Source: Methanomicrobiales archaeon (GTDB taxonomy: Archaea > Halobacteriota > Methanomicrobia > Methanomicrobiales > JACTUA01). From it: a stretch of 41,555 nt of DNA. The notes beneath the pieces are model-generated. The model did no database searches. It saw only the letters and a list, made by a program, of their open reading frames with translations, and had not been told where the DNA came from. How positions within the stretch are numbered: the stretch's first letter is position 1; the number at the start of each line of letters is the position of its first letter. The stretch lies in the NCBI GenBank assembly GCA_029907705.1, contig JARYLJ010000016.1, positions 1 to 41,555 on the forward strand. Reading direction: 5' to 3'. Made by a program: the position numbers and the translations under genes. Below are positions 1 through 41,555 of this stretch, piece after piece.

Positions 1-850
1 CACTGTAGGATACGGGGGATTTTATTTTACATCACTTCGTGTACGCTACCAGGGAGATCCCTCGGGTGGATACGGGGATTTCGAGAGAGATGAGGATTCT
101 TCTGCCCATGTTCATCATGTAGAACTTCCAGATGAAGATCGATCCCCACGTGATCATGATGTGGGACGGACTCGTTCTCACCCCGCACCAGCGGGAGGCG
201 AAGAGGTCTCTGGCGCGAGGAGATATGCCGAAACACTTCTCCGCCAGATACCGCAGAGGGTGCCTCGCAGGGGCAGGATCACCCTTCTACTCATCCGGAT
301 CATCGACGGGAACGGTTCGAGGCACTTTGATTATCTCAGGGGTATGGAGGCGAAGGGTGAGGGGCCCTCAAATGAGCTTGCCGATTTTCGCGTCTCGAGA
401 ATGGTGGTCGGAAGGAGCATGCACGGGATGAGGCATGTGCGCATCGTCTACCTGAGAGGACTTTACGCAAACGTCGATACATTGAACACCCTCCGCGACG
501 GGGATGCGGATCTCCCCACCGGCGATCCCAAGATACTCAAACCAGATCAATACCCTGGCGGGGGAGATTGAACCCGCACATCGGCCTTGCAGAGCACCTC
601 GGCGAGGTCCTCGCCAGCGGTCTCGAAGTGCCGCTCTCTATCCACCACAATCGATTGCAGGTACTGAATGACCGCATGGCGATGCTGGTCGCCTGTCTCG
701 CCATCATTGGAACAGCGCTCCCCGTGCCAGCACCATCGCGACAGTGCGTACATCCTGATCCTTCCATCTGCCGGTAAGCACCGTCATTCGACATTTGTTG
801 CAAGGCGGGCCGTGAAGAGCCTGGATCTGCTGCCCAGGAGCCCGGAATGA
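1..850 (+). pseudogene. decayed membrane protein gene, possibly CorA-like (5' end outside window)
   Basis: No single frame is open, but + strand frames join into a protein-like path. Positions 540-588 read NQINTLAGEIEP; a shifted frame at 571-728 reads EHLGEVLASGLEVPLSIHHN and then NDRMAMLVACLAIIGTALP, a likely first membrane segment. One more shift gives STIATV at 729-746, and another gives AVKSLDLLPRSPE ending at the stop at 848-850, which looks like the tail after a second membrane segment. An amphipathic helix, then a two-helix membrane hairpin and a short basic tail, is the layout of CorA-type transporters, but the GMN signature is absent, so the family is tentative. The part before 540 contains an in-frame TAG at about 120 and gives no recognisable motif. 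At least three frame changes are needed, so it is not functional as written; sequencing indels are the alternative. Confidence 0.42.
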
Positions 851-988
851 TGCCAGCGCATAAATGGCGAATCCAGGCGGCGCCCCGAATATCGCTGATA
901 TCCCCTCGGATTTGAACCGACGGGGCCGTCTCCCTTTCATCCGGTCATATCAAAAAAGCAAGATAGAGTTCTCTTCGGATCATTCCCC

Positions 989-995
989 TTTTATA
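989..995 (+). promoter_or_regulatory. TATA box for the YIP1-S-layer-ABC operon
   Basis: TTTTATA in an A+T-rich stretch, about 37 nt before the ATG at 1030. It predicts a start of transcription near 1018 and a leader just long enough to hold the AGGTG ribosome-binding motif at 1019-1023. Confidence 0.5.
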
Positions 996-1029
996 CAACG
1001 CACAATTAGTAATATGAACAGGTGTCCGG

Positions 1030-1683
1030 ATGTCCCATTCACTGGTTCAGCTCCTCCTGGATCCGGAGAGATTCTTTCAGGAGAGGGCGGAGGAGTCCCG
1101 AGGTCTGCTGTTCCCGGCGGCCATCGTGCTGGCGATCGCGATCATCGGTTCGATATCGGCCTATTTCATGCTGGGCCTGACACTCCTGCTCATGCCTTCT
1201 TCGTCGCAGGGGATGGCAGACCTGATCGTCGCCATCGGCATGGTATCGAGTATCGCTGGCGCCTTCATCGGGTGGGTGGTGGTGACGGCGGTGATATACG
1301 GCATCTCTGCCCTTCTGGGAGGAAAAGGTGCGTTTCGAGGGCTGCTGGAGAATATCGGCTGGGGATACTTCCCCCAGCTCTTTGGATCCCTCCTCTCGCT
1401 CATCTTCATGTATGACTTTGTCTCTTCCACCAGCGTATCTCCTGTGGAAGATCCGATGCTCGTCGCGGAGGCGATGACGAGGTTCATGTCGCATCCATCG
1501 ATGCTGAGCATCCAGGTAATTTCGGTCGTCTTCATGCTGTGGAGCGCTAATATATGGATCTTCGGAACGAAGTCTGCGAGGGGTCTAAAGATGAAAAATG
1601 CAGTGATCTCTGTCCTTTTGCCGATCGGGCTCTATTTATTGTATATGATTTATGTTCTGATCGGCTATCTGGGGGTGTTCTGA
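1030..1683 (+). CDS. YIP1-domain integral membrane protein
   Basis: The 217-residue protein starts at the ATG preceded by AGGTG. After a short soluble start (LLLDPERFFQERAEE) it has about five hydrophobic segments, roughly residues 27-50, 63-100, 115-130, 165-180 and 190-215. The Phe-Phe of the N-terminal motif and the spacing of the helices fit the archaeal/bacterial YIP1 family, whose members are membrane proteins of unknown biochemical role. The stop codon abuts the start of the surface protein gene, so the two are co-transcribed and translationally coupled, and the ABC exporter follows. In methanogens this combination is common; an accessory membrane role in the export or assembly of the surface protein is inference. 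Confidence 0.8.
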   Translation: MSHSLVQLLLDPERFFQERAEESRGLLFPAAIVLAIAIIGSISAYFMLGLTLLLMPSSSQGMADLIVAIGMVSSIAGAFIGWVVVTAVIYGISALLGGKGAFRGLLENIGWGYFPQLFGSLLSLIFMYDFVSSTSVSPVEDPMLVAEAMTRFMSHPSMLSIQVISVVFMLWSANIWIFGTKSARGLKMKNAVISVLLPIGLYLLYMIYVLIGYLGVF

Positions 1684-2802
1684 TTGAAGCTCTCCTATGC
1701 GATACTGATCATCTCGATTCTGGTGCTGCTCGCCGCCCAGCCATCGATTGCGGGCCCTCAGCTGATGGTAACCGGGACGAATGTGCAGCCGGAGGTCTTT
1801 ATGAAGGGTGATACGGGCACGGTCACCCTCATGGTGAAGAACAATGGCGATTCAGGCGTGCAGGTGAACCGCGCGACGATGTATGGCGGGGCGTTCTCCG
1901 TCATGAGCGACCCGTATCCGACTGTGGGCTGGCTGGGGGCGGGCAATTCGATCTCCTTCACCTTCACAATCCGCGCAGGGAACGAAGACGGCATATTCTA
2001 TCCGAGGTTCGTGCTGGAACTGACGGATGGCACGGCGATCAGGCATGTGATTCCTGTCCGGGTGGAGAGCTCCGATCTCACGATCTCCCTCGTAAAGAAG
2101 CCCGATTACATAACGATTGGGAGAACGGCCAGCTATACTCTCGAAATAGGCAATCCACGACCCAATGCGGTCTCCGGAGTTCAGGTAATTCCCGAGGGGC
2201 AGGGCTTCGAGGTGACACCCACCCGCTACTTCATCGGGAGTCTGGAGTCAGACCATACGGCGAGCGTGGATTTCCAGGTCATGCCCGAGCGGATCAGCCA
2301 GATGAGATTCCGCGTCATCTTCAAAAACGGGGTGAACGAGCACCAGAACTCACTGCTCGTCCCGGTCGTTCCTTCGGAGAACAAGAAGGCGGCGGAGATC
2401 CATGTGACGAATCTTGTAAGCGTGCAGGAGGGAGAGAGATTCAGGCTGACAGGGGACGTGAGCAATGCAGGCCTCGAGCGGGCGAATTCAGTGGTGATAA
2501 GGACCGAAGCGCCCGCTGTGCCCGTCGATCCCTTCAGGATATATGTGGTGGGATCGCTCGAACCGGATGACTTCTCCAGCTTCGAGCTCACCTTCAGAAC
2601 CCCGAGGAGCACCCAGATCCCCATCGTCGTGGAATATAAGGATGCGGAGGGAAACAGGATCGCTACCACCTCCTATGTGGATGTGACCGCCGCGCCGCTC
2701 TCGGAGGAGGGGGGCATCATCTCTAAATTTGGACTGGTACTGGTCTGGCTCCTGGTCATCGTCGTCGTGATCGTGATCGTATACTCATGGAGAAGGCGAT
2801 AG
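1684..2802 (+). CDS. COG1361 S-layer-like secreted protein with C-terminal membrane anchor
   Basis: The 372-residue protein begins at a TTG directly after the YIP1 stop, with GGGGTG just upstream. Residues 1-23 form a signal peptide (ILIISILVLLAAQPSIAGPQ). The rest is beta-rich with three repeats of the CARDB/NPCBM-like immunoglobulin fold: phrases such as VTLMVKNNGDSG, ASYTLEIGNPRPNAVSG and LTGDVSNAGLERANSV mark the start of each. Residues about 347-369 are one hydrophobic helix followed by Trp-Arg-Arg-Arg, so the protein is an outward-facing, membrane-anchored protein. It lies between a YIP1 protein and a MacB-type permease/ATPase pair, a gene order common in Methanomicrobia. It may act as a periplasm-side partner of the exporter, in the manner of MacA, but that is inference. 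Confidence 0.82.
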   Translation: MKLSYAILIISILVLLAAQPSIAGPQLMVTGTNVQPEVFMKGDTGTVTLMVKNNGDSGVQVNRATMYGGAFSVMSDPYPTVGWLGAGNSISFTFTIRAGNEDGIFYPRFVLELTDGTAIRHVIPVRVESSDLTISLVKKPDYITIGRTASYTLEIGNPRPNAVSGVQVIPEGQGFEVTPTRYFIGSLESDHTASVDFQVMPERISQMRFRVIFKNGVNEHQNSLLVPVVPSENKKAAEIHVTNLVSVQEGERFRLTGDVSNAGLERANSVVIRTEAPAVPVDPFRIYVVGSLEPDDFSSFELTFRTPRSTQIPIVVEYKDAEGNRIATTSYVDVTAAPLSEEGGIISKFGLVLVWLLVIVVVIVIVYSWRRR

Positions 2803-2887
2803 TGGCAGAGGGGTTCTACCCATCGAGTGGGGGAAAACAGCCGATGGCCATCGGCATACGGGCGACAGTTCTGGCGGAGGTGCTGTT

Positions 2888-4057
2888 ATGGTGATATTCT
2901 TCGAGTTCGCGAAGAGGAACGTCCGCCTGAACTGGCTGCGTTCTCTTCTGGCCGTCATCGGAATCGTGATCGGTGTGGTGGCCATTGCATCCATGGGGAT
3001 TCTGGGCAACAGCCTCTATCTGTCGGTCTCGGATACGCTCACGAATGTCGGAGACACGATCGTCATCTATCCGCATACGGGCACGGTTTCCGGGGGTATG
3101 CAGGGAGGACAGTCGCGTCTCTCGATATCGGACAGGGACATGATCGAGATCGAGAGGACGATCTCTCCGAGCAGGGCGATCCCTGTACGGACGACGGCGG
3201 ACAGGATTCAGGCCGGCCGCGAAGTCACTGCCGCGACGGTATATGGCCTCAGGCCAGACGACATTCCGGTGCTGCTGAAGAGGAGGGAGGGTGCCTTCCT
3301 CCGTTCGAGCGGCGGTGCGATGGTCGGAATGCGCCTGGCGGAGACACTGAACCTGAGAGTGGGGAGCGGAGTGGTCATCGGCGAGGGTGGCGAGAGTCTG
3401 AGAATCGTCGGGATCCTGGAAGAGAGGGGCATTGGTTTCGATATCAATCCGGATTATGGAATCATCGTCACGGACAGCTGGTTTTACCAGAAGTATGGTA
3501 ACAGCGACTGGAACCAGGTCATCGTCCAGGTGAAGGATCTCGCCCAGATAGAACGTGTGAAGGATGCGCTGGACCAGAAGTTCAACCGTCGGGAGAAGAA
3601 GTTCGATATTCTCGATACGAAACAGATACTGCAGACCATACTGGATGCCTTCAACAGGATATCCACATTCACCGTTGCGATCGGAGGTATCTCCCTCATC
3701 GTTGCCGGTGTGAGCATCACGAACGTGATGATGATGTCGGTCACAGAGAGGACGAAGGAGGTGGGGATTCTGCGAAGCATCGGAACGACGAAGAGGGGCA
3801 TACTCCGCATGTTCCTCTACGAGTCCCTCATTCTGGGCCTCGTGGGGAGCGGTATCGGAGGTCTGCTCAGCTTCATCGGAGGATATCTCGCACTCGCCAT
3901 CATGCTCCAGAGTACCAATTACCTCTTCACCCCCTCCAGCCTCCTCTACATACCGTTCGGGATGTGCTTCGGCGTGGGAGTGAGCATGCTCAGCGGCTTC
4001 TACCCTGCCTGGAAGGCCTCAAACCTGAACCCGATCGAGGCGTTGAGACATGAATGA
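2888..4057 (+). CDS. MacB/FtsX-type ABC transporter permease
   Basis: The 389-residue protein starts at ATG 2888 behind GGAGGTG. An N-terminal membrane helix (about residues 16-38, SLLAVIGIVIGVVAIASMG) is followed by a large extracytoplasmic MacB_PCD domain (about 40-255) and then three membrane helices forming the FtsX domain. The cytoplasmic coupling segment VTERTKEVGILRSIGTTKRG is a hallmark of this family. Such permeases work with a LolD/MacB-type ATPase as mechanotransmission exporters rather than as channels. It overlaps the ATPase gene by 8 nt. Substrate unknown; peptides, lipoproteins or the surface protein encoded upstream are possible. Confidence 0.9.
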   Translation: MVIFFEFAKRNVRLNWLRSLLAVIGIVIGVVAIASMGILGNSLYLSVSDTLTNVGDTIVIYPHTGTVSGGMQGGQSRLSISDRDMIEIERTISPSRAIPVRTTADRIQAGREVTAATVYGLRPDDIPVLLKRREGAFLRSSGGAMVGMRLAETLNLRVGSGVVIGEGGESLRIVGILEERGIGFDINPDYGIIVTDSWFYQKYGNSDWNQVIVQVKDLAQIERVKDALDQKFNRREKKFDILDTKQILQTILDAFNRISTFTVAIGGISLIVAGVSITNVMMMSVTERTKEVGILRSIGTTKRGILRMFLYESLILGLVGSGIGGLLSFIGGYLALAIMLQSTNYLFTPSSLLYIPFGMCFGVGVSMLSGFYPAWKASNLNPIEALRHE

Positions 4058-4739
4058 TGGCAACGGATCCGAAATGCCGCTGATACGGATGCGCGACGTG
4101 CGGAAGGTATACCCTCACCCGGCAGGGGACGTGGTCGCACTGGACGGCGTCACACTCGAGATCGGTCACGGGGACTTCATTGCCATCATGGGCCCCTCGG
4201 GCTCCGGTAAGTCGACGCTGTTGAACCTCATCGGCTGCCTGGATCTGCCCACATCCGGGGAGGTCTCGATAGAGGGCAGGAATGTGAGAGATCTCTCGGA
4301 CGACGAGCTGACGGAACTGCGCCGTGACTGCATCGGTTTCGTCTTTCAGACATTCAATCTCCTGCCTCTGCTGAATGTCGTCGAGAATGTGGAGTTTCCG
4401 TGCATCCTGAAGGAGGGGTCGCGGGGGTGCGAGGAGAGGTTTCTGCCCGTCCTCAAGGCGATCGGCATCGAGCGGGATCTGTTCTCGCATCGCCCCTCCG
4501 AGCTCTCCGGAGGGCAGCAGCAGCGCGTCGCCATCGCGCGCGCACTCGTGAACGATCCCCGGCTCATCCTCTGCGACGAACCGACGGGCAACCTGGATAC
4601 GAAGGCAGGGAGCCAGGTCATGGAACTGCTCATGGACCTGAACAGGAGGGGCAGAACCGTCGTCGTGGTCACCCACGATCCCAGAATTGCCGCATATGCG
4701 AAGCGAAAGATCGAGATGATGGACGGGAGGATCGTCTGA
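4050..4739 (+). CDS. ABC transporter ATP-binding protein (MacB/LolD family)
   Basis: The 229-residue ATPase has all expected motifs: Walker [11 protein letters not shown]-loop VFQTFNLLP, signature LSGGQQQR, Walker [13 protein letters not shown], and the switch histidine in VVTHDP. Length and sequence style fit the LolD/FtsE/MacB branch. It overlaps the permease by 8 nt, so the two form a transporter with two permease and two ATPase subunits. The gene ends the four-gene surface-protein operon; the next gene has its own promoter. Confidence 0.93.
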
Positions 4740-4861
4740 TTCAAAGAGATCTCGCTTCCTGTTATTGCACGCGCATCGAACAGCGATCCTTACATATGAA
4801 TCCTCCACCCCCCTTTCCATGGCAACGTCGCCGGTTGTTAAAGCACAATTTAATACCACAA

Positions 4862-4877
4862 TGTATATTAATATACA
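4862..4877. promoter_or_regulatory. perfect 16-bp palindrome in the trpB2 promoter, candidate operator
   Basis: TGTATATTAATATACA is a perfect inverted repeat ending 17 nt before the trpB2 start. It lies at or just downstream of the likely TATA box (TTTAATAC at 4849-4856), so a bound protein would block transcription initiation. TGTA/TACA ends resemble the TGTACA half of the TRP box bound by TrpY in Methanothermobacter, where trpB2 is among the TrpY targets; transfer of that idea to this organism is inference. Confidence 0.5.
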
Positions 4878-4894
4878 ATAATAATCGGATAGGC

Positions 4895-6253
4895 ATGCAA
4901 TCGAAGATCCTGTTGGAAGAGGACGAGATGCCGAAGCGGTGGTACAATGTTCAGGCCGACCTCCCCTCGCCGCTCGACCCTCCCCTCCATCCAGCGACGA
5001 AGAAGCTGGTCACTCCGGATGATCTCAGGGTGATCTTCCCGATGGAGCTGATCAGGCAGGAGATGAGCCCCCAGAGATACATCGACATTCCCGAAGAGGT
5101 GAGGGAGATCCTGACGCTCTGGAGGCCATCTCCGCTCTACAGGGCAAAAAGGCTCGAAAAGGCATTGAAGACTCCAGCGAAGATCTATTACAAATACGAG
5201 GGTGTGAGCCCGCCGGGGAGCCACAAGCCGAACACGGCCGTGGCGCAGGCCTATTATAATATGAAGGAGGGGATCGAGCGGATAGCGACCGAGACCGGTG
5301 CGGGTCAGTGGGGATCTGCCCTCGCATTCGCCACCAGCCAGTTCGGGCTCGGCTGCACGGTATACATGGTCCGTTCCAGCTATGCACAGAAGCCCTACAG
5401 AAAAATCATGATGCAGGTCTGGGGCGCGGAGTGTATACCCAGCCCCTCCACGAAGACAAACGCGGGCAGGACCATACTGGAGAAGTATCCGGAGACCTCG
5501 GGCAGCCTGGGAATTGCGATCTCGGAGGCGGTGGAGGACGCGGCAACGCACGAGAACACCAACTATTCCCTCGGATCGGTGCTGAACCATGTCTGCCTGC
5601 ACCAGACCGTGGTGGGACTCGAGGCAAAGGAGCAGCTCGCGATGGTCGATTCGTATCCCGACATGGTGATCGGATGCGTCGGTGGGGGATCGAACTTCGC
5701 CGGCATCTCCTTCCCGTTCGCCGGTGACAAACTGACTGGCAGGAGGAAGGATGTGGAGATCGTCGCTGTGGAACCCGCTGCCTGCCCCACCCTGACGAAG
5801 GGCATCTACACCTACGATTACGGTGATGTGGCTGGACTGACGCCGCTTCTGAAGATGTACACGTTGGGGCACGACTTCATTCCAGCAGCGATCCATGCAG
5901 GAGGGCTCCGATACCATGGCGATTCTCCTCTGGTATCGCGTTTTGTCCATGACGGTGTGATGAGAGCGGTCGCATACAACCAGAACGAGGTCTTCGAGGC
6001 GGCGAAGCTCTTCGCACAGACGGAGGGGATCATCATCGCTCCGGAGACGGCGCACGCGGTGAAGGCGGTGGTGGACGAAGCGATGAAATGCCGACAGACG
6101 GGTGAGGAGAAGGTGATCCTCTTCAACAACTCCGGTCATGGTCACTTCGACCTGAGCGCCTATGACATATACCTGCAGGGGAGACTGGAGGATTACGAGT
6201 ACCCGACCGACCTGATCAGGGACTCGCTCGCCCGGCTTCCGAAGGTGAGCTGA
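4895..6253 (+). CDS. trpB: tryptophan synthase beta chain-like protein TrpB2
   Basis: This PLP enzyme condenses indole with serine (or possibly phosphoserine) to tryptophan. The reading frame is open far upstream, but the start at 4895 gives 452 residues and the N-terminus typical of the TrpB2 subgroup ([14 protein letters not shown]), with LHPATKKLV shortly after. The PLP lysine is K111 in [10 protein letters not shown]; the phosphate-binding glycine loop is [10 protein letters not shown] and the C-terminal [10 protein letters not shown] is conserved. TrpB2 is longer than TrpB1 and usually is not next to trpA; here no trpA or other trp gene is nearby, consistent with that. It is monocistronic, behind its own promoter and a palindrome, and is followed by a T-tract. 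Confidence 0.93.
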
Positions 6254-6255
6254 CC

Positions 6256-6284
6256 GCCTCCCGATCAATCTGCTTTTTTATTTG
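6256..6284 (+). terminator. T-tract terminator after trpB2
   Basis: A run of seven T at 6273-6279 followed by A and three more T lies 20 nt after the trpB2 stop. Archaeal RNA polymerase terminates on such U-runs without needing a hairpin. The rest of the gap to the next gene (to 6409) holds no recognisable feature. Confidence 0.45.
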
Positions 6285-6409
6285 ACAGAGAGAGTTCATT
6301 CTCTGGGGCAAGCGCCCGGTTATTTCCACGCACGAGGGCTTCTCGGCCACAGGGGGATACGGCTCCTCGCCCGAAGGACGATTACGGGCACCTGAACCGA
6401 CCGGAGTGG

Positions 6410-7588
6410 ATGGATGATGAACGTCTCAAGAAAGGCCCGGTACGTGCGGGAACTGATATGATGGTGAATCTGGGTCTCCTGATAAATCCCGTCGCAGGCA
6501 TGGGGGGGCGGGTCGGCCTCAAGGGAACGGATGGTCTCGTCCAGGAAGCGCTGATGAGGGGCGCATCACCGGGCTCCCTCGCGAGAACAGTGAGATTCCT
6601 GCGGGCGCTGCCTTCTTCGGATGTGCTCTTCCTCACCTGTTCAGGAGATATGGGGGAGGCCGCCTTCATCGAAGCCGGATACAGACGCTGCCGTGTCGTG
6701 TACCGGTATTCGGGAGAGAGTACCGCCGCCGATACGAAGGAGGCCTGCCGGACCTTTCTCAGGGAAGGTGTCTCCCTCATCCTCTTCTGCGGAGGGGATG
6801 GGACTGCCCGCGACGTCCTCGAAGGGAGCGGCGGGCGAACCCCGATCCTCGGGATCCCTGCGGGTGTGAAGATGTACTCCGGTGTATTCGCCCTGACACC
6901 GGAATCAGCGGCCGCACTGGTCAGCGAATGGAATGGCCAGTGCCGGGAGGCGGAGGTGCTGGACGTGGACGAGGATGCCTACAGAAAGGGGGAGCTGCGC
7001 ACCCGGCTCTACGGATTTGCGCGTGTACCTGCGATGCAGGGGATGGTGCAGCACTCGAAAGACGTCTTCGAGAGCAGTGACGAAGAGAGCGCAAAGGCAG
7101 ATATCGCGATGTTCCTCGCGGAGGTGATCATGGGGACGCCGAAGACACTGTATCTCCTTGGCCCCGGCTCCACCACCTTGAGAATCGCCAGTGCGTTCGG
7201 TCTGGAAAAATCCCTCCTCGGATTCGATGCGGTGATGGGGGGGCATCTCGTTGGAAGGGACCTGGATGAACGGGCCATCCTGGCACTTCTTGAAAAAACA
7301 GATCATGCCCGCATCATCGTCAGCCCCCTGGGGATGCAGGGTGCGGTACTGGGCAGGGGGACGCAGCAGATCAGCCCCGGGGTGATTAGGAAGGTGGGGG
7401 TGGAGAACGTGATCGTGATCGCGACACCGCAAAAACTCGCAGGCACACCGTCCCTCTTCGTCGACACAGGCGATCCCGCCCTCGACCGGGCATTCGGAGG
7501 GACGATTCGGGTGATCACGGGCTACCATGTCGCACGGAGGAGAGCCCTGCTCTCACCGGCTGAATGGGCCGGTTCATCCCTGCGCTGA
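6410..7588 (+). CDS. ATP-NAD kinase-like protein, COG3199 family
   Basis: The 392-residue protein carries two hallmarks of the NAD kinase/diacylglycerol kinase fold: LLINPVAGMGGRVGLKGTDG near the N-terminus and GGDGT at residues 128-132, followed by GIPAGVKMYSGVFA. This is the COG3199 set, common in archaea and predicted to bind ATP and a nucleotide-like substrate; actual substrates of most members are unknown. The C-terminal half (GPGSTTLRIASAFG, VSPLGMQGAVLGRG) is also typical. Start: 6410 is preceded by GGAGTGG, but family members usually begin right at the LLINP strand, so ATG 6458 or 6461 (376-375 residues) may be the true start. It is a single gene with its own intergenic regions on both sides. 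Confidence 0.75.
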   Translation: MDDERLKKGPVRAGTDMMVNLGLLINPVAGMGGRVGLKGTDGLVQEALMRGASPGSLARTVRFLRALPSSDVLFLTCSGDMGEAAFIEAGYRRCRVVYRYSGESTAADTKEACRTFLREGVSLILFCGGDGTARDVLEGSGGRTPILGIPAGVKMYSGVFALTPESAAALVSEWNGQCREAEVLDVDEDAYRKGELRTRLYGFARVPAMQGMVQHSKDVFESSDEESAKADIAMFLAEVIMGTPKTLYLLGPGSTTLRIASAFGLEKSLLGFDAVMGGHLVGRDLDERAILALLEKTDHARIIVSPLGMQGAVLGRGTQQISPGVIRKVGVENVIVIATPQKLAGTPSLFVDTGDPALDRAFGGTIRVITGYHVARRRALLSPAEWAGSSLR

Positions 7589-7605
7589 ATCAGATGTAAT
7601 AAGCC

Positions 7606-7614
7606 TTTTTATTT
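7606..7614 (+). promoter_or_regulatory. TATA box of the arg operon
   Basis: TTTTTATTT centred 24 nt before the argC ATG at 7634. With the usual TATA-to-start spacing in archaea, transcription would begin at or next to the ATG, so argC is probably translated from a leaderless message; no Shine-Dalgarno motif is present (GAAAGAATTAT). Confidence 0.55.
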
Positions 7615-7633
7615 GCGGAATCGAAAGAATTAT

Positions 7634-8620
7634 ATGGAAATTGCAATCATCGGCGCATCCGGTTATGCCGGAGGAGAGCTGATTCGTCTGCTCCTTTTGC
7701 ATTCCGATGCAGAGGTCGTCTGTGCCACATCCCGAAAGCTGGCAGGAAAACCGATCGAGCATGCGCACCCGCATCTGAAGGGGTTCGTCTCCCTCTCCTT
7801 CGAAAACCCCTCGATCGATGCGATAGATGCAGACGTAGCATTTTTGGCCGTTCCTCACACGACAGGGATGGCATACGCAAGGCCGCTGCTCGAACGGGGC
7901 ATGAAGGTCGTCGATCTATCTGCCGATTACCGTCTGCCGAAGGAGATCTTCGAACGCATCTATGCAGTCCCGCATTCGGACTACTTCGAGGCCCCCTACG
8001 GAATTCCGGAACTCCACCGCAAGAAGATCCGGGGAATGGACTTCGTCTCCAACCCCGGTTGCTTCCCCACGGGTGCGATCCTCGCGGCCGCACCACTGGC
8101 CACACAGGCGCACACCGTGATCTTCGATTCGAAGACGGGTGTGAGCGGGGCCGGCGACAACCCCTCGGAGGTGACCCACTACCCGAACGTGGGGGACAAC
8201 GTGAATCCCTACAAATGGACCAACCACCGTCATCTCGCAGAGATGAGGATGGAGCTGGAGCGGCTCGGCTCCGGTGCGGCATGCTACTTCACCCCTCACC
8301 TCGTGCCCGTAAACAGGGGGATTCTCACCACCGCCCACATCCTGCTCCGGGAACCAACCAGCCAGCAGGAGGTGGAGGAGCGATACCGGAGTTACTACCG
8401 TGACGAGCCCTTCGTGAGGCTTCAGAACCCCGTGCTGGCGGCGGTGCGGGGGTCCAACTTCTGCGATATCCGCGTGGAGGCGGACGGCAGACGCGTCGTT
8501 GCAGTTTCAGCGATCGACAATCTGGGCAAGGGTGCGAGCGGCCAGGCGATCCAGAACATGAATCTGATGTGCGGATACCAGGAGACGGATGGCCTCCTCT
8601 CTCCGGGCCTGCTGCCATAG
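7634..8620 (+). CDS. argC: N-acetyl-gamma-glutamyl-phosphate reductase
   Basis: ArgC reduces N-acetylglutamyl phosphate to the semialdehyde with NADPH, the third step of arginine synthesis. The start at 7634 gives 328 residues and puts the nucleotide-binding [10 protein letters not shown] at residues 7-16. The catalytic cysteine is C143 in [10 protein letters not shown], and HRHLAEM later in the chain carries the conserved histidine. A frame extension to 7613 exists but would lie upstream of the predicted transcription start. First gene of a packed operon with a CBS protein, argJ and argB. Confidence 0.95.
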
Positions 8621-9130
8621 GTGAAGAGGATGAAGATAAAGGATGTGATGACGAGGGATCCGGTGACCATCCCTGTCGATGGAAAGGTGAGGGAGGCCGC
8701 CCGTCTGCTCCGCACCCACCACATCGGTGGTCTTCCGGTGATGGATGGCGATCGTGTGGCGGGGGTGGTGACGGAGAGCGACATCCTCTCCCTCCTCAAG
8801 GTCGAGGACGTGTCGGAAGACCTCTGGCTTCCATCGCCACTCGAGGTCATCGAGATACCGATCAGGGAGTATATCAACTGGGGCAGGACGAAGAAGGCGC
8901 TGGCCTCGATCGGGGACCTCGAGGTGAGAGAGGTGATGAGCATGCCCGCCATCACCATCGGGGAGGATGCAGATATCGAGGAGGCGGCAGCCATCATGCT
9001 CCGCGAGAATATCGCCCGCCTGCCTGTGGTGAGGGGTTCGAGACTCGTCGGCATCGTCACGAGGGCAGATATCGTGAGGGGCGTGGGAAAGGAGTACGAG
9101 CTCGTCCGCGGCGAGCAGGGGACGGATTAG
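8621..9130 (+). CDS. CBS-domain pair protein within the arg operon
   Basis: The 169-residue protein starts with GTG immediately after the argC stop and ends immediately before the argJ ATG. It consists of two CBS domains: residues about 4-60 (VKDVMTRDPVTI-type start, GGLPVMDGDRVAGVVTESDI) and about 105-165 (VREVMSMPAITIGEDADI, ARLPVVRGSRLVGIVTRADI), separated by a linker. CBS pairs bind adenine nucleotides such as AMP, ATP or SAM. No catalytic or DNA-binding domain is attached. Position inside the arg operon suggests it senses energy state for arginine synthesis or one of its enzymes, but no partner is known; this is inference. Confidence 0.88.
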   Translation: MKRMKIKDVMTRDPVTIPVDGKVREAARLLRTHHIGGLPVMDGDRVAGVVTESDILSLLKVEDVSEDLWLPSPLEVIEIPIREYINWGRTKKALASIGDLEVREVMSMPAITIGEDADIEEAAAIMLRENIARLPVVRGSRLVGIVTRADIVRGVGKEYELVRGEQGTD

Positions 9131-10282
9131 ATGAAGAGCATCTGCGCCATCGAGGGGGTGGAGTGTGCAGGGATCAGGGAGGGAAAATACGGACTCGCGC
9201 TCGTGCGGGCGGCAGGCACCGCCGCCGCTGTCTTCACCAGGAACCGGGTGAGAGCCGCATGCATCGACCTGATGCGAGAGCGGATAAAAAAGGGCTTCCT
9301 CGAAGCGCTGGTGGCGAACAGCGGCTGCGCCAATGCCTTTACGGGAAAAAGAGGGCTGCAGGACGCGGAATCGATGGCGATGATCGCCGGCGATGCGATG
9401 GGCATCGATCCCACCCGCGTGGCGGTGGCGAGCACAGGCGTTATTGGCAGATACCTGAATCTGCCATTGATCGAGCGGCAGTGCCGGTTCCTCGCAGGGA
9501 GGCTCGCGAGGGACGGGCAGGCAGAGGAGGCAGCCGCAGGTGCGATCATGACCACGGATCTTGTGCAGAAGCATGCACTCGCGAGGAGGGAGACCTTCGC
9601 GGTGGGCGGTATATGCAAGGGCAGTGGGATGATCGCCCCCAATATGGGGACGATGCTCGCATTCATCTACACGGATGCGTCTCTCCGGCCAGAAGACCTC
9701 TCGTCCAGCCTCCGCACCGCGGCAGAGAGGACGTTCAACCGGGTAGTGGTGGACGGCGACACCAGCACGAACGACATCGCGATCTGCACCGCCACCGGTC
9801 ATGCGGGGAGAGTGAATCCAGCGGAGTTCTCGGAGGCGCTGGAGGAGTGCTGCAGGTCACTTGCGATCCAGATCGCTGCCGATGGCGAGGGTGCAACGAA
9901 ACTGATCGAGGTCAGGGTGAGGGGTGCGACCGGAGAGGGGGTGGCGGCGGAGATCGCACGCACCATCGTCGCGTCTCCACTCGTGAAGACCGCCGTGTAC
10001 GGCGAGGACCCGAACTGGGGCAGGGTGATGGCCGCCGCCGGGAGGGCCGGCCATGACTTCGATCCCGAAAGGGTGACGCTCTGGATCGGCGAAGGGGAGG
10101 CGAGAGTCCCTCTGGTGGAGAGGGGGGCCATCCTCGCCGATCCTGCACGTGCAAAACGTGCGATGCAGCAGAATAGGGTCGTCTTCGAGTTGGATCTCGG
10201 AGAGGGCGGCGGCGAGGCGAGCGCGTGGGGCTGCGATCTGACGGAGAGATATGTGGAGATAAACGGGAGGTATACCACATGA
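9131..10282 (+). CDS. argJ: glutamate N-acetyltransferase (ornithine acetyltransferase), ArgJ
   Basis: ArgJ transfers the acetyl group from N-acetylornithine to glutamate and in many methanogens also uses acetyl-CoA. The 383-residue length is typical. The precursor self-cleaves before the nucleophile threonine; here that is T102 in AVASTGVIG. Other family marks are [28 protein letters not shown] (oxyanion region), [10 protein letters not shown] and EDPNWGRV. The ATG directly follows the CBS gene stop, and the stop overlaps argB in ATGA, so expression is coupled. No argA is visible, in line with a cyclic or bifunctional pathway. Confidence 0.95.
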
Positions 10283-11148
10283 AGCGGGAGGACGTGCTGA
10301 TGGAGGCGCTCCCATATATCCAGAAGTTCCACGGGCGGACGATGGTGATCAAGATCGGTGGGCATGCAATGGTTGATCCCGCCATCCTCGAGACCGTGAT
10401 ACGGGATGCGGTGCTCCTCCACTACGTGGGCATCAGGGTCGTCCTCGTGCATGGTGGAGGGCCGGAGATTACAGCGAAGATGAAGGCGATGGGAAAAGAG
10501 CCCAAATTCGTGCTTGGACTCCGGGTGACGGATGGAGAGACCCTCGAGATTGCACAGATGGTGCTGGTGGGGAAGATTAACGATGGGATCGTCTCCCTGA
10601 TTGCAAAGTGGGGTGCACGTGGGGTGGGCCTCTCAGGGAACGATGGAAATCTGATGATCGCGAGGAAGATGGAGGTCCAGCGGGTGAAGGAGGGGGGCAG
10701 GGAGCGCGAGATCGATCTCGGATATGTGGGAGAGATCGAGTCCGTCGATCCCGCCGTCCTTCATACGCTCCTTGAAAGCGGTTATATACCCGTCATCGCT
10801 CCCATCGCGATAGATCGGAGCGGTGGCAGCCTGAATGTGAATGCAGACATCGCGGCAGGAGAGATCGCGATCGCACTCCATGCCTCGAAGCTGATCCACC
10901 TCACCGATGTGGACGGGGTGATGGATGCAGAGCGGCAGAAGGTCTACAGGCGGCTCTCGCTTGCAGATATCGATGCGCTCGCGAGAGGGGAGATCATCAC
11001 CGGCGGCATGCTCCCGAAACTCGAGGCCGGTCTGAGGGCGGTGAGGAATGGCGTCGAATCGGCGCATATCGTGAATGGGAACAAACCTCACAACCTTCTG
11101 CTGGAGCTCTTCACCGACGACGGCGTGGGGACGATGATCGTTCGATGA
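10279..11148 (+). CDS. argB: acetylglutamate kinase
   Basis: ArgB phosphorylates N-acetylglutamate, the second arginine step. Starting at the ATG overlapping the argJ stop gives 289 residues, normal for the family, with GGAGG 8 nt upstream. Motifs of the amino acid kinase fold: [10 protein letters not shown] at the N-terminus, [10 protein letters not shown] for substrate binding, [27 protein letters not shown] and [11 protein letters not shown]. The downstream boundary is very tight: the stop is only 8 nt from the stop of the convergent HEAT-repeat gene. Confidence 0.95.
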
Positions 11149-11156
11149 GGGGCGAT

Positions 11157-13520
11157 TCAGCCGGATCGTGAAGGTGACGTCGCGGTCCCTTTACTCTCCC
11201 TCTCCTCGATCTTCTTCAGGGCCGTCCTCGCCGCTCCCGCCACATTTCTGTACTCGTCCATGAGGAGCTTCTTCAGGGCGTCCGTTGCCCTTCCGTCACC
11301 GATCTCACCCAGTGCCCAGGCGGCCGCTGATCTGACAAAGGGCTGTGGATCCTCGGTTGCAGCCATCAGGCCCCTGAAAGCCCTGCCTGCCTTCAACCTG
11401 CCCAGGATCTCCGCCGACTCCTTTCTTATCTCCGGGTTGGTGCTCTTCAGAGCCTCGACGAGCGGGTCTATCGATGCCTCTCCGAAGCGGTACAGGGCAT
11501 CCGCCGCATCTCTTCTCACGAAGCAATCGTCATTCCCCAGCGCCTGGACGAGCGGCATTATCGCCCGCACGTCACCGATCTCGCCCAGCGCACGGGCTGC
11601 ACGCCACCTCACCAGTTCGTTCTGATCGTTCAGCGCCCGGATGAGTGGCTCCACCGCCGGTTCGCCGATGCTCACCAGAATCTCCGCCGCATGCCCCCTC
11701 ACATCCGGTTCCGGGTTTTTGAATGCATGCAAAAGGGGTTTCACGGCGAGCGGCCCGATACGGCGGAGGGCTTCCGCGGCGCTCTCCTTCACATGCCCAT
11801 CCCCGTCGCTGAGCGCCGAGACGAGCCTCTCGGCCCCCTTCGGATCCTTCACATCGCCGAGCGAGCCTGCAGCGATGGTTCTGACGCGTTCGCTCGGATC
11901 CCTCAATGCACCGATGAGTGCACCCACCGCTTCGGGAGAGGCGATCGCACCCAGTGCATCTGCCGCACGCCAGCGCTCCTCCTCGTCACCCTTCTTCAGG
12001 ACAGAGACGAGCGGGCCCAGGGCCCTCGGATCTCCTACGCGCCCCACAGCGAGGATGGCTGCCTTCCTCACCCCCTCATCCGGATCCCCGATCGCCGAGA
12101 TCAGGGCATCTGTACCGCGTGCATCGCCGATCTGCCCCAGTGCCCTGACGGATGCCTCCCTGACCGCGCTGTTGCGGTCTCCCGCACACTCCAGAAGGAC
12201 ATCGAGGGCCCGCGGATCCCCCATGATCCCGAGCGCCCGAATGGCCCCACTTCTCAGTTTCGGATCCCCTGTCCTTGCCGCTTCGAGGAGCGGGCGCAGG
12301 ACCGTTGCCCCCTTGCGTGCAAGGATCTCCGCGACCGCCCTTCTCACATCCTCCCCGGGATCTTCCAGCGATGTCACGAGATGTATATGCGCTTCCGGTC
12401 CCAGAGCGTCGAGTGCTTCGGCGGCGGCTTTCCGCACCTCCTCGCTAGGATCTCCGAGCGCCCTGACGAGCACGGTCGCCGCTCTCGGATCCGAGAGCTC
12501 CGACAGGATCCGAACCGCGAGGAGCCTCACCCCTTCATCCCCGTCCCGGAGATCCTCGCCCACCCTCTGAATCAGGGGCTCCATCGTCCTCGGATCGCGC
12601 AGTCTTCCCAATGCCTCGGCCGCCCTCAGCCTGATCCGCTCGTCCTTCTCTTCGAGCACCCGGAGCAACGGCTCCAGGACCTGCTCTCCTCCGAGCCTCC
12701 CCAGTGCATATACGATCCCCTTTCTGACACCCTGATCCGGATCCTTCAGTGCCCTGATGAGCGGCCCTATCGCCCTCGGATCGCCAAGCCTTCCCAGCGT
12801 CCTCGCGGCCCTCCACCTGATGTATTTATCCTCGTGTTGCAGCGCATCCATGAGGGCGGGAAGTGCTTCCACCCCCATATCTTCGAGCTCTGCCCATCTC
12901 TTCTTCTCGATCAGGACTCTCGCCTTCTCTTCTGCACGGAGAGGGGGCTCCTCCGATTCAGGTGTCCAACCCAGGATTCTGAGCGCCCTCTCTGCCGCTG
13001 CCCTCGTTTCGCCATCGATATCCATCAGTGTCTGGAGAAGAGGCTCTATGGCGGATACATCGCCCCGAATGCCCAGCTCCGAAGCTGCATTCCTCCTGAC
13101 CGCGGGATCGCTGTGCTTGAGATCGACGACCAGCTCGTTTACGCTCCTCTCGGAGGTCTTCTCGGCACGCGCCACCCCGAGCCTCTCCTTCAGCCCCAGC
13201 CCTTTTCCCGCCGCACGGATTGCCTGCAGCAGCGGGCTGGCAGCGGAACCCTCCGCGTCTTCGATCTCCCTGACCTTCAAACCCATCTCTTCGAGCGAGG
13301 CCTCTGCACTTCTCCTCACCTCCTCATCCGGGTCTGACAGCACCCGGTAAAGGGCGCTTATTGCATCCACTTCCTTGTATTTTCCGAGCACCCGTGCCGC
13401 CTGGCTCCTGAAACTCGCATCGTGGTGCTGGAGTGCAAGAATGATCCCCTGCAGATCTCCGGACTCCTCCAGCCTCCCGATCACCCTCCTTGCTCTCTCC
13501 TCCCTGCGGTCACGATCCAT
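11157..13520 (-). CDS. large HEAT-repeat (PBS-lyase-like) protein
   Basis: The 787-residue protein is almost entirely built from about 25 tandem helical repeats of roughly 31 residues, with recurring units such as DPDEGVRKAAILAVGRVGD and RWRAARTLGRLGDPRAIGPL. These are the bacterial/archaeal HEAT repeats of the PBS lyase type (HEAT_2). Such solenoids bind proteins or cofactors; no attached enzyme, signal peptide or membrane helix is present, so it is cytosolic. Short charged segments (about residues 95-130 and 195-215) break the array into blocks. It is single, with 91 nt to chorismate mutase downstream of its 5' end and convergent with argB. Function unknown; scaffold is the most that can be said. 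Confidence 0.88.
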   Translation of the reverse strand: MDRDRREERARRVIGRLEESGDLQGIILALQHHDASFRSQAARVLGKYKEVDAISALYRVLSDPDEEVRRSAEASLEEMGLKVREIEDAEGSAASPLLQAIRAAGKGLGLKERLGVARAEKTSERSVNELVVDLKHSDPAVRRNAASELGIRGDVSAIEPLLQTLMDIDGETRAAAERALRILGWTPESEEPPLRAEEKARVLIEKKRWAELEDMGVEALPALMDALQHEDKYIRWRAARTLGRLGDPRAIGPLIRALKDPDQGVRKGIVYALGRLGGEQVLEPLLRVLEEKDERIRLRAAEALGRLRDPRTMEPLIQRVGEDLRDGDEGVRLLAVRILSELSDPRAATVLVRALGDPSEEVRKAAAEALDALGPEAHIHLVTSLEDPGEDVRRAVAEILARKGATVLRPLLEAARTGDPKLRSGAIRALGIMGDPRALDVLLECAGDRNSAVREASVRALGQIGDARGTDALISAIGDPDEGVRKAAILAVGRVGDPRALGPLVSVLKKGDEEERWRAADALGAIASPEAVGALIGALRDPSERVRTIAAGSLGDVKDPKGAERLVSALSDGDGHVKESAAEALRRIGPLAVKPLLHAFKNPEPDVRGHAAEILVSIGEPAVEPLIRALNDQNELVRWRAARALGEIGDVRAIMPLVQALGNDDCFVRRDAADALYRFGEASIDPLVEALKSTNPEIRKESAEILGRLKAGRAFRGLMAATEDPQPFVRSAAAWALGEIGDGRATDALKKLLMDEYRNVAGAARTALKKIEERESKGTATSPSRSG

Positions 13521-13611
13521 TCGAGAGACCCCTATTCGATGAGATTATTGTTTGGTCGTTAAGAACCTTCTCAATCTTCTTTCGATTCGTCTCGAGGTGT
13601 CCGTTCCCCGT

Positions 13612-13896
13612 TCAGGGGAGGTTGCCCTCTCCGCTGCATCCTCTCTGGCGCTCCTCACTCATCTCGATGAGGATCTTGAAGATCTCCTGCACGTACTCCG
13701 GGTTTACCTGTAGCTCCACGGCCTTTTCAAGTGCCGCCTGCAGTACGACTGCCCTCTGCCTTTCGTCCACGATGGGCTGCCCCTCGCGGTATTTCAGCAC
13801 GGCCAGCTTCCCCGCCAGTTCCTGACGCCGGGCGATCAGCTCCATCAGCCTGTCGTCCACCTCGGCGATCTGCCGTCTGATCTCTTCGATCGTCAT
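13612..13896 (-). CDS. aroQ: chorismate mutase, AroQ class (stand-alone)
   Basis: The 94-residue all-helical protein converts chorismate to prephenate for phenylalanine and tyrosine synthesis. Family marks: TIEEIRRQIAEVDDRLMELIARR at the N-terminus with the first active-site arginine, KLAVLKYREGQPIVDERQR containing the second lysine/arginine pair, and a C-terminal helix with IFKILIEMSEE. Length matches mono-functional archaeal AroQ. The last residues (RQRGCSGEGNLP) are an unconserved tail. It is divergent from the M50 peptidase gene and upstream of the HEAT-repeat gene on the same strand; no other aromatic pathway gene is close. Confidence 0.92.
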   Translation of the reverse strand: MTIEEIRRQIAEVDDRLMELIARRQELAGKLAVLKYREGQPIVDERQRAVVLQAALEKAVELQVNPEYVQEIFKILIEMSEERQRGCSGEGNLP

Positions 13897-14000
13897 TCGA
13901 CAAGATCATCGGCCTTTACTTCGATATAATTTCCGCTCTCCACTTTCGTTGTTTCAGAGGTAGGGGATATGAACCACCAGATGGATATACTGAGAGCAGC

Positions 14001-14591
14001 ATGCTGGACCGAATACCGCCAAGGGAGAGAAGGGACCTCGTCGTCGCGTGGCTTGCGATCTCCGTCGCGTTTGCACTGATCTTCAGGTCTCTATGGGGAA
14101 ACGCGGTCGATGCCCTCCTCGTATTCATCATCTCCTTCCTCACCGCCGGCATTGGGTTCGTCCTGCACGAGATGGCCCACAAGTTCACTGCCATCGGCTA
14201 CGGTTACTGGGCAGAGTTCAGGATGAACGCCCAGATGCTACTCGTGGCCATGCTGCTGGCGGCACTGGTGGGCTTCGTATTCGCCGCTCCCGGTGTGACG
14301 GAGATCTACGGGAGTTACATCACCAGGGAGAGGAACGGGAGGATTTCCCTGTCCGGACCTCTGACAAATCTTGTGTTGTGCATCCCGTTCGCCCTTATTT
14401 ACGTGATCGCGGGCGGAGGATGGCCCGCACTCCTCGGACTCGTCGGGCTCCGGGTGAATGCGATGCTCGCCTTCTTCAACATGCTCCCCGTGGGCATCCT
14501 GGACGGGAGCAAGGTCCTCGAATGGAATAAACTCGTCTTTTCCGCCGTATTCCTCCTCTCGCTGGGGGTGCTGATCTGGTCTGTGCTCTGA
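14001..14591 (+). CDS. M50 (site-2 protease-like) membrane metallopeptidase
   Basis: The 196-residue protein has about five membrane helices. The zinc motif HEMAH (H56, E57, H60) sits inside a hydrophobic helix, and the second motif NMLPVGILDGSKVL near residues 158-172 supplies the aspartate ligand; both are diagnostic of intramembrane proteases of the M50/SREBP S2P family. There is no PDZ or CBS domain, so it is one of the minimal archaeal forms. ATG 14001 has no clear ribosome-binding site; a GGATAT/GATATAC region upstream may provide the TATA element. Substrate unknown, likely a membrane-anchored regulator or remnant signal peptides. Confidence 0.88.
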   Translation: MLDRIPPRERRDLVVAWLAISVAFALIFRSLWGNAVDALLVFIISFLTAGIGFVLHEMAHKFTAIGYGYWAEFRMNAQMLLVAMLLAALVGFVFAAPGVTEIYGSYITRERNGRISLSGPLTNLVLCIPFALIYVIAGGGWPALLGLVGLRVNAMLAFFNMLPVGILDGSKVLEWNKLVFSAVFLLSLGVLIWSVL

Positions 14592-15303
14592 ACGAACGAG
14601 GATGGTGGAATGAGACGTTCCATCGCCTGACCATGGATCCCATTTATTGAAAATGACGGTCAGCATACGATGCACCGCCGGATGAATCAACCCCGGATGA
14701 ACTTCCGTCATGAATGCGAGGAAAGGTACATCATCGATCCGATGGTTTTTCGATAGTGCCGTACATCTATCCGGGATGTCAGGATCAGCCTTATATACGT
14801 GGTTATCCATCGGTTCGAACGCTCCAGGGGCCTCCGCAAGGCTTTGCACCTGCCGCTCCACTCATTCCTGCGATAGCCACCTTCTGTCCCGGAACAAGCC
14901 GTGAAAGTTGTCCTGTACTTGCTGAAGACATGACAGAAGTGCTCCGCGTTCGTCATTCGAAAATCGCATGGATGCGGTCATATATTCAATATGGTCGCTG
15001 TGACACGAGCGATGCCACGAATCCCGAACTCTCGGGTCTACACTGTCAGGAGTCGTGAAGAAAACATGCGTCAGAAAAAAGGTAAGCGGAGAACGATCAA
15101 TCGTCGAGTCCGGAGGGGCTCGAAACAACGATCGTCGCACGGCGATGAGTGGCGGCACCATCTGCGGCTCTCTGTACGGTTCCAATAAGCGAGCCCGCGA
15201 TGGCGACCCAAATCGATGGATCGATCCTGAAGGAACGTTCAAACCCGTGACGAACGGGGCGCCCGATTCGCAGACCCAACCGGCCACGAACCATCGATCG
15301 GCT
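14592..15303. other. 712-nt gene-free stretch holding repeat copy A
   Basis: No frame gives a convincing protein. The segment holds a diverged repeat (14738-15025, see separate entry) and, at 15212-15240, a short block centred on TGGATCGATCC that also occurs at 20407-20433. CTTATATACG at 14791-14800 is TATA-like, so a noncoding transcript is possible. Confidence 0.5.
14738..15025 (+). repeat. dispersed noncoding element, copy A
   Basis: It aligns colinearly with 20485-20777. Shared landmarks in the same order and almost the same spacing: CGATGGTTTTTC, CTGTCC-GGA, CCTG-AC, ATGACAGA-GTG, AAAAT-GCATG-ATG-GG-CA, and ACACGAGCGAT. Sequence between the landmarks is diverged, so the copies are old or under constraint only at the landmarks. 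The core at 14958-14981 occurs a third time at 28295-28320. No open frame is shared. Confidence 0.5.
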
Positions 15304-15930
15304 TCAACTCCCTGCCTTCTTTCTGATCCGCTCGATCGCCCCGACCACCTTCCTCCCCTTCTCGTGCGCCTCCACGAGGGCGGTCGGATGCTTCCTTATC
15401 CCGCCGTATTTGTCCATATCGTTCGCGATCATATTGTCCCAGTACTCGAAACCGATGGTGTTGAAGAAGGCGGTGATCGCGGGGAAGGCGGCGTCGAAGA
15501 CATGCTCGTAACCCAGACCTGCGGTCGAGACGAAGATCCCCTTGTGGCTCCTAATGTGCTCCTCGCTGAAGTAGAGACTTCGAAGGATGAACTTCCTCGC
15601 CCACAGGAACTGGGCGCGATCGATGAGGCCCTTCAGCTCCGCGGTGATCCCCATGCTGTAGATGGGGGAGGCGATCGCGAGGCAGTCTGTCCCCAGTATC
15701 CTCTCGAAGAGGTCGGTGAGATCGTCCTTCACGATGCAGTGGCCATCCCTGTGACAGGCGTTGCATCCACGGCAGGGCGAGTACGTGAGTTCGCGGAGCA
15801 CCACCTTCTCTGTCGCTCCTCCTGCCTCCCTTGATCCCTCCAGAAGGGCATCGAGCAGTGTCTCCGTGTTCCCGTGTCTCCTCGGGCTCCCCGATATCCC
15901 CAGCACCCTGATCTCCGGCATGGTCATCAT
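15304..15930 (-). CDS. iron-sulfur flavoprotein (NADPH-dependent FMN reductase fold)
   Basis: The 208-residue protein has the flavodoxin-like FMN-binding start GISGSPRRHGNTETLL and a compact cysteine motif C53, C56, C59, C65 (PCRGCNACHRDGHC), the spacing used for the 4Fe-4S cluster of methanogen iron-sulfur flavoproteins (Isf). LAIASPIYSMGITAELK is the usual FMN-phosphate and isoalloxazine region. Isf proteins take electrons from ferredoxin and can reduce O2 or H2O2. The start overlaps the stop of the upstream paralogue in ATGA, so the two are a translationally coupled pair. Close paralogue but not a recent duplicate. Confidence 0.9.
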   Translation of the reverse strand: MMTMPEIRVLGISGSPRRHGNTETLLDALLEGSREAGGATEKVVLRELTYSPCRGCNACHRDGHCIVKDDLTDLFERILGTDCLAIASPIYSMGITAELKGLIDRAQFLWARKFILRSLYFSEEHIRSHKGIFVSTAGLGYEHVFDAAFPAITAFFNTIGFEYWDNMIANDMDKYGGIRKHPTALVEAHEKGRKVVGAIERIRKKAGS

Positions 15931-16541
15931 CCCGCGAGACGGCCCTTCATATCCGCATAGATGTTCTTGCCCAGACGATACGCGTCGGACTTCGCGGTCG
16001 GATGCTCCTCGATTTCCCCCTTCCTGTCCACGCCATTCACCATCAGGTACCTGATATCACGATCTCTGACCTCCAGCACGTGGTAGAAGCATTTGATCGA
16101 CGGGATCGCCGCGTCGAAGACGTAGTCCCACTTCTGGCCCGCGCTGGACAGGAAGACCCCCATCCTTTTTCCCTTTCTCTCTTCCGGCACGATCGGGAGC
16201 TTCAGCACGTACTTCCTCGACCGAAAGACCTGCGCCCGGTCGATGAGCGCCTTCGTCTGCGCGTTGATCCCCATGCAGAAGATGGGGGCAGCGATGACGA
16301 TGCAGTCAGCCTCCACCAGTTTGTCGTGGAGCGCATCCATGCCGTCACGCTGCACGCATCTGTTCAGCACCTCACAGGCATTGCACCCCCTGCACGGGTT
16401 CACATTCGCCTCCACGATCGGGATCTTCTCGATCTGCACCCCCTCCTCCCCGCCGATGGATTCGAGGAACCAGTCGAGGAGTGTTTCGGAGTTTCCATGC
16501 CTTCTCGGGCTGCCTGCGATCGCGAGGACCTTCATCTGCAT
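15927..16541 (-). CDS. iron-sulfur flavoprotein, upstream paralogue
   Basis: With the start at 16541 the protein has 204 residues: AIAGSPRRHGNSETLL for FMN, cysteines C50, C53, C56, C62 (PCRGCNACEVLNRC) for a 4Fe-4S cluster, and VIAAPIFCMGINAQTK. The frame is open for another 95 codons upstream, but a TATA box (16565-16570) lies only 26 nt before 16541, so a longer protein is unlikely; ATG 16535 is an alternative start. No Shine-Dalgarno motif, in line with a leaderless message. It heads the two-gene flavoprotein operon, whose members may form a heterodimer. Confidence 0.9.
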   Translation of the reverse strand: MQMKVLAIAGSPRRHGNSETLLDWFLESIGGEEGVQIEKIPIVEANVNPCRGCNACEVLNRCVQRDGMDALHDKLVEADCIVIAAPIFCMGINAQTKALIDRAQVFRSRKYVLKLPIVPEERKGKRMGVFLSSAGQKWDYVFDAAIPSIKCFYHVLEVRDRDIRYLMVNGVDRKGEIEEHPTAKSDAYRLGKNIYADMKGRLAG

Positions 16542-16564
16542 ACCAGAGACCTTCGATACGGGAG

Positions 16565-16570
16565 TATAAA
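16565..16570 (-). promoter_or_regulatory. TATA box of the iron-sulfur flavoprotein operon
   Basis: Read on the minus strand the motif is TTTATACT, centred 26 nt before the ATG at 16541. It fixes that start over the longer frame and predicts leaderless transcription. Confidence 0.55.
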
Positions 16571-17031
16571 ACATGTTCAGAAGACGACAACTCTCATGGC
16601 CCCTCCCGAATGGATGCCGCCGGTGCATGAAGATGCAGAGCGGACGACCTGACATCCGTTCCTCCCTCTGCCACCAATCCGTCATCTCCAGGTGCTCCCG
16701 AACCCCCTCACTTTTGTACACAGCTACCCTCCTTGCGAGATCTTTTCCCGCCTCTCTGCACCATGTCAAGGGCGGACCTTCCCATGAAGGTGCTCCTGAG
16801 GATCCCCGATACGGCGAATGCCACATGCATGAGATGGCGGATCTGGTGCAGGAGTATCACCCCGGGAGAGCGATGGGTGCCTTTTGATGCCGGGCCGCAG
16901 GCCAAAGAGGCGGCAACCACACCCGCCCCGGCGGACGCCGATCTGCTCCTTCGGTCTCCGGCACGTCCAGGTGAGTACCTCATTCAGAAAATTCCCGAAG
17001 TGCCGGATGCACAAACAACCAAAAAATGTGA
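16571..17031. other. 461-nt stretch without a supported gene
   Basis: The only protein-like piece is on the minus strand at about 16700-16870 (LLHQIRHLMHVAFAVSG and then STFMGRSALDMVQRGG), ending at the stop at 16708. It has no start with a ribosome-binding site and no family resemblance that can be named; it may be a remnant. Otherwise nothing is seen. Confidence 0.35.
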
Positions 17032-17679
17032 TCAGATCTTCTTGAAGCAGAGGTACCAGTCCTTGCACTCGTACCCCTCTGAAAGACGTTTCTCCATCTG
17101 CGCCGCGGTTGCGGGTGCAGGCACGACGACCTTCTCACCGGGCTGCCAGTTCGCCGGGGTGGCGACACCGTATTTGTCGGTCGTCTGCAGCGCCTTTATC
17201 AGCCTGAGTATCTCCGGCATCGATCGTCCGTTCGTGAGCGGATAGTAGATCATCGCCCGAAGAACACCCCTGTCGTCGATGAAGAAGACGGCCCTGATCG
17301 CGGCCGTGCTGCTCATCCCGGGGTGGATCATCCCGTAGAGCTTCGCCACCTTCATGTCCAGGTCGGCGATGATGGGGAACGGTATCCTCACCCCCATCTT
17401 CTCCTTCACATTGTTCACCCATGCCAGGTGCGAATGCACACTGTCGATGGAGAGCCCGAGGAGCTGCACATTCAGCTGCTCCAGTTCGGGATATATCTGC
17501 GTGAACGCGATGAACTCGGTCGTGCAGACAGGTGTGAAGTCCGCCGGATGCGAAAAGAGGACCACCCATTTCTTTCCCCTGAAATCGGAGAGCTTCATCT
17601 TCCCATGCGTCGTCACGGCCTCAAAGTCGGGCGCCATCTCGCCCAGAATCGGGGACCGATGCTCTTCTGCTTCTGCCAT
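17032..17679 (-). CDS. peroxiredoxin, Prx6-type (archaeal)
   Basis: The enzyme reduces H2O2 and organic peroxides. The 215-residue form from ATG 17679 has the peroxidatic cysteine C52 in HPADFTPVCTTEF and two C-terminal cysteines, C205 and C211 (YECKDWYLCFKK), the pattern of long archaeal Prx6-group peroxiredoxins that form decamers. GAGAGGGGGG upstream of 17679 supports this start over GTG 17706, which overlaps the preceding gene. Last gene of a four-gene minus-strand operon with small iron proteins. The reductant could be the rubredoxin-like proteins of the operon or the Grx-TrxR fusion at 24.2 kb (inference). Confidence 0.94.
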   Translation of the reverse strand: MAEAEEHRSPILGEMAPDFEAVTTHGKMKLSDFRGKKWVVLFSHPADFTPVCTTEFIAFTQIYPELEQLNVQLLGLSIDSVHSHLAWVNNVKEKMGVRIPFPIIADLDMKVAKLYGMIHPGMSSTAAIRAVFFIDDRGVLRAMIYYPLTNGRSMPEILRLIKALQTTDKYGVATPANWQPGEKVVVPAPATAAQMEKRLSEGYECKDWYLCFKKI

Positions 17680-17702
17680 TCGTTCGCCCCCCTCTCTGGG
17701 AC

Positions 17703-18098
17703 TCACTTCATAATCTCGTCCATTGCGGCCCTGCCGTACACGTACGCGGGCATCCCCGAGAGGAGGAAGGTCACGCGGAGCGCCTCCTCGATCTCCTCCT
17801 TCTTCACCCCCAGCTTCGGTGCACCCGCCAGCTGAGCCCTGACCGCATGCTGATCACGGAGCGCGGCGGCGATCGCGATCGCGATGATCTTCTTCGTCTG
17901 CCTGGAGAGTGCGCCATCGTCCCAGATGTGCTGGTCGAACTTCAGGACCATGTCATGCATCTCGGGCTCCTTCTCCATGAGCCCCTTGAAGAAGACCGGC
18001 ACCTTTCCGATCTTCTTCTCCAGGTCCTTCATCCTCTCGTTCGCTATGGGATCCTTCGAGCTGGCCTTCTTCGGGGCTGTTGTCTTCTTCGCTGCCAT
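17703..18098 (-). CDS. carboxymuconolactone decarboxylase-like (AhpD fold) protein lacking the CxxC
   Basis: The 131-residue helical protein has the CMD signature region IGKVPVFFKGLMEKEPEM, LSRQTKKIIAIAIAAALRD and GVKKEEIEEALRV. In AhpD-type members the AlR segment is followed by Cys-x-x-Cys-x-x-x-His used for thiol chemistry; here it reads ALRDQHAVRAQ, so both cysteines are missing and disulfide reductase activity is not expected. An N-terminal lysine-rich tail (MAAKKTTAPKKASSK) is unusual. Fixed between small iron-protein genes and Prx6, so an accessory role in oxidative stress is likely, but the activity is unknown. Confidence 0.85.
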   Translation of the reverse strand: MAAKKTTAPKKASSKDPIANERMKDLEKKIGKVPVFFKGLMEKEPEMHDMVLKFDQHIWDDGALSRQTKKIIAIAIAAALRDQHAVRAQLAGAPKLGVKKEEIEEALRVTFLLSGMPAYVYGRAAMDEIMK

Positions 18099-18102
18099 GC
18101 AC

Positions 18103-18228
18103 TCACCCCTTCAGTACCATCGGCTCGCCACAGCAGACGAGTTCTCCACCGCCGACTTCGATCACCTTCACGATGTTGCCGCAGATCATGCACTCAAAGA
18201 CCTGCCCTTCCTTTGAGACGTTGACCAT
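18103..18228 (-). CDS. desulforedoxin-like mini iron protein
   Basis: A 41-residue protein with C13, C16, C32 and C33 in [10 protein letters not shown] and [10 protein letters not shown]: the Cys-x-x-Cys plus adjacent Cys-Cys pattern that makes the Fe(SCys)4 centre of desulforedoxin and of the N-terminal domain of desulfoferrodoxin. There is no superoxide-reductase domain, so it is an electron carrier alone. The first methionine (MVNVSKEGQ) is preceded by GTGATAC; the gene lies 4 nt upstream of the CMD gene and 14 nt after the rubredoxin-like gene. It is too short for standard ORF cut-offs and easily missed. Confidence 0.87.
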
Positions 18229-18242
18229 GTGTATCACTTCGG

Positions 18243-18479
18243 TTACTTCAGGTATTCCCGCTTCTTTGGCGGCTTCATCGCATCCTCGGGCGTCTTGATG
18301 TCGGGCCTGATATGCGTCATCGGGAAGCACTGATACTCCTCGCAGGCGCACTGCGGGCACTTTCTCAGGTCCTGCTCGGCAGCATTCAGCTCGTACTCGG
18401 CACCGCAGTCGATGCATACGTACTTGCCCGGCCCCACTTTGGAGCCCGCCTTCATCTTTTTGGGCTTCATTTCGGCCAT
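18243..18479 (-). CDS. rubredoxin-like/zinc-ribbon small protein
   Basis: The 78-residue protein has C22, C25 ([12 protein letters not shown]) and C41, C44 ([14 protein letters not shown]), the two knuckles of a rubredoxin-type fold, with two further cysteines at 46 and 51. The aromatic residues next to the knuckles and a 15-residue spacing are looser than in true rubredoxin, so a zinc ribbon cannot be excluded. GGTGAG four nt before the ATG and a TATA box at 18511-18518 mark it as the first gene of the operon with desulforedoxin-like, CMD-like and Prx6 genes. A role as electron donor to Prx6 or rubrerythrin is inference. Confidence 0.78.
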
Positions 18480-18510
18480 TTTCTCACCATTCCTTCTTTG
18501 ACATCTATCG

Positions 18511-18518
18511 TATTTATG
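18511..18518 (-). promoter_or_regulatory. TATA box of the rubredoxin-Prx6 operon
   Basis: CATAAATA on the minus strand, about 34 nt before the first start codon; a short leader with GGTGAG follows. Confidence 0.5.
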
Positions 18519-18654
18519 GCTTTGTGAAATTGCACCAGGGGCAGAGAGGTCCCATTAAATGGCTTCTTGAAGGCAAAAGGGCATTCTTCAGCCTTTTATC
18601 ATGTAAGGGATCGAACCATCACATCTATATGCGGTAAAGGTGCATGTTCGTCGG

Positions 18655-19254
18655 ATGAGTACGAAGGTGATCGGTCTTCTGGGAAGTCCCCTGTCGGAAG
18701 GGAATACCGCACAGCTGCTGGATCAGGCATTGAAAGGCGCCTCGGAGGCAGGCTGCGATGTGGAACGGATCGAGGTGCCTTTTCTTAAAATAAAGCCCTG
18801 CATGGAGATATTTTACTGCGTGGAGCACGAGACCTGCAGAATACAGGACGACATGCAGGAGATGTACCGGAAATTCAGCGAGCTCGACGGACTCATCATC
18901 GCCACCCCGGTGATGACGATGGGGGTGCCCGGTGCCCTGAAGTCGTTCATGGACAGGTTCCAGGTCTTTTTCATGGCCAAGTACCTGAGAAAGAAACCGC
19001 TCGTGGCCGAAGAGAAGCGGACCAGGAGACGGTGCCTACTCATCTCCATATCGGGGATGAACATCCCCGATGTCTTCACCGGGCTGAAGATGACCGTGCA
19101 GGCCTTCTGCCATATCGTCGACTGCCGGTACGCTGACGAGCTGCTTATCAGGGACATGGACCATATCCGCGAGATCCGGACCAGGCCCGATCTGCTGAAA
19201 ACCGCCCACGACAAGGGGTTCGAACTGGGAAAGGCACTCGTCGCCAGAGAATAG
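18655..19254 (+). CDS. flavodoxin-fold NADPH-dependent FMN reductase family protein, atypical cysteines
   Basis: The 199-residue protein begins GLLGSPLSEGNTAQLL, the FMN-phosphate loop of the family, with LIIATPVMTMGVPGALK as the second flavin segment. The cysteine cluster is C49, C55, C61 (PCMEIFYCVEHETC): one ligand fewer and wider spacing than in the Isf proteins at 15.3-16.5 kb, so a 4Fe-4S cluster is doubtful. Start 18655 was chosen because CTATATG at about 18625-18631 is a fitting TATA box; GTG 18640 would add five residues. Divergent from the Prx6 operon and followed by rubrerythrin. Confidence 0.86.
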   Translation: MSTKVIGLLGSPLSEGNTAQLLDQALKGASEAGCDVERIEVPFLKIKPCMEIFYCVEHETCRIQDDMQEMYRKFSELDGLIIATPVMTMGVPGALKSFMDRFQVFFMAKYLRKKPLVAEEKRTRRRCLLISISGMNIPDVFTGLKMTVQAFCHIVDCRYADELLIRDMDHIREIRTRPDLLKTAHDKGFELGKALVARE

Positions 19255-19328
19255 CATTATTGCTACGCCCCTCTGCAGGAATGCCCCTGTCAGGAATCAT
19301 TATGTGAGCGGACGTATCATTCCTCCTC

Positions 19329-19829
19329 ATGGAGACAGACAATAATCTGAAGGAGGCATTCGCCGGCGAGTCCCGGGCGAACCGCAAGTATACCGCCTTT
19401 TCCGAGCGTGCAGAGGAGGAGGGATTCAGAAATGTGGCGAAACTCCTGAAGGCGGCCTCGGAGGCGGAGGCGATACATTCGGCGCGACTGCTCCGCGTGA
19501 TGAAGGAGGTCTCCAGCACGGCAGGAAACCTGGAGAAGGGCATTGAAGGGGAGACGTACGAATTCACCCGCATGTACCCCGGATTCATCGAGAAGGCGAA
19601 ATCGGAGGGTAACAACGATGCGGTCACCGCATTCACCTACGCGATGAAGGCAGAGGAGGTGCACGCGAAGTTCTACAGGCAGGCGCTGGAGCGGGTGAAG
19701 GCCGGCAGAGATCTGGATGCGCAGAAGTTCTTCCTCTGCCCGGTCTGCGGAAACATCGCACTCGACGCCCCGCCCGAACGGTGTCCCATCTGTGGAGTTC
19801 CGGGGAGCAGGTTCAGAAAAATCGAATGA
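19329..19829 (+). CDS. rbr: rubrerythrin
   Basis: The 166-residue protein has an N-terminal four-helix diiron domain (FAGESRANRKYTAF, SEAEAIHSARLL, GETYEFTRMYPGF, AMKAEEVHAKFY supply the carboxylates and histidine) and a C-terminal rubredoxin domain with CPVCG and CPICG near residues 139-160. It reduces H2O2 to water with electrons from a rubredoxin or NAD(P)H-dependent donor in anaerobes. Length is on the short side but complete. Placed 75 nt after a flavoprotein gene and next to other oxygen-defence genes; a separate promoter is not clear. Confidence 0.94.
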   Translation: METDNNLKEAFAGESRANRKYTAFSERAEEEGFRNVAKLLKAASEAEAIHSARLLRVMKEVSSTAGNLEKGIEGETYEFTRMYPGFIEKAKSEGNNDAVTAFTYAMKAEEVHAKFYRQALERVKAGRDLDAQKFFLCPVCGNIALDAPPERCPICGVPGSRFRKIE

Positions 19830-20858
19830 ATTCATCTTTTCCTGGTTTTTTTGGGCCATTTTTAAATACCGTCCGGGGAGCCGCAATCGCATCCGACCGC
19901 ACCGACCCGGAGCAGCGATCGATCGTCGCGACGGGATCCCTTCTCTTCAAACCCTGTAACGTTGAGGATCCAGCCTCGCCACGCAGCAAGAGAGGCGAGC
20001 GCCCCGATCCGTTCATCTCTGCAAAAGGTTTATTTCATTGGCAGCGGGTTTCTTGCACGCTTCAACGGCGGTCACTATGAAGCGGTCGACTTCCTCCTCC
20101 GCAGAACCGGGGGATTCCTTCACAGGCACCCTTATCCGCATTGGCATATCGAATACGGACTCCCGCTCACCGGACGTCACCGATGGAGATGTTCATTCCG
20201 CCCTCTGAGATCGCCGCACGCAACCATCGACAGTCCTGATCGCGGCGATCCCGCTCACTGCTCCCGGATACCGGCTGGATGCCAGCTCGGGCATGCCTTC
20301 TACCGAAACCTCCTGATTGAAGTGCTCTTCGGAAGCCCGTGGATGCACACACCGGCGGTCGCGTCGCCACCGCACCACCCATGCGACGGCTCATGAATCG
20401 GCCCCCTCTATGGATCGATCCCGAAAGAACCATACGGAAGAGGGAGCGATCTTCTCATTCCCCGAAAATAATACGGCGAGGGATTCGATGGTTTTTCAGC
20501 GAGTGGAAAGAACCGACTTTTGATGGTAAAATGAATAAGTCTCTCGCTTCTTTCTCAATCGATGAACGTTGGTGTGTGCTCATCCCCTGCTCCGCCCCGT
20601 CGGCTCCGGCGCTTCCGACTGCGATTCCCGCTCTCTGTCCTGGATCGAACTTCGGGCGTTCCCCTGCACGGATGGGGGATATGACAGAGGTGGCGTACTT
20701 CTTTATCCTAAAATTGCATGCATGTGGCCATGGCGTTCGATCCGGGCACTGGAACACGAGCGATATCAAGGATCCTTGATGCCCGGATGTACCCATGCGC
20801 CGGAAGATACGGGAGAGGAGAACCCCGATGAATCTCCGGTGAGGCGGGAGCACAATAC
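19830..20858. other. 1,029-nt gene-free stretch holding repeat copy B
   Basis: Both strands were read without finding a convincing protein. CATTTTTAAATACCG at about 19857-19871 is TATA-like. The TGGATCGATCC block is at 20407-20433 and repeat copy B at 20485-20777. Relative to copy A, the short block precedes the long element instead of following it. Confidence 0.5.
20485..20777 (+). repeat. dispersed noncoding element, copy B
   Basis: Partner of copy A (14738-15025); same strand and same order of landmarks, ending in ACACGAGCGAT at about 20752-20762. Between the landmarks the two differ by substitutions and one- or two-base indels, so neither copy is an assembly duplicate of the other. Confidence 0.5.
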
Positions 20859-22142
20859 TCATGAATCATCGCGTTGATCGCCCTGGAAGACCAGCTTTCT
20901 GCCCAGGTGCTCCTCCACGGCCGACGCGAGTGCCTCCCTCTGCCGGAGAATTCTGCTTCTGATCGTCTTCTTCTTCTCCACCAGCTCCTCACTCTCCCGC
21001 CGGAGTCCCCTCTTCGCTGCGTCCAGCTCCTCCAGTGTTCTGACGATCTTCTGCTCCGTCTGCCACACCTCTGAGAAGTCGATCATCCTCTCCAGCCCTT
21101 CCCTCTCCCTTCGGACCCTCTCCCCCTCCTCCAGCGTGGCGATCGCCTCCTGGAGAGCGCTCCCTTCCCCCGAGAAGAGCTCCTTCTCCTCCCTCCCCTT
21201 CAGCACAAGCTGTCCATCCTCGAGGAGCTTCTTCACCTGACTGGATGCACGCATGAGCATGTCCGAGACGCATCCATCTCCCGCCTCCCTCCCCTCGAGC
21301 ACGCCGATCGCCTCCTCGAGCAACGCCTCGCTGCGTGAATTCTTCTGCCTTCGCGAGATCGCGGCACCTCTCCTGAAGACCGCCAGCAGTACGGCGACGA
21401 TCCGGTCCCGCTGCTGCCTGAGCGAAGACTCCGACTGACGGAGTTCCTCCACCCTCTTCTTCATCGCCGCCAGTTCGGCGTAACCATGAGAGATCCGCAG
21501 CGCCTCTCTCATCTCCGCCGTCTCCCTCTCTCTCGCCTCGATCGCCCCCGTCTCCTCCTCAATCCGGGAGATTCGCAGTTCCGTATCGCGCTCCTCCCCT
21601 TCGAGCGCCTGCAGGAGCTTCATTTGCGAATCGACGAGGGAGAGATTCTTCCTCCTCTCCTCCGCATCACGCCGCTTGCCGCTCATATGGTTGAGGCAGG
21701 CGCCCAGCGTGCTGATCCGCTCCCTCACTCCGCGCATCTCCTCCGGCAGGATCCCCTGCAGGTATTTCCCCGCGCCCTTCATCGCCGAGATGCAGCCTTT
21801 CAGGATGCCGGCGACCTCCTGGTAAAATTCCTCGCCTCTCTCCGGAAGCGGACGCTGAAGCTGCTGCTCCATCGCCTTCAGGAAGGCAGGGAGCGAGGTG
21901 CGTGCGATCTTCTCGAGTTTCGGGTGCCACGCCGCCTCCCTCTCCCTGTTCTTCATCCGCCCAACCAGGTTCGATAGCTCGCGGATCTCCCGCTCCACGA
22001 CCGCTCTCTCTTCCAGAATGCCCCGCTCCAGACGCGCCTCCAGCGCTTCTCTCTCCCCCTCCACGAATGCCCCCAGGTCGGAGAACCCGATACCCCGGTC
22101 TGCCTCGTCTCTGCCGAATATGGAGCGGATTTTTTCCAGCAT
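20859..22142 (-). CDS. uncharacterised coiled-coil protein
   Basis: The 427-residue protein is nearly all charged helix: long Glu/Arg/Leu-rich heptads (EALEARLERGILEERAVVER, ELRISRIEEETGAIEARERE, KRVEELRQSESSLRQQRDR) with a less charged middle (SLPAFLKAMEQQL, IAVLLAVFRRGAAISRRQ). No signal peptide, no enzyme motif. An SMC-like ATPase head is absent, so it is a stand-alone coiled coil. It lies 25 nt behind the AOR-family gene with a GAGG motif before its ATG, so the two are probably co-transcribed, though a functional link is not obvious. Family not recognised. Confidence 0.75.
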   Translation of the reverse strand: MLEKIRSIFGRDEADRGIGFSDLGAFVEGEREALEARLERGILEERAVVEREIRELSNLVGRMKNREREAAWHPKLEKIARTSLPAFLKAMEQQLQRPLPERGEEFYQEVAGILKGCISAMKGAGKYLQGILPEEMRGVRERISTLGACLNHMSGKRRDAEERRKNLSLVDSQMKLLQALEGEERDTELRISRIEEETGAIEARERETAEMREALRISHGYAELAAMKKRVEELRQSESSLRQQRDRIVAVLLAVFRRGAAISRRQKNSRSEALLEEAIGVLEGREAGDGCVSDMLMRASSQVKKLLEDGQLVLKGREEKELFSGEGSALQEAIATLEEGERVRREREGLERMIDFSEVWQTEQKIVRTLEELDAAKRGLRRESEELVEKKKTIRSRILRQREALASAVEEHLGRKLVFQGDQRDDS

Positions 22143-22167
22143 ATGCAGCCTCTTTTCGATTCAGCGG

Positions 22168-23991
22168 TCAGTCATCCCCACCATATCGCGATCCCTCTTC
22201 GATCCCTGCATCGGCCCCGATACCCAGCCTCTCCCGCGTTCTGCCGGTGGGGATCCCCTGTTCGTCCCATCCGCGTTCCCGGTAGTACTCGCTGAGCAAC
22301 GGATCCCTCCTCCACCCCTTCCCGCCAGCACCAGCCCCTTCCTTTGAAAGGAGCCTGTCGGGAAGCGTATCGTCCTTCATCTCCAGGCCGGCACCCAGAT
22401 TGAAGAGGCGCTGCAGGTTCCATATCCTCTCGCCGATGCGCAGGAATTCCGCCTCATCGATCTCCTCGCCGAGGAGCTCCGATGCCATGTACGCATAATC
22501 CTTGGCATGGAAGGTCCTGATGGTGAAGAGGCACATGCCCAGGGAGTCGATGCATGCGGAGATATCCTGCATGTACTTCGTCCAGTATGCCTTCCCTTCC
22601 AAGGAGAGCGGGTCCAGCCGGACGGGAATGCCCAGCACCTCGGGGTACACCATGTTCCCGTACACATGGCAGGCGCCCCGCACGGAGGTCGCGTACTCCA
22701 GCCCCTGCCCCTGGAGCCCCCTGGGATCGTAGGCGGGGATCTCCTGGCCCTTCACGCTCATCGAGAGCTCCGGATGTCCGTACCGCCGCGCGAACCGGAG
22801 CGATCCCTCTGCCAGCTCCGCACCGATGCCCTCGCCGAAGGCGATCATCCGTACGAGGGGCTCCAGTACTCCCGCGTCCCCGAACCTGAACGGGTTACTG
22901 ATATGGCCCCTCTCCGCCATCTCCATCGCACAGGCGATCGTGGCACCCGTGGAGATCGTATCGAGGCCCAGCTCGTTGCACAGGTAGTTCGCCCGGGCAA
23001 TCGCCTTCAGGTCATTTACGCCGCAGGCGGGTCCGAACGCCCAGATCGTCTCGTATTCAGGCCCTTCACCGTCATGGCCGTTCGTCGAGGTGACCCTGCC
23101 GCAGGCGACCGGGCAGGCGTAGCAGCCCTTTCTTCCCCTCAGGATCGTCCGCTCCATCTCCTCTCCGGAGACCATCTCCGCCCCCTCGAACCTCGAATGC
23201 TGGAAGTTCCTGGTCGGCAGGAGCTCCTTCTCGTTGATCAGGTTTACCAGCGTGGCGGTGCCATAACGGTGGAGACCACCCCGTGCGATGCCGCTCTTCT
23301 CCACCTTCTCCCGAACGAACTCCCTGACCCGTGCGGCCCCCTCTTCGTCCCAGCTCCGTTCCCTTCTCCTGCCGGTCACCACGATCGCCTTCAGCCTCTT
23401 CGCGCCCATGACGGCGCCCACGCCGCCCCTGCCGGCCGCCCTTGCCTTCTCGTCGATGATACAGGAGATGAGCGCCTGGCGCTCTCCCGCCGGCCCGATG
23501 CACGCCACCCTCGCGTTCCTGTCACCGGTATCACGGCGGATCGCCTCCGTCACCTCCGCTGTACCCATGCCCCAGTAGTCCGATGCATCGTGGAGCTCTG
23601 CTCCCGCTTCATCGATCCTCAGGAGTACGGGCGATGCGGAGGCCCCTCTGAGGACAATTGTGTCCGTACCTGCCCTCCGGAGCGCGGCCCCGAACTGCCC
23701 CCCCATGTTCGAACTGGTCAGCGTGCCCGTCAGGGGGGATTTTGTCACCACGTCGAGACGGGAACCGAGCGGAACGCCGGTCCCCGTCAGCAGGCCTGCG
23801 GAGAATACCAGAATATTCTCGGGGCGGAGGGGATCGATGGCCGGATCCAGCCCCCGCGTGGCGATGCGGACCCCCACTCCGCGTCCCCCCAGAAAACCCC
23901 TCCGGATCGCACGGGAGAGGCCTGATTCGGCGATGGTGTGCCCCCCGAGGTCCACATCCAGTACGGAGCCAAAAGCCCCCCCTCCCTGCAT
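22168..23991 (-). CDS. tungsten-containing aldehyde:ferredoxin oxidoreductase family protein
   Basis: The enzyme oxidises aldehydes to acids with ferredoxin through a tungsten bis-pterin. From ATG 23991 it has 607 residues, normal for the family. The 4Fe-4S ligands are C290, C293, C297 (GCYACPVACGR) and C487 (DSLGMCLFTIR), nearly the positions known in Pyrococcus AOR. Pterin-binding segments RGGVGAVMGAKRLKAIVV and TSTNGHDGEGPEYETIWAFG are present. The frame is open 38 codons further up, but the TATA box at 24016-24023 lies 28 nt before 23991 and the N-terminus there matches family length. The specific aldehyde is unknown; a role in detoxification or in amino acid-derived aldehydes is inference. 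Confidence 0.92.
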   Translation of the reverse strand: MQGGGAFGSVLDVDLGGHTIAESGLSRAIRRGFLGGRGVGVRIATRGLDPAIDPLRPENILVFSAGLLTGTGVPLGSRLDVVTKSPLTGTLTSSNMGGQFGAALRRAGTDTIVLRGASASPVLLRIDEAGAELHDASDYWGMGTAEVTEAIRRDTGDRNARVACIGPAGERQALISCIIDEKARAAGRGGVGAVMGAKRLKAIVVTGRRRERSWDEEGAARVREFVREKVEKSGIARGGLHRYGTATLVNLINEKELLPTRNFQHSRFEGAEMVSGEEMERTILRGRKGCYACPVACGRVTSTNGHDGEGPEYETIWAFGPACGVNDLKAIARANYLCNELGLDTISTGATIACAMEMAERGHISNPFRFGDAGVLEPLVRMIAFGEGIGAELAEGSLRFARRYGHPELSMSVKGQEIPAYDPRGLQGQGLEYATSVRGACHVYGNMVYPEVLGIPVRLDPLSLEGKAYWTKYMQDISACIDSLGMCLFTIRTFHAKDYAYMASELLGEEIDEAEFLRIGERIWNLQRLFNLGAGLEMKDDTLPDRLLSKEGAGAGGKGWRRDPLLSEYYRERGWDEQGIPTGRTRERLGIGADAGIEEGSRYGGDD

Positions 23992-24015
23992 ACTCAGTCC
24001 ATTGCCGCACACGAT

Positions 24016-24023
24016 TGATAAAT
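24016..24023 (-). promoter_or_regulatory. TATA box for the AOR-family gene
   Basis: ATTTATCA on the minus strand, centred about 28 nt before ATG 23991. It sits inside the longer open frame and so argues against the upstream start at 24105. Confidence 0.42.
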
Positions 24024-24150
24024 CTGATGCGCCTCCGGGCCAAAAGAACCCTCCACCCTGTTCACAAGCCTGAATTTTCGCTATTTTAGACCCGCGGGCC
24101 ATCACTGAACATCGACAAGCATTATTATTCCATCAATCCGATGTTGCTCT

Positions 24151-25302
24151 ATGCCCCGGGTGAGGATATACTCCACAGAGAACTGCCCCTACTGCAGGAT
24201 GGCAAAGGCATTCATGGACAGGCATGGGATCGAATACACCAATATTGACGTGGGCAAGGACAGGGAGGCGGCAAGGGAGATGATCGAGCTCTCCGGCCAG
24301 TACGGCGTGCCGGTGATCGTGATTGACGACGAGGTGATCGTCGGCCTGGACATGGAGCGGCTGGAGCGGCTTGCCGGAAGCGAGAGGGGCGAAGAGGCGC
24401 AGGACGTGGTGATCATCGGTGCGGGGCCTGCCGGCCTCACCGCCGCCATGTACTGCGCCCGCAAGTCCCTCCGCACACTCGTGATCGGCGCCGACATCGG
24501 GGGGCAGGCGCTCTGGAGCTGGTCGATCGACAACTACATGGGGTACCGCATGATCACCGGCGAGGAGCTGATGAAGAAGTTCGAGGAGCAGGTGAGGGAG
24601 CTGAACATCAGGCTCGAACTGGACAGGGTCGGGGCCGTATCCAGGGAGAACGCATCCTTCATGGTGATCACCGCCTCGGGTAGGGTGTACCATGCGAGGA
24701 CGCTGATCATCGCGACCGGAAAGAGGCCGCGAACGCTCGGGCTGAAGGAGGAGGACAGGTACATAGGAAAAGGGGTAAGCGTCTGCTCCACCTGCGACGG
24801 TCCTCTCTACAGGGAGAAGGTGGTGGGCGTCGTCGGCGGGGGTAATTCGGCGCTCCAGACCGCGATCGAGATGAGCGGGATCGCAAAGGAGGTGTACCTG
24901 ATCGTCCGCAGCTCGATGAAGGCGGACGAGATCCTGAAGGATGCATATGCAAAGAAGAAGAATGTCACCACCCTGCTGGACACCGTCGTCACCTCCCTGT
25001 ACGGCGAGCCGTTTCTGCAGGGGATAACGGTCAAAAACATGAAGTCCGGGGAGGAGAGGAAGATCGAAATGGACGGCCTCTTCCTGGAGATCGGCCTCCT
25101 CCCCAACACCGATTTCCTGGGGGGTTTCGTGGAGCTGAATGATGCGGGCGAGGTCGTCGTGGACATCAACTGCCACACGAGCGTGGAGGGCGTCTTTGCC
25201 GCCGGCGATGTGACGAACATCAAAGGGAAGCAGATCATCATCGCCGCGGGCGAGGGAGCGAAGGCGGCGCTGGAGGCGTACGAGTACCTGGTGAGGCGGT
25301 GA
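24151..25302 (+). CDS. glutaredoxin-thioredoxin reductase fusion
   Basis: The 383-residue protein joins two redox modules. Residues 1-80 are a NrdH/glutaredoxin-like domain with CPYC at 12-15 and the cis-proline segment GVPVIVID. From about residue 84 a complete thioredoxin reductase follows: FAD-binding VIIGAGPAGLTAAMYCA, active-site CSTCDG (C212, C215), the NAD(P) site VVGGGNSALQTAIEM, and the C-terminal FAD segment GVFAAGDV. The substrate disulfide domain is thus built into its own reductase, a rare arrangement compared with separate genes. Electrons would go from NAD(P)H or F420H2 to FAD, to CSTC, then CPYC. In VVGGGNS the two-arginine NADPH signature after this loop is not evident (IVRSSMK), so the electron donor is uncertain. 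Divergent from the AOR gene. Confidence 0.94.
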   Translation: MPRVRIYSTENCPYCRMAKAFMDRHGIEYTNIDVGKDREAAREMIELSGQYGVPVIVIDDEVIVGLDMERLERLAGSERGEEAQDVVIIGAGPAGLTAAMYCARKSLRTLVIGADIGGQALWSWSIDNYMGYRMITGEELMKKFEEQVRELNIRLELDRVGAVSRENASFMVITASGRVYHARTLIIATGKRPRTLGLKEEDRYIGKGVSVCSTCDGPLYREKVVGVVGGGNSALQTAIEMSGIAKEVYLIVRSSMKADEILKDAYAKKKNVTTLLDTVVTSLYGEPFLQGITVKNMKSGEERKIEMDGLFLEIGLLPNTDFLGGFVELNDAGEVVVDINCHTSVEGVFAAGDVTNIKGKQIIIAAGEGAKAALEAYEYLVRR

Positions 25303-25641
25303 TCCCTTCTTTCCGCAGATGGAGCGATAAGGTTACCCCACTCATCTTCTATTGCCCGAAGAGACCATTGCCAAACGATTCCGGCGCGGCATTCGGAGCC
25401 CCCCTCCCGTGCACGGCACAGACAGAAGGAACTGCCATCCGGTCATTTACTCCCAGAGGCATGGACAGAACGCTTCCTGCTGGGTAATTCCCCATCGGCA
25501 TGGAGCGCGGCAGAAGCCCACAAAAACGCCATGGTCGCTCGCCCGCACGGTATGCATGTCATTAAAACCACAGAACCGCTTCCTGCGATCCCTCCTTGGA
25601 TCATGCATCTATAAAAATCGCCGGCGCAGAAGTACAATCGG
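25303..25641. other. 339-nt intergenic stretch, promoter at its end
   Basis: No supported gene or repeat is seen. CTATAAAA at 25609-25616 serves the small membrane protein gene that follows. Confidence 0.4.
25609..25616 (+). promoter_or_regulatory. TATA box for the small membrane protein/antiporter pair
   Basis: CTATAAAA, about 29 nt before ATG 25642. No ribosome-binding motif follows, so the first gene is probably translated from a very short or absent leader. Confidence 0.55.
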
Positions 25642-25983
25642 ATGGAGACACTCACGCTCCTCACCTTCCTCATCTGCTTCGCGCTCGTCGCCGCCGGATA
25701 CATCGTGGCCTTCAAAGAAGGGTTCTTCGACCGCTGTTTCTCCTGCGGCAGATACGAGGATCCGGCAGGTCTCAGGAGATGGATCGGTCTGAACCTGATG
25801 GTGATTGGCTTTCTGGCCGGTGTCTCCGCCCTTCTGCAGTTCTCCAGCCCTTCCACACATTTCTACATGTTCCTCGCCTTCGTGGCAGTGATCCTGCCCC
25901 TGATGACGCTCCGGATCGTCAGGGGTAGCCGCCGGTACCGCAGTTCGGTGCGGGCACAGGAGGCGCCCGCGAACCAGGGGTGA
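25642..25983 (+). CDS. small three-helix membrane protein (DUF3784-like)
   Basis: The 113-residue protein has membrane helices at about residues 4-24, 46-67 and 73-93, with a polar segment containing FDRCFSCGRYEDP between the first and second, and a basic C-terminal tail. The layout and the conserved-looking first loop resemble small DUF3784-type membrane proteins, which have no known function; the match is by general pattern only. It lies 30 nt upstream of the cation/proton antiporter with which it is probably co-transcribed, so it might be an accessory subunit (inference). Confidence 0.6.
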   Translation: METLTLLTFLICFALVAAGYIVAFKEGFFDRCFSCGRYEDPAGLRRWIGLNLMVIGFLAGVSALLQFSSPSTHFYMFLAFVAVILPLMTLRIVRGSRRYRSSVRAQEAPANQG

Positions 25984-26013
25984 AGATGCGGGTGAGAGGG
26001 GGTCGGTGAAGAG

Positions 26014-27999
26014 ATGGAGACCGGTATCCTGACCAGCATCGTCCTCATCTTCGGGCTCTCGATCATCGTGCTGTACCTCTGCGAGCAGCTGAAGATCCCC
26101 ACCGTGGTGGGCCTGATCCTCACCGGCCTCATCGCGGGCCCGCACGGGCTCTCGCTCATCGGTGGTGCACAGGGGGAGGTGGAGACGCTCGCCGAGATAG
26201 GGATCATCCTCCTCCTCTTCACCATCGGGCTCGAGCTCTCCTTCGACACCCTCTGGAGCATCAGGAACGTCTCCATCATCGGCGGGTCCATCCAGGTGAT
26301 CCTCACCTGTGCGGCCACCTCCCTCGCAGCGATGCTGCTGGGAAGGACGATGCAGGAGGCGTTGCTCATCGGCTTCCTCGTATCCCTCTCCAGTACCGCC
26401 ATCATGCTGAAGGTACTGCAGGAGCGCGGGGAGGTGGATTCCCCTCACGGGAGCATCTCGCTCGGCGTGCTCATCTTCCAGGATATTGTGGTCGTCCCGA
26501 TGATGATGGCAATACCCTTCCTCGCGGGTGCCAGCGTCGGTACCGGCGAGCCCCTCGAGATGATCCTCATGAAGGATATCGTGATCCTCGCGATCCTCAT
26601 CGTGAGCGCGAAGTGGATCATCCCGGAGGTGCTCTACCAGATCGCGAGGACGAAGAAGCGGGAGATCTTCCTCCTCTTCATCATCTTCATCTGCATAGGC
26701 GTCGCCTGGCTCACCTCGCTCGCCGGCCTCTCCCTCGCGCTCGGCGCGCTCCTCGCCGGCCTGATCATCTCGGAGTCCGAATACAGTCACCAGGCGATCG
26801 GGAGCGTCATCCCCTTCAGGGATGTCTTCGCCTCCTTCTTCTTCATCTCCATCGGGATGCTCCTGGACATCGGTTTTCTCGTCGGGCATATCGTCCCCAT
26901 CCTTCTCGTCATCATCCTTGTGGTGCTGCTGAAGGTGGCCATCGCCTCCCTGATACCCTGGTTCTTCGGATACCCGATACGTACGATCGTCCTCACCGGG
27001 CTCGCGCTCGGACAGATCGGAGAGTTCTCCTTCATTCTCTCCTGGAGTGGCCTGGAGTACGGTCTCATCACGCCCGAATTCTACCAGCTCTTCATCGCGG
27101 TCACGCTGATCACGATGGCCGCCTCGCCCTTCGTCGTCGCCCGCGGTCCGAAGCTCGTGGACCTCCTCTGCCGCTTCAACTTCTTCGCATCCATGTGCGG
27201 GGATCTCGCCCGCGGGGAGACCGATGCCTCCCGGATGAGGGACCACCTGGTCATCGTGGGATTCGGGCTGAACGGCAGGAACCTCTCCCGGGCGGCACGG
27301 AGCGGTGGTATACCGTACGTGATACTGGAGATGAATCCCGAGACTGTCCGGAGGGAGAGGGAGAAGGGCGAGCCGATCGTCTATGGAGACGCGACGTATG
27401 CGGAGGTGCTGAAACATGCCGGTGCGGAGCGCGCGAGGGTGCTCGTCGTCGTGATCAACGATCCGGCCTCCACCCGCAGGATCGTGAGCGTCGCCCGGGC
27501 GGTGAACCCGGCCCTCCACATCATCGTCCGCACCCGATACCTGCAGGAGATCGGGGCGCTGAAGGATCTCGGGGCAGACGAGGTCATACCCGAGGAGTTC
27601 GAGACCTCGGTAGAGATATTCACGCGGGTGCTGAAGAAGTACCTGGTGCCGAAGGACGTGATCGAGAAGTTCACCGGAGAGGTGAGGAGCGATGCCTACC
27701 AGATGCTCCGGGTCACCCCCCGCATCTCTCCCGGCCTCTCCGACCTCTCCCTTGAGGTGCCCGAGATCGAGGTCACCACCTTCAGGGTCGCTCCGGGTGC
27801 GCCGATCGCGGGCAGGACCCTGGGGGCGCTCCAGGTGAGGAAGAAGTACGGGATCACGATCGCCGCCATCCAGGGGGTGCAGGGGATCGTTGTCAGCCCG
27901 GACGGCGAGACGCCGGTGAACCCGGACGACCGGGTGATCGTCATCGGCCCGCCCGATAAGATCACGGCCGCCTCCTTCCTCTTCACCGGCGCTGGATAG
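26014..27999 (+). CDS. CPA2-family cation/proton antiporter with RCK (TrkA-N, TrkA-C) domains
   Basis: The 661-residue protein has about 12 membrane helices (residues 1-390) of the KefB/KefC type, with conserved GLILTGLIAGPHGLSLIGG, the ISLGVLIFQDIVVVPMM helix containing the ion-binding aspartate, and LSLALGALLAGLIISES. Residues about 408-530 form a nucleotide-binding RCK domain (VIVGFGLNGRNL, later YGDATYAEVLKHAGAERAR), and about 580-661 a TrkA-C domain (PGAPIAGRTLGALQVRKKYG). Such proteins exchange K+ or Na+ for protons and are gated by NAD(H) or nucleotides. GGTCGGTGA precedes the ATG. No KefF-type ancillary oxidoreductase is next to it; the small membrane protein upstream may be the partner. 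Confidence 0.92.
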   Translation: METGILTSIVLIFGLSIIVLYLCEQLKIPTVVGLILTGLIAGPHGLSLIGGAQGEVETLAEIGIILLLFTIGLELSFDTLWSIRNVSIIGGSIQVILTCAATSLAAMLLGRTMQEALLIGFLVSLSSTAIMLKVLQERGEVDSPHGSISLGVLIFQDIVVVPMMMAIPFLAGASVGTGEPLEMILMKDIVILAILIVSAKWIIPEVLYQIARTKKREIFLLFIIFICIGVAWLTSLAGLSLALGALLAGLIISESEYSHQAIGSVIPFRDVFASFFFISIGMLLDIGFLVGHIVPILLVIILVVLLKVAIASLIPWFFGYPIRTIVLTGLALGQIGEFSFILSWSGLEYGLITPEFYQLFIAVTLITMAASPFVVARGPKLVDLLCRFNFFASMCGDLARGETDASRMRDHLVIVGFGLNGRNLSRAARSGGIPYVILEMNPETVRREREKGEPIVYGDATYAEVLKHAGAERARVLVVVINDPASTRRIVSVARAVNPALHIIVRTRYLQEIGALKDLGADEVIPEEFETSVEIFTRVLKKYLVPKDVIEKFTGEVRSDAYQMLRVTPRISPGLSDLSLEVPEIEVTTFRVAPGAPIAGRTLGALQVRKKYGITIAAIQGVQGIVVSPDGETPVNPDDRVIVIGPPDKITAASFLFTGAG

Positions 28000-28007
28000 A
28001 CCGGGCA

Positions 28008-28255
28008 CATATAAAAGGCTGTATGATGCGGATTTCAATGCGAGGCGACCGATGCGATACAAATCCGGCGGTCCCCTCCGGATCCATGCGGCCCCTTCCA
28101 TCTGGCCGTAGAGGGGGAGACCTGCGCTCCAACCGCAGGGGTGCTTCCCCTGACCCGATCCGGTTCCCCTATATCCCCAAAGAGGGTGCTCACCGCTCCA
28201 CCCCTGCCATACCGGCACCCTCCGTGCCATCCTTCTTGCCTGTATTTTTCAGAAT
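28008..28255 (+). ncRNA. candidate structured noncoding RNA between promoter-like and terminator-like sites
   Basis: In the 332-nt gap between the antiporter and tfrB, a good TATA box (CATATAAAA, 28008-28016) is followed about 230 nt later by a T-run (28245-28249). The interval has no convincing open frame but strong structure: an inner hairpin CCTGCG/CGCAGG (28121-28126 with 28134-28139) inside an outer AGGGG/CCCCT stem (28112-28116 with 28147-28151). This fits an independent small RNA of about 210 nt; no known RNA family could be assigned. The core motif of the dispersed element lies just beyond, at 28295-28320. Confidence 0.33.
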
Positions 28256-28331
28256 ATCATCGCGGAAATGACCACGTTCCCCTCGACAGGCTATCGGAAA
28301 AAACGAATGGATGCGGTCATCGATGGATCGC

Positions 28332-29798
28332 CTATGCGGCGGGGACCTTCTTCTTTCTGTCCTTCTTCCTGTACCCTTCCAGCAGCACAGAGGCGATGTG
28401 CCTCACCGGCTTATCGGTGGACTCGCTGATGTGGAACTCGCAAAAGGGGCAGGCAGAGACGATGATGTCCGCGCCGGTCTTCTCCGCCTCCTCGCGCCGC
28501 TTCTCCGCCAGTGCCTTCGCCTCCTCGGGCAGTCCAGAACGGACCCCGCCCCCGGCGCCGCAGCACCTGCTCGGCATCTCGACGAACTCCCTTGCCACCA
28601 TCCTCAGCAGCTCCCTCGGCTGCTCGCGGATCCCCTGCCCCCGGAGGAGGTGGCATGGATCGTGGTATGTCGCCTTCAGGTCGAGCTTCTCGGGCGCCTC
28701 GATCCCGTATTCGGTGAGCACCTCCGTGATGTCCTTCACCTGGAAGGGTGTGCGGTAGTTGTTCTTCAGCGTGGAGCCGCAGCCGGCGCACATCGTCATC
28801 ACGGTCTTTATGCCCCTCTTCGCGAAGGCCTCGATGTTCTTTCTCCTCAGCTCGTCGATGAACGAGGTCTGACCCGTCCTGAGCAGAGGCGAGCCGCAGC
28901 AGACCTGATCGTGCGGGATGATCAGCCTGATCCCGTTCCTCCTCATCACCTCGATCATCTCCAGCGCGGCCTCCGGCAGCCTGCCGTTGTACATGCACCC
29001 GACGAAGAAGCCCACCTCCCCCCGGACCTCGCCCTCGGGTTCGATCACCTCGGGCACCTGCTCCAGGAACGTGGGCTTCGTCCGCGTGATACTCCTGCCC
29101 GTCGTTTTCACCAGCTCCGCCACCTCCCTGTGCCTGGGGAGCGTGAAACCTTCGCGGTTCGCGATCTCCCGGAGCTTCTCGATCGCCTTGCCCGGGATCT
29201 CGATCTCCTTCGGGCAGACTTCCACGCACCGGTGGCAGGTGGTGCACGTGAAGAGGCCGTCCTCGATCGCCTGCGCGATCTCGACTCCCGCACTGCGCGG
29301 ATCGAGCGCGATCCTCATCCGCTGCCGCATCGCGGTCGGTCCAGAGAACTTCGCCACCTCGATAGCGGGGCACTCGGAGACGCAGGCGAGACACTCGATG
29401 CAGTCCCGGAGCTCCTTCAGCCGCTCCACCTGCTCCTTCTCCGGCACCTTCGCCTCCCCCCTGCCCACGATCCCTTCCAGCGTGGTGAGTATGCCTGTCA
29501 TGTCCACCACCAGGTCCTTCACCACCGTCAGCCGGAGGGGCTCGATCACCATGCCGTCCCTCGCCTCCTCCAGGCATGCGAGCACGGGTTCGCCGTTCAC
29601 CCTGACCGCGCAGCTCCCGCACTGACCGGAGGCGCAGCAGTACCGGTAGGAGAGCGTGGGATCGATGGTGTCGTGGATCGCGTGGAGCACATGGAGTACC
29701 CTCGCCCCCTCGTTCACCTCAACGGTGTACTCCTCCAGGTGCGGTGCCGCATCCTTCTCCGGGTCGTATCTCGCGACCTTCACCGTGATCTGCTTCAT
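28332..29798 (-). CDS. tfrB: thiol:fumarate reductase iron-sulfur subunit TfrB
   Basis: TfrB takes electrons from coenzyme M and coenzyme B thiols, forming the heterodisulfide, and passes them to TfrA for fumarate reduction. The start at 29798 (ATGA overlap with tfrA) gives 488 residues. N-terminal plant-type 2Fe-2S domain: cysteines 54/55, 60, 63 and 75 (YRYCCASGQCGSC and PVLAC). Next, two 4Fe-4S motifs CIECLACVSECP and CTTCHRCVEVCP. The C-terminal half has two CCG repeats like HdrB (DQVCCGSPLL and SRCCGAGGGVRSG), the site where the heterodisulfide chemistry occurs. This SdhB-HdrB fusion is diagnostic and separates it from respiratory fumarate reductases. Cytosolic, no membrane anchor. Confidence 0.94.
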   Translation of the reverse strand: MKQITVKVARYDPEKDAAPHLEEYTVEVNEGARVLHVLHAIHDTIDPTLSYRYCCASGQCGSCAVRVNGEPVLACLEEARDGMVIEPLRLTVVKDLVVDMTGILTTLEGIVGRGEAKVPEKEQVERLKELRDCIECLACVSECPAIEVAKFSGPTAMRQRMRIALDPRSAGVEIAQAIEDGLFTCTTCHRCVEVCPKEIEIPGKAIEKLREIANREGFTLPRHREVAELVKTTGRSITRTKPTFLEQVPEVIEPEGEVRGEVGFFVGCMYNGRLPEAALEMIEVMRRNGIRLIIPHDQVCCGSPLLRTGQTSFIDELRRKNIEAFAKRGIKTVMTMCAGCGSTLKNNYRTPFQVKDITEVLTEYGIEAPEKLDLKATYHDPCHLLRGQGIREQPRELLRMVAREFVEMPSRCCGAGGGVRSGLPEEAKALAEKRREEAEKTGADIIVSACPFCEFHISESTDKPVRHIASVLLEGYRKKDRKKKVPAA

Positions 29799-31417
29799 GC
29801 CCCCCTCCGCTCGATCTTCCTGCCTTCGAGCGACTGGACCGTGTGCCCGAAGGATGAGTCCTTCGCACCCCAGGTCTGCGTCACGTCCACCCTCATGTGC
29901 GCACCCCGCGACTCCCTCCTGAGCAAAGCCCCTTCTACGATCAGGGAGGAGAGGAGCAGCATGTTCTCCAGCGTGCAGCACTCCACCAGGCTGTGCCTCG
30001 ACGAAGCGAGCGGGATCAGCCCCGAGAGCCTCGAGATCTCCCTCCTCGCCCGGAGAAGACCCTCCTCGCTCCTGAAGATCCCCGCCTTCTCCCACATGAG
30101 CAGGCGGAGCTGCCTCGCCGCCTCCGCGGGATTCGTATCACCTGCGTAGAACCGCTCCAGGCGCCGCTCCTGCACCTCCACCTGCCCTCTCCCGATCCTG
30201 ATCGAACGCCTCCCCCCCTTTCCCGCCGCCTCGCCGGCACGCTTCCCGAAGACCTGCGTGTCCGCCAGCGCGTTGCCGCCCAGGCGGTTCGCGCCATGCA
30301 CGCCGCCTGTCACCTCCCCGCAGGCATAGAGGCCCGCGAGCGTGGTGTGGCACTCCGGCGTGATGCGCAGCCCGCCCATGATGTGGTGCGCCGTCGGGGC
30401 CACCTCCATGGGTTCTTTCCTGATGTCCACACCGAACCGGAGGAACTGCTCCAGCATGATCGGGAGGCGCTCCTCTATCACGTGCGAGGGAAGATGGCTC
30501 ACGTCCAGGTGGACGCCGCCATGGATGGTCCCCCTCCCCTCGAGCACCTCCCTCGCGATCGCCCGCGAGACCACGTCGCGGGTGGAGAGCTCCTTCCGCA
30601 CCGGATCGTAGCGCTCCATGAAGCGCTCGCCCAGGGCATTCTTCAGCACACCCCCCTCGCCGCGGACCGCCTCTGTCACCAGCCGCCCCCTCGCATCGTA
30701 GGGGTAGACCGCCCCGGTGGGATGGAACTGGACCATCTCCATGTCGATCAGCTCCGCCCCCGCACGATAACCGAGGGCGTAGCCGTCGCCGGTGCCCGAG
30801 GCGCTGTTCGTGGAGATGTCGTAGACACGGGTCCCTCCCCCCGTGGCGAGCACGACTGCGTCCGCCTTCACCACCACGAGCTCGTTCTTCCTGTCCAGGG
30901 CGATCGCCCCGCAGACGCGTTCGCCGTCCTTCAGGAGCTCGATCGCCACGTGCTCCTGCAGCTGCACGACGTCGCTCCTCCGGAGCTGCTCCACCAGAGT
31001 GAGAATCATCTCGTGCCCCGTGCGATCGCCCGCGTAGCAGGTGCGGGGGAACCTCTGCCCGCCGAACGGGCGCTGTGCGATCTCCCTCCCCTCCGTCACG
31101 TCGAAGACCGCTCCCCAGGCGAGGAGATCCCTCATCCGCTCCGGTGCCTCCCTCACGAGCACCTCCACCAGCGCGGGGTCGTTCAGCCAGGCGCCCCCCT
31201 CCATCGTGTCCTGCACATGGAGCGCCGGCGAGTCCTGCGCCCGGAGGACCGCATTGTAGCCCCCCTCCGCCATCGTCGTGCACCCGCCCTTCCCGGTGAG
31301 CGTCCTGGAGAGGAGGATCGTATCGCCATATTTCGCCGCCTCCAGCGCCGCCCTCACACCGGCGCCCCCGCTCCCGATCACGAGCACGTGGCAGTCCATC
31401 GCGTCGTCTGCAAGCAT
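29795..31417 (-). CDS. tfrA: thiol:fumarate reductase flavoprotein subunit TfrA
   Basis: TfrA carries covalently or tightly bound FAD and reduces fumarate to succinate, needed for 2-oxoglutarate synthesis by the incomplete reductive branch. The 540-residue protein has the FAD motif VLVIGSGGAGVRAALEA, the conserved HPTGAVYP around the active-site region, TRDVVSRAIAREV, HHIMGGL with catalytic residues, and GANRLGGNALADTQVFG. Two starts are possible: 31417 (used here) or the internal ATG 31399, 18 nt downstream; a TATATAAA at 31427-31434 would place the transcript start near 31404 and so favour the shorter form. The gene heads the tfrA-tfrB operon. Confidence 0.93.
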   Translation of the reverse strand: MLADDAMDCHVLVIGSGGAGVRAALEAAKYGDTILLSRTLTGKGGCTTMAEGGYNAVLRAQDSPALHVQDTMEGGAWLNDPALVEVLVREAPERMRDLLAWGAVFDVTEGREIAQRPFGGQRFPRTCYAGDRTGHEMILTLVEQLRRSDVVQLQEHVAIELLKDGERVCGAIALDRKNELVVVKADAVVLATGGGTRVYDISTNSASGTGDGYALGYRAGAELIDMEMVQFHPTGAVYPYDARGRLVTEAVRGEGGVLKNALGERFMERYDPVRKELSTRDVVSRAIAREVLEGRGTIHGGVHLDVSHLPSHVIEERLPIMLEQFLRFGVDIRKEPMEVAPTAHHIMGGLRITPECHTTLAGLYACGEVTGGVHGANRLGGNALADTQVFGKRAGEAAGKGGRRSIRIGRGQVEVQERRLERFYAGDTNPAEAARQLRLLMWEKAGIFRSEEGLLRARREISRLSGLIPLASSRHSLVECCTLENMLLLSSLIVEGALLRRESRGAHMRVDVTQTWGAKDSSFGHTVQSLEGRKIERRGA

Positions 31418-31424
31418 CTTATTA

Positions 31425-31452
31425 GTATATAAACGCTACATTAGATAAATAC
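31425..31452. promoter_or_regulatory. compact divergent promoter region, tfrA / aspartate kinase
   Basis: Only 60 nt separate the two start codons, and this stretch holds two A+T-rich TATA-like motifs, TATATAAA (31427-31434) and GATAAATA (31444-31451), each of which reads as a TATA box on both strands. Expression of fumarate reductase and of aspartate-family amino acid synthesis may thus compete for one promoter region. Confidence 0.45.
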
Positions 31453-31477
31453 ACGGAAAATTGCAGAGTGGGCCTTT

Positions 31478-32878
31478 ATGCGACTTTTGATGAAATTCGG
31501 CGGCACATCGGTGGGCGATGGCGAACGGATCAGGAATGTGGCGGGGATCATCGGGGAATCCCACCGGCAGGGGAACGAGGTCGCGGTGGTCGTCTCCGCG
31601 ATGAGCGGTGTCACGGATCAGCTGATCGGCATGGCGACGGAGGTCTCCACCTGTATCACGAAGCCCCTCATCGATCCCTACATCGCCTCGCTCCGGGAGA
31701 GGCACATGAGGGCGCTGGAGCAGGAGGCCCCCTCGCTCGTCCACGATGTGGGCGAACACATCGATTCGCGCCTGGAGAACCTCCGGAACATCCTGACCGC
31801 CATCTACAATCTCCGGGAGCTCACCCCGCGCTCGAGGGACTACGTGATCTCCTTCGGGGAGCGCCTCTCCTCCTACGTCCTTTGCGCCGCGCTCAGGGAG
31901 CGGGGACTGCCGAGTGTCGTCCTCGATGGATGCGAGGCAGGAATCGTCACCACGCCCCAGCACGGCGAGGCCCTCGCGCTCCCCTCGAGCGAGGCCCGGA
32001 TTAAGGGCAGGATCGTCCCCCTGATCGGGACGACGATCCCCGTGATCATGGGCTACATGGGCTGCACGGAGGAGGGGATCACCACGACGCTGGGCAGGAG
32101 CGGCTCGGATTACTCCGCCACGATCGTGGGCGCCGCCATCGATGCGGACGAGATCTGGATCTGGACGGACGTCGACGGGGTGATGACCGCCGACCCCAGG
32201 ATCATCGGCGATGCGAGGGTGATCCCCTCCGTCTCCTACCTGGAGGCGATGGAGCTCTCCTTCTTCGGGGCGAAGGTGCTCCACCCGCGTGCGCTCGACC
32301 CGGCGATGAGGAAGAACATACCCGTGAGGGTGAAGAACACCTTCAATCCCTCGCATCCCGGCACGCTGGTGCACCGCGACGAACGCGTGCACAGCCGGGT
32401 GGTGAAGTCGATCACGATCCACCAGAACGTCGCGCTGGTGAACATCAACGGCATCCGGCTGATCGGGAGGCCGGGCGTGGCAAAGACGATCTTCTCCGCT
32501 CTCGCGGAGAGCGACGTGAACGTGATGATGATCTCGCAGGGCTCCTCGGAGGCGAACATCTCATTGATCGTGGAGAAGGCCCAGCTGGACGCGGCGCTGC
32601 ACGCGCTGAACGGGATCGTGAAGGACGGCATCGTCCGGGAGATCACCTCCGACCGCGAGGTGGCAGCCGTCGCCGTGGTGGGCGCCGGTATGGCAGGAAC
32701 CCCCGGCATCAGCGGGAAGATCTTCACCGCGATGGGGAAGGCAGGGATCAACATCATCATGATCTCGCAGGGCTCCTCGGAGGTGAACGTCTCCTTCGTC
32801 GTGAAGGCGCAGGACGGGAAGCGTGCGGTCCAGGTGCTGCACGACGAGTTCAGGCTCGCGGAGGCGGTCGATGAGTGA
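31478..32878 (+). CDS. lysC: aspartate kinase with two ACT domains
   Basis: The enzyme phosphorylates aspartate, the entry step to lysine, threonine, methionine and isoleucine. The 466-residue monofunctional form has an amino acid kinase domain (LLMKFGGTSVGDGERIRNV at the start, VVSAMSGVTDQL, ITTTLGRSGSDYSATIVG, WTDVDGVMTADPRII) and, from about residue 318, two ACT domains with nearly the same MMISQGSSE element (MMISQGSSEANIS and IMISQGSSEVNVS), which bind the feedback amino acid. No homoserine dehydrogenase is fused. The stop overlaps purM by 8 nt, an odd pairing with a purine gene. Confidence 0.94.
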   Translation: MRLLMKFGGTSVGDGERIRNVAGIIGESHRQGNEVAVVVSAMSGVTDQLIGMATEVSTCITKPLIDPYIASLRERHMRALEQEAPSLVHDVGEHIDSRLENLRNILTAIYNLRELTPRSRDYVISFGERLSSYVLCAALRERGLPSVVLDGCEAGIVTTPQHGEALALPSSEARIKGRIVPLIGTTIPVIMGYMGCTEEGITTTLGRSGSDYSATIVGAAIDADEIWIWTDVDGVMTADPRIIGDARVIPSVSYLEAMELSFFGAKVLHPRALDPAMRKNIPVRVKNTFNPSHPGTLVHRDERVHSRVVKSITIHQNVALVNINGIRLIGRPGVAKTIFSALAESDVNVMMISQGSSEANISLIVEKAQLDAALHALNGIVKDGIVREITSDREVAAVAVVGAGMAGTPGISGKIFTAMGKAGINIIMISQGSSEVNVSFVVKAQDGKRAVQVLHDEFRLAEAVDE

Positions 32879-33878
32879 GTTCACCTACCGCGGGGCGGGG
32901 GTGGACATCGATCTCGAACGCATCGCTATAGAGGCGCTGCTGCAGAAGCTCACCTTCAGGAGGAGTGGAACATTCGCGATGCTCTCGGAGATCGGGCACT
33001 ACTCCGGGCTGATCGATTTCGGCGAGAAGGTGCTGGCGCTCACCACCGATGGCGTGGGCACGAAGATGCTCCTCGCGGAGCGGATGCAGAACTACAGGAC
33101 GATCGGCATCGACTGCATCGCGATGAACGTGAACGACCTGTACGTGATGAATCTGGAACCCGTCGCATTCGTCGACTACATCGCCTGCGATTCTCTTTCT
33201 CCCGAGATCATGGCCCAGATCGGCGAGGGGCTGAACGAGGGCGCCAGGCAGGCGAACGTCAGCATCGTCGGGGGCGAGACGGCCACGCTCCGAGGCATGG
33301 TGAACGGCCTCGACCTCGCCGGTGCCGCCCTCGGGGTACAGGAGAAGAGGAAGGTGGTGACAGGCGACCGCATCGCGCCGGGTGATCTCATCCTGGGCGT
33401 CCCCTCGAGCGGGATCCACAGCAACGGCCTCACGCTGGCGAGGCGTATTGCGGAGGCGCACGGCGGCTACGGCCAGACCCTCGGAGGCGCCCACGGGGGC
33501 CTCACGCTCGGAGAGGAGCTCCTGAAGCCCACGAGGATCTACCGCGAGGCGCTCAGGGTCTGCGAGAAGATACCCGTGCATGGCATGTGCCACATCACGG
33601 GCGGAGGGCTCCTGAACTTCCTCCGGCTCTCGAAGTACGGCTTCGAGATCGACGAACCCCTCGAACCCCAGTTCATCTTCCATTGGCTCCAGCAGGCGGG
33701 CAATGTCAGCGACGGGGAGATGTACCGCACCTTCAACATGGGCATGGGCTTCGCCTTCATTGTGCCCGGGGGCTACGAAGACGAGGTGATGCAGCTGGTG
33801 CCCGACGCGAAGGCGGTGGGGAAGGTGGTGGAGAGGCATGGAGTATGGCTGCAGGGGATGGAGGTGAGGTGGGGGTGA
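32871..33878 (+). CDS. purM: phosphoribosylformylglycinamidine cyclo-ligase
   Basis: PurM closes the imidazole ring to form AIR in purine synthesis. From the ATG overlapping the aspartate kinase stop the protein has 335 residues. Family segments are LALTTDGVGTKMLLAE, DCIAMNVNDLYVMNLEP, SIVGGETATLRGM, GDLILGVPSSGIHSNGLTLA and CHITGGGLLNFLR, in the usual order and spacing. Translation is coupled to aspartate kinase by the 8-nt overlap. No other purine gene is in the window. It is the last gene of the conserved, G+C-rich part. Confidence 0.94.
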   Translation: MSEFTYRGAGVDIDLERIAIEALLQKLTFRRSGTFAMLSEIGHYSGLIDFGEKVLALTTDGVGTKMLLAERMQNYRTIGIDCIAMNVNDLYVMNLEPVAFVDYIACDSLSPEIMAQIGEGLNEGARQANVSIVGGETATLRGMVNGLDLAGAALGVQEKRKVVTGDRIAPGDLILGVPSSGIHSNGLTLARRIAEAHGGYGQTLGGAHGGLTLGEELLKPTRIYREALRVCEKIPVHGMCHITGGGLLNFLRLSKYGFEIDEPLEPQFIFHWLQQAGNVSDGEMYRTFNMGMGFAFIVPGGYEDEVMQLVPDAKAVGKVVERHGVWLQGMEVRWG

Positions 33879-34128
33879 AGACGAGTATCTTGATGGTTTC
33901 ATCGCCAAATCCATCGATTATGAGTATATTTAGGTTTTAGACCCACATTATAAAGATCTTTTTAGTTGCGATAACTTATTTCGAGATCTTTTTACTGCGA
34001 ATTATCGAATTCATACGGATATGACGATTATCGTCATCCATTTCGAAATGTTAAAGGATAACCGTACGTATTGATTCCATTATCGGACTGCATTATCATC
34101 ATCCGATACATGCGAAGGAGGCTGGCGG
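33879..34128. promoter_or_regulatory. A+T-rich control region with two palindromes and two T-tracts
   Basis: After purM, two copies of AGATCTTTTTA (33953-33963 and 33983-33993), about 30 nt apart, look like terminators in tandem. Then come the near-perfect inverted repeat ATGACGATTATCGTCAT (34021-34037, mismatch only at the centre) and CATTTCGAAATG (34039-34050), directly next to each other, about 80-100 nt before the next gene. They could be operator sites. Composition drops sharply here compared with purM. Confidence 0.45.
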
Positions 34129-34434
34129 ATGACGCTCTGTTTCGACCTGCAGACCATGCAGGCATCCCTCTTTCTCCCCGAGGGGGCATCCGGCCGGGAA
34201 CGACGGATGATGCGGATCGCGGAGGGGATCCGCCTGATCGAGAGCGAGCGGCGGCGGAGGGTTCCCCGGTGGGCCCGGTATTACGTGAGGCACCGCGAGA
34301 GAATGATTGCCAAGCAGAGGGCCTACCGGGCGAATAACCGCGAGAAGGTGAAGGAGTATAACCGGTGGTACTACCAGATGCGGAAAGCAAAGGCAAAGAT
34401 GGCAGAGGGGGAGATGGGGGTGAGCGGGGGGTGA
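34129..34434 (+). CDS. small basic hypothetical protein
   Basis: The 101-residue protein starts behind GAAGGAGG, 7 nt away, a strong ribosome-binding site. It is rich in Arg, Lys and Tyr, with a repeated pattern in the second half (YVRHRERMIAKQRAYR and NNREKVKEYNRWYYQM), similar in style to short nucleic-acid-binding proteins found on mobile elements. No family is recognised. The two palindromes upstream suggest regulated expression. Confidence 0.62.
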   Translation: MTLCFDLQTMQASLFLPEGASGRERRMMRIAEGIRLIESERRRRVPRWARYYVRHRERMIAKQRAYRANNREKVKEYNRWYYQMRKAKAKMAEGEMGVSGG

Positions 34435-34786
34435 ATGACAGTATTTTTCCAAGAGATGGGAGGGCCTGGTACGTGAGAGTGTGAGGGATGGGGGGCCGCT
34501 GCTATGAAAAATCCTCTCTCATTTTATGGGGTTTCGCAGCATGATTGCATGACAACCTCCCTTAATTTTGAATTGGTTTATCCAAAGAAGAATACCGATT
34601 TTCTCTGCAAACCCATCGTGAAACCACCGCCGGGGCGCACCTTTGAGGGCCGGCGGGACCATCCTCATGGCGGGTTGTGGGGGTGATGCCGCCCCCATTT
34701 TAATTCTTCACTACCCACTTAGATTAGTGAAGAGCCTATAGGTAGGGGTTATTTACTATGAAAATATTTATTGATATGAGTGAAAA
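34435..34786. other. 352-nt intergenic stretch with a terminator-like hairpin
   Basis: No supported gene. GGGGG (34679-34683) pairs with CCCCC (34692-34696), followed by ATTTTAATTC, a terminator-like site. From about 34700 the sequence turns A+T-rich; AAAATATTTATTG near 34761-34773 can be the TATA element of the next gene. Confidence 0.4.
34679..34708 (+). terminator. hairpin plus T-rich tail
   Basis: GGGGG/CCCCC stem with an 8-nt loop and a T-rich tail; it marks the border between G+C-rich and A+T-rich sequence. Confidence 0.4.
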
Positions 34787-35548
34787 ATGGAAATAGTTAT
34801 TGGAGTTCCAATAAATAAAAAATCGGGATACATTCTCAAAGAATTTTTATTAAATCAGGAAGAAATAAAAAAGACTTCAAAATTTCCTACAATAATTATT
34901 TTTTCCACTGAGGATATGGATTTCTGTGAAATACTTGAAAATCATCTTGTTCAAACGTCATTGAATTATTTGATTCTTCCCTTCAAAATTGAAAAACCCG
35001 AATGGGCGAGAGACCGCATATGGGGTCTTACACAGGCGAGAGAAGAAATTCGTAAATATTGCCTTAATCATAATTCGCCTATTCTCATTTTTATGGATTC
35101 TGACATGATATTTGATCCTCAAATTGTAAATAAGTTGGTAGATAAATCACATGAGGGGTATGATGTCGTCTATAATTGTTATCTCCTTAAAAGTGGACGT
35201 ATAACCTTCAATGGATTTGGTGGAACTCTTATAAAAATAAAAATTTTAAAAGATGTTCCTTTTAGATGTTACGAAACAATTAAGGGTAGTGTAGTCGATG
35301 AAGGTTTCCTGTTTGAAATGGATTTATTGAAAATGAATACCAAAATTTTTTCAGGAATTCTTTGCGAATCAGCACATTATATTTCAGCTGATTTTTATTT
35401 GAAAATGGTCCCAAGATCCTTATCAGGATTAGAGAAAATCAAATCTTTGCAAATAATAAGGAAATTTATCTCACATTTTTCTGGAAATCCACGTATAATG
35501 ATTCTGTTAGCCAAAATGGGTTATTATTTAGGAAAATATGTTTGGTAA
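34787..35548 (+). CDS. A+T-rich glycosyltransferase-like protein (GT-A type, GT2-like)
   Basis: The 253-residue protein has a GT-A-like layout: an N-terminal nucleotide-binding strand (MEIVIGVPINKKSGYI), a DxD-type metal/nucleotide-sugar site D104-S105-D106 in ILIFMDSDMIFDP, and the acceptor-side segment VVDEGFLFEMDLLK. No membrane helix. Codon use is Lys/Ile/Phe/Asn-rich with A or T at third positions, unlike the neighbouring core genes, so recent acquisition is likely. It is directly followed by a broken IS5-type transposase gene. Donor and acceptor sugars are unknown; surface glycan synthesis is the usual role. Confidence 0.72.
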   Translation: MEIVIGVPINKKSGYILKEFLLNQEEIKKTSKFPTIIIFSTEDMDFCEILENHLVQTSLNYLILPFKIEKPEWARDRIWGLTQAREEIRKYCLNHNSPILIFMDSDMIFDPQIVNKLVDKSHEGYDVVYNCYLLKSGRITFNGFGGTLIKIKILKDVPFRCYETIKGSVVDEGFLFEMDLLKMNTKIFSGILCESAHYISADFYLKMVPRSLSGLEKIKSLQIIRKFISHFSGNPRIMILLAKMGYYLGKYVW

Positions 35549-35702
35549 AGGGATAATGTCGAAGATTTCGAAAAACCTGTTATTCTCAAAGAAGGGACGG
35601 ACAAAATTCTCACTTGACGACTAAAAACGAATATTTTTACTCTCAAATCTCTTAAATCGCCTGTTTTTTCCTTATTTTTCTAAAATTTTTTGATAGCTAT
35701 CG

Positions 35703-36665
35703 CTACCAGGTTCCCTTCCGTTTGAGCGTCCCTAATTGGACAAGATTGAATGAAAACGATGAAAACACATTTTTGATATGCACCCTCACATTTTTGATAT
35801 GCACCCTGTCAACAGTCGTAACGAGGAGATGATCACAATGGAGGGTTCGTTTGATCACGGCAAAAGTTCGTTCAATCACCCTTCTCACTCTGCTGATTGC
35901 GCGGTTCCTGCGGTTCTCCCGGACTGCCCGGTTCATCGTTTTATTGATCGATGCACGGGGTTTTACACCGAAATATCCTTTATCGCGATACACAGTCTCA
36001 CCCGGCATCGATAGGTCCACCTGGCTGTCATGGACAGATGCCGGAGTCGTCTCAATGCGCCGAATCAGGTGGTTTTCTTTATCAATGAGCACATGGAGTT
36101 TGTACCCAAAATATGATGTCTCTCCTCGTTTTGTCTAGGTTCCGTCTTTATTTCTCCGCGTTTTTCCTTCTCTCCTCGATGAAGTTTCGGATGAGGGTTT
36201 CCCGGGATCTGCAGTAATGATGGTTGCATCCTGAATGACACCCTTTGTGATTGTGAGGCCTTTATGACTGACTTGTTCCTGAAATGTATCCCAGATTTCC
36301 TGGTATTTACCTGATTGTATGAGACGTTCCCGAAAGAGCCAGACCGTCGAGAAATCGGGTACTCCATTATCGAATCCAATGAACTTTCGGAGAGAGATAC
36401 GATCTGCCAACTGGCGTTCCGGTTCAGAATCGGAATGCATGTAAAGTGCCTGAGGCACTACCACCTGATCATCACAATGGGATCGACATTCGGCCTGCCT
36501 CCCCTGATGTTGTTGTGGTGGTAGAGATCCTCAAATGATGGACGAAATTGCTCCCATTCGATCAACTATTCAAATTCGATAGATGCTCTCCCATCTTTTG
36601 TAATCTCCTGCAAGCCTCGTTTAACCCAAACGTCTGAAGGGTCATTGAGAATGGTTCGATCAGCT
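35703..36665 (-). pseudogene. IS5-family DDE transposase, inactivated
   Basis: Joined across lesions, the minus strand encodes a typical IS5-type transposase: N-terminal LIEPFSMTLQTFGLNEACRR, then EWEQFRPSFEDLYHHN and GGRPNVDPIVMI, the DUF772-like SLRKFIGFDNGVPDFSTVWL, first catalytic Asp region GVIQDATIITAD, second Asp region ASVHDSQ, YRDKGYFGVKPR and the catalytic Glu region RRVIERTFAVIKR. Lesions: a shift or stop near 36570, a shift near 36470, an in-frame TAG at 36135-36137 where the next residues (TKRGETSYFGYKLH) continue the protein, and a 21-bp duplication near the C-terminus. Clear terminal inverted repeats were not found, so the element ends are unknown. Confidence 0.85.
35766..35807 (-). 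repeat. 21-bp exact tandem duplication in the transposase gene
   Basis: Two identical adjacent 21-nt units (35766-35786, 35787-35807) keep the frame and double the peptide VHIKNVR. It probably arose by replication slippage and is one more sign that the gene is not under selection. Confidence 0.85.
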
Positions 36666-36867
36666 TATTACAGCTGTTGCGGTCAAAATTGGGTATTTCG
36701 AGGTTCTCTATCATATAATTGTGTCCGGATGGGGATCAGGTGATTTTTTTTTATGGATGAATGACCATCCGATCCGGGTTTGGATCCATTGTTTATCGTG
36801 TGGTGTTTGAATTTTGATAAAGATGTATGGTTGCAAAGGTGGTGGCAAATACTCCACCACCAACAAT
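36666..36867. other. A+T-rich intergenic region between IS remnant and flavoprotein gene
   Basis: It may hold one end of the IS element but no matching inverted repeats were seen. A T-run (36743-36752) and a strong hairpin (36838-36861) are present. Confidence 0.35.
36838..36861 (-). terminator. hairpin terminator after the flavoprotein gene
   Basis: GGTGGTGG and CCACCACC pair perfectly around an 8-nt loop, 6 nt beyond the stop of the minus-strand flavoprotein gene. Confidence 0.5.
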
Positions 36868-37605
36868 TCATTGTAATTGTATCAATGGTTCGGTCGGATT
36901 TCCGGGTGTACACGTGAGCAAAGCATCCCTTCGCATCCCCCTACAGCCACCCCCGCTCCTTCCAGTAATAATAATCGTAGGGTGCATTCTCCCGCTCCTC
37001 CAGTACGAGGGTCGGAAGTCCTCGTGGATCTCTGCGAGGAGCACCTCCTGCTCGGGGAATCTGCGTGTGCCCCCGATCGCCCCGGCGAGGGTTCTGCCCA
37101 GCGCCCGCGCCTCCTCCTCTCCTCGCCCCATGGCATCTGGATCGCTCCGATGGGCGGCCGAGACCCCGCCCACCGCGATCGCACCGAGGAGGTTCAGGAC
37201 ATGGTTCAGGTAGGCGACCACCTCATCGCCTCCGGAGTCGCGCGAGGTCGAGACGGAGCAGCCGTACTTGCCGTGCAGGAGCTGGCAGTGGATCGCGCCG
37301 GCGAGGCGGTCTACGAAGTTCTTCATCATGCCCGTGACATTGTCCACGTACACGGGCGAGCCGAGCACCACGCCATCTGCATCTTCGAGCTCCCGCTGGA
37401 GCTCCATGAAGTCGTCCCTCTGGACGCACTCCCCCATGCGGTGGCAGAGCATGCAGCCGGTGCAAGGCTGGATCTCATACATCCAGAGGTCCAGGCACTC
37501 CGTGGTCGCGCCTGCCTCCCCCGCCCCCTGCAGGACCGCCTGCACGAGGCGCAGCGTCCTGCTCGCACTCCCTCTCGGACTTCCGCAGATCCCGAGGACC
37601 TTCAT
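36868..37605 (-). CDS. iron-sulfur flavoprotein (NADPH-dependent FMN reductase family)
   Basis: From ATG 37605 the protein has 245 residues. It starts MKVLGICGSPRGSASRTLRL (FMN loop), has the 4Fe-4S-type cysteines C48, C51, C54, C60 (PCTGCMLCHRMGEC) and VVLGSPVYVDNVTGMMKNF as second flavin segment. It is about 35 residues longer than the paralogues at 15.3-16.5 kb; the last residues (GRSGGGCRGMRRDAL and on) look unlike the family and may be read-through after a lost stop or frameshift near SYWRSGRMHP. Fourth flavodoxin-fold flavoprotein of the window. Confidence 0.86.
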   Translation of the reverse strand: MKVLGICGSPRGSASRTLRLVQAVLQGAGEAGATTECLDLWMYEIQPCTGCMLCHRMGECVQRDDFMELQRELEDADGVVLGSPVYVDNVTGMMKNFVDRLAGAIHCQLLHGKYGCSVSTSRDSGGDEVVAYLNHVLNLLGAIAVGGVSAAHRSDPDAMGRGEEEARALGRTLAGAIGGTRRFPEQEVLLAEIHEDFRPSYWRSGRMHPTIIITGRSGGGCRGMRRDALLTCTPGNPTEPLIQLQ

Positions 37606-38334
37606 GCGGAAGGGTGGGGGTTCATGGTTCATATCGGTGGTGTTCTGGAGCCGGAGGAGGCGGTGTGGGACTGTTGCGGGGGATAAACACTCCGCACCTT
37701 CCATGCGTCGACTCCTATAATACCGTCTGCCATACCATCTGCCGGCCCCTCTGGCATTACAGCCGGGTGTCGTCCCGTCCGAAAAAAAAAGAGTGGGTCG
37801 GGCGGGATGGGTGCGATACTGGTGCGGGAGTTACATGTTCCCCTGGAAGGTAGACAGGAAGATGTTCCCGCCAGACGGTCACGACAGTCGTATCATCGCC
37901 CCCACGGAAGATGCCTCTTTTCCTGGATATGGGGCGGTGGCATTTCTCTTACATGGGGAGTAGAAGAGAGCCGCCCATCTTTGATATGGATCTACGGCGA
38001 AACGCCACTTTTGTCCGGACCGATCGCCTGTGAGGGGATTCAACCGGCATCGAACCAAGATGCATCATGCGGGTTCTCGAGGAGGGATATGGGAAATGGT
38101 GGAAAAACAACGGGATCCTGCCAGATGGCGGAGATGGACGCATCGCTGTGCCGGGCAGAGGCGGGATAACCACGACCGGAATATGCATCGGACAATCCAG
38201 CGGGAAAATATTTGATATTGCATGCGGTACCGCGGGAACCGCAGTGATTCGAGATAAATTGTGGCGAGAGTTGTCCGCTCTCGCCTGAATGGATAAACTC
38301 AATGAGGTTGAAGTCCCATCCTCTTCGGAGGAGA
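37606..38334. other. 729-nt stretch without a supported gene
   Basis: The best + frame (38067-38288, 73 residues, GGITTTGICIGQSSGK in the middle) lacks a ribosome-binding site and family features, and a proline-rich minus frame overlaps it; neither can be supported. TATTATA at about 37716-37722 is promoter-like for the minus strand flavoprotein gene. Confidence 0.35.
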
Positions 38335-39325
38335 ATGCATCAGGAGATCATCAGGTTATGTGCTTTTCTGGCGATTGCTGGCCTCTGTCTGCTCCTGTGT
38401 GGTTGTACCGAATCTCAAACCCCATCGGAACTGGAGAGGGACCGTTCCGATGCCATCCCCGGCCATGCGATAAAAATTACTCCCGATACCGATTCCTTTC
38501 CTCCCGTCCTTCATTCTCCTGATTTTTACCCTCCGATTCCCCTTCCCGGCGATGTGAATACTGCCGGGGCGGAGGATTCACCCTTCATCTCGTCCGATGG
38601 GGAGACCCTCCTTTTCTTCTTCACTCCGGATCCCTCGATCCCATCTGAGAGGCAACTTCTCGACCGTGTCACAGGGATTTACCGGTCCACCCGCGTGAAT
38701 GGCACCTTCGGACCGGCCCGAAGGATCCTGCTCCAGGATCGGGGAAAGCTCGCACTTGACGGTTGCCCTTTTCTGCAGGGTGAGACGCTCTGGTTCTGCT
38801 CGGCACGGGAGGGGTACGCGGGTGTGAATCTCTTCACGGCGACCGGGCGTGAAGATCAGTGGAGGGACTGGCAGTATGCAGGACTGGCAGTATGCAGGAG
38901 ACTGGCAGAGGACGTATGAGGTGGGTGAGATGCATATCACCGCCGACGGAAAGAGCCTGTACTACCATTCCTCCCGCACCGGTGGGAAAGGCGGGCTCGA
39001 CATCTGGGTGACCCGGTTTGAAAATGGCGAATGGCAGGAACCGCTGAACGTTGCAGAGGTGAACACCCGGGAGAACGAAGGCTGGCCATATGTCACACCG
39101 GATGAAGGCGAGCTCTGGTTCACCCGCACGTATCAGGGATCTCCTGCCATCTTTCGCGCGAAGATGGTCGACGGTGGCTGGGGGAGACCCGAGCTGATCC
39201 TCTCATCGTTCGCCGCGGAGCCGACGCTCGATGCGCAGGGCAACCTCTATTTTGCCCATCATTACTTCAGGAATGACAGGATGGTTGAGGCCGATATTTA
39301 CCTGGCCAGAAGGAGAATATATTGA
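38335..39325 (+). pseudogene. WD40/PD40-like beta-propeller lipoprotein, frameshifted by a 16-bp duplication
   Basis: ATG 38335 follows GGAGGAG. A lipoprotein signal peptide ends in LLLCGC, so the protein is anchored outside the membrane. Then beta-propeller (PD40) blades: EDSPFISSDGETLLFFF, LDGCPFLQGETLWFCSAREG, and, after the break, GEMHITADGKSLYYHSSRTG and NEGWPYVTPDEGELWFTRTY. The upstream frame stops at 38919. Removing one copy of the tandem unit at 38866-38897 restores one continuous frame (QWRDWQYAGDWQRTYEVGEM) of about 324 residues. As written it gives a truncated protein of 195 residues. TolB-like proteins of this kind often bind surface glycans or partner proteins. Confidence 0.82.
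38866..38897 (+). repeat. 16-bp exact tandem duplication causing a frameshift
   Basis: GACTGGCAGTATGCAG is present twice with no change (38866-38881, 38882-38897), followed by a partial third copy (GACTGGCAG at 38900-38908). A 16-nt insertion shifts the frame by one. Confidence 0.92.
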
Positions 39326-39471
39326 AAAGGATGGCACTGCGCCATTGTTTATCCGAAAAATCCGCAGTTGATTTCAGCACCACTGACAGGTATTGAGGCG
39401 TATCACCTGCATATCAAACACAGCATGACCTTCTGGTCTTCGAATGAAAAACCGAGCATTTATGAAGCGGC

Positions 39472-39708
39472 AATGATCTTTCCTGCCGGCAGAACTGCCA
39501 CGTCGAGTATTCGGAGATGGCCCCCGTCAGGGATTTTTACAGCCAAAAAGGTCCTTTTTCGGAACCGGCCTGGATCGAGCTCCTGGAGATGAATAAGACC
39601 AGGCAGACCTGCGATGAGGCAATGACGGCCCTCATGGAGTCAAAAGGTGAGGCCAGGCCTGCAGAAGAGACCAGGATGGGATGGAGAGGCGCGAATTCGT
39701 TCCACTGA
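39472..39708 (+). CDS. possible remnant of a small cysteine-containing protein
   Basis: The frame at 39472-39708 reads SGNDLSCRQNCHVEYSEMAP and then SQKGPFSEPAWIELLEMNKT, with good protein character and ending at 39708. There is no start codon before the cysteines: an in-frame TGA precedes them, so the first possible ATG is 39517 (63 residues). The Cys-x-x-x-Cys-His resembles, but does not equal, a heme c site. Probably the tail of a decayed gene. Confidence 0.3.
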   Translation, partial: NDLSCRQNCHVEYSEMAPVRDFYSQKGPFSEPAWIELLEMNKTRQTCDEAMTALMESKGEARPAEETRMGWRGANSFH

Positions 39709-39873
39709 GGGAGATCGACCCGTGAGGGGAATGCGCACTCAGACGGAGAAGGATGGATCGCCTAAATACCTTCAAAGAGAGAGGCGGGAGAATTATGAGA
39801 ATGTCACTGTTCAGTCCCGAAGACAGCAGCTGTCTCAATGGTGCTGGCGATGGGGAGGGACCGACGCATCCTG

Positions 39874-39977
39874 ACAGCACGGGGCTGTAAGGTGCGTACC
39901 ACAGGCACCTGAACCACATAACAGGGAACAACCAAGGGTATCGACTCACCATGTGCGTACCACAGGCACCTGAACCA
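39874..39977. CRISPR. two-copy CRISPR-like repeat with one 36-nt spacer
   Basis: A 25-nt sequence, GTGCGTACCACAGG to CACCTGAACCA, occurs exactly at 39892-39916 and 39953-39977. The spacer (39917-39952) is 36 nt and unrelated. Within the first unit GGTGC can pair with GCACC. A hairpin ACAGC/GCTGT (39874-39878, 39884-39888) stands just before the first repeat. The 61-nt period excludes a protein repeat. No third copy and no cas gene in the window, so it may be a mini-array, a remnant, or a simple duplicated operator. Confidence 0.35.
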
Positions 39978-40095
39978 TACATCCTCTCGAAAGGAGATCG
40001 AGGTGGAAGGGTGAAGCTCATCGATCCGATGACGATCGGGAGGGTCCATTAAAAATTCGGGCGAATCTAATGGTTCGGCGATGAATGAACCTGAA

Positions 40096-40488
40096 TCACT
40101 CCCCCTCGAGATACGGAAGAGATACCTCGAGGAACTTTTTGAGATCGCCCATATCCCCCTTTATCGTACAGTGGATTCGCTCGTCCTCCACCTTCCAGTA
40201 CCGATGAATCAGCAGATTTCTGAACCGGGCCATCTGCTGAGGACGAATGGCCCGATCGGGCGGAATCGATTTAACTTCCTGCGCGGAATGTATCGGCATC
40301 ATCCCCGGGTGCCCTTAAATCGGGATGAGATGGTCCGCTAGGCCGATGGCTACCTCTCTCGCCACGATCGGGTGGTACTTCGTACTCGCCATAAGGTGCG
40401 GATCCTTCAGGAGATCCTCTCTTCTCATCCGGCCCGGTTCTTCGAATCTACCCATTGTGCCCATCAGCACACCTGCACGCGTGGTCAT
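40096..40488 (-). pseudogene. hepT: HepT-like HEPN ribonuclease toxin, frameshifted
   Basis: The minus strand encodes in pieces a HEPN/DUF86 protein: REDLLKDPHLMASTKYHPIV and AREVAIGLADHLI (frame 1, 40315-40488), APGDDADTFRA (frame 2, about 40270-40310), then PPDRAIRPQQMARFRNLLIH and RYWKVEDERI (frame 3, to 40096). RFRNLLIH is the R-x4-6-H RNase motif in the usual context before RYW. At least two frameshifts separate the parts. The N-terminal half comes directly after the MntA remnant, the usual order of this toxin-antitoxin pair. Confidence 0.72.
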
Positions 40489-40935
40489 CCTTTTCTCATC
40501 GTACGGGATCAGGCACCTCCCTACTGTATCTCTTCCGGTAATGCAGGAGATCATGATGCCATCATATGCGGCGTATATCCTGCACTCGAAGTCGCTCCTG
40601 GCACGCTCGTCGCGTGAAAATATCTGCTCCCCCTGCGCTATCATATTGAACGAGGGGGAAAGGTGCCGCATTCAGTGCTTTTTCATCGATGGGCAACGTG
40701 GTGCACCTCGCGAGATCCTGTTCCATTCCGAGCTCTAAGCGGTTATTGTTCTCGATCTCAACCGCATCTGGAATCAGAATGGCGATGTCGATGTCTCTGA
40801 ACTCCTGACGGGGAAAGGAGCCATGTACATAGGCAGCAACGATCTCCTCCGGTGATTCCGAGCCCCTCCGCGATGCACGCCCGTATACGCCTTCTCCTCC
40901 CCATCGGGTGCAAGGGAGCGCATACCGTGTCATTT
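40489..40935 (-). pseudogene. mntA: MntA-like nucleotidyltransferase antitoxin, frameshifted
   Basis: VAAYVHGSFPRQEFRDIDIA is the minimal nucleotidyltransferase motif (Gly-Ser ... Asp-x-Asp), followed by EQDLARCTTLPIDEKALNAA. At about 40645 the frame shifts, and FNMIAQGEQIFSRDERARSD then FECRIYAAYDGI completes the typical MNT C-terminus. MntA enzymes AMPylate HepT toxins. The exact start is unclear because the reading frame is open further upstream, and the C-terminus runs into HepT without a stop. Confidence 0.7.
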
Positions 40936-41242
40936 CGGATGGCTCCATAGAGAAGTCCCTATGATGAGAATGCTGACAACCGGTGAACCGCTGATACTGA
41001 ATGAATTCGTTCGAACCACAGGACCCTGATCGATCCGTTGTGTCGCATCCTCCCGGCGCATGATCGTTGAATTCAAACTCCATCGATGCACCCCATCGGG
41101 AGAGTATGGCATCGAATCGTATTCCTGTACGAACCGAAAGCGGAACCATTGATCTGAGTGGTGCTGCATCACCCAATTACTCCTTTCGGGCGAATCTCTG
41201 GCTCTGCCTCCCCCTGATCGGGATATCCCCGATCTCCCTCAC
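40936..41242. other. 307-nt stretch without a supported gene
   Basis: The minus frame that leads into mntA stays open here but has no family features (DHAPGGCDTTDRSGSCGSNE); nothing else is seen. Confidence 0.3.
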
Positions 41243-41530
41243 TCACCCACATGGAAGATCGAAGGGCCCGATATTGCGGGGATACTCGCGGGAATGCGAT
41301 CCAGGGGAGACAGCTGAAAAGATGGCGATACATATGAGGCATATATATGACCAGAGATCGATCGAATATCTGTCTGTCAGACCGTTATGTACATAACGCA
41401 TCAGTTCTATCTCTCTTTCGTCCACGATGATGTTTTCACCATATCCGTTCACCTCGCCTGGAATCGCGACATCTCTTCGGGTATTGTTATCAACTTTCTT
41501 TCGGGTACCCTCATCTGAGCCAGATCCCAT
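41243..41530 (-). CDS. hypothetical protein, weak
   Basis: A 95-residue minus-strand frame begins MGSGSDEGTRKKVDNNTRRD and includes ENIIVDEREIELMRYVHNGL followed by a hydrophobic stretch SYICLICIAIFSAVSPG. The middle part resembles the first helices of a transcription regulator, but the C-terminal half does not continue it, so this may be another broken gene. No ribosome-binding site is clear. Confidence 0.25.
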   Translation of the reverse strand: MGSGSDEGTRKKVDNNTRRDVAIPGEVNGYGENIIVDEREIELMRYVHNGLTDRYSIDLWSYICLICIAIFSAVSPGSHSREYPRNIGPFDLPCG

Positions 41531-41555
41531 TGCCGGTGAGACTCTTTGTGGAAGG

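Follow-up and report, generated by a model that had tools for sequence, protein, structure and literature searches.

In Clostridium pasteurianum, Cp34 and Cp9 form an NADH:peroxiredoxin reductase pair, where an AhpF-like reductase works with a separate glutaredoxin-like CxxC protein that feeds peroxiredoxin. In eukaryotic thioredoxin/glutathione reductase (TGR), a glutaredoxin domain is placed N-terminal to a thioredoxin reductase with a high-Mr, glutathione-reductase-like core. Members of the Methanomicrobiales make methane in many habitats; little is known of their response to oxygen stress or of the electron supply to their thiol proteins. The window, which is the whole 41,555-nt stretch of Methanomicrobiales DNA that was analysed, encodes a glutaredoxin domain and a thioredoxin reductase core in one chain. 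This fusion is the order-wide, one-piece form in the Methanomicrobiales of a previously known kind of enzyme in an altered layout.

Domain anatomy and kinship of the fused chain

The gene and its sites are:

24151..25302 (+): glutaredoxin-thioredoxin reductase fusion gene, 383 aa, from its ORF, domains and relatives
24151..24381 (+): glutaredoxin domain, residues 1-77 (PF00462 at residues 4-63, structure matches, model)
24184..24195 (+): CPYC, residues 12-15 of the glutaredoxin domain, facing CHNC of AhpF
24382..24396 (+): short linker, residues 78-82 (pLDDT below 50 at residues 78-80)
24397..25299 (+): residues 83-383, core of AhpF / low-Mr thioredoxin reductase type (PF07992, 1fl2 match)
24784..24795 (+): CSTC, residues 212-215, the redox-active disulfide site of the core
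24835..24852 (+): dinucleotide-binding loop GGGNSA, retained at residues 229-234
24904..24927 (+): VRSSMKAD, residues 252-259, replacing HRRDxFRA

The sequence-only reading had described a single 383-residue chain with a CPYC glutaredoxin followed by a CSTC thioredoxin reductase, and both the ORF and Pfam agree with it. The frame begins with ATG and has zero internal stops; Pfam places Glutaredoxin (PF00462) at residues 4-63 (E 7e-19) and Pyr_redox_2 (PF07992) at residues 85-369 (E 6e-42). The N-terminal domain has the glutaredoxin fold, with an N-terminal CxxC and a cis-Pro loop (GVPV) as in glutaredoxins and NrdH-like proteins, and its nearest solved chains are glutaredoxins and NrdH. Residues C12, C15 and P54 are invariant in the family alignment (15/15). 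Across 76 fused ORFs (73 relatives from 72 Methanomicrobiales loci, plus the window and two other archaeal fusions), the core CxxC is present in every one, and the only one lacking the glutaredoxin CxxC has its N-terminus cut by N.

An AlphaFold2 model from 15 family members (mean pLDDT 82.4, pTM 0.69) shows the expected elements of both domains; the linker is ill-defined at residues 78-80, and because of this low confidence no domain interface is claimed. A 347-aa antisense ORF (24133-25176, -) overlies the gene and is taken as a shadow, as the protein of the forward frame has relatives over its full length (44-67% identity). A chance ORF, a frameshift and an assembly artefact are excluded, since many genomes of the order, each assembled separately, show this joined frame; the frameshift or stop between the domains against which the sequence-only reading had guarded is not seen.

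Profile alignment ties the chain to AhpF across both domains. In particular, hhalign matches the 15-row family alignment to E. coli AhpF at 100%, with family residues 7-383 on AhpF 124-518 over 372 columns; the CPYC faces the N-terminal CHNC of AhpF, and nothing in the fusion aligns to AhpF 1-123. The best solved match by phmmer is also AhpF. Structure comparison ranks the AhpF core 1fl2 at the top (Z 38.2, rmsd 2.3, 301 aligned), with thioredoxin reductases tied within 1 Z unit, in a search that hardly tests residues 1-78. The fusion scores 320.3 bits against the AhpF model TIGR03140, over residues 46-382 and below the curated cut-off of 502.9 bits, and 317.7 bits against the low-Mr NADPH thioredoxin reductase model TIGR01292, below its cut-off of 343.45 bits.

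These results place the fusion near several defined classes. It carries a CxxC domain N-terminal to a thioredoxin reductase-like core, as AhpF does, a likeness in anatomy only; at 383 aa it lacks the two tandem N-terminal thioredoxin folds of AhpF (about 200 residues). Judged from sequence, it looks like AhpF minus the first of these folds; having neither the tandem fold nor a score above the curated cut-off, it is not filed as AhpF. Low-Mr NADPH thioredoxin reductases combine GGGxxA with HRRxxxR; the fusion keeps GGGNSA and has VRSSMKAD in place of the second motif. High-Mr thioredoxin reductases and TGR have a glutathione-reductase-like core and a dimerisation domain; the core here matches the low-Mr/AhpF type, and no Pfam dimerisation domain is among the 16 families listed for the fusion at E 0.001.

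Distribution and origin in the Methanomicrobiales

The proposed search of related genomes finds the fusion in 115 of 120 Methanomicrobiales genomes, with matches that start in the glutaredoxin domain at residue 1-4. Relatives include Methanoregulaceae, Methanoculleus, Methanofollis, Methanospirillaceae and other Methanomicrobiales, and the same joined frame throughout the order rejects a one-off, unique fusion. The five genomes where no fusion was found (G032, G086, G089, G090 and G107) are 71-91% complete. Within the 115, the gene is split over two contig pieces in G082 and G106, and in G042 (L163, G042:C1:678647-679831) one in-frame TAG parts the glutaredoxin and thioredoxin reductase frames, unlike its relatives. 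Locus L158 (G008:C6) has two tandem fusion genes; in one of them the nucleotide loop is degenerate (GSGCGA) and the core motif reads CPTC. The earlier suggestion that the fusion could be standard in its family with a known role holds in its first part, at the level of the order; a literature search of one collection, from which most subscription journals are missing, found no published paper or role for it.

A tree of 55 thioredoxin reductase domains, hand-chosen for spread from 142 aligned rows, has a 100/100 branch that parts AhpF, the methanogen fusions and the split glutaredoxin/thioredoxin reductase pairs from E. coli TrxB, the canonical archaeal HRR-type reductases and the two other fusions. 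The methanogen fusions form a weakly supported clade (60/91), and a single fusion event in their ancestor is likely. The fewest changes of the fused state on this tree is two. The other fusions, L134 (G153) and L135 (G276), which we infer to be of haloarchaeal lineage, have the same domain order and a longer linker (about 26 residues between matched segments); their cores sit in the TrxB clade with HRREEFRA intact. A single event behind all archaeal fusions is rejected on this placement, and L134/L135 apparently represent a fusion separate from that of the methanogens.

Elsewhere, the parts are found apart. Most thioredoxin reductases stand alone in 30 genomes from other families of the phylum; a glutaredoxin gene lies directly upstream of the reductase gene in G127, G133, G136 and all three Dehalococcoidia loci, with matched segments 20-45 bp apart, and a similar pair is found in broken pieces in G142 and G165. 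A single-chain reductase throughout one order, with its parts separate in other lineages, is a natural test of how an AhpF-type enzyme originates from a core and one dithiol fold.

Neighbourhood, candidate clients and predicted electron donor

The window holds an oxidative-stress island at 17032-19829; a protein without a Pfam match and an aldehyde:ferredoxin oxidoreductase (AOR) gene occupy 20859-24105, between the island and the fusion.

17032..17706 (-): Prx6-type peroxiredoxin, candidate client (PF00578, PF10417; over the NCBIfam PRK13189 cut-off)
17703..18098 (-): carboxymuconolactone-decarboxylase-family (CMD) protein without Cys (PF02627)
18103..18417 (-): ORF with a desulforedoxin-like FeS4 domain at its end (PF06397, TIGR00319); probably only the last ~41 codons are the real gene
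18640..19254 (+): FMN reductase / flavodoxin-like protein (PF03358)
19329..19829 (+): rubrerythrin (PF02915, PF21349)
22168..24105 (-): AOR-family gene, divergent neighbour, rarely conserved beside the fusion

The Prx6 that the sequence-only reading placed in the neighbourhood is indeed there; at about 6.4 kb away and on the opposite strand, it is rejected as a member of the same operon. The CMD neighbour, having no Cys, is ruled out as a thiol-active AhpD. The protein at 20859-22142 (-) has 427 aa and many charged residues; in L073 a weak relative lies next to the fusion. The window further encodes TfrB and TfrA of thiol:fumarate reductase (CoM/CoB) at 28332-31417 (-), both over their NCBIfam equivalog cut-offs, and three more FMN_red/flavodoxin-like genes at 15304-16826 (-) and 36868-37704 (-).

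Neighbours were counted by searching the window's own proteins in the 72 fused loci; clustering by raw ORFs was dropped because it gave shadow-frame families. Rubrerythrin lies upstream on the same strand as the fusion in 53 of the 59 loci having at least 2 kb upstream. Where at least 5.4 kb is available, rubrerythrin is found in 37/40 loci, CMD and the desulforedoxin-like protein in 36/40 each, FMN reductase in 35/40 and Prx6 in 29/40, leaving 11/40 fusions without a Prx6 found nearby. After clustering at 70% identity into 8 clusters, rubrerythrin, CMD, the desulforedoxin-like protein and FMN reductase each occur in 6, and Prx6 in 5. TfrB, whose function is not obviously related, is also downstream of the fusion in 32/72 loci, which indicates that shared descent within one order explains part of the pattern. 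Rubrerythrin was found in none of the 14 searched loci outside the fused Methanomicrobiales count. A desulforedoxin-like match occurs about 0.5 kb downstream in L057 (a Dehalococcoidia glutaredoxin-thioredoxin reductase pair) and in L153 (broken pieces), so that the connection to oxidative stress may extend to lineages outside the order.

The window's own genome (1.79 Mb, 98.85% completeness) has the fusion as its sole full thioredoxin reductase match; the next best is only partial (E 1.6e-10), so no other full one was found. The genome also has 4 thioredoxins and 3 glutaredoxin matches over cut-off (fusion included), 2 FTR-beta genes and 2 AhpC-TSA proteins over cut-off. At G000:C6:18409-18947 (-) there is a glutaredoxin match beside one to FTR-beta; the two may be a redoxin and the ferredoxin:disulfide reductase that serves it.

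Two domains in one chain, conserved CxxC motifs in each, homology to AhpF over both, order-wide conservation and the neighbouring island form the setting for a proposed function. The fusion is read, with a probability of about 0.74, as a single-chain AhpF-like flavoprotein disulfide reductase that relays electrons from FAD through CSTC and CPYC to a client, with Prx6 as the first candidate. A reduced nicotinamide cofactor, either NADH or NADPH, would deliver electrons to the FAD; from there they would go to the CSTC of the core and then to the CPYC of the tethered glutaredoxin domain, either on the same chain or, in a presumed dimer, on the partner subunit; the CPYC would then reduce client disulfides, beginning with those of Prx6 from the island. 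Other thiol proteins are probably clients as well, because the fusion is the genome's only full enzyme of the thioredoxin reductase type. The earlier proposal of a self-contained reductase for Prx6 keeps its dithiol relay, and the link to Prx6 appears plausible from the AhpF homology, the AhpF-type clade and the 29/40 loci with Prx6; other routes and clients exist beside it, namely the four thioredoxins, the two FTR-beta genes and another AhpC-TSA protein. Most probably the fusion is no one-off curiosity but serves as a built-in means of recharging proteins that destroy peroxide.

The strongest competitor, a tentative reading to which we give about half the weight, is that the fusion is mainly a general thioredoxin reductase, whose core reduces free thioredoxins and whose glutaredoxin domain either plays an accessory part or competes as an internal acceptor. 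It accords with the presence of one full reductase beside four thioredoxins, and with the G(K/R)G before CSTC (GKGVSVCSTC) that the fusion and most relatives keep, a thioredoxin-binding site according to an excerpt of PMC5627308. However, the active site is followed by PLY/PLF, which AhpF also has, and not by the FFY of TrxB, the glutaredoxin CPYC is kept as strictly as CSTC, and the thioredoxins could instead be reduced by FTR-beta proteins.

The electron donor of the proposed peroxiredoxin-directed relay can be approached through the nucleotide site. E. coli TrxB has GGGNTAVE and HRRDGFRA, AhpF has GGGNSGVE and EFAPEMKAD, and the fusion has GGGNSALQ and VRSSMKAD, one residue fewer than TrxB. 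The earlier remark that the NADPH-binding arginines are not evident is correct for the absent HRR motif, but R253 and K257 remain and the GGGNSA loop is intact. Arg or Lys occupies both basic places in 69 of 74 Methanomicrobiales sequences (window included), and one more has Arg and His; the other four come from one genus. In 62 of the 76 fused ORFs, a count that includes the two other fusions, GGGxxAxE ends in Gln in place of Glu. As described in the same excerpt (PMC5627308), the GGGxxAxE site is conserved in TR1 and TR3 types, less conserved in MjDFTR (F420-linked) and CpFTR (ferredoxin-linked), and degenerate in NAD(P)H-independent TRi enzymes; in the abstract of that paper, the classical system is described as NADPH-linked and the non-canonical one as NADH-linked. 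NADH or NADPH is thus favoured over F420H2 as the predicted donor, both by this published pattern, so far as the excerpt gives it, and by the kept loop and two basic residues, even though HRRxxxR is gone.

Of the earlier suggestion of NADH or F420H2, the nicotinamide half has fared better. It is unlikely that the donor is F420H2 as in Methanocaldococcus jannaschii DFTR, which would make the fusion an F420-linked peroxiredoxin reductase. HRRxxxR is missing here as reported for MjTR (excerpt of PMC6262447), and many methanogen enzymes use F420 as redox cofactor (excerpt of PMC8498797); against this, the GGGxxA loop is intact and the basic pair kept (MjDFTR being compared by its published description), and DFTR is listed for Methanococcales only in the excerpt of PMC8498797. 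The genome moreover encodes an F420H2:NADP+ reductase, so NADPH can be made, which weakens the case for F420H2 further. Slightly more doubtful still is the full version, where an order of methanogens replaced its separate thioredoxin reductase by a mini-AhpF with its own glutaredoxin that takes electrons directly from F420H2 and passes them to Prx6; if true, this would be an F420-powered peroxide defence enzyme. A ferredoxin donor as in FFTRs, perhaps supplied by the divergent AOR, is improbable: AOR adjoins the fusion in the window, L005 and L072, and in L150 and L151 the split pair has an AOR-family gene a short way upstream, but AOR was found beside only 2/72 other fused loci (some with short flanks), and the nucleotide loop is intact where that of NAD(P)H-independent TRi enzymes is degenerate (excerpt of PMC5627308).

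In the window's own genome, npdG (F420H2:NADP+ oxidoreductase) has a thioredoxin gene (WCGPC) immediately upstream (G000:C45:21909-22822). This arrangement occurs in 14 of 31 Methanomicrobiales npdG loci (L172-L202) and hints that thioredoxin may be linked to NADPH derived from F420. The fusion offers a defined protein for settling its donor among NADH, NADPH and F420H2, and the answer would decide how surprising the finding is.

Comparison with known systems

AhpF of E. coli (1hyu/4o5q) shares with the fusion an N-terminal CxxC fold followed by a thioredoxin reductase-like core, and the cores fall in one clade. AhpF differs in having two N-terminal folds where the fusion has one, and CHNC where the fusion has the glutaredoxin motif CPYC; its second nucleotide strand ends in an acidic residue (LLEFAPEMKAD) that the fusion lacks (LIVRSSMKAD), and the fusion's neighbours are Prx6 and rubrerythrin, not ahpC as for AhpF. 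AhpF takes NADH as its donor and AhpC as its client; the peroxiredoxin in the island near the fusion is Prx6. The Cp34/Cp9 layout corresponds to the split state of L053, L057, L058, L126 and L127, with two proteins where the methanogens have one chain. The low-Mr NADPH thioredoxin reductases (E. coli TrxB, M. mazei MmNTR) share the fold, FAD site, CxxC position and GGGNSA loop; in contrast, the fusion has lost HRRxxxR, carries a fused glutaredoxin domain and lies on the opposite side of the deepest branch of the tree. TGR and the fusion both place glutaredoxin N-terminal to a thioredoxin reductase, whose core is of the high-Mr type in TGR and of the low-Mr/AhpF type in the fusion.
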